A DNA stretch of 41,859 bases. Origin: Polyangiaceae bacterium. Lineage in GTDB: Bacteria > Myxococcota_A > Polyangia > Polyangiales > Polyangiaceae. This document shows positions 1-41,859 of the stretch, piece after piece. Positions within the stretch are counted from its first letter, which is position 1, and each line of letters starts with the position of its first letter. Under the pieces are notes generated by a model. That model was not told where the DNA came from and searched no databases. It saw only the letters and a program-made list of their open reading frames with translations. A program made the translations under genes and the position numbers. The DNA lies in the NCBI GenBank assembly GCA_025353725.1, contig JANXOF010000017.1, positions 1-41,859 of the forward strand, in the 5' to 3' direction.

Positions 1-354
1 TCCGCCCCAACCGCGAAGGTTTGGCGCGAAGTCCAGTGGGGAGTGGGCACTTCCCGACTGCATAGAGCGGCGCGACCTAAGTCAGTCGGAATACGCCCGC
101 AAGGCGCGGCCCGGTTCCCGACAAGACACAATCCCCTGTCCCCCCACGGAAGCCTATCCAGTCTACGGGCCGCGCCTTTAAACCGAAGCAGCCCGCCCTA
201 CAGCGACCGAAGGCGGGAAGGGCCCGCGCCCCGCTGGACGGCCCCCACCGAAGCATCCCCCCCCTCCGCGCCCCACCTCGCCCCCGACCGCGCAACGCAA
301 AAACCAAGTCTGACTCGTCGACTCACTGACACGTCGGGTCAAGCGCATCGCTCA
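1..354. other. left-edge region with no supportable gene
   Basis: The stretch downstream of comF carries only open frames that translate to Arg/Pro/Ser-rich low-complexity sequence on one strand and Gly/Arg-rich sequence on the other. That is what GC-rich non-coding DNA gives by chance. No ribosome-binding site, domain motif, tRNA cloverleaf or convincing terminator hairpin was seen. A C-rich run lies near 250-280. Confidence 0.5.
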
Positions 355-1029
355 TCACAGAAGAGACGGCCCATCTTCGCGCTCACGACTTGCGAGCGCG
401 AACGTCAAAACCTCAAGCGCGCCCGCTTCCGCGAGTGAGGCGGCACACGCGGCCAACGTGGCCCCAGTCGTGCGCACGTCGTCGACCAGCAGCACGCGGC
501 GCCCTTCAACCTTTTTCGGTGCCGAACACCGGAAGGCGGCGGCCACGTTCGCGGCGCGCGCTTCGCGGTCCAAAGAGGCTTGCGCCGGTGTTTCGCGATC
601 GCGAACGAGCGCGCGCGGTACGTAAGGCACGCGCAGGCCACGGGCCACGTAGCCCGCGAGAAGCGCGGCTTGATCGAATCCGCGCTCGACAACGCGGCGC
701 CGGTGAAGCGGCACCGGTACGACCATGTCGACGCCAAGATCGAGCGACGCCGCGTGCTGTGCCATCAGCGCACCGAACGGCGAGGCGAGATCGCTACGCC
801 CCGCGTACTTGAAACGTACAATCGCGGTCGCTAGCGCCCCGCCGTACGCGAAGACGGCAAAGTGAGCGCCTTCGAGACCGCGCGAGGGCAAACGCACGAC
901 GGAGGCCGCACATCCTACGCAAAAGACTACGCCTTCGCCTACGAGCTCGTTGCAGGCCGCGCACCGCGTCGGCGCCAAAAACTCACCCGCCACCGCCCAC
1001 GCAGCTCGTAGCATCCACGAAAACGCCAT
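355..1029 (-). CDS. comF: ComF family phosphoribosyltransferase-like protein
   Basis: A 224-residue protein with the two-part ComF layout. The N-terminal zinc-ribbon has paired cysteines at C23/C26 and C37/C40. The C-terminal type I phosphoribosyltransferase fold carries the PRPP-binding loop VDDVRTTGAT at 182-191. The family is linked to DNA uptake and to single-strand DNA handling; its exact reaction is poorly defined. The ATG at 1029 gives a normal family length. It is the last gene of a leftward group (kinase, priA, GNAT, comF). A comF close to priA suits a replication/recombination role, although 105 bp separate it from the GNAT gene. The family call is firm; the function is inferred. 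Confidence 0.9.
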   Translation of the reverse strand: MAFSWMLRAAWAVAGEFLAPTRCAACNELVGEGVVFCVGCAASVVRLPSRGLEGAHFAVFAYGGALATAIVRFKYAGRSDLASPFGALMAQHAASLDLGVDMVVPVPLHRRRVVERGFDQAALLAGYVARGLRVPYVPRALVRDRETPAQASLDREARAANVAAAFRCSAPKKVEGRRVLLVDDVRTTGATLAACAASLAEAGALEVLTFALASREREDGPSLL

Positions 1030-1134
1030 GGCGCCGAGTCGTCCAACGCGCGCTCGAATTGCTCGGAATATTCACGCTGTTCGCACGTTGCGTCACCTCG
1101 TGCGCGTCGCGCGCTTACGAACGCTTTCGGCGTT

Positions 1135-1704
1135 TCATCGCGCGTGCTCGTCGCGTGTCTTCGCAAAGAGGAGGTGGTCTTCCCACACTCCCGCGATATG
1201 CAAATAGCGTTCGGCGTACCCCTCGCGGCGGAAGCCAAGTTTGTCGACGACGCGAAGACTACGCGCATTGCGCGGCATGATCGCCGCTTGAATACGATGA
1301 AGACTCGCAGGGCCGAAAGCAAAGTCGACGACGGCCGCCGCCGCTTCGGTCACGACCCCGCGGCCTTGCGTCTCATGCGAAACCCAGTAGCCCAAGTGAG
1401 CGCCGCACATCGCCCCACGCAGAATGCCGCTTAGCGCTATTTTGCCTATGAAATTCGACGGGGAGTCGCGCTCCGCGATCAGGAACACGTAGCTTGTCCC
1501 GTGCTTCCAATCACGCCGGTGCCGCAGGATGGAGTTGGCGACCTCGGTGATCGACGTGGGGTCTTCGCCCGCTTTGGAAGCGGGGTTCCACGGTTCGAGG
1601 TGCTCACGATTGGCGCGAAGCAGCCGCCGGAGCTCCGCCACGTCTCCCGTTCGCGGGAGGCGCAGAACGAGGCGCTTCGTAACGAGACGCGTAGGCATCA
1701 GCAC
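1135..1704 (-). CDS. GNAT N-acetyltransferase, RimJ/RimL type
   Basis: A 189-residue single-domain GNAT acetyltransferase. The N-terminal strand pattern (TKRLVLRLP) and the region LGYWVSHETQGRGVVTEAA, with the acetyl-CoA pyrophosphate-binding QGRG, are the family signatures. The C-terminal part (IQAAIMPRNARSLRVVDKLGFRREGYAERYL) is the usual RimJ/RimL ending. RimJ-like enzymes acetylate protein N-termini, but family members also act on small molecules or antibiotics, so the substrate is open. The frame opens with GTG at 1704; an ATG two codons later (1698) is equally possible. It lies 67 bp downstream of priA on the same strand. Confidence 0.88.
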   Translation of the reverse strand: MLMPTRLVTKRLVLRLPRTGDVAELRRLLRANREHLEPWNPASKAGEDPTSITEVANSILRHRRDWKHGTSYVFLIAERDSPSNFIGKIALSGILRGAMCGAHLGYWVSHETQGRGVVTEAAAAVVDFAFGPASLHRIQAAIMPRNARSLRVVDKLGFRREGYAERYLHIAGVWEDHLLFAKTRDEHAR

Positions 1705-1771
1705 AGCCGCTACGTTCTATCTCGCCTCCCGACAACACTGCAACGCCTGCCGTCAACCGACGACGCGTACA

Positions 1772-4057
1772 TCAAAGCAAGCCCACAGGGTCGATATCGA
1801 GCGTGAGCCGGACCGAGCGAGGCAGTTCCGTGCTTGCCGCGTACATCGCCATGGCTGCCGCGCGCAGGGACTCACGCGAGGAGCTCCGGAGCATGACGCG
1901 AAACCGAAATCGGTTACGTACTTTGGCGATAGGGGCAGGGGTGGGTCCAAGGACCGTCACCGCGCCGAGCTCTCCCGCACGCGAGGCTTGCCGCGCCGCA
2001 CGCGCGAGCATAGCCGTCGCATCCTGCGCCTCTTTTTCGTCGAGCGAATCGACACGCGCGAGCGCCATGCGCGAGAACGGCGGGTACGCGAGCTCTTTGC
2101 GGTCCCGCAGCTCGCGTTCGATAAACCCGTTTACGTCGTGGCGCGACGCGAACTTAATCGCGTGATGGTCGGGGTCGTACGTCTGGACGAGCACCCGCCC
2201 GGGAGTGTCGCCACGCCCCGCACGACCCGCGACTTGCACGAGAAGTTGAAACGCGCGCTCGCTGGCTCGAAAATCAGGGATCGAAAGCGCGGCGTCGGCG
2301 TTGATGACGCCTACGAGCGTCACGAAAGGTAAATCGTGGCCTTTTGTGACCATTTGCGTACCGACCAAAATATCGACCTCACGCGAGCGGACGCGCGCGA
2401 GCACCTTGTCGACATCTTTCCCGGTCGCCACGTCGCGGTCGAGGCGTGCGATAATCGCCTTAGGAAAGGCCGCGTTTAGCGTTTCTTCGAGCTTCTCCGT
2501 GCCGAGCCCCTCGAGCGCGATGCGATCCGACGAACACGTTTTACACGTGAGCGGCAGCGAGGCTTCGTAGTCGCACCAATGGCATCGCATCGTACCGCCC
2601 TTCTTCTTGTGAAGGGTCAAGGCCACAGTGCAGTGCGGGCACGAGGCGAGCTCGCCGCACCCCTCACATCGGATGCTCGGCGCGAACCCTCGGCGGTTGA
2701 GAAAAAGGATGGTTTGCTCCTTTTTTTCGAGCGTCTCCTCGATCGCGCGGTGGAGGAGCACACTAATCTTCCGATCGCCCGTGGGCCCGGCGCCGATACG
2801 ACGCAGGTCGACGATCTCCACCCTCGGCATCTCTTGCGCGCGTGCGCGGTCAGGCAACACGAGCTTCGTTGCCTTTCCCGTCCGCGAGAGGTGCTCAGTC
2901 TCGAGCGACGGCGTTGCGCTGCCAAGCACGCATACGCCGCCGAGCATGTGGGCACGCAAGATAGCCATATCGCGCGCGTGGTAGCGAACGCCCTCCTCCT
3001 GCTTGAATGACGAGTCGTGCTCCTCGTCGACAATCACAAGCCCGAGCGCGTGCACGGGCGCGAAAAGAGCGCTGCGGGCTCCAATCGCGACATCGACCTC
3101 GCCCGCGCGAAGCCGCATCCACATGTCGAAACGCTCGCGCGGAGTGAGCCCCGAATGCAGGATTCCGACAGCGTCGCCGAAGCGCGCTCTAAAGCGCGAC
3201 ACGAGCTGCGGCGTAAGCGCGATTTCAGGCACCAGCATGATCGTGCCGCGGCCGAGCTCTTTTGCCCTGGCTATCGCACGGAGATAGACCTCGGTTTTGC
3301 CAGAGCCCGTCACGCCGTGAAGCAGAAACGTGGCCGCGCCCGAGGTCGGCACAAGCGCTTCAGCAAGCGCATTCATCGCGGTTTGCTGGGGAACCGTAGG
3401 AGCAAGTTCGGTGTCGCGCGCTACGGCGCTCGCGAAAAACGGGTCCCTTACAATCTCTCGCTCTTCGATCGCGACAAGACCAAGTTCACGCAGTTTTTTC
3501 ACGGCGCCGCGGGCCCCGCCGAACTGCGCAGACAGCCTCGCGAGCGGCAAAGCTCCGTGGGCGCGCACGTGCGCGAGAATGCGCGATGCGCCTGCGGTCA
3601 CCGACGTCTCCACGGCGTCGGTGGGTACGACCCACCGCACTTTGCGTGACGAAATCCCTTTTGCGGACGGAAAGAGCGAGAGTTCCTCGATCGCTTCGGC
3701 CGCGTCTTTGTCAGCGGGTGGCAACGCGAGACGTATCACCTCGCCGATCGGCGCCAGGTAATAACTCGCGAGCCGCGAGAGAAAAACCACGAGGTCGTCG
3801 GGCAGCGAAATGCCTTCGATGACCGAGAGAAGCGGCTTTGCGCCCTTCGGTAGAACGTTTACGCTCTCACGGACGGCCACGACGACACCGACGATGCGGC
3901 GCGCCCCGAGCGTACAGAGCACGCGGCACCCCGGTCGTACGGCATCGGACAGCTTCGGCGGAATCAAGTACGTCAGCGCGCGTGGAAGCGGCACGGGGAG
4001 CGCGACGTCCGCAAGTCGCGCTTGCTGCGCCACGTCCTCGTTCATCGCATCGGTCAA
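1772..4057 (-). CDS. priA: primosomal replication protein N' (PriA helicase)
   Basis: A 761-residue superfamily 2 helicase that restarts replication at stalled forks by loading the replicative helicase. Visible motifs are Walker A GVTGSGKT (248-255), the DEEH box VDEEHDSS (344-347), and the PriA zinc-binding insert with eight cysteines (C464, C467, C473, C476, C492, C495, C505, C508). The C-terminal helicase motifs include VAGRAGRGDTPGRV. The N-terminal 3'-DNA-binding domain is present, so the gene looks complete. The frame can begin at TTG 4057, overlapping the upstream kinase stop by 4 bp, or at ATG 4045. The near-overlap suggests co-transcription with the kinase. Confidence 0.96.
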   Translation of the reverse strand: MTDAMNEDVAQQARLADVALPVPLPRALTYLIPPKLSDAVRPGCRVLCTLGARRIVGVVVAVRESVNVLPKGAKPLLSVIEGISLPDDLVVFLSRLASYYLAPIGEVIRLALPPADKDAAEAIEELSLFPSAKGISSRKVRWVVPTDAVETSVTAGASRILAHVRAHGALPLARLSAQFGGARGAVKKLRELGLVAIEEREIVRDPFFASAVARDTELAPTVPQQTAMNALAEALVPTSGAATFLLHGVTGSGKTEVYLRAIARAKELGRGTIMLVPEIALTPQLVSRFRARFGDAVGILHSGLTPRERFDMWMRLRAGEVDVAIGARSALFAPVHALGLVIVDEEHDSSFKQEEGVRYHARDMAILRAHMLGGVCVLGSATPSLETEHLSRTGKATKLVLPDRARAQEMPRVEIVDLRRIGAGPTGDRKISVLLHRAIEETLEKKEQTILFLNRRGFAPSIRCEGCGELASCPHCTVALTLHKKKGGTMRCHWCDYEASLPLTCKTCSSDRIALEGLGTEKLEETLNAAFPKAIIARLDRDVATGKDVDKVLARVRSREVDILVGTQMVTKGHDLPFVTLVGVINADAALSIPDFRASERAFQLLVQVAGRAGRGDTPGRVLVQTYDPDHHAIKFASRHDVNGFIERELRDRKELAYPPFSRMALARVDSLDEKEAQDATAMLARAARQASRAGELGAVTVLGPTPAPIAKVRNRFRFRVMLRSSSRESLRAAAMAMYAASTELPRSVRLTLDIDPVGLL

Positions 4058-5427
4058 TGCACCAGGACGCGAACGAGCGCAACGAAGCCGAGTGCGAGCC
4101 CGAGCGCGAGCGCGAAGGCCCCGGGCCTAGTCACGCGCGTAAACCGCGGCCGAGTTCGCACATAAGGCGACGCGAGCGAAGCCGGATTCAGCTCGACGAC
4201 GCTCGACGTCGATGGCGCTCGTGACTCAATGACGTGAGCGGAAGACAGCTCGACACCGGATAGCGCGGCTCCTTCGAGCGACCCATGCGCGAGCGCCACG
4301 CGAGGACCGCTCTCGAAGTTTGACGCACGCGTACCTGACGCGCCTTCAGACGCGAGCTTCGCCACGAGCGAGCGCTCCGAGGGCCGTGGTGCAGGCACGC
4401 TTTTCGGCAGCCTGCGCTCGCTCTCACGACGCTTGTCGACACGCGCGGTACCGAACGTCGTGGCCATCCACTCGCCGAGCTTCAGGCGACTCGCCAGGAG
4501 CCCGCTTTCGGCGAGGTAAGCCTCGAGGTCACGAAGCATAGCGCCGGCCGACGGGTAGCGTTCGTCCCGGCGTCGCGCGAGCGCTCGAAGCACGATTTCT
4601 TCGAGCGCGGCATGCATGGGTACGCCCTTGTCGGGCAAGGCCGGAATCACCGCCGCGCGCGCTTGTTCGAGAAGCGGGATTTCAGACTTCGGCTTGTAAA
4701 GCCGCCGGCCCGCGAGCAATTCCCAGAGAATCACGCCCGCGGCAAAGACATCGGCACGGGCATCGAGCCGCTCACCGCGCGCGTGCTCGGGACTCATATA
4801 GCCGGCTTTCCCTTTTACCGTATCGCTCGCGTCATCGGGCATCACGTCGTTCGCGTGAGCAATTCCAAAGTCACAAAGCTTAACTTCGCCCTCGTACGAG
4901 ATGAGAATGTTCGATGGCGACACGTCGCGGTGCACAATCCCCAGCAGCTCACGAGGAGTTGCGCGGTCGCGGGCGGAAACCTCCTCGGGCTCGCGTGTAC
5001 GACGATGCGCGTAGTCGAGCCCCTCCAGCACGTCCGCGACGATCCCGAGCGCGTGACACGCGGGCAACGCAACGTCTTGTAGACTGCACTCACGAAGGAG
5101 TGCGTTCAGATCAAACCCTTCCACGTACTCCATCGCGATAAAGAGGTGCTCGTCGTGCTTACCGAGGTCGAACACTTGCACGATGTGTCGATGCCCAAGG
5201 CGGGCCGCGAGCTTCGCTTCGTGAATGAGCATTCCAGCGAAGCGTGGGTCACCGGCAAACGCCGGTAGAATCTGCTTCACTACGGCGAGCCGCGTCGCCC
5301 CGAGCTCGGTCTCTGCCCGAGCCAGGTAGATCTCCGCCATGCCGCCTTGGCCCACGTGCTCGAACAAAGTGTACGACCCGAATTTGCGCGGCAAATCGCC
5401 AGCCGAACGGGACGGGAGAGCGTTCAT
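4054..5427 (-). CDS. Ser/Thr protein kinase with C-terminal membrane anchor
   Basis: A 457-residue Hanks-type kinase. Its Gly-rich loop is GQGGMAE (27-33), with the ATP-binding lysine K51 in VVKQI, the catalytic loop HRDVSPSN (D168), DFG at 186-188 and the APE-equivalent SPE. A long Ser/Ala/Arg-rich linker leads to one hydrophobic helix in the last ~20 residues, so the kinase domain is cytoplasmic and tail-anchored. There is no extracellular sensor domain. The frame stays open to 5517, but the ATG at 5427 places the start just before the kinase domain; the upstream residues look non-coding. The gene is divergent from the hybrid histidine kinase at 5606 and coupled to priA downstream. Such kinases are typical of myxobacteria. 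The target is unknown. Confidence 0.92.
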   Translation of the reverse strand: MNALPSRSAGDLPRKFGSYTLFEHVGQGGMAEIYLARAETELGATRLAVVKQILPAFAGDPRFAGMLIHEAKLAARLGHRHIVQVFDLGKHDEHLFIAMEYVEGFDLNALLRECSLQDVALPACHALGIVADVLEGLDYAHRRTREPEEVSARDRATPRELLGIVHRDVSPSNILISYEGEVKLCDFGIAHANDVMPDDASDTVKGKAGYMSPEHARGERLDARADVFAAGVILWELLAGRRLYKPKSEIPLLEQARAAVIPALPDKGVPMHAALEEIVLRALARRRDERYPSAGAMLRDLEAYLAESGLLASRLKLGEWMATTFGTARVDKRRESERRLPKSVPAPRPSERSLVAKLASEGASGTRASNFESGPRVALAHGSLEGAALSGVELSSAHVIESRAPSTSSVVELNPASLASPYVRTRPRFTRVTRPGAFALALGLALGFVALVRVLVH

Positions 5428-5605
5428 CAAGGTCTGAAGCCGCAGCGTAACCACATTTGTCACGCCGTAAAAGAACACCGCAGGGTCGCTTCGACCAAAA
5501 CCGAGGCAGATTGTCACAAATGGCGACGTAAAGTACTGAACAAGCCCGATCTGCGACCACGGGAATTCCTTTTTTGCGGTCGTTGGGATACGTCTTAACG
5601 CCCGT

Positions 5606-7771
5606 ATGTCCGTGGTTGAAGCGATGAATCGAGAGATTGAAAAGCGCTCAGGCTCACCGTCACTGTCACTACCTTCGCCGTGGCCACCTCTCGAGGCGCG
5701 CGAGGGCGAAGACTTATTGGCGTTCGCACTTACCGCCGAGGCGCTCCCCTTTGGATTTGCTTACCTCCGAAGCCTCCGTGACGCACAAGGCGCCGTGGTC
5801 GACCTCGAGGTTGCGCTGCAAAACGCGGCGGCGGCGGCGCTGAGCCTCTGGCGCGACGAACCTCAATGGTCGCGCTTTATCGAAGTCGCAGAAACCGGAA
5901 CGACTTGGCGAAACGAGGTCGAGTCGACGGCGCAGAACGGCGATTGCGTCCTGCGGATGAGTGCCGTGCGTGTCGGTCGTGGCGTCGCCGTCACCTTCGA
6001 GGACGTGACAGCGCATCGGGAAAGCGCAGCGGAGAGGGCAAGCTTCGTGGCCGAGCAGCGGCTTGCGCAGAAAGAGGCGTGCGTAGCGAAGGAGAAGGTC
6101 GACATCGTCTTTCAGCAGCTGCGCGCGTCGGAGGAGCGCTTCCGGGTCGTCCAAGAGAGCTCACCCGATGGCTTTATGATGTTCCGCAGCGTGCGTGACG
6201 CAGACGGAGCCATTCGAGACTTCGAGTGGATTTACACGAATCTCGCCGCGAATCGAATTGTCGGAAAGTCGAATGCCGAACTGGCGGGCAAAAGCTTACT
6301 TACGGAGATGCCTGGAAATAAGGAAGAAGGTCTCTTCGATGCGTACGTGCGCGTTGTTGAAACCGGAGAGCCTTTTCGGCGCGAGTTCTCCTACGCCCAC
6401 GAGGGCTTCAATCACGCATTTCGCGTCCTCGCCCTGCGCCTCGACGACGGATTTGCGGTCACTTTCGAGGACGTGACCGAGAGAATGCGGCAGGAGAGTG
6501 AGCGCGCAGAACTCCTTGCCGGAGTCGAGGCCGCGCGCGCAGAAGCCGAGCGCCAGCGTGAGCAGGCCGAGGCCGCAAGCCATCTCAAAGACGAGTTTTT
6601 AGCGACCGTCTCGCACGAGCTTCGCACACCGCTCCAGGCCGTTCTGGGATGGGCGCTGCTCCTCCGCGACGACCCCGGACTCGACCCCGATCGCTTGGCT
6701 AAGGGCATCCACGTCATCGAACGAAACGCGCGAGCCCAAGCGCGCATTATTGAAGATATTTTAGACGTTTCCCGAATCATCACGGGCAAACTTCGACTCA
6801 CGCCCCTCAGCCTCAACGTGGCTACCGTCGTCGAGGCCGCGGCGGACACCTTGCGCGCGGCGGCAGACGCAAAGCGCATTACGTTGACTGTCGAGGTCGG
6901 GCCGGAAGTGGGAAAGGTCGTAGGCGACCCCGACCGACTTCAACAGGTCGTATGGAACCTCGTCTCGAATGCTGTAAAGTTCACCAGTGACGGCGGTTGC
7001 GTTGCGGTCAAGGTGCAACGATTTGCAACTTCGGTATCGCTCGTTGTTTCAGATACGGGAAAAGGTATCACCGCCGCGTTTCTTCCGCACGTCTTCGAGC
7101 GCTTTCGCCAAGCTGACGGGTCAACGACGCGGCCTCAAGGCGGACTCGGACTCGGACTCGCCATTGTTCGACACCTTGTCGAACTGCACGGCGGACGCGT
7201 ATTTGTCCGAAGTGATGGGGAGGGTTCGGGAGCGACCTTCGAGGTGTCCCTTCCGGTGCGTGCGAGCGTTGCGCACATCGAGCCAATGCTTCAAAAAACG
7301 CCACAGAGCGGCTTCCTCGACGCCGGGCCTGAGCTAGGTTCGATCCGTGAAAAGCGCGTACTCATCGTCGATGACGAGGAGGATGCCCGAGAGCTTATTG
7401 CGGCCTTACTTCAGAGGGCAGGAGTTCATGTAAAACCGGTAGCATCAGCCGAAGAAGCCATGGCGGCGCTGGCCTCTTTCCAACCCGACCTCTTGGTCTC
7501 CGACATCGGAATGCCCGAAGAAGACGGATATTCGCTACTGCGCCGCATCCGTGCGCTTGCCAGTGATAATCCCTCTCGGGGCATTCCAGCGATAGCGCTG
7601 ACGGCTTATGCACGAGCCGAGGATCGTCGTCGCGCTCTGCTCGCAGGCTTTGGCGTTCACATGTCCAAGCCAGTGAATCCAGGACTTCTCATTGACAGCA
7701 TCGCTCGGCTTCTTGGCCCGGACAACCTGTCCTTCGGCGCGTCAGACGGGGTCGCGAGTCAACGCGACTGA
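5606..7771 (+). CDS. PAS-containing hybrid sensor histidine kinase/response regulator
   Basis: A 721-residue soluble hybrid kinase with no membrane segment or signal peptide. Two PAS-like sensor modules occupy roughly residues 40-135 and 175-295; each ends in the same phrase (VTFEDVT). A Glu/Ala-rich coiled coil (about 295-325) leads to HisKA with SHELRTPL (phospho-acceptor His337). The HATPase domain has the N box [10 protein letters not shown]1 DTGKGI and G2 GGLGLGLAI. The C-terminal receiver has IVDDEED, the phospho-acceptor Asp633 in SDIGMP, and SKPV. Complete autophosphorylation and phosphotransfer machinery is therefore present. The ATG at 5606 is used. No output domain or partner regulator is adjacent. 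The paired PAS modules look like an internal duplication. Confidence 0.93.
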
Positions 7772-7964
7772 ACCGCGTCTTGGTCGCTCGAGCCAAGCCA
7801 AGCGCAAAAGGCCTCCGTCTCGTCCTCTTCCGGCATTGAGATTGGCGAGATTGGCGGCGCACTCCGGGACGCGGAAGTCCACGCCCTCCGGAGAGCGCCA
7901 TCCGACCGATGATGGCTGGCGTTATTCGTACCGAGAAGAAAGTAGACTCGAGGCGATGCGCTTC

Positions 7965-8408
7965 TTACTTGGGGCTGTCCGTGCACACCTTCGCCGCGTT
8001 GCACTGATCGAGCGCGATGATACCGTCAAGCACGTTGCCCACGCCCCCAGAGCAGGCGTAGCTCTTCACCTCGGTCTCGCAGCGTTGGTAGCCGCTGCTG
8101 TTGATTCGACCGTCGCTGCACCGGTCCGCCGGCCAGAGCGAGTTGGCCCTTTGTTCAAAGTCGCGAAGGCAGTCCCCTTCCGTGGCGAACTTTTGGTTCG
8201 CAGCGGTTCCGTAGCCCGGACAGCCGCCTCGTGCGTCGCCGTAGCGCTCGCACGCCGTCTTCGCAATGGAAGTGATTCGCCCCTCGCGCGAGGGCTCGAG
8301 GGGTGTGTTGTCCGTGGTCGTGCTGTTATCGGCTGCGCATGCGGCACAAAGAGTGAGCGTCAGCGTAACAACCGAAGAAGCGACATAAGAAGAAACGCGG
8401 TTAATCAT
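7965..8408 (-). CDS. small Cys-rich secreted lipoprotein, DUF6184-like
   Basis: A 147-residue protein that begins with a hydrophobic signal segment ending in a cysteine (LTLTLCAAC, C24). The lipobox is not perfect because C sits at -3. The mature part carries regularly spaced cysteines in the order AC-R-C-GDC-RC-C-C, with the pattern ITSIAKTACERY...FATEGDCL...DRC. This resembles the DUF6184 lipoproteins that I associate with myxobacterial genomes; the match is from memory of the cysteine layout and was not searched. Function is unknown. The ATG at 8406-8408 is used. It is on the same strand as the lipoprotein gene upstream, with a gap of about 215 bp, so it may have its own promoter. Confidence 0.72.
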   Translation of the reverse strand: MINRVSSYVASSVVTLTLTLCAACAADNSTTTDNTPLEPSREGRITSIAKTACERYGDARGGCPGYGTAANQKFATEGDCLRDFEQRANSLWPADRCSDGRINSSGYQRCETEVKSYACSGGVGNVLDGIIALDQCNAAKVCTDSPK

Positions 8409-8624
8409 AGAAGCTCGGGGAGCAACTCATGTGCCAGCGGACGGTCACACTCGTATTTACGAGTCCTTCCGTTCCTCCCGTGATGGCGGCATAGGAGAGC
8501 ACCAACGCGGAAACGCACAAATTCACCGCAGTACTCTCGGTACGTGCCCACGCGAGAGCGCGGCCAAATGCCACAAGTGTGTCGAAGCGTTGCGTAAAGG
8601 ACGCAGGTGAAGAAGAGATAGATC

Positions 8625-9125
8625 TTACTTGGCGGGCGGCGCGAGCGTCGGGAAAGCCGTTGGAATCGTTGAGGGAAATCCTGGCGGCAGCTTAAACGCA
8701 CCTGCATCAAACCCAGGAATGGCCGTCGGAATCTGGAACACGGGCGTCGGCACGGGCGCCGTCTTACCGCCGTCGGCGGCCAGCGCCTCTGTCGCGCCAG
8801 CCGGACCGCCATCCGCAGGTTTGCCTCCTGCGACGACGACGGGTCTTGGACTACCCGTGGCGGGCGAAGCCTTCGCCGCACCAAGTGGCGCGACGGGGGT
8901 AGTCGGCGGGACAGCGGTCGTCAGGGACGGGGGAGTCGCCACGGGAGCCGCAGCGCCTTGCGGGGTAGCGATGACAGCTACCCCTGCGTCCGCCGAGTCT
9001 GCTTTTTTCAGCAAATCGCACCCGCAAAGGCAAAGGCAAAAGCTGGAGACGAGAGCAAGCGAAGGAGCAGCCGTGGTGCCTGAGGCGAAGCGTGAAGCAC
9101 GAGAGGCGACAACCGGTTGGAGCAT
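8625..9125 (-). CDS. Pro/Ala-rich putative lipoprotein
   Basis: A 166-residue protein. The frame stays open to 9371, but the ATG at 9125 places a good lipoprotein signal at the N-terminus: a hydrophobic stretch followed by LCGC, then a charged segment (DLLKKADSADAG). The remainder is low complexity, dominated by Pro, Ala, Thr and Gly, with repeated PxxxPT/PP units, and has no recognisable domain. Such sequence typically forms an extended, flexible spacer at the cell surface, but this is inference. It lies between the NlpC/P60 lipoprotein gene (73 bp upstream on the same strand) and the DUF6184-like gene. I do not recognise a family. Confidence 0.6.
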   Translation of the reverse strand: MLQPVVASRASRFASGTTAAPSLALVSSFCLCLCGCDLLKKADSADAGVAVIATPQGAAAPVATPPSLTTAVPPTTPVAPLGAAKASPATGSPRPVVVAGGKPADGGPAGATEALAADGGKTAPVPTPVFQIPTAIPGFDAGAFKLPPGFPSTIPTAFPTLAPPAK

Positions 9126-9198
9126 CTCGCGCAGCCTACACCCAAAAGGGACCTCGCAAACGCGTCGAAGATAGGTGCTGATCTGCGAGGATTTGTGG

Positions 9199-10170
9199 TC
9201 AGAATCCCGACCGACGAACTCCCTTATAGTTCGACGCAAACGATCTTGCATTGTACACGCAACCATACGAGCAGCCTCGACACTCAACGACGGTAGGCGT
9301 TCCCCAGCTGTCGCCCTTTTCGTAAAGCACGATGTGACCGTGACCGTCGCTGTTGTACGCGAGCGCGTCACCCTTCTTCAGCGAATCACGAGACACCGTA
9401 GACCACCTACCTTCGCGGTCATCGACGAAGTCCTCCGTGCTGTACGGGTGCGAATCCACCTCGAGAGACTTTTCGCCAAATTGCCAGGCCTTCGCGACGA
9501 GCCCAGAACAATCTGCCCCGTAGCGACCCGAGTGGGTACACGACGGACAGCTCCCGGAGCACGACCCGGCCGTGCTCGACGATACGCCCGCGCCTCGCCA
9601 CGACCCACCTCCCCAAAAGTAGGAGAACCCGACGGCCAACTTCGCGCGGGCAAAGGCATTCGACGGGGACGGACCGCCGCCCGAATCCCCGGGCGTATCG
9701 CCCGTCGAGCCCCCACCTTCGCTGCCCGCAGGCGTAAGGTAGGTCGCCGAACTCCAACCCGTCGTCCCGTTGAAGTCGACGTTGAAGAATCCGTCTTTGG
9801 GAGTCGCACTCACGAGCTTCACCTCGGTCCCCGAGGGAATTACGGAGAGAAGCGCGAAGCTCGTACCCGCACCCTTTCGCAGGTTGACATTGGCGGTAGT
9901 TTGCATGCTTCCGCCCGCGCGGAGCCCAGACGGCGGAGGGGCCGCGAGGGTCGTCACCGAATCGTCGACGGCCACCATCCGTTCGTCGCGAAGCCCCTCG
10001 TCGCCAATATCGCCTTTCGAACTTCCCCCCGCAGGATTACGTTCCGCCACGTCATCGGTATTCATCGGTCCACTTTCGCCGGCCGCGGTGCAGCCGGCGA
10101 TTCCGAGCGTGAACGCGACTGGAAACACGAAGCGAAGGAAGGGCCGTGCGGGGGTCGATAAAAAAGACAT
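9199..10170 (-). CDS. lipoprotein with SH3b and NlpC/P60 peptidoglycan hydrolase domains
   Basis: A 323-residue predicted cell-wall amidase/endopeptidase. The ATG at 10170 starts a clear lipoprotein signal (FPVAFTLGIAGC, C27); the frame runs open further upstream but that part reads as non-coding. A bacterial SH3 domain lies at about 70-140 (ANVNLRKGAGTSFALLSVIPSG...GWSSATYL). The NlpC/P60-like domain fills the C-terminal half, with the catalytic Cys in YGADCSGLVAKAW and the His in GHGHIVLYE. A Cys-rich insert (SCSGSCPSC) before the catalytic Cys is unusual and may be disulfide-stabilised. The family cleaves peptide cross-links in peptidoglycan. It is divergent from the propeller gene at 10403. 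Confidence 0.85.
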   Translation of the reverse strand: MSFLSTPARPFLRFVFPVAFTLGIAGCTAAGESGPMNTDDVAERNPAGGSSKGDIGDEGLRDERMVAVDDSVTTLAAPPPSGLRAGGSMQTTANVNLRKGAGTSFALLSVIPSGTEVKLVSATPKDGFFNVDFNGTTGWSSATYLTPAGSEGGGSTGDTPGDSGGGPSPSNAFARAKLAVGFSYFWGGGSWRGAGVSSSTAGSCSGSCPSCTHSGRYGADCSGLVAKAWQFGEKSLEVDSHPYSTEDFVDDREGRWSTVSRDSLKKGDALAYNSDGHGHIVLYEKGDSWGTPTVVECRGCSYGCVYNARSFASNYKGVRRSGF

Positions 10171-10324
10171 CGCGAACGGTTTCGCAAGACTCGCGCCGTA
10201 GGCGAAGCGGACGAGATCAAGCCGCCACCACGTCGAAACGAACAGCCGCCGCGGAAACGCAGCACTCTCACTGTCCGAAGGTCGCACCTCCGTCACCCAT
10301 GTGCGCTGGTCCTTCGCGCCAGCC

Positions 10325-10359
10325 CGCGAACAGTTCGCGATCCGTATCGCGACGTCGCG
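10325..10359. promoter_or_regulatory. two adjacent palindromes in a divergent intergenic region
   Basis: Between the divergent NlpC/P60 and propeller genes there is a 15-bp dyad, CGCGAACAGTTCGCG (10325-10339, 7-bp arms around one base). Nine bases later there is a perfect 12-bp palindrome, CGCGACGTCGCG (10348-10359). Both sit 45-80 bp before the ATG at 10403, where an operator would lie. CG-rich palindromes arise easily in such DNA, so this is only a candidate; no regulator is linked to it. Confidence 0.25.
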
Positions 10360-10402
10360 CGCTACGCTTGGGTGGGAGAATCGCTTGCAACGTCGCGCGA
10401 AG

Positions 10403-11488
10403 ATGACCTCGACTCTGCGCGTGACAGCCCTCGTCGCATGCGTCGCATCTGTCGCATGCGTCGCCTTTTGGGCGACACGCGCGGGCCGACGCGAACCGCT
10501 AAGTAACACCGACGTTGTAACCGCCCGTGCAACGTCGACCGATTCTCGAACGCAGGACGAAGCGCGCACGACAGAGACGCCGCCGAACGAAGCCCTCGTC
10601 GACGTCATGACGCCATCGCGAAAAAACGAAGGAGCCGTACTCGTCAGGGCAACGTGGGGCAGCGCGCGCGGGCAACTGGGTCGCGACCGTCCGCACGAGG
10701 GAAACCCGGAAGGCCCGATGAGTCTCGCGTTCGCCGGCAAGGACCTTCTCGTGCTCGACCAGGTCAATGGTCGCCTTGTGCGCTACGACGCCAACGGCGC
10801 AATCGTGAGCGACGCCAACGTTCCGACGACGGCACAGGACATCGCGCTTGCGGCAGACGGTACGATAGCTGTCATCGACCGGCTCGTCGGCAAGGCTGTC
10901 ACGCTCGTGGACCCGAACGGGCGAAAGCTCGGGGAGCTTCCGCTCGCGCCGCGCGTGACCGAGCCAGGTCTCGTCACTGCGCTCGTGGTCGACGGCAAGA
11001 ACGTCTACGCCGAAAAAGAGCACGGCGCGCTCATTCTTTTGGGCACGACTCAGGGAACCCAAGCGAGTGAAACGGGCGAACTCACCGGGCTCAGCGGCAG
11101 ACCGACGAGAGATGGCGCGCTGCTCGTCACGGCCGGATTTGCCTCGAAGCCGCGCGGAGACGTGTTCCTCAACGCGATGGATCGAAAGTCTGCCGCGTCA
11201 CGGTTCGCTCGCCAGATTCGGTTTCCGCGCCCTGCGCAGGCCCTTGTGCTTCTCGACAGCGACGCGAAGGGAACGATTTATCTCGGCGTCGCGGCTGGCG
11301 AGCCTCCCCAAGCGCATGTTGTATGCATGGATCCCTCCGATGGCCATGTTTTGGGGCGCGTCGAGCTCCCGCTCAGCGATACGCCGGAGGAGTCATTCCG
11401 CGACTTCACCGTCCGAGACGACGGAACCCTCGCCGTAGCCGTTCGTACGGAACAAGGCGTCGAGTACCGACTAGCGACTTGCCCGTAA
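10403..11488 (+). CDS. membrane-anchored or secreted beta-propeller-like protein
   Basis: A 361-residue protein. It begins with a signal/anchor helix (VTALVACVASVACVAFWATRAG), encoded partly by repeats of gtcgcatgcgtcgc, and continues with an acidic, Thr-rich linker. From about residue 75 it has repeating units of the type FAGKDLLVLDQVNGRLVRYDANG and LAADGTIAVIDRLVGKAVTLVDPNG. These resemble NHL/YVTN-type propeller blades: a loop, a hydrophobic strand, DxxNGRLVRYD. The ATG at 10403 is preferred because the signal follows at once; the open frame extends upstream. No catalytic residues are apparent. A role in surface binding is inference only. Confidence 0.7.
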   Translation: MTSTLRVTALVACVASVACVAFWATRAGRREPLSNTDVVTARATSTDSRTQDEARTTETPPNEALVDVMTPSRKNEGAVLVRATWGSARGQLGRDRPHEGNPEGPMSLAFAGKDLLVLDQVNGRLVRYDANGAIVSDANVPTTAQDIALAADGTIAVIDRLVGKAVTLVDPNGRKLGELPLAPRVTEPGLVTALVVDGKNVYAEKEHGALILLGTTQGTQASETGELTGLSGRPTRDGALLVTAGFASKPRGDVFLNAMDRKSAASRFARQIRFPRPAQALVLLDSDAKGTIYLGVAAGEPPQAHVVCMDPSDGHVLGRVELPLSDTPEESFRDFTVRDDGTLAVAVRTEQGVEYRLATCP

Positions 11489-11555
11489 CGCGACGCAGCG
11501 ACGACACGAGTGACCGAAGGTCAGCCCCCGTGTAACAGGTTTGAACGCTCAAAGG

Positions 11556-11573
11556 CGTTGCGTCGCCGCAACG
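11556..11573 (+). terminator. possible hairpin downstream of the propeller gene
   Basis: CGTTGCG-TCGC-CGCAACG forms a perfect 7-bp stem with a 4-base loop, 68 bp after the propeller gene stop. It is not followed by a T run, so it is not a classical intrinsic terminator. An overlapping alternative pairing (AACGC/GCGTT) exists just upstream. The rest of the 11489-11744 gap shows nothing else. Confidence 0.25.
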
Positions 11574-11744
11574 ACTACGCGGCAAGCAAGAACACCGATT
11601 CAGCGCGTTTCCCGGCGCGCAAAGCTCTAGGGGCGTCATGGCGCGCACCGAGCGGGCGCACTGGGCTGAGCTCCCGCCATTCGCACGAAGACTTTTTCCT
11701 CGTCCTTCGCGACCTGCTAGCAAGAGCGCGCTAACGTAGGGACT

Positions 11745-12377
11745 GTGCTCAACAAGTCGCCCCTTGTCGTTGTGACGCTCGCCCTGGTCGCCTGCGACAC
11801 GACGCCGACGGCATCGAAAGACAACACCCGCGTCACGGCCGTCGTGGACCTGCCGACCTCACCCGCATCACCTCAAGCCGCGCCCGAAAAGCTCGTGAGC
11901 GCATCCGTCCACGACTTCACACTCGAGACCATCGACGGCGCACAACGCTCTCTCGGCGACTTCCGGAACAAAGTGCTGCTCCTTGTAAACACCGCGTCGG
12001 AGTGCGGCTATACACCGCAGTACGAGGGCCTCGAGAAACTCCAAATGACGTACGGCGCACGCGGGTTCAGCGTGTTGGGCTTCCCTTCGAACGACTTCGG
12101 CGGGCAGGAGCCCAGGTCGAACAAGGCGATAAAGGCGTTTTGCACGACCAAGTTTGGTGTGACGTTTCCGATGTTCGCGAAGATTGCTGTCAAGGGCCCG
12201 GCCAAGCACCCGCTCTACGCCTTGCTGGTTCAGACGCCTCCCGCTGGGGAGGTAAAGTGGAACTTCAACAAGTTCCTGGTCGGCAAAAACGGCAGGGCCA
12301 TTGCGCGCTTCGACTCGGGCGTGACGCCTGAGGCTGCGGAGCTAGCCTCGGCGATCAGTAAAGCCCTGGGCGACTGA
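11745..12377 (+). CDS. glutathione peroxidase, lipoprotein form
   Basis: A 210-residue thiol peroxidase of the GPx family, which reduces peroxides, commonly at the expense of thioredoxin in bacteria. All catalytic positions are visible: Cys87 in NTASECGYTPQY, Gln121 in GGQEP, and Trp172-Asn173 in WNFNKFLV. Cys is present instead of selenocysteine. Unlike the usual ~160-residue cytoplasmic enzyme, this one has a lipoprotein signal (LVVVTLALVAC, C17) and a Thr/Pro-rich linker, so it should sit on the periplasmic face of a membrane. The start is GTG at 11745. It appears monocistronic. Confidence 0.93.
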   Translation: MLNKSPLVVVTLALVACDTTPTASKDNTRVTAVVDLPTSPASPQAAPEKLVSASVHDFTLETIDGAQRSLGDFRNKVLLLVNTASECGYTPQYEGLEKLQMTYGARGFSVLGFPSNDFGGQEPRSNKAIKAFCTTKFGVTFPMFAKIAVKGPAKHPLYALLVQTPPAGEVKWNFNKFLVGKNGRAIARFDSGVTPEAAELASAISKALGD

Positions 12378-12569
12378 TCGCGAAGCGACCTGCGAATGAC
12401 TTCGTGCGCTCTTCGGATGCCTCCGTCTTTTTCTCCTAGGTTATAGGACGCTACCTCCGGCTATTGTCTTGGTAGGATTGTGCAAGTGTTTGGAGCGTCT
12501 CTGCTACGGCTTTGGGACCAAGTGTGAATACTCTCTTGCATTTGTTGTCCACTACGAGGAGATAGCCAG

Positions 12570-13472
12570 ATGCGTGTATTTGTCACCGGTGCTACTGGGT
12601 TTATCGGATCGGCCATCGTTCAGGAGCTGCTCGGCGCGGGCCACAAGGTGATTGGCCTGGCGCGCTCGGATGCGGGCGCGCAGTCACTTTCTGCCGCCGG
12701 AGCCGAGGTGCATCGCGGGTCGCTCGAAGATCTCGAGAGTTTGCACCGAGGCGCCGCCGCGGCGGAGGGGATCATTCACGCCGCGTTCAATCACGACTTT
12801 TCAGACTTCGCCGCCAGCGCAGAGACCGACAAGATCGCCATCGAGGCCATGACCGCGACGCTCGCGGGAACGGGCAAATCACTGCTGGTTACTTCGGGTA
12901 TTCTAGGCCTTCCGGCGGGGCGCTTGGGGACCGAGGAAGATACGCCTTCAGCGCACGTGCCTCGTAAGTCAGAAGCGGCTGGAGTCGCTGCGGCTTCGCA
13001 AGGCGTACGCGCGATTGTGATGCGCCTGCCGCCTTCGGTGCACGGTGGCGGAGACCGTGGGTTCGTCCCCGCCCTTATCAAGTTTGCGCGCGAAAAGGGA
13101 TTTGCGATTTATGTGGGCGACGGGAAAAACCGATGGCCCGCTGTTCACCGACGCGACGCAGCCAGACTCTATCGGCTCGCGCTGGAAAGGGGCGTAAGCG
13201 GCGCAAAGTATCATTGCGTTGCCGACGAAGGCATTCCAGTTCGGCAAATCGCGGACGTGATCGGGCGACGCCTAAACGTGCCTGCGGTCTCGAAGACGGC
13301 CGAGGAGGCTGCCGAGATGCTTGGCTTCATGGGGCATGTCCTCGCGATGGACTGTCCGGCATCGAGCGCGCTGACGCGACCGCGTTTGGATTGGCAGCCG
13401 ACCGGGCCGGGTCTGCTTCACGACCTCGAGCAGGGCCGCTACTTCAGCGTATCATCTAGTCTTCAAACGTAG
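12570..13472 (+). CDS. NAD(P)-dependent SDR / epimerase-like oxidoreductase
   Basis: A 300-residue extended/atypical SDR with an N-terminal Rossmann motif TGATGFIG (7-14) and an acidic/basic position after strand 2 (LARSD) compatible with NADP. The central region LLVTSGILGLP and the segment VMRLPPSVHGGGDRGFVPALI follow the pattern of NAD-dependent epimerase/dehydratase proteins. The canonical YxxxK is not obvious, which is common in the atypical SDR groups. The substrate is unknown. A good ribosome-binding site (GAGGAGATA, from 12556) precedes the ATG at 12570. Upstream is 190 bp of non-coding DNA; the kinase at 13519 follows after 46 bp. Confidence 0.85.
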   Translation: MRVFVTGATGFIGSAIVQELLGAGHKVIGLARSDAGAQSLSAAGAEVHRGSLEDLESLHRGAAAAEGIIHAAFNHDFSDFAASAETDKIAIEAMTATLAGTGKSLLVTSGILGLPAGRLGTEEDTPSAHVPRKSEAAGVAAASQGVRAIVMRLPPSVHGGGDRGFVPALIKFAREKGFAIYVGDGKNRWPAVHRRDAARLYRLALERGVSGAKYHCVADEGIPVRQIADVIGRRLNVPAVSKTAEEAAEMLGFMGHVLAMDCPASSALTRPRLDWQPTGPGLLHDLEQGRYFSVSSSLQT

Positions 13473-13518
13473 CGGCGGTCGGCCTTCCTATGACGTCGTG
13501 CCATGCTAGGAGTCGCCG

Positions 13519-14808
13519 ATGGAGTCAGGATCTCGGCTGGGCAACGGGCGCTACGTCGTTCGCGGAATCCTCGGTGAGGGAGCGCAAGGAACGACTTTCG
13601 ACGCCTTCGACGAGCAAGAGAACCGCGCAGTCGCCATCAAGCGCTTTGACGTCCGCGGCGCGCAGAGCTGGAAGGATGTCGAGCTCGCCGAGCGCGAGGC
13701 GCGGGTACTCGCCACGATCGATCACCCTCTCGTGCCACGCTACTTCGAGCACTTCGAGGAAAGCGGCTCGCTTTATCTCGTGATGGAGAAGATCGAGGGT
13801 CAAACCCTCGACGCGCTGCGCCGCCGAAGCGGACCGCTTCCGGAAGACGAGGTCCGACGCTTTCTGACGTGCGCCGACCGCGCGCTCAGCTACCTCCACG
13901 GACGGTCCTCGCCTATCGTCCATCGCGATGTCAAGCCGCGCAACGTCGTGCGTCGCGACGAAGGGTCGTACGTCTTCGTCGACTTCGGGACGGTCAGCGA
14001 GGTGCTCGTGCGTCGAGGGGCGAGCACCTTCGTCGGGACCATCGGCTACATGGCGCCGGAGCAGCTGCAAGGCCGCGCGATGCCGGCCACCGACGTGTAC
14101 GCGGTCGGCGCGACGGCTATCGCTGCGCTCACGGGTGCCGACCCGGAAACGCTGCCGCACCGCGGATTGACCATCGACGTTCGCCGCGCCCTCGCGGGCC
14201 GCGCGAGCGACGCGTTGATCGTCGCCCTCGAGCGGATGGTCGAGCCCGATCCGGACCGGCGCGCCACGAGCGTCGCGGGTGCACTTGCGGAGCGTGCGCA
14301 ACCCACGCCCGGTCAGCCCTTCGCGCCTCGGGTGGCGCAGTCCGAGGTCGCGGCGATCGGCTCTACCCGCGAGGACGCGCTTGTGAAGAGCATCCGCGGG
14401 CTGCTTTGGCTGCTGTGGGGGCTCAGCTGGGTCATCGTCCCGCTCCTCGTCCGTAGACTTGGTGTCGCGAAAGACACGATTCCGCTCATCATGTTCAGCG
14501 CGCTAGCGAGCTTGTTCGTCGTAACGTGGCACCGCGGTGCGCTCATCCGTGCGCTCCTCAGAGCTTTGATGGGATCGTCGTCGCCGAGCGCCGCAGCCCG
14601 CGCGGGCAACGCTCCACGCGTCGCACGCGTCGCACGCGTCGCACGCGAGGCGGCGACGGCGCCCCCACGCGTCGACGGCGGCGACAACTTCACCGTGAAG
14701 CGAGTCGACTCGGCCGATGTCGAGCCTGATGAGCTGCTCGAACCGACCGAGCTGCCCTCACTCGTTTCACGCGCGCGCTCTGTCGGCGGGACGACCCGCA
14801 ATCGCTGA
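13519..14808 (+). CDS. Ser/Thr protein kinase with C-terminal membrane segments
   Basis: A 429-residue Hanks-type kinase. The Gly-rich loop is GEGAQG (19-24), with K41 in VAIKRF, the catalytic loop HRDVKPRN (D137), DFG at 155-157 and APE in YMAPEQL. After the kinase domain (ending near 265) there are two hydrophobic segments (around LLWLLWGLSWVIVPLLV and PLIMFSALASLFVVTW). A basic, Arg/Ala-rich region and an acidic C-terminus (VEPDELLEPTELPS) follow. The ATG at 13519 has a TAGGAG site upstream. A 9-bp tandem repeat lies inside the gene. The gene ends one base before the oppositely oriented STAS-like gene. Confidence 0.92.
   Translation: MESGSRLGNGRYVVRGILGEGAQGTTFDAFDEQENRAVAIKRFDVRGAQSWKDVELAEREARVLATIDHPLVPRYFEHFEESGSLYLVMEKIEGQTLDALRRRSGPLPEDEVRRFLTCADRALSYLHGRSSPIVHRDVKPRNVVRRDEGSYVFVDFGTVSEVLVRRGASTFVGTIGYMAPEQLQGRAMPATDVYAVGATAIAALTGADPETLPHRGLTIDVRRALAGRASDALIVALERMVEPDPDRRATSVAGALAERAQPTPGQPFAPRVAQSEVAAIGSTREDALVKSIRGLLWLLWGLSWVIVPLLVRRLGVAKDTIPLIMFSALASLFVVTWHRGALIRALLRALMGSSSPSAAARAGNAPRVARVARVAREAATAPPRVDGGDNFTVKRVDSADVEPDELLEPTELPSLVSRARSVGGTTRNR
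14615..14650 (+). repeat. in-frame 9-bp tandem repeat in the kinase gene
   Basis: Three copies of CACGCGTCG followed by a fourth degenerate copy (CACGCGAGG) encode Arg-Val-Ala repeats in the juxtamembrane basic region. The unit is a multiple of three, so copy-number change would alter length without a frameshift. Confidence 0.8.
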
Positions 14809-15207
14809 TTAAGTAGCCGCAAACCAAGCGGTTGCTTGCGACGACGCGGCGAAAGCGCGCATCGGCTGTCCTGAAGCGATCGACATGGCGGCGACGACCA
14901 TATGCCAAAGGACGTTGTCGGTGAGAACTGCAACGTGTTCGAGCCGCGCCTTGTTCGAGGAGTTCCACGCGACAAAACGAGCGCGAGCGGACGCGTCGTA
15001 ACCAGTCATCTGACGTGCGTCGACGACGAGGTCAAACGTACTGGCCCGGACCGACAGCGCGAGAGAAGCGTCGACGCGCTCTAACGCGACATCTAACGAG
15101 ACGCGCGTAAGGTGAGCTTCGAGCAGGAGCACGAGTACCTTGGGGGACTCCTTCGCAGGCCTGGCAGCTGAGAACATCGAGTAGAGGGTTAGCGTACTCG
15201 AATCCAA
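14809..15207 (-). CDS. STAS/SpoIIAA-like protein
   Basis: A 132-residue small soluble protein. The pattern TFDLVVDARQMTGYDASARARFVAWNSSNKARLEHVAVLTDNVLWHMVVAAMSIASGQPMRAFAASSQATAWF is the beta-alpha arrangement of SpoIIAA/STAS-like domains: strand, then Asp-Ala-Arg, a helix of displaced polar residues, strand, then a final helix with a conserved Phe. Proteins of this kind are common in myxobacteria and their role is unknown. The frame opens with TTG at 15207; ATG at 15177 is possible. It is tail-to-tail with the kinase and divergent from the 3D-domain lipoprotein. A functional link to the kinase is only suggested by position. Confidence 0.6.
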   Translation of the reverse strand: MDSSTLTLYSMFSAARPAKESPKVLVLLLEAHLTRVSLDVALERVDASLALSVRASTFDLVVDARQMTGYDASARARFVAWNSSNKARLEHVAVLTDNVLWHMVVAAMSIASGQPMRAFAASSQATAWFAAT

Positions 15208-15225
15208 GCGACGCGGCGCGATCTG

Positions 15226-15288
15226 CGGTGGATCACCCGCACCGCGGTTGCCTTACAACGGATCCACCGGAATGACGCTTTAGGTCAT
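15226..15288. promoter_or_regulatory. pair of inverted repeats in a divergent intergenic region
   Basis: A 9-bp inverted repeat CGGTGGATC (15226-15234) / GATCCACCG (15261-15269) with a 26-base spacer is followed by ATGAC (15272-15276) / GTCAT (15284-15288). Both lie between the divergent STAS-like gene and the lipoprotein gene at 15374, the natural place for an operator. The 9-bp arms are less CG-rich than the local sequence, which favours function. No binding protein is known. Confidence 0.35.
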
Positions 15289-15373
15289 CGTTCTGCGCGA
15301 AAATGATTGTTTTCCAAGGCGGGCATGTCGGTTGCTTACGGGGAAGTGGGGAGCAGCAGACACAAGGAGATCC

Positions 15374-16108
15374 ATGTCCTACAAAGCTCGAACGTGCGGA
15401 ACACCTCTCGCGATTTTGGCCTCTGTACTAACGGCAATGATGACGCTGCTCGGTACGGCATGTAACGAAGCGGTCGAGACTTCGCAGGTCGGAGCCGACG
15501 AGCTTCGCGTACTGAGTACGTTTACGGCGAAAGGAACGGGGTACTACCCGGACTCGTCCGCGCTCGAGGGCGGATACAAGGACAGAGTCGGAAAGCCGCT
15601 GCGCACGCTGCAGCAGTTCCTTGCGGGCACGAGCGACTATGTGTCGGTTGCCATGGACAAAACGACGTTCCCTTATGGCACCCCGCTACGAATTCGGGAG
15701 TTGGACGCGAAGTACGGGCGACCCATTGCGTTCCGCGTGGTGGACACGGGAAGCGCGTTCGTCGGGAAGGGTCGCTCACGCATCGACGTGTGTACCGCGA
15801 ATCGAGACGCCTCGCTCGACGCAACGATCAACGGAAGCCTCACGATCGACGACCTGACCCCTTCGGGAAAACAGACCGGTTTCGTCACCGAGGTGGACAA
15901 CGCGCAAGGAAGCGAAGGCGACAACGTTTCCAACGATTCACCCGCGAGCCTGTCGCTCGGCGCGAAGGCATGCCTCAGCGACGGCGCATGCAACCCCGGC
16001 AGAGCTGGGGCTGGGCTCATCTGCACGGCTGGGACATGCACCGTAGGGTGCCGCACTGACGCCCATTGCCCTGGCAACACGCGCTGCGACTCCGGCGCGT
16101 GTAGGTGA
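15374..16108 (+). CDS. lipoprotein with 3D (Asp-Asp-Asp) domain and Cys-rich tail
   Basis: A 244-residue protein. The ATG at 15374 is preceded by AAGGAGA and begins a lipoprotein signal (MMTLLGTAC, C30). Residues ~45-150 read as a 3D domain, the double-psi barrel shared by MltA-type lytic transglycosylases and YuiC/Rpf-like proteins: FTAKGTGYYP at the start, the middle Asp in VAMD, and FRVVDTGSAFVGKGRSRIDVCTAN with the last two aspartates. The C-terminal ~45 residues hold eight closely spaced cysteines (CLSDGAC...CRTDAHCPGNTRCDSGAC), a disulfide-rich module like those in many myxobacterial surface proteins. A role in peptidoglycan or glycan binding or cleavage is inferred from the 3D domain. 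The earlier in-frame start at 15332 is unlikely. Confidence 0.75.
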   Translation: MSYKARTCGTPLAILASVLTAMMTLLGTACNEAVETSQVGADELRVLSTFTAKGTGYYPDSSALEGGYKDRVGKPLRTLQQFLAGTSDYVSVAMDKTTFPYGTPLRIRELDAKYGRPIAFRVVDTGSAFVGKGRSRIDVCTANRDASLDATINGSLTIDDLTPSGKQTGFVTEVDNAQGSEGDNVSNDSPASLSLGAKACLSDGACNPGRAGAGLICTAGTCTVGCRTDAHCPGNTRCDSGACR

Positions 16109-16217
16109 GTAAAACCTCGAGCCTCCGCAGGTGAAACCGAAGGGATGAGGTCGCGACAAATGCGCGCCCCCCGAATCGAGTGACCTCGGGGCGTAGTGGT
16201 CGTGGCACACTCCGCCT

Positions 16218-17624
16218 ATGAACGATGACGAGTCAAAGGCAAAGAGGCCCGATGCGCCGCCGTCGTCGCGGCTCGGACGTCTCGGGAGGCTCGCGATGCT
16301 CTCGACCCGCGCCGTGCCTCTCGCGACCGAAGCCGTCCGACGGGCTGCATTCGGCTCGCGACGCGACCCCGACGAGGAGAAAGCCGCGCAGGTCCGCGCC
16401 GTCGAGAACGTAAAGAAGACCGCGGAGGCCATGCTCAAAACGCTCGGCGAGATGAAGGGGCTCCCTCTGAAACTCGGTCAAATGGCGTCGTACATCGATG
16501 GTCTTGCGCCGCCCGGCTACGAGGACAAGTTCCAGGACATCCTGAAAAAACTGCAAGCCAAGGCGCCGCCGCTGTCGCGCGAGGCTTCACACCAAGTCGT
16601 AACCAAAGAGCTTGGACCGCCGGACGAGGTGTTTGCCTCGTGGGAGCCTGACCCGTTCGCGGCCGCGAGCATCGGACAGGTGCACAGGGCGACCACGAAG
16701 GACGGAGCGAGCGTTGCCGTCAAAGTGCAATACCCTGATATCGACAAAGCGATAGCGAACGATCTCAAAAGTCTCTCCATGCTCGAGACCATGATCGCGC
16801 CCATCGGTCGAAAGTATCATTCCAAAGAAGCTCTCGACGAGATTAGGGCAGTCTTTTTGGCAGAGCTCGATTACCGCACGGAAGCGGACAACGCCGAAAG
16901 CTTTCGCGCGATGCACCGCTTGGATTCGGAAATCGTCATTCCTCGCGTTTTTCACTCGTATTCGACCAAACGGGTGCTCACCTGCGAAATGATTGGCGGC
17001 GAAGATTACGCAGTTTTCTGTGCGCGGGCTTCGCAGGAGGAACGAAATGCGACGAGCGCCACCATCTGGCGGTTCATGTTCCGCTCGCTCTTCGAATACG
17101 GCTGGCTTTACGCAGACCCTCACCCGGGCAATTACCGATTTCTAGGCGGCGGGCGGGTCGCGTTTCTCGACTTCGGGTGCGTGAAGGTGCTTCCCCCGGC
17201 GTTGCTCCTTGGGACCAAGCGATACATCACGACGGCGATGGACAAAGATTGGCCCGAATTCGAACGCGCGTGTGTCGACGTACTCGGCTATGACCCCACC
17301 GATACGGAGTCGTACAAGCTGTTTATCGACTACACCAAGCTGCTCCTCGAACCGCTCACGACAGACGGCCCGTTCCGGCATACGCACGCCGTAGCGCGTG
17401 AATCTGTGGCGTTCCTCGTTCGCGGAGGGCAGCGTATCGCGAAGCCCAAAGAAGGCAGCCTGCTACCGAACTTTCCGAAACCCATCCACCCGCCGCAAGA
17501 GCACATGTTCATGAACCGCCTTCAGTGGGGCCTCGCGAGTGTGCTCGCGGGGATAGGCGGCGAAGGAAACTACCGTAAGATGGCCGAGCCGTGGATTCGA
17601 GGCCCACAGAAACCGATCGCGTGA
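16218..17624 (+). CDS. ABC1/AarF/UbiB family atypical kinase-like protein
   Basis: A 468-residue member of the ABC1/ADCK/UbiB family. Visible marks are the family-specific KxGQ motif as KLGQ (85-88), the Ala-rich nucleotide loop AAASIGQVHRA (148-158), K169 in VAVKVQYP, the catalytic DPHPGN (300-305) and DFG (318-320). Family members support quinone synthesis or lipid handling; bacterial ones outside ubi operons are not assigned. There is no C-terminal transmembrane pair as in UbiB, so this is closer to the soluble ABC1 type. The ATG at 16218 is used. Its stop overlaps the methyltransferase start by 4 bp (GTGA at 17621-17624), indicating translational coupling. Confidence 0.92.
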   Translation: MNDDESKAKRPDAPPSSRLGRLGRLAMLSTRAVPLATEAVRRAAFGSRRDPDEEKAAQVRAVENVKKTAEAMLKTLGEMKGLPLKLGQMASYIDGLAPPGYEDKFQDILKKLQAKAPPLSREASHQVVTKELGPPDEVFASWEPDPFAAASIGQVHRATTKDGASVAVKVQYPDIDKAIANDLKSLSMLETMIAPIGRKYHSKEALDEIRAVFLAELDYRTEADNAESFRAMHRLDSEIVIPRVFHSYSTKRVLTCEMIGGEDYAVFCARASQEERNATSATIWRFMFRSLFEYGWLYADPHPGNYRFLGGGRVAFLDFGCVKVLPPALLLGTKRYITTAMDKDWPEFERACVDVLGYDPTDTESYKLFIDYTKLLLEPLTTDGPFRHTHAVARESVAFLVRGGQRIAKPKEGSLLPNFPKPIHPPQEHMFMNRLQWGLASVLAGIGGEGNYRKMAEPWIRGPQKPIA

Positions 17625-18811
17625 GCGAAACGCACGAAAATTTGCTTCTGCACGGCGATAACCTCACCGCGCTAAGAGAGCTCCGCGCGAACTTCACGGG
17701 CGCCATAAGCTGCGTTTACCTCGACCCGCCGTTCAATACGGGGCGTCTATTTGCGGAATACAAAGATTCGCTCGGCGCCGAGGCGTGGGTACGCATGATG
17801 CGCCCGCGGCTCGAAGCGCTCGTGCCGCTTCTCCGCGAGGACGGCGCGGTGTTCGTCGAGATCGACGATACGCAGCTCGGCGAGCTTTTGCGTGTGATGG
17901 ACGAAACGTTCGGCGCAAAAAACCGCATTAGCCTTATCACTGTCGTGCGGAGTGCGTCGACAGGGCACAAGGCCATCAATCCGGGACCTATCCACGTCTC
18001 GGACTTCATTCTTGCTTACGCGAAGGACAAGAAGAAGTGGCGATACCGCCCTCAGGTGCGCGTTCGGGAGGGTCTGGACCGCGCCTACACGACGTGGCTC
18101 GACAACCCGGACGCGCCTCATGAGACGTGGACGTTTCGTACGCTTCGCAGTGCAATCGCCGCTGAACTCGGCTTCGCGTCACCCCGAGAGGCCGCGGCGC
18201 ATCTTGGCAAGAGCGCCTTCGCCGCGAAGCTGACGACCGAGACGCTCGCGCGAGCCCACCACGTCGTGCGATTCGCGCAACCTCGGTACGAAGCCATCAG
18301 TCGCGCCGCACAAACGGTCGTTGACCGTTCGCGCGCGGCCCCGACCAAGGTGTTTAGGTTAGCGCGCGAGGGGCGCCCTCCGTTCCTTGTGCGGGGAGGC
18401 AATCGAATCCTATTTTTGCGTGACAAAGTGCGTGAGTTAGACGGGCGACTCAACGTCGTCGAGCCGCTGACGAACGTTTGGACCGACGTACCGTTTCAAG
18501 GAATTGCGCGCGAAGGCGGCGTCGTTTTCTCGCGCAACAAGAAGCCAGAGCGCCTTCTCGAGCGCGTCATCGCCATGGCGTCCGACCCCGGCGATTGGGT
18601 GCTCGATCCGTTCTTGGGAAGCGGGACCACCGCCGCTGTCGCGCACAAGATGAACCGCCGCTGGATTGGAATCGAGAGTGGCGATCATCTGCTATCTCTC
18701 GCGAAGCCGCGACTCGAACGCGTCATCAGGGGCGACGATGCGACGGGGATCACCCGCCGCGCAGGTTTCAGGGGAGGCGGCTCGTTCGTCACACGGGAGG
18801 TCTCGGAATGA
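17621..18811 (+). CDS. site-specific DNA methyltransferase (Mod-like, probable N6-adenine)
   Basis: A 396-residue amino-methyltransferase. Motif IV DPPF comes first (residues 35-38, in CVYLDPPFNTG). The AdoMet-binding motif I DPFLGSGTTA (from 329) lies near the C-terminus with RRWIGIES after it. This permuted order and DPPF are typical of type III Mod and related stand-alone N6-adenine methyltransferases. The middle third (about 130-300) is a helical, Arg-rich segment that may read the target. I chose GTG 17621, which overlaps the aarF-like stop; GTG 17591 is also in frame. No restriction subunit is adjacent, and its stop overlaps the transglycosylase start (ATGA, 18808-18811). It therefore looks like an orphan methyltransferase embedded in a housekeeping operon. 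Confidence 0.9.
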   Translation: MSETHENLLLHGDNLTALRELRANFTGAISCVYLDPPFNTGRLFAEYKDSLGAEAWVRMMRPRLEALVPLLREDGAVFVEIDDTQLGELLRVMDETFGAKNRISLITVVRSASTGHKAINPGPIHVSDFILAYAKDKKKWRYRPQVRVREGLDRAYTTWLDNPDAPHETWTFRTLRSAIAAELGFASPREAAAHLGKSAFAAKLTTETLARAHHVVRFAQPRYEAISRAAQTVVDRSRAAPTKVFRLAREGRPPFLVRGGNRILFLRDKVRELDGRLNVVEPLTNVWTDVPFQGIAREGGVVFSRNKKPERLLERVIAMASDPGDWVLDPFLGSGTTAAVAHKMNRRWIGIESGDHLLSLAKPRLERVIRGDDATGITRRAGFRGGGSFVTREVSE

Positions 18812-21051
18812 GATTCGCGCGACTTGCCGTGTGCCTCGCGACGCTTGTAACCCGCACAGAATGCCCGCGACGCGAGCTCCCTGCGGCCGGCGGAACCTCG
18901 CACTCGGCCGACGCGGCCTCGAGCCCCAATCATCAGGGCGAGCGCGAAGCGAGCGACGACGCAGCGCCAGCGCAAGGGAACCGAGCGGCGTCTTGGAGCG
19001 AATCCATTCGTAAAGGCCAATGGAAAGACGCCGAAGCCGCACTCGGTGGCCTTTCGGAGGGCGAGCTGAAAAAGCCTGAGGTTCGCTATGCACAAGCCAA
19101 AGTCGCGCTCGCGTTGGGCAAGCACGCGGAGGCGCTCGCAAAGCTGGTGAAACTAGAAGACGAGCTTCCGCTCCTCCGCGAGGCGGTCTCCAAAGCGCGC
19201 GCTCAGGCGGCGCTCGTCGTCGGCCCTTTTGACGTCGCGGCGGAATGGTTCGGGACGCGAACGACTTTTTCTGCTTGGGTAACGGCGGCTGAGGCATGGG
19301 AAAAAGCCGGCGAGCCCGCGCGCGCACGCACGCTTTGCGACCGAGCGCTCGCGGTCGACAAGAAGACGCGCGCCCAAGAAGAGAGAGCTCGAACGGTGCG
19401 GATGCGCGTCATTCGTGCAAAAGAGGGCGATTCTGCAGCCGTCGTCGACGCGCGGTGGCTTGCCGTCCACGCGCTCGAAAATGCTGCCGCGACGGCCGGC
19501 ACGGAGGTGCTCGACAAGGAGGCGCACGCCTTTCCACTCACGGCCGAGGAGCTCCTGGCTCGAGCGCGGATCTTGGCGGACGCTGGACGATCAGACGCCG
19601 CGCTGAAGACGGTCGAGCGCGCGGCCAACGCGGCAGGGACGAAGCCGGCGTCGGCGTTGGAGCTCTGTCGCGGGCGTGCCGAGGCTTATTATAAGGCTCG
19701 TTCGCGGTATCCCGACGCCGCGCTGGTTTACCGAACGTGCGCGGCACTCGATGGCCCGCATTCCCATACGGCCGAAGATCTCTTTCTTTCCGCGCGGGCC
19801 TTCTCTCGCGCCGACAGGGATGGTGATGCACTTCCGGCGTTTGCCGCCGTCATGCAAAAATACCCGAAGACGACGTGGGCCGACCAAGCGGAGTTTCACA
19901 TCGCACGGTCACACGTGCTCGCGGGGCGATGGCGTGAAGGCGCGCAAGCCCTCGACGAGTACGTTCGGCACTATCCAAAGGGACACGAAAAGAAGGAGGC
20001 CGAGCGGTACCGCGCGCTCGCACACCTCAACGCTCATGACGATAAACTAGCGCGCAAGCTGTTCGACGACCTCGCGGATGACAGCGAGGATTCGACGACG
20101 CAGGCACGATTCCAAAACCTTGCCGCGGCCGCCGCGTTTCACGACGGCGACCGGACCCTCGCCATAGGCAGGTGGTCGGACATCGCTCGCTCCCGCCCGC
20201 TGAGTTGGCCGGCGCTGGTCGCACGCGCGCGCCTCGTCGCCGCGAGCGCGCCCGTGCCGCGCGCGATTGAACCTTCGGAGGCCGTGCCGGCGCCCGATTC
20301 GCTCGTCGTCGAACTGCCTCCCCCTGTCGATACGCTGCATCGCATCGGTCTGGACTTCGATGCCGAAGAGGCGATGCACGAGCGGGAGGCCGTCGTCGTT
20401 GCGAAAGCCCAAGGGCGCGGCACGGAGGCGCTTTGCGACGCGTACGCCCAGCTCGATCGCGGCAAGCGTCGGTTTCAGATTTCGGTCCAGATCCCCGCGG
20501 CTCTCCTCGCTTCAGCGCCTGGGCCGCGCAACCGATGGGCCTGGGAGTGTGCCTACCCAAGGCCGCACGAGGCACCCGTACGCGCGAGCGAGACGAGCTC
20601 GAACCTTCCGGCCAACCTCCTTTGGGCCGTGATGCGACAGGAGAGCGCATTCGACGAAGAGGTCGTCTCACCCGCACGCGCCGTCGGACTGCTGCAGCTG
20701 ATGCCTGACACGGCCAAGGCCGTCGCTCGCGTCGCCAACCTCCCGCACGAGGAGGGCTGGCTCGTGCAAGCCGACCATAATGTGCAACTAGGTGCGCTCT
20801 ACATGCGAACGCTGCTCGACAGGCTGAGCGGCGACGCCGTGCTGGCCGCGGGCGCGTACAATGCGGGCCCCGAGGCCTTAGGCCGCTGGCTCGCGAAGGC
20901 GAAAGGAGAAACGCTCGACGTGTTCGTTGAGACCATCCCGTTTCTCGAGACGCGAGGCTACGTGGTCCGTGTCATGAGCAACTTGGCCCGCTACGGCTAC
21001 CTCGATCGCGGCGAGGCGGGTGTTCCTGCTATCGCGCTCGACATGAAGTGA
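18808..21051 (+). CDS. slt: soluble lytic transglycosylase, Slt70-like
   Basis: A 747-residue periplasmic murein hydrolase. An N-terminal signal segment and an acidic linker are followed by a long alpha-superhelical region of TPR/Sel1-like repeats (about 60-560, e.g. YPDAALVYRTCAALDG and GRWREGAQALDEYVRHYPKG). The C-terminal SLT domain (about 600-735) has the catalytic Glu612 in MRQESAFD, then SPARAVGLLQLMPDTA and AGAYNAGPEAL. It cleaves the MurNAc-GlcNAc bond to form 1,6-anhydro-MurNAc. The true start is the ATG at 18808, after GGGAGG, overlapping the methyltransferase stop by 4 bp. The frame runs open 110 codons further upstream but that is the shadow of the methyltransferase. The signal lacks a clean cleavage site. 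Confidence 0.93.
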   Translation: MRFARLAVCLATLVTRTECPRRELPAAGGTSHSADAASSPNHQGEREASDDAAPAQGNRAASWSESIRKGQWKDAEAALGGLSEGELKKPEVRYAQAKVALALGKHAEALAKLVKLEDELPLLREAVSKARAQAALVVGPFDVAAEWFGTRTTFSAWVTAAEAWEKAGEPARARTLCDRALAVDKKTRAQEERARTVRMRVIRAKEGDSAAVVDARWLAVHALENAAATAGTEVLDKEAHAFPLTAEELLARARILADAGRSDAALKTVERAANAAGTKPASALELCRGRAEAYYKARSRYPDAALVYRTCAALDGPHSHTAEDLFLSARAFSRADRDGDALPAFAAVMQKYPKTTWADQAEFHIARSHVLAGRWREGAQALDEYVRHYPKGHEKKEAERYRALAHLNAHDDKLARKLFDDLADDSEDSTTQARFQNLAAAAAFHDGDRTLAIGRWSDIARSRPLSWPALVARARLVAASAPVPRAIEPSEAVPAPDSLVVELPPPVDTLHRIGLDFDAEEAMHEREAVVVAKAQGRGTEALCDAYAQLDRGKRRFQISVQIPAALLASAPGPRNRWAWECAYPRPHEAPVRASETSSNLPANLLWAVMRQESAFDEEVVSPARAVGLLQLMPDTAKAVARVANLPHEEGWLVQADHNVQLGALYMRTLLDRLSGDAVLAAGAYNAGPEALGRWLAKAKGETLDVFVETIPFLETRGYVVRVMSNLARYGYLDRGEAGVPAIALDMK

Positions 21052-21086
21052 CTGTGCGCACCTTCTGCTAGAGTACCGCCGCAATC

Positions 21087-22406
21087 GTGCTCGGGCTCTT
21101 CTTCGCTGCCGTTTTCATCCTTCTAAATGGCTTTTTCGTCGCGGCAGAGTTCGCGCTCGTCAAGATCAGCACGACGCTTGCGCACTCGCAAAAAGCGCCT
21201 CGCGAGGACCCTCGCATGGGTCGCGCGCGAACCGTTGCGTCACGCCTCGACCGCTATTTGTCCGTCACACAGTTCGGAATTACGCTGGCAAGCCTCGGCC
21301 TCGGCTGGATCGGCGAGCCCGCCGTCGAGCTCCAGGTGGACCGCGTCGCGCACGCCGCTATGGGTCGCGAGCCCGGCGAAATCCTCCACTACGTTGTCGT
21401 CGTCCTCGCTTTCGCGATCTTGACGTTCGGGCACGTGCTCTTTGGCGAGCTCGTCCCGAAGCTCATCGCGATTCAGCGCTCGGAGGAGGTCGCGCTCGGT
21501 TCGGCTCGGCTGCTCCAGCTGATCTACGTCATGTTCAAGCCGCTTCTCTGGGTCCTTGAGAAAGCGACCAAGCTCATTCTCCGAAGCATGGGAATGAACT
21601 CCGACGCCGTGAGTGAGGGCTCCCTTTCGGAAGACGAACTCATCGGCATCCTTGCCGCGAGCGCCGCGCGCAGCCCTGGAGGAAAGAGCCGCGCCGATCT
21701 CTTTGAACGCGTCGCGCGATTTTCGGATCGGATGGCTCGACACGCCATGGTTCCCCGCGTCGACGTCTTCGTGCTGTCGGTGAACGCGACGGGCCTCGAG
21801 GCGAGCAAGCAACTTCGCACGCACCAGTATTCGCGCGTGATTCTTACAAAAGATCGAAGCGTCGACGAGGTCGCGGGCTATCTCTATGCGAAGGATTTTC
21901 TCCTCGATCCCGAGAACGCGAAGCTCCCCTCACTCGTTACCGTGAAGCGCGAGGTGCTGTTCGTACCGGAAACGCAAAGCCTGCTCGACGTGCTCCGCGA
22001 CATGCAAAAGTCGCAGATACCGATCGCGGTAGTCGTCGACGAATACGGCGGAACGAGCGGCATCGTCACGATGGAGGACCTGCTTGAGGAGATCGTCGGG
22101 GAAATTCGCGACGAGCTCGATGTCGAAGCCGCGCGCGTCGTCAAAGTCACACACGAAGACAATACGTGGGACGTCGACGCGCGCGCCGCGATGGAGGAAC
22201 TCCGGCCGCTGGGAGTGCTCGTCGAGGAAGGCGAATCCGCAGAGACCGTCGGCGTCGTCGTCCTCAATCACCTGGGGCGTATCCCGCGAATCGGAGACAA
22301 GGTCGAACTCGGCCCGGACGGGAGCGCCGAGATTACAAGCGTGAGTCGACGTCGAATCCTCCGCGTCCGCATCCGCGTTCAACCACTCTCAAAGTCGCTA
22401 TCGTGA
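21087..22406 (+). CDS. CNNM/CorC-type transporter (DUF21-CBS-CorC_HlyC)
   Basis: A 439-residue integral membrane protein with the order typical of the HlyC/CorC (CNNM) family. The DUF21 domain has about four transmembrane helices (1-190, FFAAVFILLNGFFVAAEFALVK at the start). A tandem CBS pair follows (about 205-335, with PIAVVVDEYGGTSGIVTMEDLLEEIVGEIRDE). A CorC_HlyC transporter-associated domain ends the protein (350-430, WDVDARAAMEEL...GRIPRIGDKVE). Homologues carry out magnesium or sodium-linked export and are regulated by nucleotide binding to the CBS pair. The start is GTG 21087. It lies 35 bp after slt and 36 bp before the MMPL gene, consistent with one operon. Confidence 0.93.
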   Translation: MLGLFFAAVFILLNGFFVAAEFALVKISTTLAHSQKAPREDPRMGRARTVASRLDRYLSVTQFGITLASLGLGWIGEPAVELQVDRVAHAAMGREPGEILHYVVVVLAFAILTFGHVLFGELVPKLIAIQRSEEVALGSARLLQLIYVMFKPLLWVLEKATKLILRSMGMNSDAVSEGSLSEDELIGILAASAARSPGGKSRADLFERVARFSDRMARHAMVPRVDVFVLSVNATGLEASKQLRTHQYSRVILTKDRSVDEVAGYLYAKDFLLDPENAKLPSLVTVKREVLFVPETQSLLDVLRDMQKSQIPIAVVVDEYGGTSGIVTMEDLLEEIVGEIRDELDVEAARVVKVTHEDNTWDVDARAAMEELRPLGVLVEEGESAETVGVVVLNHLGRIPRIGDKVELGPDGSAEITSVSRRRILRVRIRVQPLSKSLS

Positions 22407-22442
22407 GTCGCGCTGCTAGGGTCACTGGCTGAAGGCGGATTC

Positions 22443-24836
22443 GTGAGATTCCTTCGTGTTCTTGCCGTCATAGCTACGATTTTTTCGCTCGTCTGCGTCA
22501 CGCGCCTGAAGCTCTCGACGGACCTTACCGAGCTCTTTCCGCTCACCGCGGAGGCTTCGATGCTTGCGAGGGTTACGCGCGTGTTGGGCGGGGGCGATGT
22601 GGCGCCGCTTCTCATTCGCAGTGACGATGCGGCGCAGACATGGGCGGCGGCGCGCGAAGCTGCGGCGGCGCTTCGAGGCTGCCGTTCGGTGGCGCAGGTG
22701 CTGGAAGAGAGGCCCGAACCCACGCTGGACGCGGCGTCGCGGGAGCCGCCCGACCCGACCGCTGCGTGGCGCTTCGCGGGGCCGGTTGCCCGCGAGGAGC
22801 TCGCCCGCGCGCTAACCGAAGACGGAATGCGCAAGCGTCTGCACGACACGCGCGCGTTGCTCCTCGCCCCGGGTGCGAGCGAGGCGGCCGAGAGGCTCGC
22901 GCGAGATCCCTTGCGACTCATGACGATCCCGTGGGAGAGACGCCTCGAGCTTGCGGCTGGCGCTCGGACTGACGGCGGCACCGCCTTTGTGGCGAACGAG
23001 GGTCGGACGCGCCTTCTTGTGATCGAGCCGCGTGGCGGCGCGTTCGATTCGCACGCAGCCAAGCAGTTTACCGAAGAGGCCGAGGCCGCGGTCGACCGCG
23101 TGCGACACGACCACCCGAACGTCGTCCTGTCGCTGACGGGCGGCCACGTCATGGCAAAGCAAACCGAGGCGATGATCAAACGCGATCTGCAGGCGAGCGG
23201 AGTGCTCTCGGGCGTGCTCGCGTCCTTGCTTTTTGTGCTGACGTTTCGACGACCGCGCGCGCTCCTCGCGGTGCTGCCGCCGCTCGCCGCGGGAACGCTT
23301 TGGACAACCGCCCTCGCCACGCTCGCCTACCCGCGTCTCTCCGCGATTGCGACGGCGTTTGCCGCCGTAGTGGTAGGTGTAGGCGTCGACACGGGCGTTC
23401 ACGTTTACGGCCGGCTACTCGAAGCGCGGCGGGAGGGGCATAGGCCTGATGTCGCCGCGCGGATCGCCCGGCGCGAGACGTGGAAAACAACGCTCGGCGC
23501 GGCGTTTGCTGCGGGGGGCGCGTTCGCTTGCCTTGGCCTCAGTGACATCCAAGGCATGCGCCAGCTCGGGTTCTTGTGTGCTTCGGGAGAAGTACTGACG
23601 GCGCTTGCCATTTTGCTCGTCGTTCCCGAGGTCGGCGCGTGGCTCGAGCGCGGGCCACCACCGCCAAGGCGAAGCTTGCCGTTTGTCGCGCAGCTCACGT
23701 CGACACGGCCGCGCGCTCTCGTCGCTCTCTCGATAGCGGCAGGCGTCGTCGCGATCGCCCTCGCACTCGGCGCGCCGACCGTCGACCACGGCGTCGTCGC
23801 GCTCGATGCGCGCACCTTGCCGGCGGCGGCCGTTTATGACGAAATTTATGCAGCTTTCGGCGGGACGCGCGGCCAACTTCTCGTGGTCTCCGCCGACGCG
23901 GATGAAGCGCGTGCGCGGGCTCGCGCGGACGCGGTGGCCGAGGTGGCTGAGAAACTCGCCGCGGATGGCACCATCGAGGGGTTTGACGCGCTCGGAACGA
24001 TGGCGCCATCCCTCGCGGCGCAACGCGGGCGATTTGATGTACGAAACGCCCTTGATTTACCGTCGTTGCGAAGCCGCCTCGCACGCGCGCTCACGGCGGA
24101 AGGATTCGAAACGAGCGCGTTTCGTCCGGCCTTCGAGGCCTTTGAACACCCTACCGAACGCAGCGAAGAAACCGACACCAGCGAATCCCCCGCCCTCGCG
24201 TGGGTGCGCCGTAGGCACCTTGGGAAGGACGCGAAAGGAACGCTCGTCGTCACGTTCGTTCGCCTCACGAAAGACCGCGAAAACGACGAAAAGGCGCGCG
24301 CTTGGCTGCGCGCCGCCGATCCGGAAGCTGTCCTCACGGGCTTCGCCGAGCTCGAGGGTGCACTCAAAGACACGCTTTCGAAGGAGCTGCCGCGCGTGCT
24401 TCTCGCTGCTGGCGCCATGGTCGTTGCCGTGCTTGGTATTTCACTAAGGCGCCTCAGCGCCGTCGCACTCGCGTCGGTGGTCCTCATCGTAGAGATCGCT
24501 CTCGTGTTGCTGACAAGCCGACTCATCGGCGTGCGATGGCATGTCTACGACGCGCTCGTCCTCCCTGTTTTGCTCGGTATTACGCTCGACGAAGCTCTCT
24601 TCCTGCTCGAGGCGACGCGGCGGAAGGCTTCGCTAGAAGACGCGCTTGCAGAGCAAGCTCCCCTTGCAGCCGCGACGGCGCTTACAACGGCCGCTGGATT
24701 CGGCGCGCTCATTCTTTGCCGCTTTGGCGGGCTTGTCGACGTTGGCAAAGTCGGCGCACTCGGCTCCGCCGCGGGGTTGGTTTGCGCGCTCGTGCTTATT
24801 CCCGCGGGCCTTCGCGTTTGGCGGCCCGGCGCCTAG
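22443..24836 (+). CDS. MMPL/RND-superfamily exporter
   Basis: A 797-residue RND-superfamily protein with two homologous halves. Each half has one N-terminal helix, a large non-cytoplasmic loop and a cluster of five helices. The first loop starts KLSTDLTELFPLTAEASM, and the first helix cluster around 265-400 contains GVGVDTGVHVYGRLLEARREG. The second helix cluster (about 655-795) has GITLDEALFLLEATRRK at the equivalent place. Related MMPL proteins export lipids or hopanoids; the substrate here is not shown. The paired acidic residues of each helix-4 motif (VDTG, LDEA) are compatible with proton coupling. The start is GTG 22443 with a GAAGGCGGA site before it. Confidence 0.88.
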   Translation: MRFLRVLAVIATIFSLVCVTRLKLSTDLTELFPLTAEASMLARVTRVLGGGDVAPLLIRSDDAAQTWAAAREAAAALRGCRSVAQVLEERPEPTLDAASREPPDPTAAWRFAGPVAREELARALTEDGMRKRLHDTRALLLAPGASEAAERLARDPLRLMTIPWERRLELAAGARTDGGTAFVANEGRTRLLVIEPRGGAFDSHAAKQFTEEAEAAVDRVRHDHPNVVLSLTGGHVMAKQTEAMIKRDLQASGVLSGVLASLLFVLTFRRPRALLAVLPPLAAGTLWTTALATLAYPRLSAIATAFAAVVVGVGVDTGVHVYGRLLEARREGHRPDVAARIARRETWKTTLGAAFAAGGAFACLGLSDIQGMRQLGFLCASGEVLTALAILLVVPEVGAWLERGPPPPRRSLPFVAQLTSTRPRALVALSIAAGVVAIALALGAPTVDHGVVALDARTLPAAAVYDEIYAAFGGTRGQLLVVSADADEARARARADAVAEVAEKLAADGTIEGFDALGTMAPSLAAQRGRFDVRNALDLPSLRSRLARALTAEGFETSAFRPAFEAFEHPTERSEETDTSESPALAWVRRRHLGKDAKGTLVVTFVRLTKDRENDEKARAWLRAADPEAVLTGFAELEGALKDTLSKELPRVLLAAGAMVVAVLGISLRRLSAVALASVVLIVEIALVLLTSRLIGVRWHVYDALVLPVLLGITLDEALFLLEATRRKASLEDALAEQAPLAAATALTTAAGFGALILCRFGGLVDVGKVGALGSAAGLVCALVLIPAGLRVWRPGA

Positions 24837-24909
24837 AGGGTGAAGCTTTGGTGGCCAGGTCAACCGTCGCGCGTGGCCCACGCAGCTTCGGACGTGCTAT
24901 CGAGCCGAC

Positions 24910-26913
24910 GTGAAGGACGCGCCATCGACACCTCGTTTCACCTCACCCTCCGCATCGTCGTCCTCGTCCTTGAGCACGGCTCCGCCAGCTCACCCGGTTC
25001 AGGCGTTGCGCGTGCTCGTTTGGGCGGCACTCGGGGTCGTCTTTGGCGATATTGGTACGTCCCCTCTTTACGCGATGTCGGAGACGGTCTCGTCGCACCT
25101 TGCGGCGACGCACGGCATTAAAAACAAAGTCACGATGCAGTTCGGCCAGTTTTATGGCCGCGAGGAGGTGTTCGGCTGGACGTCGATGTTCTTCTGGGCC
25201 ATCGCGCTCGTCGTCACGCTCAAGTACGTTATGCTAATTCTTCGGGCCGACAACCAAGGCGAAGGCGGGATTTTCTCGATTCTCGCACTCATCAAGGCGA
25301 AAGCCGCGAGCGCTCTATCAAACCGCGGAATGGCCCTTATCGTCCTGATGGCCGTCCTCGGCTCGGGCCTTGTCCTCGGCGACGGCGTCATCACGCCTTC
25401 ATTGTCAATCATGTCGGCTTGGGAGGGCCTCGAGATCATCACGCCGCGTTGGGCGCCGTTTGTGCCTTGGCTGTCGATCGCCACGCTCATCGCGCTCTTT
25501 GGTATTCAGCGGTTCGGGACGCATCGGGTCGGGACGATCTTCGCGCCCGTCATGGCCGTCTGGTTTACGGCGATAGCTGTCATGGGCGCCCTGAGTATCG
25601 CACGCCACCCAGAGATCGCGGCGTCACTCAACCCGCTACGCGCAGTAGCGTATGTACAGCGCTTTCCGAAGGCGACGCTTTACGTGATTGGGTCAGTCGA
25701 CCTTTGCATTACAGGTTGCGAAGCGCTTTATGCGGACATGGGCCACTTCAGCCGCCCCGCCGTTCGCCGTGCGTGGTTTTGGATCGTGTGGCCGGCGCTC
25801 GCCTTAAACTACCTCGGGCAAGGCGCGCGCTTGCTCGACCCGGAGGCCATCGTCGACGGCAACGTTTTCTACGCGCTCGTGCCGTCGGCGCCCGCGTTCG
25901 TTTACCCGCTCGTGCTGCTCAGTTGGCTCGCGACGATCATCGCGAGTCAAGCGCTAATCTCGGGGGCTTTTTCGCTCGTCGGGCAAGCCATGCAACTCGG
26001 GCTCTTCCCGCGCGTGAATGTCGTGCACACGAACGCTCACGTGGAGGGTCAGATTTACATTCCAGAGGTAAACTGGGCGTATCTCGTTCTCTGCATCACG
26101 CTCGTGTTGGTGTTTCGAAGCTCTCACAACTTGGCCCCGGCTTACGGGCTTGCAGTCACGGGCACGATGGCGTTCACGACGATTCTTTTTTACCTCGTCG
26201 CTACGCGCGTCTGGGGCTGGAGCTTTCTCGTGATTGGGCCGGTCTGCGCGCTGCTCTTGTGCCTCGACCTCGGGTTCTTCGTGAGCAACGCGACGCAGTT
26301 CATGGAGGGGGGCTATGTCACGATCCTGCTCGCGGCGGTCGTCGCGTTCGTGATGCTCACATGGCGCAAGGGGCGCGCCTCGCTCGCCGCGGCACTGCAA
26401 AAGTCATCGCTCCCGATGGATCTTTTTCTCGCGAGCGTTCAAGCGGAGAAACCCGTGCGCGTGAAGGGAACGGCCGTCTTCATGACGAGCAACGCCGGCG
26501 CTCCCAATTCCTTGATTCACTATTTCAAACACGCCAAGACGCTGCATGAGCGTATCGTGTTTTTGACCGTACAAACCACCCACGTCCCAACCGTGCCCGA
26601 ACGCGAGCGAATCGTCGATGTTGTTTCGTACGGTGAGGGGCTCTTTGGCGCCAAAGTCGTCCTCGGTTTCATGGAGACTCCTGACATTCCGAAGACGCTG
26701 GGCCGCATGAAAGAATTCGGCGTCGACGTCGACTTGAACGACCTATCTTTCTTCCTAGGCCGCGAATCGCTCGTCTTTACGGGGCATTCAAAAATGAGCC
26801 TGCCGCGAAAATTATTCTTCAAATTCCTGAGCAACAACGCACTTCCCGCCTCGGCTTTCTTTCGCTTGCCTCCGGGTCGCGTCGTCGAACTCGGCATTCA
26901 AATAGAGATGTGA
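24910..26913 (+). CDS. kup: KUP-family potassium uptake protein
   Basis: A 667-residue KUP/HAK/KT transporter driven by the proton gradient. The signature GVVFGDIGTSPLYA is at about 38-51, after a Ser/Pro-rich cytoplasmic tail. About twelve transmembrane helices follow to residue ~490, including GDGVITPSLSIMSAWEGLE and the conserved GCEALYADMGHFSR. The cytoplasmic C-terminal domain follows (FMTSNAGAPNSLIHYFKHAKTLHERIVFLTVQ). Length and motifs are complete. The start is GTG 24910; the gap from the MMPL gene is 73 bp, so co-transcription is possible. It is convergent with the lipoprotein gene at 26992. Confidence 0.96.
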   Translation: MKDAPSTPRFTSPSASSSSSLSTAPPAHPVQALRVLVWAALGVVFGDIGTSPLYAMSETVSSHLAATHGIKNKVTMQFGQFYGREEVFGWTSMFFWAIALVVTLKYVMLILRADNQGEGGIFSILALIKAKAASALSNRGMALIVLMAVLGSGLVLGDGVITPSLSIMSAWEGLEIITPRWAPFVPWLSIATLIALFGIQRFGTHRVGTIFAPVMAVWFTAIAVMGALSIARHPEIAASLNPLRAVAYVQRFPKATLYVIGSVDLCITGCEALYADMGHFSRPAVRRAWFWIVWPALALNYLGQGARLLDPEAIVDGNVFYALVPSAPAFVYPLVLLSWLATIIASQALISGAFSLVGQAMQLGLFPRVNVVHTNAHVEGQIYIPEVNWAYLVLCITLVLVFRSSHNLAPAYGLAVTGTMAFTTILFYLVATRVWGWSFLVIGPVCALLLCLDLGFFVSNATQFMEGGYVTILLAAVVAFVMLTWRKGRASLAAALQKSSLPMDLFLASVQAEKPVRVKGTAVFMTSNAGAPNSLIHYFKHAKTLHERIVFLTVQTTHVPTVPERERIVDVVSYGEGLFGAKVVLGFMETPDIPKTLGRMKEFGVDVDLNDLSFFLGRESLVFTGHSKMSLPRKLFFKFLSNNALPASAFFRLPPGRVVELGIQIEM

Positions 26914-26991
26914 GAAAGCGTTTTCGAATGGCAAGGTAGAGTGAACTCTGCGGCCTTTGGAAAGCCAAATCCCCAAAACGGAGCGTCGAGG

Positions 26992-28131
26992 TTACGGCTT
27001 GGGGAACTTGCGAATGCCGCCGGATTGGAGCGCCACGTAGATGGCGCGGTCGTCCGGCTTGATGTCGTCCGACTTGATGTCGACCACTTGAACCTTGTCG
27101 ATGAGGACCGTCGGCGCGCCGCCACATCCCCCGACCGGGCATAGGTAGGCGCCGCCCGAGGCCTCACCATCGGCTCCAAACGTACCCCACATCACGTTTT
27201 TACCGTCTGCGGCTATGCACGTTGGAAAAATCATCTCGCTTGCGTAGGTCGTCGTTGTTTTGAACAATTCGCTAAGCGGAGCACTCAACACATTACCCAC
27301 GGCATTCGACCCACCGGAGGTCCAAAAGACACGATCACCTCGTGCGGCAACGGCTCCAGTCGGAAGAGTGTACGGCGACGTTTGAAAGGCAGTCTTAATG
27401 CCGTCTGGAACGGTAACTCCAAGGAGCCCGACACCGTCCGATGTAAAATAAACGGACTCGCGCAAATTACTGTCGCTGGAGACAGATAGGTGAGCGGGCT
27501 TAGCTATGTTCGCTAGATTCGACTTCACCCCGCTAAAGAGACTGATTTTACCTGAGCCTTGCTCCGCGAAGACGAATTTTTCACCCGACCTTTCTGGCCC
27601 TACCAACGCAACATCGGACACTTTCTCGCCCGGAACCGGACTTGGCGTTGTCGAGCAACCCACATCTTTCGGGCAGCGGTAAACTCCTCCACCGTCTTGA
27701 GAACTGCTCGCGTCCGCCCATACTACATACGTGGCGCCTACATCAAGCGCTGAGGGCATGTTCGATGTGCCAAGGACCTTGCGTTCCGAGCCATTTTTTC
27801 GAATGCGGACTATGCTTTTCGACTTAGCGTCGATGAAGTAGATAAAGTCGTTATCGAGAGCCATTTTTATAATGACCGCGTCAGAGGCAATCGAAACCAC
27901 AGCCGTGCCGGCCACGCACTGACCCGCTACGCAAGCCTTGCCGGCGCAATCGTTGCGACACCGGCCACAATTCTTAGGGTCCGTCGCGAGCGGGGCGGCG
28001 CCTTCGAGGCATTCGCTCTGGTAGAGGTCTCGCGTGCCAATAATGGAATTGCACCCAGGAACGGCGACGACCAGACTGAGCCCTACGGTTGTGAGGAGTG
28101 CACACGCGCGCGAGTGGCGAGCCAATCTCAC
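26992..28131 (-). CDS. Cys-rich beta-propeller lipoprotein
   Basis: A 379-residue surface lipoprotein. Its signal ends in VAVPGC (C27) and is followed by a short disulfide module, NCGRCRNDCAGKACVAGQC, of the kind seen at the N-terminus of many myxobacterial extracellular proteins. The rest has repeating propeller-like units (ALDNDFIYFIDAKSKSIVRI, ALDVGATYVVWADASS, AAGDRVFW-type loops), the last one closing near GGIRKFPKP. Base composition is visibly less GC-rich than in the flanking genes. The GTG start at 28131 overlaps the stop of the TPR gene by 4 bp (GTGA), so the two are translationally coupled. Function is unknown; ligand binding is inferred. Confidence 0.78.
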   Translation of the reverse strand: MRLARHSRACALLTTVGLSLVVAVPGCNSIIGTRDLYQSECLEGAAPLATDPKNCGRCRNDCAGKACVAGQCVAGTAVVSIASDAVIIKMALDNDFIYFIDAKSKSIVRIRKNGSERKVLGTSNMPSALDVGATYVVWADASSSQDGGGVYRCPKDVGCSTTPSPVPGEKVSDVALVGPERSGEKFVFAEQGSGKISLFSGVKSNLANIAKPAHLSVSSDSNLRESVYFTSDGVGLLGVTVPDGIKTAFQTSPYTLPTGAVAARGDRVFWTSGGSNAVGNVLSAPLSELFKTTTTYASEMIFPTCIAADGKNVMWGTFGADGEASGGAYLCPVGGCGGAPTVLIDKVQVVDIKSDDIKPDDRAIYVALQSGGIRKFPKP

Positions 28132-29165
28132 TGAAAGACTCCTTCCACACCAACGCCAGCGCCCTGCGACGCAAGCGTCGGCGAGATCCGCGAATGCGGT
28201 TTAGCCTCGACTTTCGCGCCTCCAAAAAGCACGAGTGCGAGCCCCGCGAGGGCCACTGTGCCTCCGGCGACGACCGAGAGAGTCGACACCGTTCCGAGTG
28301 TTTTGGCCGAATCGTTCGCCGTGACTCCTTCAGCCACGGCGCAGCCGCCGGCCGACGGGCAAAGCTCTTTTGCGCGATCGTTTTTCGATAGGGCCATCAG
28401 GCCCGTCACCGCCCCAAGGCCCAACCCCAATACGCCGACGCCGCCGACCAAAAAACCGGCCGTACGGACGCCGCTGCCGCGTGGTTTTTCGCTCGACATC
28501 AACGATGGTGCGTCGTTTGAAGACCCGGTTGACTTCGCTAGGGCCAAGTCCGTCGTTGCGACGGCGACGACCAGCGCGGGCACCGTCACGTCGACGCGGC
28601 CGCTATCTGGAATCGTCACGCGGGTTCGCCACGCGTTCCTTTTTGGCGCGCTAGCCTCGAACGTATGTTCGCCGGGATCGACCGGAATCGCGACGCCAAA
28701 GGAGCCCTCGGTCAGCAGTACGTTGTCGCGGCGTACCTCGAGACCTTGAAGTCGTTCTACGACCACGACCGTCACGCGCGCGAGCTTTGGTTCCAGGGCA
28801 CTGGCGCGCTGTTTGGCAGTCTCAGCCCAATCGGCGCGACCCTGCGCTTTCGCGGCGCTCGAAGCGTCAATGTACGTCGCCCAAGCGGACGCGGTCTTTC
28901 CGAGTTTCTCGTAGCAGTTGCCCAAGTGGAGCTGCGTTCCGGCACCGGGGTCGAGCGTTTGACTCTCCGCAAACTTCGGACACGCCGCGGCGTAGTTCTG
29001 TGTCGCCACCAACTTTCGACCTTCATCGAACAAAGCTTGGGCTGCCGCACTCGAAACCGCGTCACGTGCCCATGCATCGGACGAAGGCACGAGAGAGCGT
29101 ACGAGGATAGCCGCGGCCGCGACGCGGCGAGAAAGGCGAGCCGACGTCGCGAGGCGACACTTCAT
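28128..29165 (-). CDS. TPR and PEGA-like membrane protein
   Basis: A 345-residue protein in the arrangement commonly found beside myxobacterial kinases. It has a signal segment ending near DAWA, a short TPR-like region (AQALFDEGRKLVATQNYAAACPKFAESQTLDPGAGTQLHLGNCYEKLGKTASAWATYIDA), and a beta-rich PEGA-like domain (LEVRRDNVLLTEGSFGVAIPVDPGEHTFEASAP). Two transmembrane helices follow (TAGFLVGGVGVLGLGLGAVTGLMAL and a second near TLSVVAGGTVALAGLALVLFG). The ATG at 29165 is preferred; the frame also opens at 29204. It lies 51 bp after the kinase gene and overlaps the lipoprotein gene. It may scaffold envelope components in response to the kinase (inference). Confidence 0.8.
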   Translation of the reverse strand: MKCRLATSARLSRRVAAAAILVRSLVPSSDAWARDAVSSAAAQALFDEGRKLVATQNYAAACPKFAESQTLDPGAGTQLHLGNCYEKLGKTASAWATYIDASSAAKAQGRADWAETAKQRASALEPKLARVTVVVVERLQGLEVRRDNVLLTEGSFGVAIPVDPGEHTFEASAPKRNAWRTRVTIPDSGRVDVTVPALVVAVATTDLALAKSTGSSNDAPSLMSSEKPRGSGVRTAGFLVGGVGVLGLGLGAVTGLMALSKNDRAKELCPSAGGCAVAEGVTANDSAKTLGTVSTLSVVAGGTVALAGLALVLFGGAKVEAKPHSRISPTLASQGAGVGVEGVFQ

Positions 29166-29215
29166 GGCCTGCGAGTGTACCACTCGCGCGCGTTGAGCGA
29201 ACACCTCGTCATGCG

Positions 29216-30649
29216 TCAGTGTCGCTCGTCCGGAAGCTCGTTTGCAGGAGCAGGAGGCGCTTTCGCCGAGGGCTGAATTCCCTGCGATTTACCACCATTT
29301 CGGGCGGGCGAAGACCGTCCGTTGCTGCTTGCGACAGCCGAGCCCCGTGACACGACAGGCGGTCGCTCGCTCGCGACCGAGGCGACCGCCTGCGCGACGG
29401 GCGTTGGAACGACGCTCGCCGAAGGAAGCGGCGTCGGCGCGGCCGGCGGGTTCGACGCAGCGGCGAGCCGCGGTTCATCGTGTGGCACGGAAGACGCCGC
29501 CAACGTCGACGGCGAGCGGCGCGCAAAGTGCGTGCCCGCGCCGACTCCTGCCGCGAGAATGCCGAGCATCGCGCCTCCCAGGAGCATCCGAGGCCAAGGG
29601 CTTTTTCTATGGTCTACGATGGTCAAATCGCTTGCGCCGGTCGCCGCGGTCGTCGGAACACCGCCCGTCCCTCCCCAGGAGACCTCGGTAAGTGCAAACG
29701 CTGTGCGACTCGACAACGAACTCGCGGACGGCGACGGGCGAATTGATTGACCGCTGGCGTGCGCAATTCGGTCCGCACGACTCACTTGAGTCATCGGGAC
29801 GGAACAACTCTCGAGATCACACGCGAGCTCGGAGACGTTTTGGTAGCGGCGGCTCGGGTCTTTCTCCAAGCAGCGCATGACGATGGCCGCGATAGTCGAC
29901 GGAATATCCGCGCGGAGGGAGGCGAGCGCGGGCGGCTCTTCTTGAACAATCCGAATGATGAGCTCGGACATCGCGTTTCCGTCGAACGGCACGCGGCCCG
30001 CGAGGAGTTCGAACATCACGACGCCCAACGACCAAATGTCGCTTCGTGCGTCGACATTTTTCGCCGCGCGCAATTGTTCGGGCGACATATAAAGCGGAGT
30101 ACCGAGCAGCGTCTGCGTCCGCGTAAGAGCCATCTCCGCGGGCGACCCCTCAAATTTCGAGATACCGAAGTCCAAAACCTTTAAAAAAGGCCGACCGTCA
30201 ATCCGATGAGTCAAAAACAAGTTCGCCGGCTTCAAGTCGCGATGAATAATTCCTTGCCGATGCGCTTCGCCAATCGCCTCGCATGCCTGAAGCATGTATT
30301 CGGCCACCTCCGCGACAGGCAGCGCCCCCTTCTGTTCGAGCACGTTGGATAGGTCTTGCCCGTCAAGGAACTCCATCACCATGTAAGGGATGCCGTTGAC
30401 GAGGTGCCCGACGTCCAGCACGCGTGTGACGTGCTCGCTCTTCAACTGAACCGCGGCTCGAGCCTCGCGCTCGAAGCGAGCTTTGGCTTGGTCGTCGCCA
30501 GCGGTGAGAAACTTGATGGCAACGCGCTGCGAAAGCGCGACGTGATCCGCCAAGGCGACGATGCCCATTCCACCCTGCCCGATGATCCGCTCAACCCTGT
30601 ACTTGTCGGCGACAAAGTCGCCCGGTGAAGGAGTCTCGGCAGAACTCAT
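29216..30649 (-). CDS. Ser/Thr protein kinase with single transmembrane anchor
   Basis: A 477-residue Hanks-type kinase. Numbering from the GTG one codon upstream, the Gly-rich loop is GQGGMG (25-30), K47 lies in VAIKFL, the catalytic loop HRDLKPAN has D139, DFG is at 161-163 and SPE stands in place of APE. A Ser/Thr-rich linker (280-355) precedes one transmembrane helix (about 356-375). The remaining ~100 outside residues are Ala/Pro/Ser-rich without a recognised sensor domain. The start is ATG 30649 or the adjacent GTG 30652. It heads the leftward operon with the TPR protein and propeller lipoprotein, and is divergent from mfd across ~120 bp. Confidence 0.93.
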   Translation of the reverse strand: MSSAETPSPGDFVADKYRVERIIGQGGMGIVALADHVALSQRVAIKFLTAGDDQAKARFEREARAAVQLKSEHVTRVLDVGHLVNGIPYMVMEFLDGQDLSNVLEQKGALPVAEVAEYMLQACEAIGEAHRQGIIHRDLKPANLFLTHRIDGRPFLKVLDFGISKFEGSPAEMALTRTQTLLGTPLYMSPEQLRAAKNVDARSDIWSLGVVMFELLAGRVPFDGNAMSELIIRIVQEEPPALASLRADIPSTIAAIVMRCLEKDPSRRYQNVSELACDLESCSVPMTQVSRADRIAHASGQSIRPSPSASSLSSRTAFALTEVSWGGTGGVPTTAATGASDLTIVDHRKSPWPRMLLGGAMLGILAAGVGAGTHFARRSPSTLAASSVPHDEPRLAAASNPPAAPTPLPSASVVPTPVAQAVASVASERPPVVSRGSAVASSNGRSSPARNGGKSQGIQPSAKAPPAPANELPDERH

Positions 30650-30773
30650 CACGCTTAAGTCTATCGACTCCAGGCGCTACGGGGCGAACTCTAACGCCCG
30701 TCCAAGCGGCCGCGAGGCGAGTTCGTGCCTACCGAGCCTCGCCTGCTCACACACCGCACGACGCCGTGCGCGC

Positions 30774-33700
30774 ATGGCGTTGCGGAAGCGGCTACGAAGT
30801 TCGACCGCCGTGTACTACAACGGCTCCGTGAACGATCTTGACGCGTTACCGTCGGTTCTTCCGCCGGAGGGCGTCGTCGTGACGCGCCTGTCCGACATAG
30901 CGGCACGCGTGACCACGCTCGAAGCGGAGCGCCACGTCGGCCGGGTCGATATCGCCGGGATCCGCGGTTGCGCTGACGCGGTCCTCATCGCGCACCTCGC
31001 GCGCGCGAGGGGCGGGCCCGTGGTGGTCGTCGCGGAAGACGGCGATGCCGCACGCGCGCTGGCCAAGGACGTCAGGTTCCTGCTGGGGTCGAACGTCCCA
31101 AGCGCCGCCGCCGCAAGCGATGGGGTCGGCGAGAGCCACGGCCTCGAGGGCGAGGAAATGAGCGACGGCGACACGGTCCTCGTGCTTGCAACGTCCGAGT
31201 CCTCCCCTTACGCCGACATCAATCCGGATAGGCGCGCCGCGCTCAACCGAATGGCGACGCTCGCGCACCTTGCGATGAGTCGTCCCTTTCGTGTGCTTTT
31301 GGTGCCTGCAACGGCGCTCGCGCGAAAGCTCGTTCCGCGTGACGTGGTGCGGACGCACACGCACCGCGTCGTTCTGAATACCGACCTCGATCGCGACAAG
31401 CTCGTTCGCGAGCTCACGGAGAGTGGCTATCTCCGTGTGCCCGTCGTCGAGGATCCCGGTTCGTTCGCCGTACGTGGCTCGCTCTTCGACGTGTGGGCCC
31501 CCGGCGCCGAAGAGCCCGCTCGCGTCGAGCTCTACGGCGACGGCGTTCTTTCGATCAAGTCCTTCGACCCGATCGTGCAAACTACACGGGCTGACGCCTC
31601 GTTCGAAGAGCTTTGGCTCCCCCCCGCGCGCGACACGATCTTGTCGAAGGCTCACGTGGAGCGCGCTCGAGATCGCGTCGCGCAACTCGCCGACATGATC
31701 GATTGGCCAACGATGAAGACGCGCGTTCTCGTCGATGACGTGGCGACGGGCCGCGCCTTCTTCGGCGCCGATGCCTACTTGCCGGCTTATTACGATTCGC
31801 TCGTGTCCCTCGACGCGTACCTGCCCGAAGACGCGCGCTTCGTCCTGGCGAACCCGCCGGGACTCACGCGCGCGGTGAGAGACGAACTCGCGCGCGCCAC
31901 GGCTGACGCGGCGACGAAGGCCGACGAGCCGCAGTTTTTGCCGGAAACCTTCTTTCGTTCGGAGGTCGAAATCGCCTCTTCCCTTGCGCGCCGCACCGTC
32001 CTCGCGCTGCATAGTACAGCTATCAATGGTGAGGGAGAGGGCCTCGCAAGGTACGAAGTCACGCGCGACGCCGTGCACCTCGCGGCGAGCGACCACGAAG
32101 ACCTCACGCGCGCGGTGAAAGCCATTCGCTCGACGAAGGGCGCTGCCGGCGGGGAGAGCCACCTCACGCCCGTGGCTCGGCGTATCAAGCACTTCCGAGA
32201 CCAAGGCCTCACCGTATTTCTTACGGCCCGCGCCCAAACACAGGCCGAGCGACTCGCCGCGCTGCTGCGTCATCAGGACGTCCGCGCGCGCATCCGAGGT
32301 TCGGCGTTCGACCACGCGTGGCTCTACGAGCGCGAGGTTCGCAGAGGCGTCGGCGAAGACCAAGACGACGCTCAGATTGTCGTAGGTCCCCTCAGCCGCG
32401 GGGTCGTGCTGCCCGGCGAGGGCTACGCCATCATTACGGAAGAAGAGATCTTCGGCGGCCGTACCCACAGGGCACGCACGCGGAGCTCACGGCAAGAAAA
32501 GGCGCGACCGTTCGTCGAGGATCTGCGGTCACTCAATGTCGGAGATTACGTGGTTCACGTCGATCATGGCATTGGTCGCTACGTCGGCCTCGTGCACCGC
32601 GACGTCGGCGGCCTCAGAGTCGACCTGCTCGTCGTCGACTATGCGTCCGGTGACAAGCTTTATCTTCCGGTCTATCGCCTCAACCAGATCCAGAAATTTT
32701 CGGGCGGCGAAACGGGAGAGCCGAAGATCGATCGCCTCGGCGGGTCGACGTTCGCGAAAACAAAGTCGCGCGTCGAAAAGGCGGTCAAGCAGATGGCCGA
32801 CGAGCTCCTTCGCCTCTACGCGGAGCGGCAAGCGCAGCCCGGCACGGCCATTGAAGCCGCGACCGACGACTACCGCGCCTTCGAGGCTACCTTCCCGTTC
32901 GACGAGACCGAAGACCAAGCCCGCGCCATCGACGAGGTCAACAAAGACCTCGAGACCGCGCGTCCGATGGATCGCCTCGTGTGCGGCGACGTCGGGTTCG
33001 GTAAGACCGAAGTAGCCATTCGGGCGGCGTTCCGGGTAGCCATGGCCGGCCGCCAAGTCGCGATTCTCTGCCCGACGACGGTGCTCGCGCAGCAGCACTT
33101 TCGCACATTCGAGGCGCGCATGGGCGATTACCCAATTACGATCCGAGCGCTTTCTCGCTTTCAAGGAAAAAAAGAATCCGACGAGACGATGGCGCGTCTC
33201 AAAGACGGGAAAGTCGACGTCGTCATCGGAACGCATCGACTGCTTTCGAAGGATATCCACTTTAAAGACCTCGGCCTTCTCGTGGTCGACGAAGAACAGC
33301 GCTTCGGTGTCACGCACAAAGAGCGCATCAAAGCGCTACGGACGCAGGTGGACGTGCTTACGCTTTCCGCCACGCCCATTCCGCGCACGCTGCAGATGGC
33401 GGTCAGCGGCCTTCGAGATCTCTCGCTCATTACGACGCCACCCGTCGATAGGCGCGCCGTGCGCACGTTCGTGACCTCGTTCGATGAGCAGGTTCTGAAA
33501 GAGGCCATCACGCGCGAGCTCTCACGCGGAGGTCAAATCTTCTATGTCTACAACCGCATCGAGGGCATCTACGAGCGCGCGCAGCGGCTGCGTCAACTCT
33601 TCCCTGACGCGCGCATCGCCGTCGCGCACGGCCAGATGGCGGGCAAAGGAACGTCTGCTGGCGCGCAAGCCGGCGAGACCGTACTCGAGAAGACCATGCT

Positions 33701-34559
33701 CGACTTCGTCGAGGGTCGTTACGACATTCTGTGCGCGACGGCGATCATCGAAAGCGGCCTCGATATTCCGCGCGCGAATACGATTATTATTGATCGCGCC
33801 GATCTCTTCGGGCTCGCGCAGCTTTACCAACTACGCGGCCGCGTGGGTCGCTCGAAAGAGCGCGCGTACTGCTACCTTATCGTGCCTCCGCCGAACAAGA
33901 TGACCGATGACGCGCGGGCCCGCATCGAAGCGCTGGAGCGCCACACGGAGCTCGGTAGCGGATTCAAAATAGCGAGTCTCGATCTCGAGCTGCGGGGCGC
34001 GGGCGATCTCCTCGGAGGCGAACAGTCGGGAAACGTCGCGAGCGTCGGTCTCGACATGTTCTGCTCGATGCTCGACGACGCCGTGCAGGAGCTGCGCGGC
34101 GAGCCGACGGTGCACGACGTAGACCCCGAGCTTTCGTTCGACGTCACGGCGCTCTTGCCCGAGGAGTACGTCTCCGACGTGGGCGTTAGGCTTTCACTCT
34201 ACAAGCGGCTCGCGAGCGCACTCGACGAAGCGCACGTCGGGGAAATCGCGACGGAAATGGAAGACCGCTTCGGCGCGCCGCCCGCGGAAACACGAAGCCT
34301 GGTGCGACTCATGACGATGAAGTGCGAGCTCCGGAAGATGCGCGTGCTCGGCTGCGAGGCGAGCGCGAAGAGCGTCACGCTCCACCTTCGCGACGACACT
34401 CCGCTCGATCCAAAAAAAGTACTCGAGCTCACTAAGGTTCCGCGCAGCTTGTACAAGCTCACCCCGGATCGCCTCACACGGCGCTTCACGGACGGCATCG
34501 ACGGGCTCGCCAACGCCGAAACGATGCTTGTCGAACTCTCACGATGTTGGCGCGACTAA
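30774..34559 (+). CDS. mfd: transcription-repair coupling factor
   Basis: A ~1261-residue Mfd, which removes RNA polymerase stalled at DNA lesions and recruits UvrA. The N-terminal UvrB-like module (to about 350) leads to the CarD-like RNA-polymerase-interaction domain (LNVGDYVVHVDHGIGRYVGL, about 586-605). The translocase core has Walker A GDVGFGKTE (K744), DEEQ (839-842) and the motif VI region QLRGRVGRSKERAYCYL. The TRCF domain (AEEYVSDVGVRLSLYKRLA-like) closes the protein. ATG 30774 is given; GTG 30828 is an alternative, since conserved sequence begins only after that point. Its last ~62 bp are repeated in diverged form at 36484-36546. Confidence 0.96.
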   Translation: MALRKRLRSSTAVYYNGSVNDLDALPSVLPPEGVVVTRLSDIAARVTTLEAERHVGRVDIAGIRGCADAVLIAHLARARGGPVVVVAEDGDAARALAKDVRFLLGSNVPSAAAASDGVGESHGLEGEEMSDGDTVLVLATSESSPYADINPDRRAALNRMATLAHLAMSRPFRVLLVPATALARKLVPRDVVRTHTHRVVLNTDLDRDKLVRELTESGYLRVPVVEDPGSFAVRGSLFDVWAPGAEEPARVELYGDGVLSIKSFDPIVQTTRADASFEELWLPPARDTILSKAHVERARDRVAQLADMIDWPTMKTRVLVDDVATGRAFFGADAYLPAYYDSLVSLDAYLPEDARFVLANPPGLTRAVRDELARATADAATKADEPQFLPETFFRSEVEIASSLARRTVLALHSTAINGEGEGLARYEVTRDAVHLAASDHEDLTRAVKAIRSTKGAAGGESHLTPVARRIKHFRDQGLTVFLTARAQTQAERLAALLRHQDVRARIRGSAFDHAWLYEREVRRGVGEDQDDAQIVVGPLSRGVVLPGEGYAIITEEEIFGGRTHRARTRSSRQEKARPFVEDLRSLNVGDYVVHVDHGIGRYVGLVHRDVGGLRVDLLVVDYASGDKLYLPVYRLNQIQKFSGGETGEPKIDRLGGSTFAKTKSRVEKAVKQMADELLRLYAERQAQPGTAIEAATDDYRAFEATFPFDETEDQARAIDEVNKDLETARPMDRLVCGDVGFGKTEVAIRAAFRVAMAGRQVAILCPTTVLAQQHFRTFEARMGDYPITIRALSRFQGKKESDETMARLKDGKVDVVIGTHRLLSKDIHFKDLGLLVVDEEQRFGVTHKERIKALRTQVDVLTLSATPIPRTLQMAVSGLRDLSLITTPPVDRRAVRTFVTSFDEQVLKEAITRELSRGGQIFYVYNRIEGIYERAQRLRQLFPDARIAVAHGQMAGKGTSAGAQAGETVLEKTMLDFVEGRYDILCATAIIESGLDIPRANTIIIDRADLFGLAQLYQLRGRVGRSKERAYCYLIVPPPNKMTDDARARIEALERHTELGSGFKIASLDLELRGAGDLLGGEQSGNVASVGLDMFCSMLDDAVQELRGEPTVHDVDPELSFDVTALLPEEYVSDVGVRLSLYKRLASALDEAHVGEIATEMEDRFGAPPAETRSLVRLMTMKCELRKMRVLGCEASAKSVTLHLRDDTPLDPKKVLELTKVPRSLYKLTPDRLTRRFTDGIDGLANAETMLVELSRCWRD
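34496..34557 (+). repeat. mfd 3'-end repeat, copy 1 (attL-like)
   Basis: The last codons of mfd, ending at the stop codon. Positions 34537-34557 (21 bp) are identical to 36526-36546, and the 41 bp before them are similar, with one indel and scattered substitutions. In frame this encodes LANAETMLVELSRCWRD. Confidence 0.85.
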
Positions 34560-34819
34560 GCGCATGTGAAATCAGGATAGAAGCTCGCGTTGAGGCTCTC
34601 CACACGAACACGCAGGTCGGAGCTATACGGCTGGCAAGGTTTGCCCTTTAGTCGACGCGCGAGAGCCGAGAAAACACGACTCATCAACACTCCATGACGG
34701 ACCGTTCCGACGGCCATCGCCAGCACAAAGCCATCCCAGTATTCGTGCTTTTCGAGCGCACCGTTTTCGCTTTTTGCATAGTCAGGGTAAGCGATAAGCG
34801 AAACTTCGGCCGCGTTCAT
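34556..34819 (-). pseudogene. truncated Uma2-family endonuclease fragment
   Basis: An 87-residue N-terminal piece of a Uma2 (DUF820) PDDEXK protein. EKHEYWDGFVLAMAVGTVRHGVLMSRVFSALARRLKGKPCQPYSSDLRVRVE follows the family pattern closely. It ends at YPDFTCA, where a complete protein (about 180-200 residues) would continue with the second half, including the catalytic Glu-x-Lys strand. The C-terminal half is missing and its stop lies within the mfd stop region, so the break coincides with the end of mfd. It should be inactive. Its ATG (34817-34819) is intact. Confidence 0.75.
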
Positions 34820-35105
34820 GTAACGAGGCTCTCACGCTGCGTAGACTCGAGAGGATTCCATCCGACGGGTTTCCCGTGAACGGATATCTCCGAGCCGCGA
34901 TGGGGCGAACCGCCGTAAGCAGAGAGGTGCGTTTTTAGGAGAATCAAGGCCCCACGCATAGAACTTGAAGGGAGCGTCACCTCCTCCCTTGCCATCGGAC
35001 GACGCCCGGACGGTTACGTGCGGACCTCGCAGCTCCTCGGTACCCGTGAATGGGCGGCGCTCCGGACCAACCTTTCTGACAAACTTAGAGAAGCCTCGGG
35101 TCGAG

Positions 35106-36377
35106 TCACTCCCCGAGCACTTTCACGCTCCCATCGAAGCAGTAAACGAAAAGGCGCCGCGAAGTTGCAAGGCCGAGCTCACAGGCCGTCACGCTAAGGC
35201 TGTCGTCGCGGTATGTCCAAACCACCTCCCCGTTGGAAGCTGTAGCCTGTACAAATGACCGAAAGTCCCCTCCCGGCATGGAGGCATCGTACTCCTGGAG
35301 GAGGGTGTAGGTCGTGTCGCCGCCATCGACGAGCGACGACCAAGCAGCCAACTCGAGCTTCGAGACCGCCCCTTGTCGTGAACCCACACTCCACCGCACT
35401 TCACCTCTTCGCGTTACGCGCGCAAGACCGTTGAAAATGAAGTCGCCTGACGGTAGCGAGACCACGTTTGGACCCGCAGGGCTGCCTATCTCTAACGCGG
35501 GGCTGAGAGTTCCGTCGGGTGCGAGAAACGCGAGCTTGTCCGGGAGCGTCTCGTAGAGCGTGATCTGATCGAGGTAGAGAACCACCGTTCGATCGGTCAA
35601 AACGCCCAACGCCTCCCATTTGTGCTCTGGTCGTGCGGGTGGAGAGGGGAGCGGCCGCAATTGGTTCGTCGCGGGCTCCCACCATGCGCTTTGTTTGATG
35701 GCCGGATAGTGTCGCGAGACAAGGAGCTCGTTCCCATAGGCCCCCGAAAGTTGGCACCCATCGCAAGTTTCGACCCCGCCGCTCAACGTGTCCACGACGT
35801 AAAGATTTGACCCGGTTTGCACTGCAACTTTATCCATCGTGAGCGTCTGGATGGAAACTCCGACGCCGTCCGCGGGGCTGGAGGCGACCCTGATAGTCCG
35901 GACCGGCGTGCCATCCGCGGCTTTCATCACGCTGACGGTGAGGCTCCCTACTGTCGAGACTTTGGCCAGGTTTTCGGTCCCCACGAGTGCCTGCGGCAAG
36001 GTGCTAGTCAGGATGCTGCCATCGCTCGAGGCGACGACGTTGGCTTCGCTCCGGAGCCGAGTCAGCAGCCTCGGGGTCGTCCGAGGCCCCGCAAAAGTTG
36101 ACCGACGGGAGTGAGAGCAGTGCCAAAGGGAGGCCCACGGGTGGGGTGAGCAGAGCGGGTCGGACGGAAGGGCCGCTGGCGATTCAGAGCCGCGCGCGCG
36201 GTCATCAGTGAGCGACTCGGGCCTACCAGGAGGCATCCAAGTCACTTCGGTCTCCGCGGGGGTGGCGTTCTCCGCGGGAGTTCCGTCTTTTGTCGCGTCC
36301 TGCTCGGGAGTTGCACACGAGGTCGTCGCCAGAGCAGCTGCCCAAAGCACCGCGAGAGTTCGATGACAGCAAGACAT
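35106..36377 (-). CDS. putative lipoprotein with propeller-like repeats
   Basis: A 423-residue protein. The ATG at 36377 gives a short signal ending in ALATTSC; the open frame to 36413 needs a TTG. After a Thr/Glu/Pro-rich linker there is an odd stretch rich in Trp, His, Ser and Arg (about residues 65-105). Another frame reads more like protein there, so a pair of compensating frameshifts is possible. From about 105 on, PQQ/propeller-like units appear: SSDGSILTSTLPQA, FLAPDGTLSPALEIGSP, SNGEVVWTYRDDSLSV, LFVYCFDGSVKVL. No catalytic motif is seen and the function is unknown. It lies entirely between the two mfd 3'-end copies. Confidence 0.6.
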   Translation of the reverse strand: MSCCHRTLAVLWAAALATTSCATPEQDATKDGTPAENATPAETEVTWMPPGRPESLTDDRARGSESPAALPSDPLCSPHPWASLWHCSHSRRSTFAGPRTTPRLLTRLRSEANVVASSDGSILTSTLPQALVGTENLAKVSTVGSLTVSVMKAADGTPVRTIRVASSPADGVGVSIQTLTMDKVAVQTGSNLYVVDTLSGGVETCDGCQLSGAYGNELLVSRHYPAIKQSAWWEPATNQLRPLPSPPARPEHKWEALGVLTDRTVVLYLDQITLYETLPDKLAFLAPDGTLSPALEIGSPAGPNVVSLPSGDFIFNGLARVTRRGEVRWSVGSRQGAVSKLELAAWSSLVDGGDTTYTLLQEYDASMPGGDFRSFVQATASNGEVVWTYRDDSLSVTACELGLATSRRLFVYCFDGSVKVLGE

Positions 36378-36779
36378 TCGCCAAGCGCTACCGGCGCGCA
36401 CACGGCGAGTCAAGAACTCAGAATACGTCGGATCGACCGCTGGCTTCTTAGGTTCTGTACCACGCAGTGAGTTTCGATAGAGACATCGACGGTACTCGCC
36501 AATGCCAAAACAGTGCCGGTCGCGTTCTCACGATGTTGGCGCGACTTACCGCGCGACGCTCACCCACCGCACGCGCTGCAAACGCGATTTCGTAGCGTCT
36601 CCTCGCTTCCGCACGCGATGCGGACGCGAGAGGTCGCCCGCAAAAGCGGTCTGCATCCGCTGAAAACGGGAGGGTGGTTTGCAAAGAAGTTCCGTTCGCA
36701 TGCACTGCAAAGCCGACGTGTGCCGCAAATATCGCGTTCGCAGCACATGCACTGCCTCTGGTTGGCTATAGTCGGTCGG
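36378..36779. other. intergenic region containing an mfd-like scar
   Basis: About 400 bp between the lipoprotein start and the PaiB-like gene. The only structured part is the diverged mfd 3'-end copy (36484-36546). The frame through it stays open into the PaiB-like gene, but the residues between the scar and the ATG at 36780 have no family similarity and look non-coding. Several gcatgcac/cacatgcac-type words occur near 36697-36755. No promoter could be fixed. Confidence 0.5.
36484..36546 (+). repeat. mfd 3'-end repeat, copy 2 (attR-like, decayed)
   Basis: A second, diverged copy of the end of mfd. Translated in the mfd frame it gives LANAKTVPVAFSRCWRD, followed by TTA where mfd has its TAA stop. 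The final 21 bp (36526-36546) are identical to 34537-34557; the first part has substitutions and one extra base. Nothing else of mfd precedes it. Confidence 0.85.
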
Positions 36780-37436
36780 ATGCACACGCCGCCTGCCTTT
36801 TGCGAAACGGAGCCGCGTCGCCTTGCGGAGTTGATTCGCCAGCATCCCTTCGCGACATTGATTGCCGTTCGCGATGACGGAGCGCCTGAAATCGCTCACG
36901 TTCCAGTCTTCCACGATCCCACGACAGGAACGCACGGGACGCTTCTCGGCCACGTTGGCCGGTCGAACCCCATGGCGCGTCTCGCGGTCTCGAACCGGCC
37001 ACTCGTCGCGGTTTTTCATGGGCCACACGCGTACGTTTCGGCGAGCTGGTACGTTGAGCCCTCCGAGCAGGTGCCGACGTGGAATTACGCGATGGTGCAC
37101 GCCCACGGTCGCGGACGCGCCCTTGATGGCGTCGAGTTACGTGCGCTTCTCGCGCAGCTGGCAGGAGCTCACGATACGCAATGGCGTGTCGATTCGATGA
37201 ATCAGCAATTGCTTGAAGAGCTCACCCACGCGATCGTCGGCTTTGCCATTCCCATCGACACCGTGGAGGGAACGTTCAAGCTAAGTCAAAACCGCTCATC
37301 AACGGATCGCGCGCGCGTCGAGTCGGCCCTTCGAGCCCGAGGCACGGCAGACGACGAAGAGCTGGCGCAGATGATGCGCGCCCGAGCCGAACCGAACCGA
37401 ACCGAACCGAAAGATGATGGGAATTGCGTCCTATAG
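36780..37436 (+). CDS. FMN-binding protein of the PaiB type
   Basis: A 218-residue split-barrel flavin-binding protein resembling PaiB of Bacillus. The start MHTPPAFCETEPRRLAELIRQHPFATLIAV, the HVP at the end of the next strand, GTLLGHVGRSNPM and YVSASWY...VPTWNYAMVHAHG are the family features. PaiB was described as a negative regulator of degradative enzyme and sporulation genes; the family is widespread and its biochemical role is not settled. ATG 36780 gives the usual ~210-residue length. The C-terminal tail (EPNRTEPKDDGNCVL) is encoded by a pentanucleotide repeat. No paiA-like acetyltransferase is adjacent. Confidence 0.87.
   Translation: MHTPPAFCETEPRRLAELIRQHPFATLIAVRDDGAPEIAHVPVFHDPTTGTHGTLLGHVGRSNPMARLAVSNRPLVAVFHGPHAYVSASWYVEPSEQVPTWNYAMVHAHGRGRALDGVELRALLAQLAGAHDTQWRVDSMNQQLLEELTHAIVGFAIPIDTVEGTFKLSQNRSSTDRARVESALRARGTADDEELAQMMRARAEPNRTEPKDDGNCVL
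37387..37411 (+). repeat. pentanucleotide tandem repeat (CCGAA)5
   Basis: Five perfect copies of CCGAA lie inside the last codons of the PaiB-like gene. The unit is not a multiple of three, so gain or loss of a copy would change the C-terminal tail frame beyond the conserved domain. Confidence 0.9.
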
Positions 37437-37476
37437 CCACCAAAACAAAGCCAGCCTAAGTGACTTATTTCATCGC

Positions 37477-37905
37477 CTAGAAACTCCCCGCGCGCCCCGG
37501 GAGAACCGGTGTCGCCGTACCCGCGACGATAGCTTCGAATCGCGCCACAACGTTGCTGTTACTTTCCGGAACGAAGTAGAGAAAGTGGCCATCGAACACA
37601 ATGCCATCGATACGCCCCACCTTTGCGTCAAACGATTGCCATGAGGTGGCCTCGGCGAACGGAGCCTTCGAATCGTAGCGATACGGTGTCTGACCCACGC
37701 CGGCTCCGAAGTAAAGGTAGCGACCGTCGAATGCCGTGCTGCGGACACTCTCGGGAAGCGTGTATTCAACCCACGAACCGCGACTTGAAAACGGCAACGC
37801 CGAGTCGTACCGAAGCACGAGACCCGCGGCATCTGAAGGCATGTAGACGTAGCGCCCATCCGACACGGAACCGCAAATTCTACCGCTAACTCTCGGATCG
37901 AAGGG
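37477..37905 (-). pseudogene. 3' part (repeats 5-7) of the frameshifted propeller gene
   Basis: This is the detached C-terminal part of the protein encoded at 37886-39193, in a different frame. It carries three more repeat units (SVSDGRYVYMPSDAAGLVLRYDS, TAFDGRYLYFGAGVGQTPYRYDS, IVFDGHFLYFVPESNSNVVARFE). They have the same spacing and the same RYD...FxxxxSW linker as the four units upstream. An ATG at 38016 would permit separate translation, but residues before the first repeat are out-of-frame readings of the upstream gene. Without a signal peptide the product would stay in the cytoplasm. A one-base change in the C5 run (37902-37906 on the plus strand, written GGGGG) restores continuity. Confidence 0.75.
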
Positions 37906-39193
37906 GGAGAAGGTCGACGGATTCCCACGAACCTTTGGCGCCAAACGGACTGCGCGTGTCATAGCGAACTGCAATGGATCCAAAGTCATCCGGAGTGAAG
38001 TAGATGTGTCGCCCATCGTAACTGCCTAGAAACATGGCAGAGAGACCTGGTGCAGGTAGCGTAGCTGTAACGTCAAAGTGGCTCCAAGAAGCGGCGCTCG
38101 CGAAGGTGCCGCGAGTAACCAGACGACTGACCACGGCAGGCGTCGTCGTAGAAGGTCGATTCGTTGCCGCGTACAAATAGCGACCGTCGAAGACGCCACT
38201 CGGGGACCCCGGAACTCCAATGAAGTTCGTTGAAACGGAGATCCATGCTTGTGGGGTTTCGGAAGAGACAGTCGTGTCGTAGCGGAGTATTAAGTTAGCC
38301 CCGTACGAAAGGAAGTACACAAACTGGCCATCGAATACGGCTCCGCCCCAGTCTGGAACGCCAGCGGCATGGGTCAGCCAGGAGGTCGACGCTGCGAACG
38401 ACGCTCGTGTGTCGTACCGTACAATTCTTTCGTGTCCACCGGTGAACCCAGGACTGAAGTAGACATAGCGACCGTCGAAGACGCCTCCGGAAAACGCACT
38501 GGCACCTCCGAGTGGGGCAAGGTCGAACCGCTCCCACAGGGCCGCGTCTGTGACGTCGTGATAAGCCGTCGGCGGGCCGCTTGCGTCCGGGAAGCCCGAC
38601 GGGCCCGTATCCGCGACGCGCACATCGTCCACTTGCGCGTCTTTCGCCGAGATCCCACCGTCCTGTTTGACGTCAAACGTTCCTTCGTCACAGGACGCTC
38701 CACACGACGTTTGCGCAGCGACGCACGTGCCCTTCAAGCATGTCTCGTCGGTCGCGCAAAGTACGCCCAAACACGAGAGCCGCATGTCGATGCGCATATC
38801 GCTCTGGAAGTGTCGCGCAAAACGGAGCTGCCGCTTGGCGACGATGCATCCATTGGATTGAGCAGGATCGAGACAGCCTTCCGCAGGTTGGCCATCGGCA
38901 CGCTGCATGACCGCAAAAGCAAGCGCCTCGTCTTTCGACGCCGCCGGCAGAATCACCACGCTTCCGATTCGGCCATCGGCATCGCACGTCGCCGACACCG
39001 ACGAGGGCGCTTTCCCGACAATCTCTCCCAACGTCGAGGCGCCTACGAGCACGACGGCAGAACCTCTCGTGCATGTAAGTTCGCTATATACGGTCACGGT
39101 TAGCGCAGTCGGCGTCGCGCATTTAAGCGCGAAAGCGGCGCTCAAGCCAAAGAGCAGCCAGGCAACCCAACGCGTCCGGCGAGGCATCGACAC
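37886..39193 (-). CDS. propeller lipoprotein, 5' part of a frameshifted gene
   Basis: A 435-residue product with an N-terminal signal (VAWLLFGLSAAFALKC) and a conserved N-terminal module of myxobacterial surface proteins (PTALTVTVYSELTC...MRLSCLGVLCATDETCLKGTCV). A short Asp/Pro linker follows, then four repeats of the type GVFDGRYVYFSPG...RYDTxxxFxxxxSW. It stops in mid-repeat at LLPLRSES. Three further repeats follow at once in another frame, so the intact protein would have seven units, enough for a closed seven-bladed propeller of about 570 residues. The start is GTG 39193 or ATG 39187. Whether the shift is real, phase-variable or an assembly error cannot be told here. Confidence 0.8.
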   Translation of the reverse strand: MSMPRRTRWVAWLLFGLSAAFALKCATPTALTVTVYSELTCTRGSAVVLVGASTLGEIVGKAPSSVSATCDADGRIGSVVILPAASKDEALAFAVMQRADGQPAEGCLDPAQSNGCIVAKRQLRFARHFQSDMRIDMRLSCLGVLCATDETCLKGTCVAAQTSCGASCDEGTFDVKQDGGISAKDAQVDDVRVADTGPSGFPDASGPPTAYHDVTDAALWERFDLAPLGGASAFSGGVFDGRYVYFSPGFTGGHERIVRYDTRASFAASTSWLTHAAGVPDWGGAVFDGQFVYFLSYGANLILRYDTTVSSETPQAWISVSTNFIGVPGSPSGVFDGRYLYAATNRPSTTTPAVVSRLVTRGTFASAASWSHFDVTATLPAPGLSAMFLGSYDGRHIYFTPDDFGSIAVRYDTRSPFGAKGSWESVDLLPLRSES

Positions 39194-39813
39194 GGGTCGA
39201 ATGCTACAGGCCGAGCACGACAGTGTCGTGAGCGTTTCTTAGGATACGCCGCACGCGACACGTCGCTTGAGGCGTCCTACGTCCAGTAATTCTGGAATCT
39301 CGGCCCGCAACGCCACTCGCGCCGCCTCGCTTGCGAGCCATAGGCTCGCGGACTTGGGCTACGAAAACCTCTTCGTCAAGATATGCGCAATAAGTGTTAG
39401 CGCCAGCAACCCGCTCGCCGTGAGTTCTTTCAGCAAGGCGGCCGTCATAAACTGAGGCTGCTCGCCATCGGCGGCACTTTGTAAGTGACGCGCGCCATCG
39501 AGATACGACCCGGACGTCCCGACGATGCCGAAGCTTGTAGCTTTCCTCCAATCCAACGCGCGAGGCGACGCCGAGAGCCTGCTCTTCAATCACGCTACGC
39601 TCCTCGAGCGTGTCTTTCTCAGCAAGCTTGCGTCGAGCTGCGCGCAACCTGCCATAGACCGCTTTTTCTCGCTCCCCCCATCGCTTGTGACTTCCGGCGT
39701 GCCGGCCGCGGCGGCGCCATGCGCATTGGCGAGTTGATGTAGCTTCGCTATCGTCTCCGCGAACTCGGATTCGCTTGCGAAATGGCGGTACTCGCCGGAA
39801 TGTGTTTTCCCGT
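39194..39813. other. region without a convincing gene, possible decayed coding sequence
   Basis: About 620 bp. On the minus strand, protein-like segments occur in different frames: FAETIAKLHQLANAHGAAAAGTPEV (near 39710-39780), REKAVYGRLRAARRKLAEKDTLEERSVIEEQALGVA (near 39560-39670) and a C-terminal hydrophobic helix LLKELTASGLLALTLIAHILTKRF (39362-39440). The frame changes near a run of six C (plus strand, about 39676). This could be a gene broken by compensating frameshifts, but no family is recognised and it may be chance. Confidence 0.25.
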
Positions 39814-40683
39814 ATGACCGCGAAAACCTCCGAAACGAAGCACGGCCTGCGCGCAAGGCCCGCTGCCACCACGGCGTCCGGCGGCCACCGTGCAAGGCGG
39901 ACCACCTTCGACGGCGGGGACGCGCGTTTCACCGAGGTCGTCGCGCTCATTGAGGCAGCGCGGGGACGGGCATACCAAGCCGTGAACGCCGAGCTCATCG
40001 CGCACTACTGGGAACTCGGCGAGTACGTCAGCCGAAAGATCGCGAGCGCCGAGTGGGGCGACGGTGTCGTCGAAGAACTCGCCGCCGATCTCACGAGGCG
40101 CTACCCGAGTGTCCGAGGCTACACGCGCCCGAACCTCTTTCGAATGCGCCAGTTTTACGAGGCATACCGCTCGAACCGAAAAGTCTCACCATTGGTTAGA
40201 CTTTTGCCGTGGACGCACCACCTCATCATCCTCAGCCAAGCGAAGCCTGTCGAGACGCGCGCGTTCTATATTCTCGCCGCCATCAAAGAGCGCTGGCCCA
40301 AACGAGCGCTCGAGCGGCAGATCCGTTCGGGGGCCGTGCTTCGCGAGGCGCAGGCCACGAAGAATGTCTCACCAGCGGTGAGACAAACTCACCCGACCGC
40401 CATTGATGAGTTCAAGAACGCCTACAACGTCGAGTTCCTGGGCCTCGCGGCCGAACATTCCGAGGCCGACCTTCACGGCGCGCTCTTGCGAAACCTCGGC
40501 CGCTTCCTGACCGAACTCGGTCGCGACTTCTGCTTCGTCGGTTCGCAGTACCCCATCCAAGTGGGCAACCAGGACTTCGCTATCGACCTCGTCTTCTTTC
40601 ACCGTGGCCTTCAATGCCTCGTGGCCTTCGAGCTGAAGGTTGACAGGTTCAAGCCTGCCGATCTTGGCCAGCTCTCGTTCTAA
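39814..40683 (+). CDS. YhcG/DUF1016 PDDEXK nuclease, truncated by a stop codon
   Basis: A 289-residue product of the YhcG family. The N-terminal DUF1016 helical domain is clear (FTEVVALIEAARGRAYQAVNAELIAHYWELGEYVSRKI; LFRMRQFYEAY; PWTHHLIILSQAK). The PDDEXK nuclease domain follows with its catalytic residues in DFAIDLVFFHRGLQCLVAFELKVD (Asp and Glu-x-Lys). It ends at LGQLSF with TAA at 40681-40683, where family members continue with Tyr and ~80 more residues. Those residues are present immediately after, in the same frame. The ATG at 39814 is used. Family members are often found in restriction or defence contexts. The product may be unstable without its tail. Confidence 0.88.
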   Translation: MTAKTSETKHGLRARPAATTASGGHRARRTTFDGGDARFTEVVALIEAARGRAYQAVNAELIAHYWELGEYVSRKIASAEWGDGVVEELAADLTRRYPSVRGYTRPNLFRMRQFYEAYRSNRKVSPLVRLLPWTHHLIILSQAKPVETRAFYILAAIKERWPKRALERQIRSGAVLREAQATKNVSPAVRQTHPTAIDEFKNAYNVEFLGLAAEHSEADLHGALLRNLGRFLTELGRDFCFVGSQYPIQVGNQDFAIDLVFFHRGLQCLVAFELKVDRFKPADLGQLSF

Positions 40684-40935
40684 GTCGAGGCGCTCGACCG
40701 CGACGTGAAGAAGTCGCACGAGCGGCCTTCCATCGGCGTGCTGCTATGCGCGACAAAGGATGACGAGGTCGTCGAGTACGCGCTCGCGCGCACGACATCA
40801 CCAACGCTGGTCGCCGAGTACCAGACGTTCCTTCCACCGAAGGAAGTGCTCCGCGCGAAACTCCACGAGCTATACGCGCAGCTCGCGCCGACGGCGGACC
40901 CACCGATAGCCGCAAGAGGAAGTCGTCATGGCTGA
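40684..40935 (+). pseudogene. detached C-terminal part of the YhcG-like nuclease
   Basis: It reads on in the same frame from the stop at 40681: VEALDRDVKKSHERPSIGVLLCATKDDEVVEYALARTTSPTLVAEYQTFLPPKEVLRAKLHELYAQL, the standard end of YhcG proteins, plus a short Pro/Ala/Arg tail. The only defect is TAA in place of a probable Tyr codon (TAC/TAT). A GTG at 40705 could start translation of the fragment. Its stop overlaps the next gene's ATG region by 8 bp. Confidence 0.82.
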
Positions 40936-41692
40936 ACGCACGTGGGGCGCTATCACGAACGGCGCGACCTTCGAGTCCCTCGCCACGACCCTTGTGTACT
41001 TTGAGGACTCGAACGCATCGCTCTTCGGTCGCAGAGGCAAAGACGGCGGACAGGATGCGCGTTCGGGTGACGGGACCCGAGTGTTTCAGGCGAAGCACCA
41101 CGAAAACGGCTCGGCGGCCGCTGCGCTCAGAGACGCCAAGCAGGAAGCCGCGAAGATCGCGAAGTATCGTCAGCCGGACCACGCTCGACATCACCAGTGG
41201 ATGAATGTGACGCACTGGCAGCTCGTAACGAATGCCGCATTCAATGCCACGGACAAACAGAAGTGGGATACGGAGGTCGCACCGCTCTTCGCGCAGCAGG
41301 GACTAACGGCGGACTATTATTGGGAGCGTGAGAACCTGAACGCGCTCCTTGACAAGCACCCCGAGATTCATCGCTCGTTCTTCGAGAACGAGACGCGGGT
41401 CTTTCTTTCACTTCCCGAGGTGAAAGAGCGGCTGCAAATCAACGAGCCATTTCTGCGTCGCGATAGACTTGCGCCTTTCTGTGGACGAAAAAACGAGACG
41501 GCGACGATTCGCGAATTCCTTGCCTCCGACAAGTCCTTCCTCGTCGCTCACGGAGCGGGTGGAACGGGCAAGACGCGCTTGCTCGTCGAGGCCGGCGACG
41601 ATATCGCGAGCGAAGGTGCGTGGCACGTCCTTTGGGCGAACGTCGAGAGCATGGCCGCAACCGGTTCGTGGTTCGAAGCCGTTGTCCCGTAA
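40928..41692 (+). CDS. 5' fragment of a PDDEXK + P-loop NTPase defence gene (Avs-like)
   Basis: A 254-residue fragment. Residues 1-170 look like an Mrr/Cap4-type PDDEXK nuclease: FESLATTLVYFED, GRRGKDGGQDARSGDG (D43) and RVFQAKHH (Q54-x-K56, with the Gln variant of the ExK motif common in Mrr). After CGRKNETATIREFL a P-loop begins with Walker A GAGGTGKT (209-216). The NTPase stops at residue 254, before Walker B and any sensor repeats, so the gene is cut. Nuclease-STAND fusions of this order are known as Avs-type antiphage NTPases. The ATG at 40928 overlaps the YhcG reading frame by 8 bp, implying one operon. The stop codon lies in sequence that seems to belong to an inserted IS. Confidence 0.8.
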   Translation: MAERTWGAITNGATFESLATTLVYFEDSNASLFGRRGKDGGQDARSGDGTRVFQAKHHENGSAAAALRDAKQEAAKIAKYRQPDHARHHQWMNVTHWQLVTNAAFNATDKQKWDTEVAPLFAQQGLTADYYWERENLNALLDKHPEIHRSFFENETRVFLSLPEVKERLQINEPFLRRDRLAPFCGRKNETATIREFLASDKSFLVAHGAGGTGKTRLLVEAGDDIASEGAWHVLWANVESMAATGSWFEAVVP

Positions 41693-41859
41693 CCGTACGG
41701 AATTGGACGCCGTGCGCAATCGGGCGCGGCCTGCTGAAGTGCTCGGATGGGAAGACATCGGGAGGATTGGTGGGCGGAGCGACTCGAAGAGTTGGCGCAG
41801 GGCGGTGACGCCGAGGAGATCGCGCGGCGTCACGGGGTGAGACTCTGGACGCTGCTCGG
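41689..41859 (+). mobile_element. left end of a probable IS66-type element
   Basis: The defence gene's coding sense stops abruptly near 41688, and the sequence from GTAACCGTACGG onward belongs to something else. IS66-family ends commonly begin GTAA. About 60 bp in, a small gene of the IS66 accessory type starts. The right end and the target duplication are outside the window. Confidence 0.45.
41747..41859 (+). CDS. partial IS66-type accessory protein (TnpA/OrfA-like)
   Basis: A 5' fragment of 37 codons running off the window. It reads MGRHREDWWAERLEELAQGG and then DAEEIARRHGVRLWTLL. This is the helix-turn-helix start typical of the small accessory protein encoded first in IS66-type elements (E/D-W-W at the start, xxIARRHGVRxxTL as the recognition part). 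No strong ribosome-binding site is visible. Other transposon-linked HTH proteins are possible alternatives. Confidence 0.5.
   Translation, partial: MGRHREDWWAERLEELAQGGDAEEIARRHGVRLWTLL

Follow-up and report, generated by a model that had tools for sequence, protein, structure and literature searches.

A nuclease-STAND gene of a probable defence family, interrupted by an IS66-type element at a contig end in a Polyangiaceae genome

The truncated gene and its neighbourhood

The window, i.e., the whole stretch of DNA that was analysed, is 41,859 bp and represents the entire contig C8 of a Polyangiaceae assembly (G000), which is 6.62 Mb in 98 contigs with an estimated completeness of 97.55% and a contamination of 3.43%. 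Position 41859 is thus the physical end of the contig. The features found near this end are given in Table 1.

Table 1. Features at the right end of the window
Feature	Positions	Strand	Basis or remark
DUF1016/YhcG-type PD-(D/E)XK nuclease gene, broken by an in-frame stop (40681–40683)	39775–40935	+	Start codon uncertain
Native 5' part of the PD-(D/E)XK-STAND gene, 253 codons and 2 bases	40928–41688	+	Homologues, ORF
Region coding for the nuclease-type motif D43 ... Q54-A-K56	41054–41095	+	10-row alignment
Walker A, GAGGTGKT, residues 209–216	41552–41575	+	Alignment; nSTAND_NTPase5 match
GTTGTCCC, expected left copy of an 8-bp target repeat	41681–41688	+	Three full relatives with 8-bp repeats
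Left end of an IS66-type element, 171 bp, ended by the contig end	41689–41859	+	Repeat, relatives
First ORF of the element (tnpA-like), incomplete	41747–41859	+	Resembles by eye the first ORF of the L062 element

The reading frame at positions 40928–41692 has 254 codons; its native part comprises codons 1–253 plus two bases of codon 254. The TAA stop at 41690–41692 comes from the GTAA terminus of a repeat; the repeat starts exactly at the G of GTAA (position 41689), so the stop codon is supplied by the repeat. The initial annotation had listed this ORF with residues D43 and Q54-A-K56, a Walker A motif, a stop next to a GTAA-type end and the start of an accessory protein. All of these are present as described, and the accessory start represents the ATG of an IS66-like first ORF at 41747. 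The truncated ORF goes beyond chance, since residues 1–253 have 80% identity to P0001, an intact 1333-aa protein from a Myxococcaceae MAG (locus L030) that is the closest named homologue, residues 1–252 have 74% identity to an intact homologue in genome G010, and the 171-bp repeat recurs on contig C12.

The gene directly upstream is of the DUF1016/YhcG type and shares its last 8 bp with the beginning of the STAND gene. It matches the PADLOC model PDC-S02 (best E 7e-96 in the window and 1.8e-127 in L030). A DUF1016/YhcG gene is also directly upstream in L030 and in L031 (the G010 locus), and intact copies exist. YhcG was considered as a fixed component of the system and rejected, as it adjoins the STAND gene in the window, L030 and L031 only among the loci examined; there was no DUF1016/YhcG match in the flanks examined at the other loci. 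In L117 (genome G396) the open frame starts at position 6465, and an HSDR_N/helicase gene (hsdR-type, type I restriction) ends at 6461. Genes with Methylase_S (hsdS-type) and Schlafen-AlbA domains are found upstream of this hsdR-type gene, and the STAND gene and its partner follow it (L117:3423–11296). These neighbours and the DUF1016 gene are taken as a defence context. In G010 a divergent ORF (L031:3045–4838) is upstream of the DUF1016-STAND-partner cluster. It contains the serine-recombinase-like stretch YLRVSTVEQ, and the cluster is possibly a mobile island.

The dN/dS value of the surviving part of the STAND gene is 0.09 between the window and L030 and 0.11–0.14 for three other pairs, and it is undefined for two; that of the DUF1016 gene without its 5' end is 0.08–0.15. 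Synonymous differences are near saturation and these values are rough. The substitution counts fit a recent inactivation.

Intact homologues and their domains

Complete homologues are about 1,280–1,340 aa in length and carry both a Walker B motif and a long C-terminal region, which places the truncation after Walker A and before Walker B (LLLVDE, residues 258–263 of P0001). The suggestions in the initial annotation that a full gene was once present and that an IS66-type end interrupted it are supported. Other homologues are 1317 aa in G010 and 1277 aa in G134 (L033). Genomes G487, G396, G429, G282 and G305 have open frames of 1267–1392 codons, that of G305 being cut at a 5' contig edge; L116, L117 (G396), L118 and L119 count among the full-length homologues. 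In G036 the two halves of the gene are on two contigs. At E ≤ 1e-20, 11 of the 377 genomes of the phylum match, G000 included. The 253-aa fragment gave 15 matches at E ≤ 0.001 when compared with 193 relatives: G000, G010, G036 and G134 match over nearly the whole length, G002 matches over 70 residues, and ten matches cover the P-loop region only.

Broken copies are frequent: the gene is a remnant or broken in four of the 14 loci seen, i.e., the window, G198, G002 and the Nostoc azollae plasmid pAzo01. The other ten loci are L030, G010, G036, G134, G487, G396, G429, G282, G305 and G354; three of these (G036, G305 and G354) run into contig ends and were left out of the broken count. In G198, a one-contig genome, only the last ~150 codons are left (C1:2199096–2199530; L121:7091–7561) and no partner was detected alongside. 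G002 has a piece of ~70 residues and a second, weak piece (E 0.16). On pAzo01 the STAND gene is in several pieces that span the start of the record (L105:7688–9212 and L106:2–2805). The gene family is present in at least two bacterial phyla. No homologue was found in the IMG/VR viral collection with P0001 or with A2, and A3 gave one NTPase-only match; phage collections showed no homologue. Plasmid collections contained the broken Nostoc azollae copy and a weak Rhizobium match, the latter with the distant homologue L119 as query.

Residues D43, Q54 and K56 are nearly invariant in the 10-row alignment, in which row L112 starts after the motif at a contig edge. A two-sequence AlphaFold model of residues 1–177 displays the topology strand-strand-helix-strand-helix-strand, with block pLDDT values of 66–92 across positions 51–130, about 51 across 41–50 and low values elsewhere. 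The model has a strand at 41–45 (block pLDDT 51), a strand at 51–58 (66) and a helix at 63–80 (85–92). This is the PD-(D/E)XK arrangement, D ... (D/E/Q)xK on neighbouring strands followed by a helix, with a mean pLDDT of ~51 for the strand that carries D43. A Foldseek search with the model gave no match at E ≤ 0.001. In VIA-align the first row is Avs4 (8dgf, Z 7.0, 4.1 Å across 86 residues), followed by EcoT38I, a CdiA-CT toxin and Card1, all with Z < 8. Rows 5–10 are RNA polymerase E subunits, whose N-domain is classed among the restriction-endonuclease-like folds. Lower rows include BstEII, Avs3 (8dgc, Z 5.4), Cap4, Bse634I, EcoO109I and FokI amid unrelated STAS and carboxylase domains; the Z values of the Avs4, EcoT38I, Card1, BstEII, Avs3 and Cap4 rows run from 7.0 to 5.2. 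From the motif and these rows, the N-domain is read as a PD-(D/E)XK nuclease domain.

The central region matches nSTAND_NTPase5 in all ten A3 members and AAA_16 in nine of ten (E ≤ 0.1), with Pfam scores under the curated cut-offs in all four members for which scores are shown. Intact homologues have the two motifs of a STAND NTPase, GAGG(T/I)GKTR (Walker A) and LLLVDE (Walker B) or close variants of these, and the window copy retains Walker A alone. The proposed fusion of a nuclease-like N-domain to a STAND-type NTPase is supported. In the G134 homologue (L033:6992–10822) Walker A has degenerated to GVGSSR, without its lysine, and a partner gene was not detected there; NTPase and partner may have been lost together. 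Pfam listed no match on the C-terminal region of P0001 or of the L031 and L033 homologues, and searches of solved structures gave nothing convincing.

The homologues bear on the reading in which the truncated 253-aa nuclease and P-loop fragment is a working short protein. Its frame is open, its motifs are intact and its dN/dS is low, but it is without Walker B and the entire C-terminal region, and its stop is supplied by the IS. None of the aligned homologues is of such a length or stops close to residue 254, and a low dN/dS is equally expected from recent inactivation. A functional short protein is considered highly improbable; the fragment is presumably the remains of a dead copy.

The IS66-type end and the missing remainder of the gene

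The repeat at 41689 begins GTAACCGTACGG. A copy that is identical over the 171 bp except for one mismatch is at the end of contig C12, with the same GTAA start and a different left flank; both copies of this left end in G000 are at contig ends. Since the window stops at the physical end of contig C8, the body and right end of the element are unreadable there. Full relatives of the element are 2301 bp (G007), 2307 bp (G002) and 2302 bp (G030). Each has GTAA or GTAT ... TTAC termini and a perfect flanking repeat of 8 bp. In G003, G132 and four G000 loci there was no matching right end within the stretch examined. ORFs were scanned in one of the three full relatives, the G007 element (L062), which has 80% identity to the window element across the 171 bp and encodes TnpB_IS66 (E 1.6e-32) and DDE_Tnp_IS66 (E 5.5e-63) proteins. 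The 37-aa piece of the first ORF in the window has no Pfam match. The GTAA terminus in the window, together with the 8-bp target repeats and TnpB/TnpC ORFs of the related full elements, points to the IS66 family, and the unseen body would be of this type; compared with full elements of the family, the window copy ends at 171 bp. A search for repeats around the 41689 junction found nothing of note. A 12-mer at positions 35006–35017 of the window, CCGGACGGTTAC, resembles an IS66-type end; it may be a chance resemblance, and no element was recognised around it.

The position of the boundary is relevant to the reading that the organism has an intact gene and that the junction arose in assembly. 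The assembly is rich in repeats and its contig end is only 171 bp from the junction, but the boundary falls exactly on the GTAA terminus, as it does in C12 and in the complete elements of other genomes. In addition, the adjoining DUF1016 gene is broken too, and there is no intact copy of the gene elsewhere in G000. An artefact is regarded as very unlikely.

The initial annotation expected the remainder of the gene beyond the IS. Residues 254–1333 of P0001 have no match in G000 at E ≤ 10, and the full-length protein recovers just two pieces there, the N-terminal one and a P-loop match of 59 residues on C70 (E 0.02). As positive controls, full-length P0001 finds the C-terminal parts in G010, G036 and G134. 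The partner protein described below gives a chance-level match alone in G000 (E 0.85), and the partner family model gives none. The right junction with an 8-bp target repeat, also anticipated, was searched for and is absent from the G000 assembly: there is no TTAC end followed by GTTGTCCC, and an exact search with TTACGTTGTCCC found no site. Several candidates were rejected. With one mismatch allowed, GGTTACGTTGTCCC has one site, on C1, which reads GGTGAC and is without the TTAC end. Right ends of one related type on C54, C15 and C4 precede GTAGCTCA, GGCTCCGC and GTTCCACT, respectively, and those on C2 and C95 precede GGCGATCT and GTTCCGAT; none of these is GTTGTCCC. The right end on C95 belongs to another IS66-type pair, with its left end on C53, which retains its shared 8-bp repeat GTTCCGAT. 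On C4 (L103:4942–7000) an IS66-type right end gives way after ~310 bp to other sequence, which might reflect insertion of a second element within or next to it.

Two histories may account for the missing tail. The tail and partner may still be present past a complete IS, on sequence that is missing from the assembly. Contig C8 ends inside the repeat, the completeness is 97.55% and the conserved fragment suggests recent inactivation; a tail of ~3.2 kb and a partner of 0.8 kb are nevertheless large to miss by chance, and no convincing fragment of either was found in G000. This history is given close to an even chance. In the other, the IS inserted first, and a later deletion mediated by it, or a rearrangement involving IS copies, took away tail and partner and left no matching 8-bp repeat. 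The absence of tail, partner and TTAC-GTTGTCCC junction together at this level of completeness argues for a deletion, as do the related right ends on C4, C15 and C54, none of which precedes GTTGTCCC. However, the assembly is in 98 contigs and both left-end copies are at contig ends, which makes a missing contig equally possible, and the C53/C95 pair in the same assembly has kept its 8-bp repeat. A deletion is a serious possibility at somewhat less than even odds. With no right junction, tail or partner in G000, insertion with deletion and an assembly gap are indistinguishable.

The RNxxxH partner and comparison with known systems

Directly downstream of the STAND gene there is a gene for a ~270-aa protein (about 260–320 aa) in nine of the 12 loci that hold the C-terminus of the STAND gene (L030, L031, L112, L116, L117, L119, L120, L122 and Nostoc L105/L106). 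In L030 and L031 the partner start overlaps the end of the STAND gene. No partner was found by tblastn in L033, L118 and L121, and L033 and L118 have no RNxxxH on the strand of the gene within 2 kb downstream. All eight aligned copies contain an RNxxxH motif with its R, N and H unchanged. The Nostoc partner is decayed yet keeps the motif as RNYFVH, with no feature listed under the partner match. The partner model matches seven of the 377 genomes of the phylum, in each case beside the STAND gene; all seven are rows of the model, so what carries information is the absence of matches in the other genomes.

RNxxxH (Rx4-6H) is the signature of HEPN RNases, and the eight copies and the Nostoc copy conform to this motif definition. 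The partner resembles HEPN RNases in its invariant motif and in being predicted as mostly helical, the latter at low confidence in a single-sequence model (pLDDT 45.6) that was too poor for a structure search. It differs from them in that none of the eight members matches a Pfam HEPN family, and no convincing relative was found among solved structures. From its sequence the partner is a putative HEPN-type protein and may be an RNA-cutting enzyme.

PADLOC and NCBIfam libraries hold Avs models. The designation Avs-like in the initial annotation holds for the architecture and not for a named type: there is no Avs name among the PADLOC and NCBIfam matches, in searches run without an Avs positive control, and sequence searches of solved structures brought up no Avs chain at E ≤ 10. 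The N-domain, at residues about 11–152, weakly matches two PADLOC models, the candidate PDC-S73 (best E 6.4e-7; 4 of 10 A3 members at E ≤ 0.1) and Aga_TIR-PNTD1-PNTD2, which is associated with short Argonautes (best E 3.6e-6; 5 of 10), with the remainder of either model unmatched. Avs proteins have a tripartite plan (PMC12931631). With Avs3 and Avs4, which carry nuclease effectors, this family would share a PD-(D/E)XK-type N-domain, followed by a STAND-type NTPase in the centre and an extended C-terminal region. Unlike Avs, this family has the conserved ~270-aa RNxxxH partner. Judged by architecture, it resembles an Avs-type nuclease-STAND sensor that is accompanied by a putative HEPN protein.

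Combinations of these domains have precedents. A system with two STAND proteins, in which the inactive STAND module carries a fused GT4 or HEPN effector, is described in PMC8195603, and HEPN-fused DUF499 (STAND/ORC-type) ATPases with helicase-REase partners are described in PMC12839542. These provide precedents for STAND with HEPN and for REase with HEPN in one system. In those descriptions the HEPN domain is fused to the ATPase, which sets them apart from a REase-STAND protein with a separate RNxxxH partner. No description of a REase-STAND protein with a separate HEPN partner was found in the mostly open-access literature, which is weak evidence of absence.

The favoured reading, with a probability of roughly 0.78, is that the right end of the window holds a defence-gene copy that is now dead, interrupted by an IS66-type element, and that the intact family represents a sensor with a HEPN-type partner. 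The intact protein would be a three-part sensor, with a PD-(D/E)XK nuclease at the N-terminus, a STAND NTPase in the middle and ~900 C-terminal residues that are taken as the sensing part. By analogy with Avs, the STAND protein probably senses viruses: an invader molecule would bind to the C-terminal region, and binding would lead to NTP-dependent assembly that switches on the nuclease. The HEPN-like partner may add or control RNA cleavage. In the window, the IS66-type element interrupts the gene after codon 253, leaving only the nuclease and P-loop.

It is tentatively suggested, at less than even odds, that the homologues form a two-gene immune module consisting of a PD-(D/E)XK-STAND sensor and a dedicated HEPN RNase, in which a single recognition event could set off cleavage of DNA as well as RNA. 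This proposal is rated lower because of the published STAND-HEPN combinations as precedents. Taken alone, the truncated gene is a commonplace victim of an IS. It leads to a consistent family of nuclease-STAND proteins, and what is new is that an RNxxxH partner is usual beside their gene. The window also illustrates how such a system is lost: a stop breaks one of two neighbouring nuclease genes and a transposon the other, and both still look constrained in sequence. If both nucleases of the intact module work, it would represent a prokaryotic NLR-like sensor with two kinds of effector, directed at DNA and at RNA, respectively. As there are intact copies, the module is directly testable.
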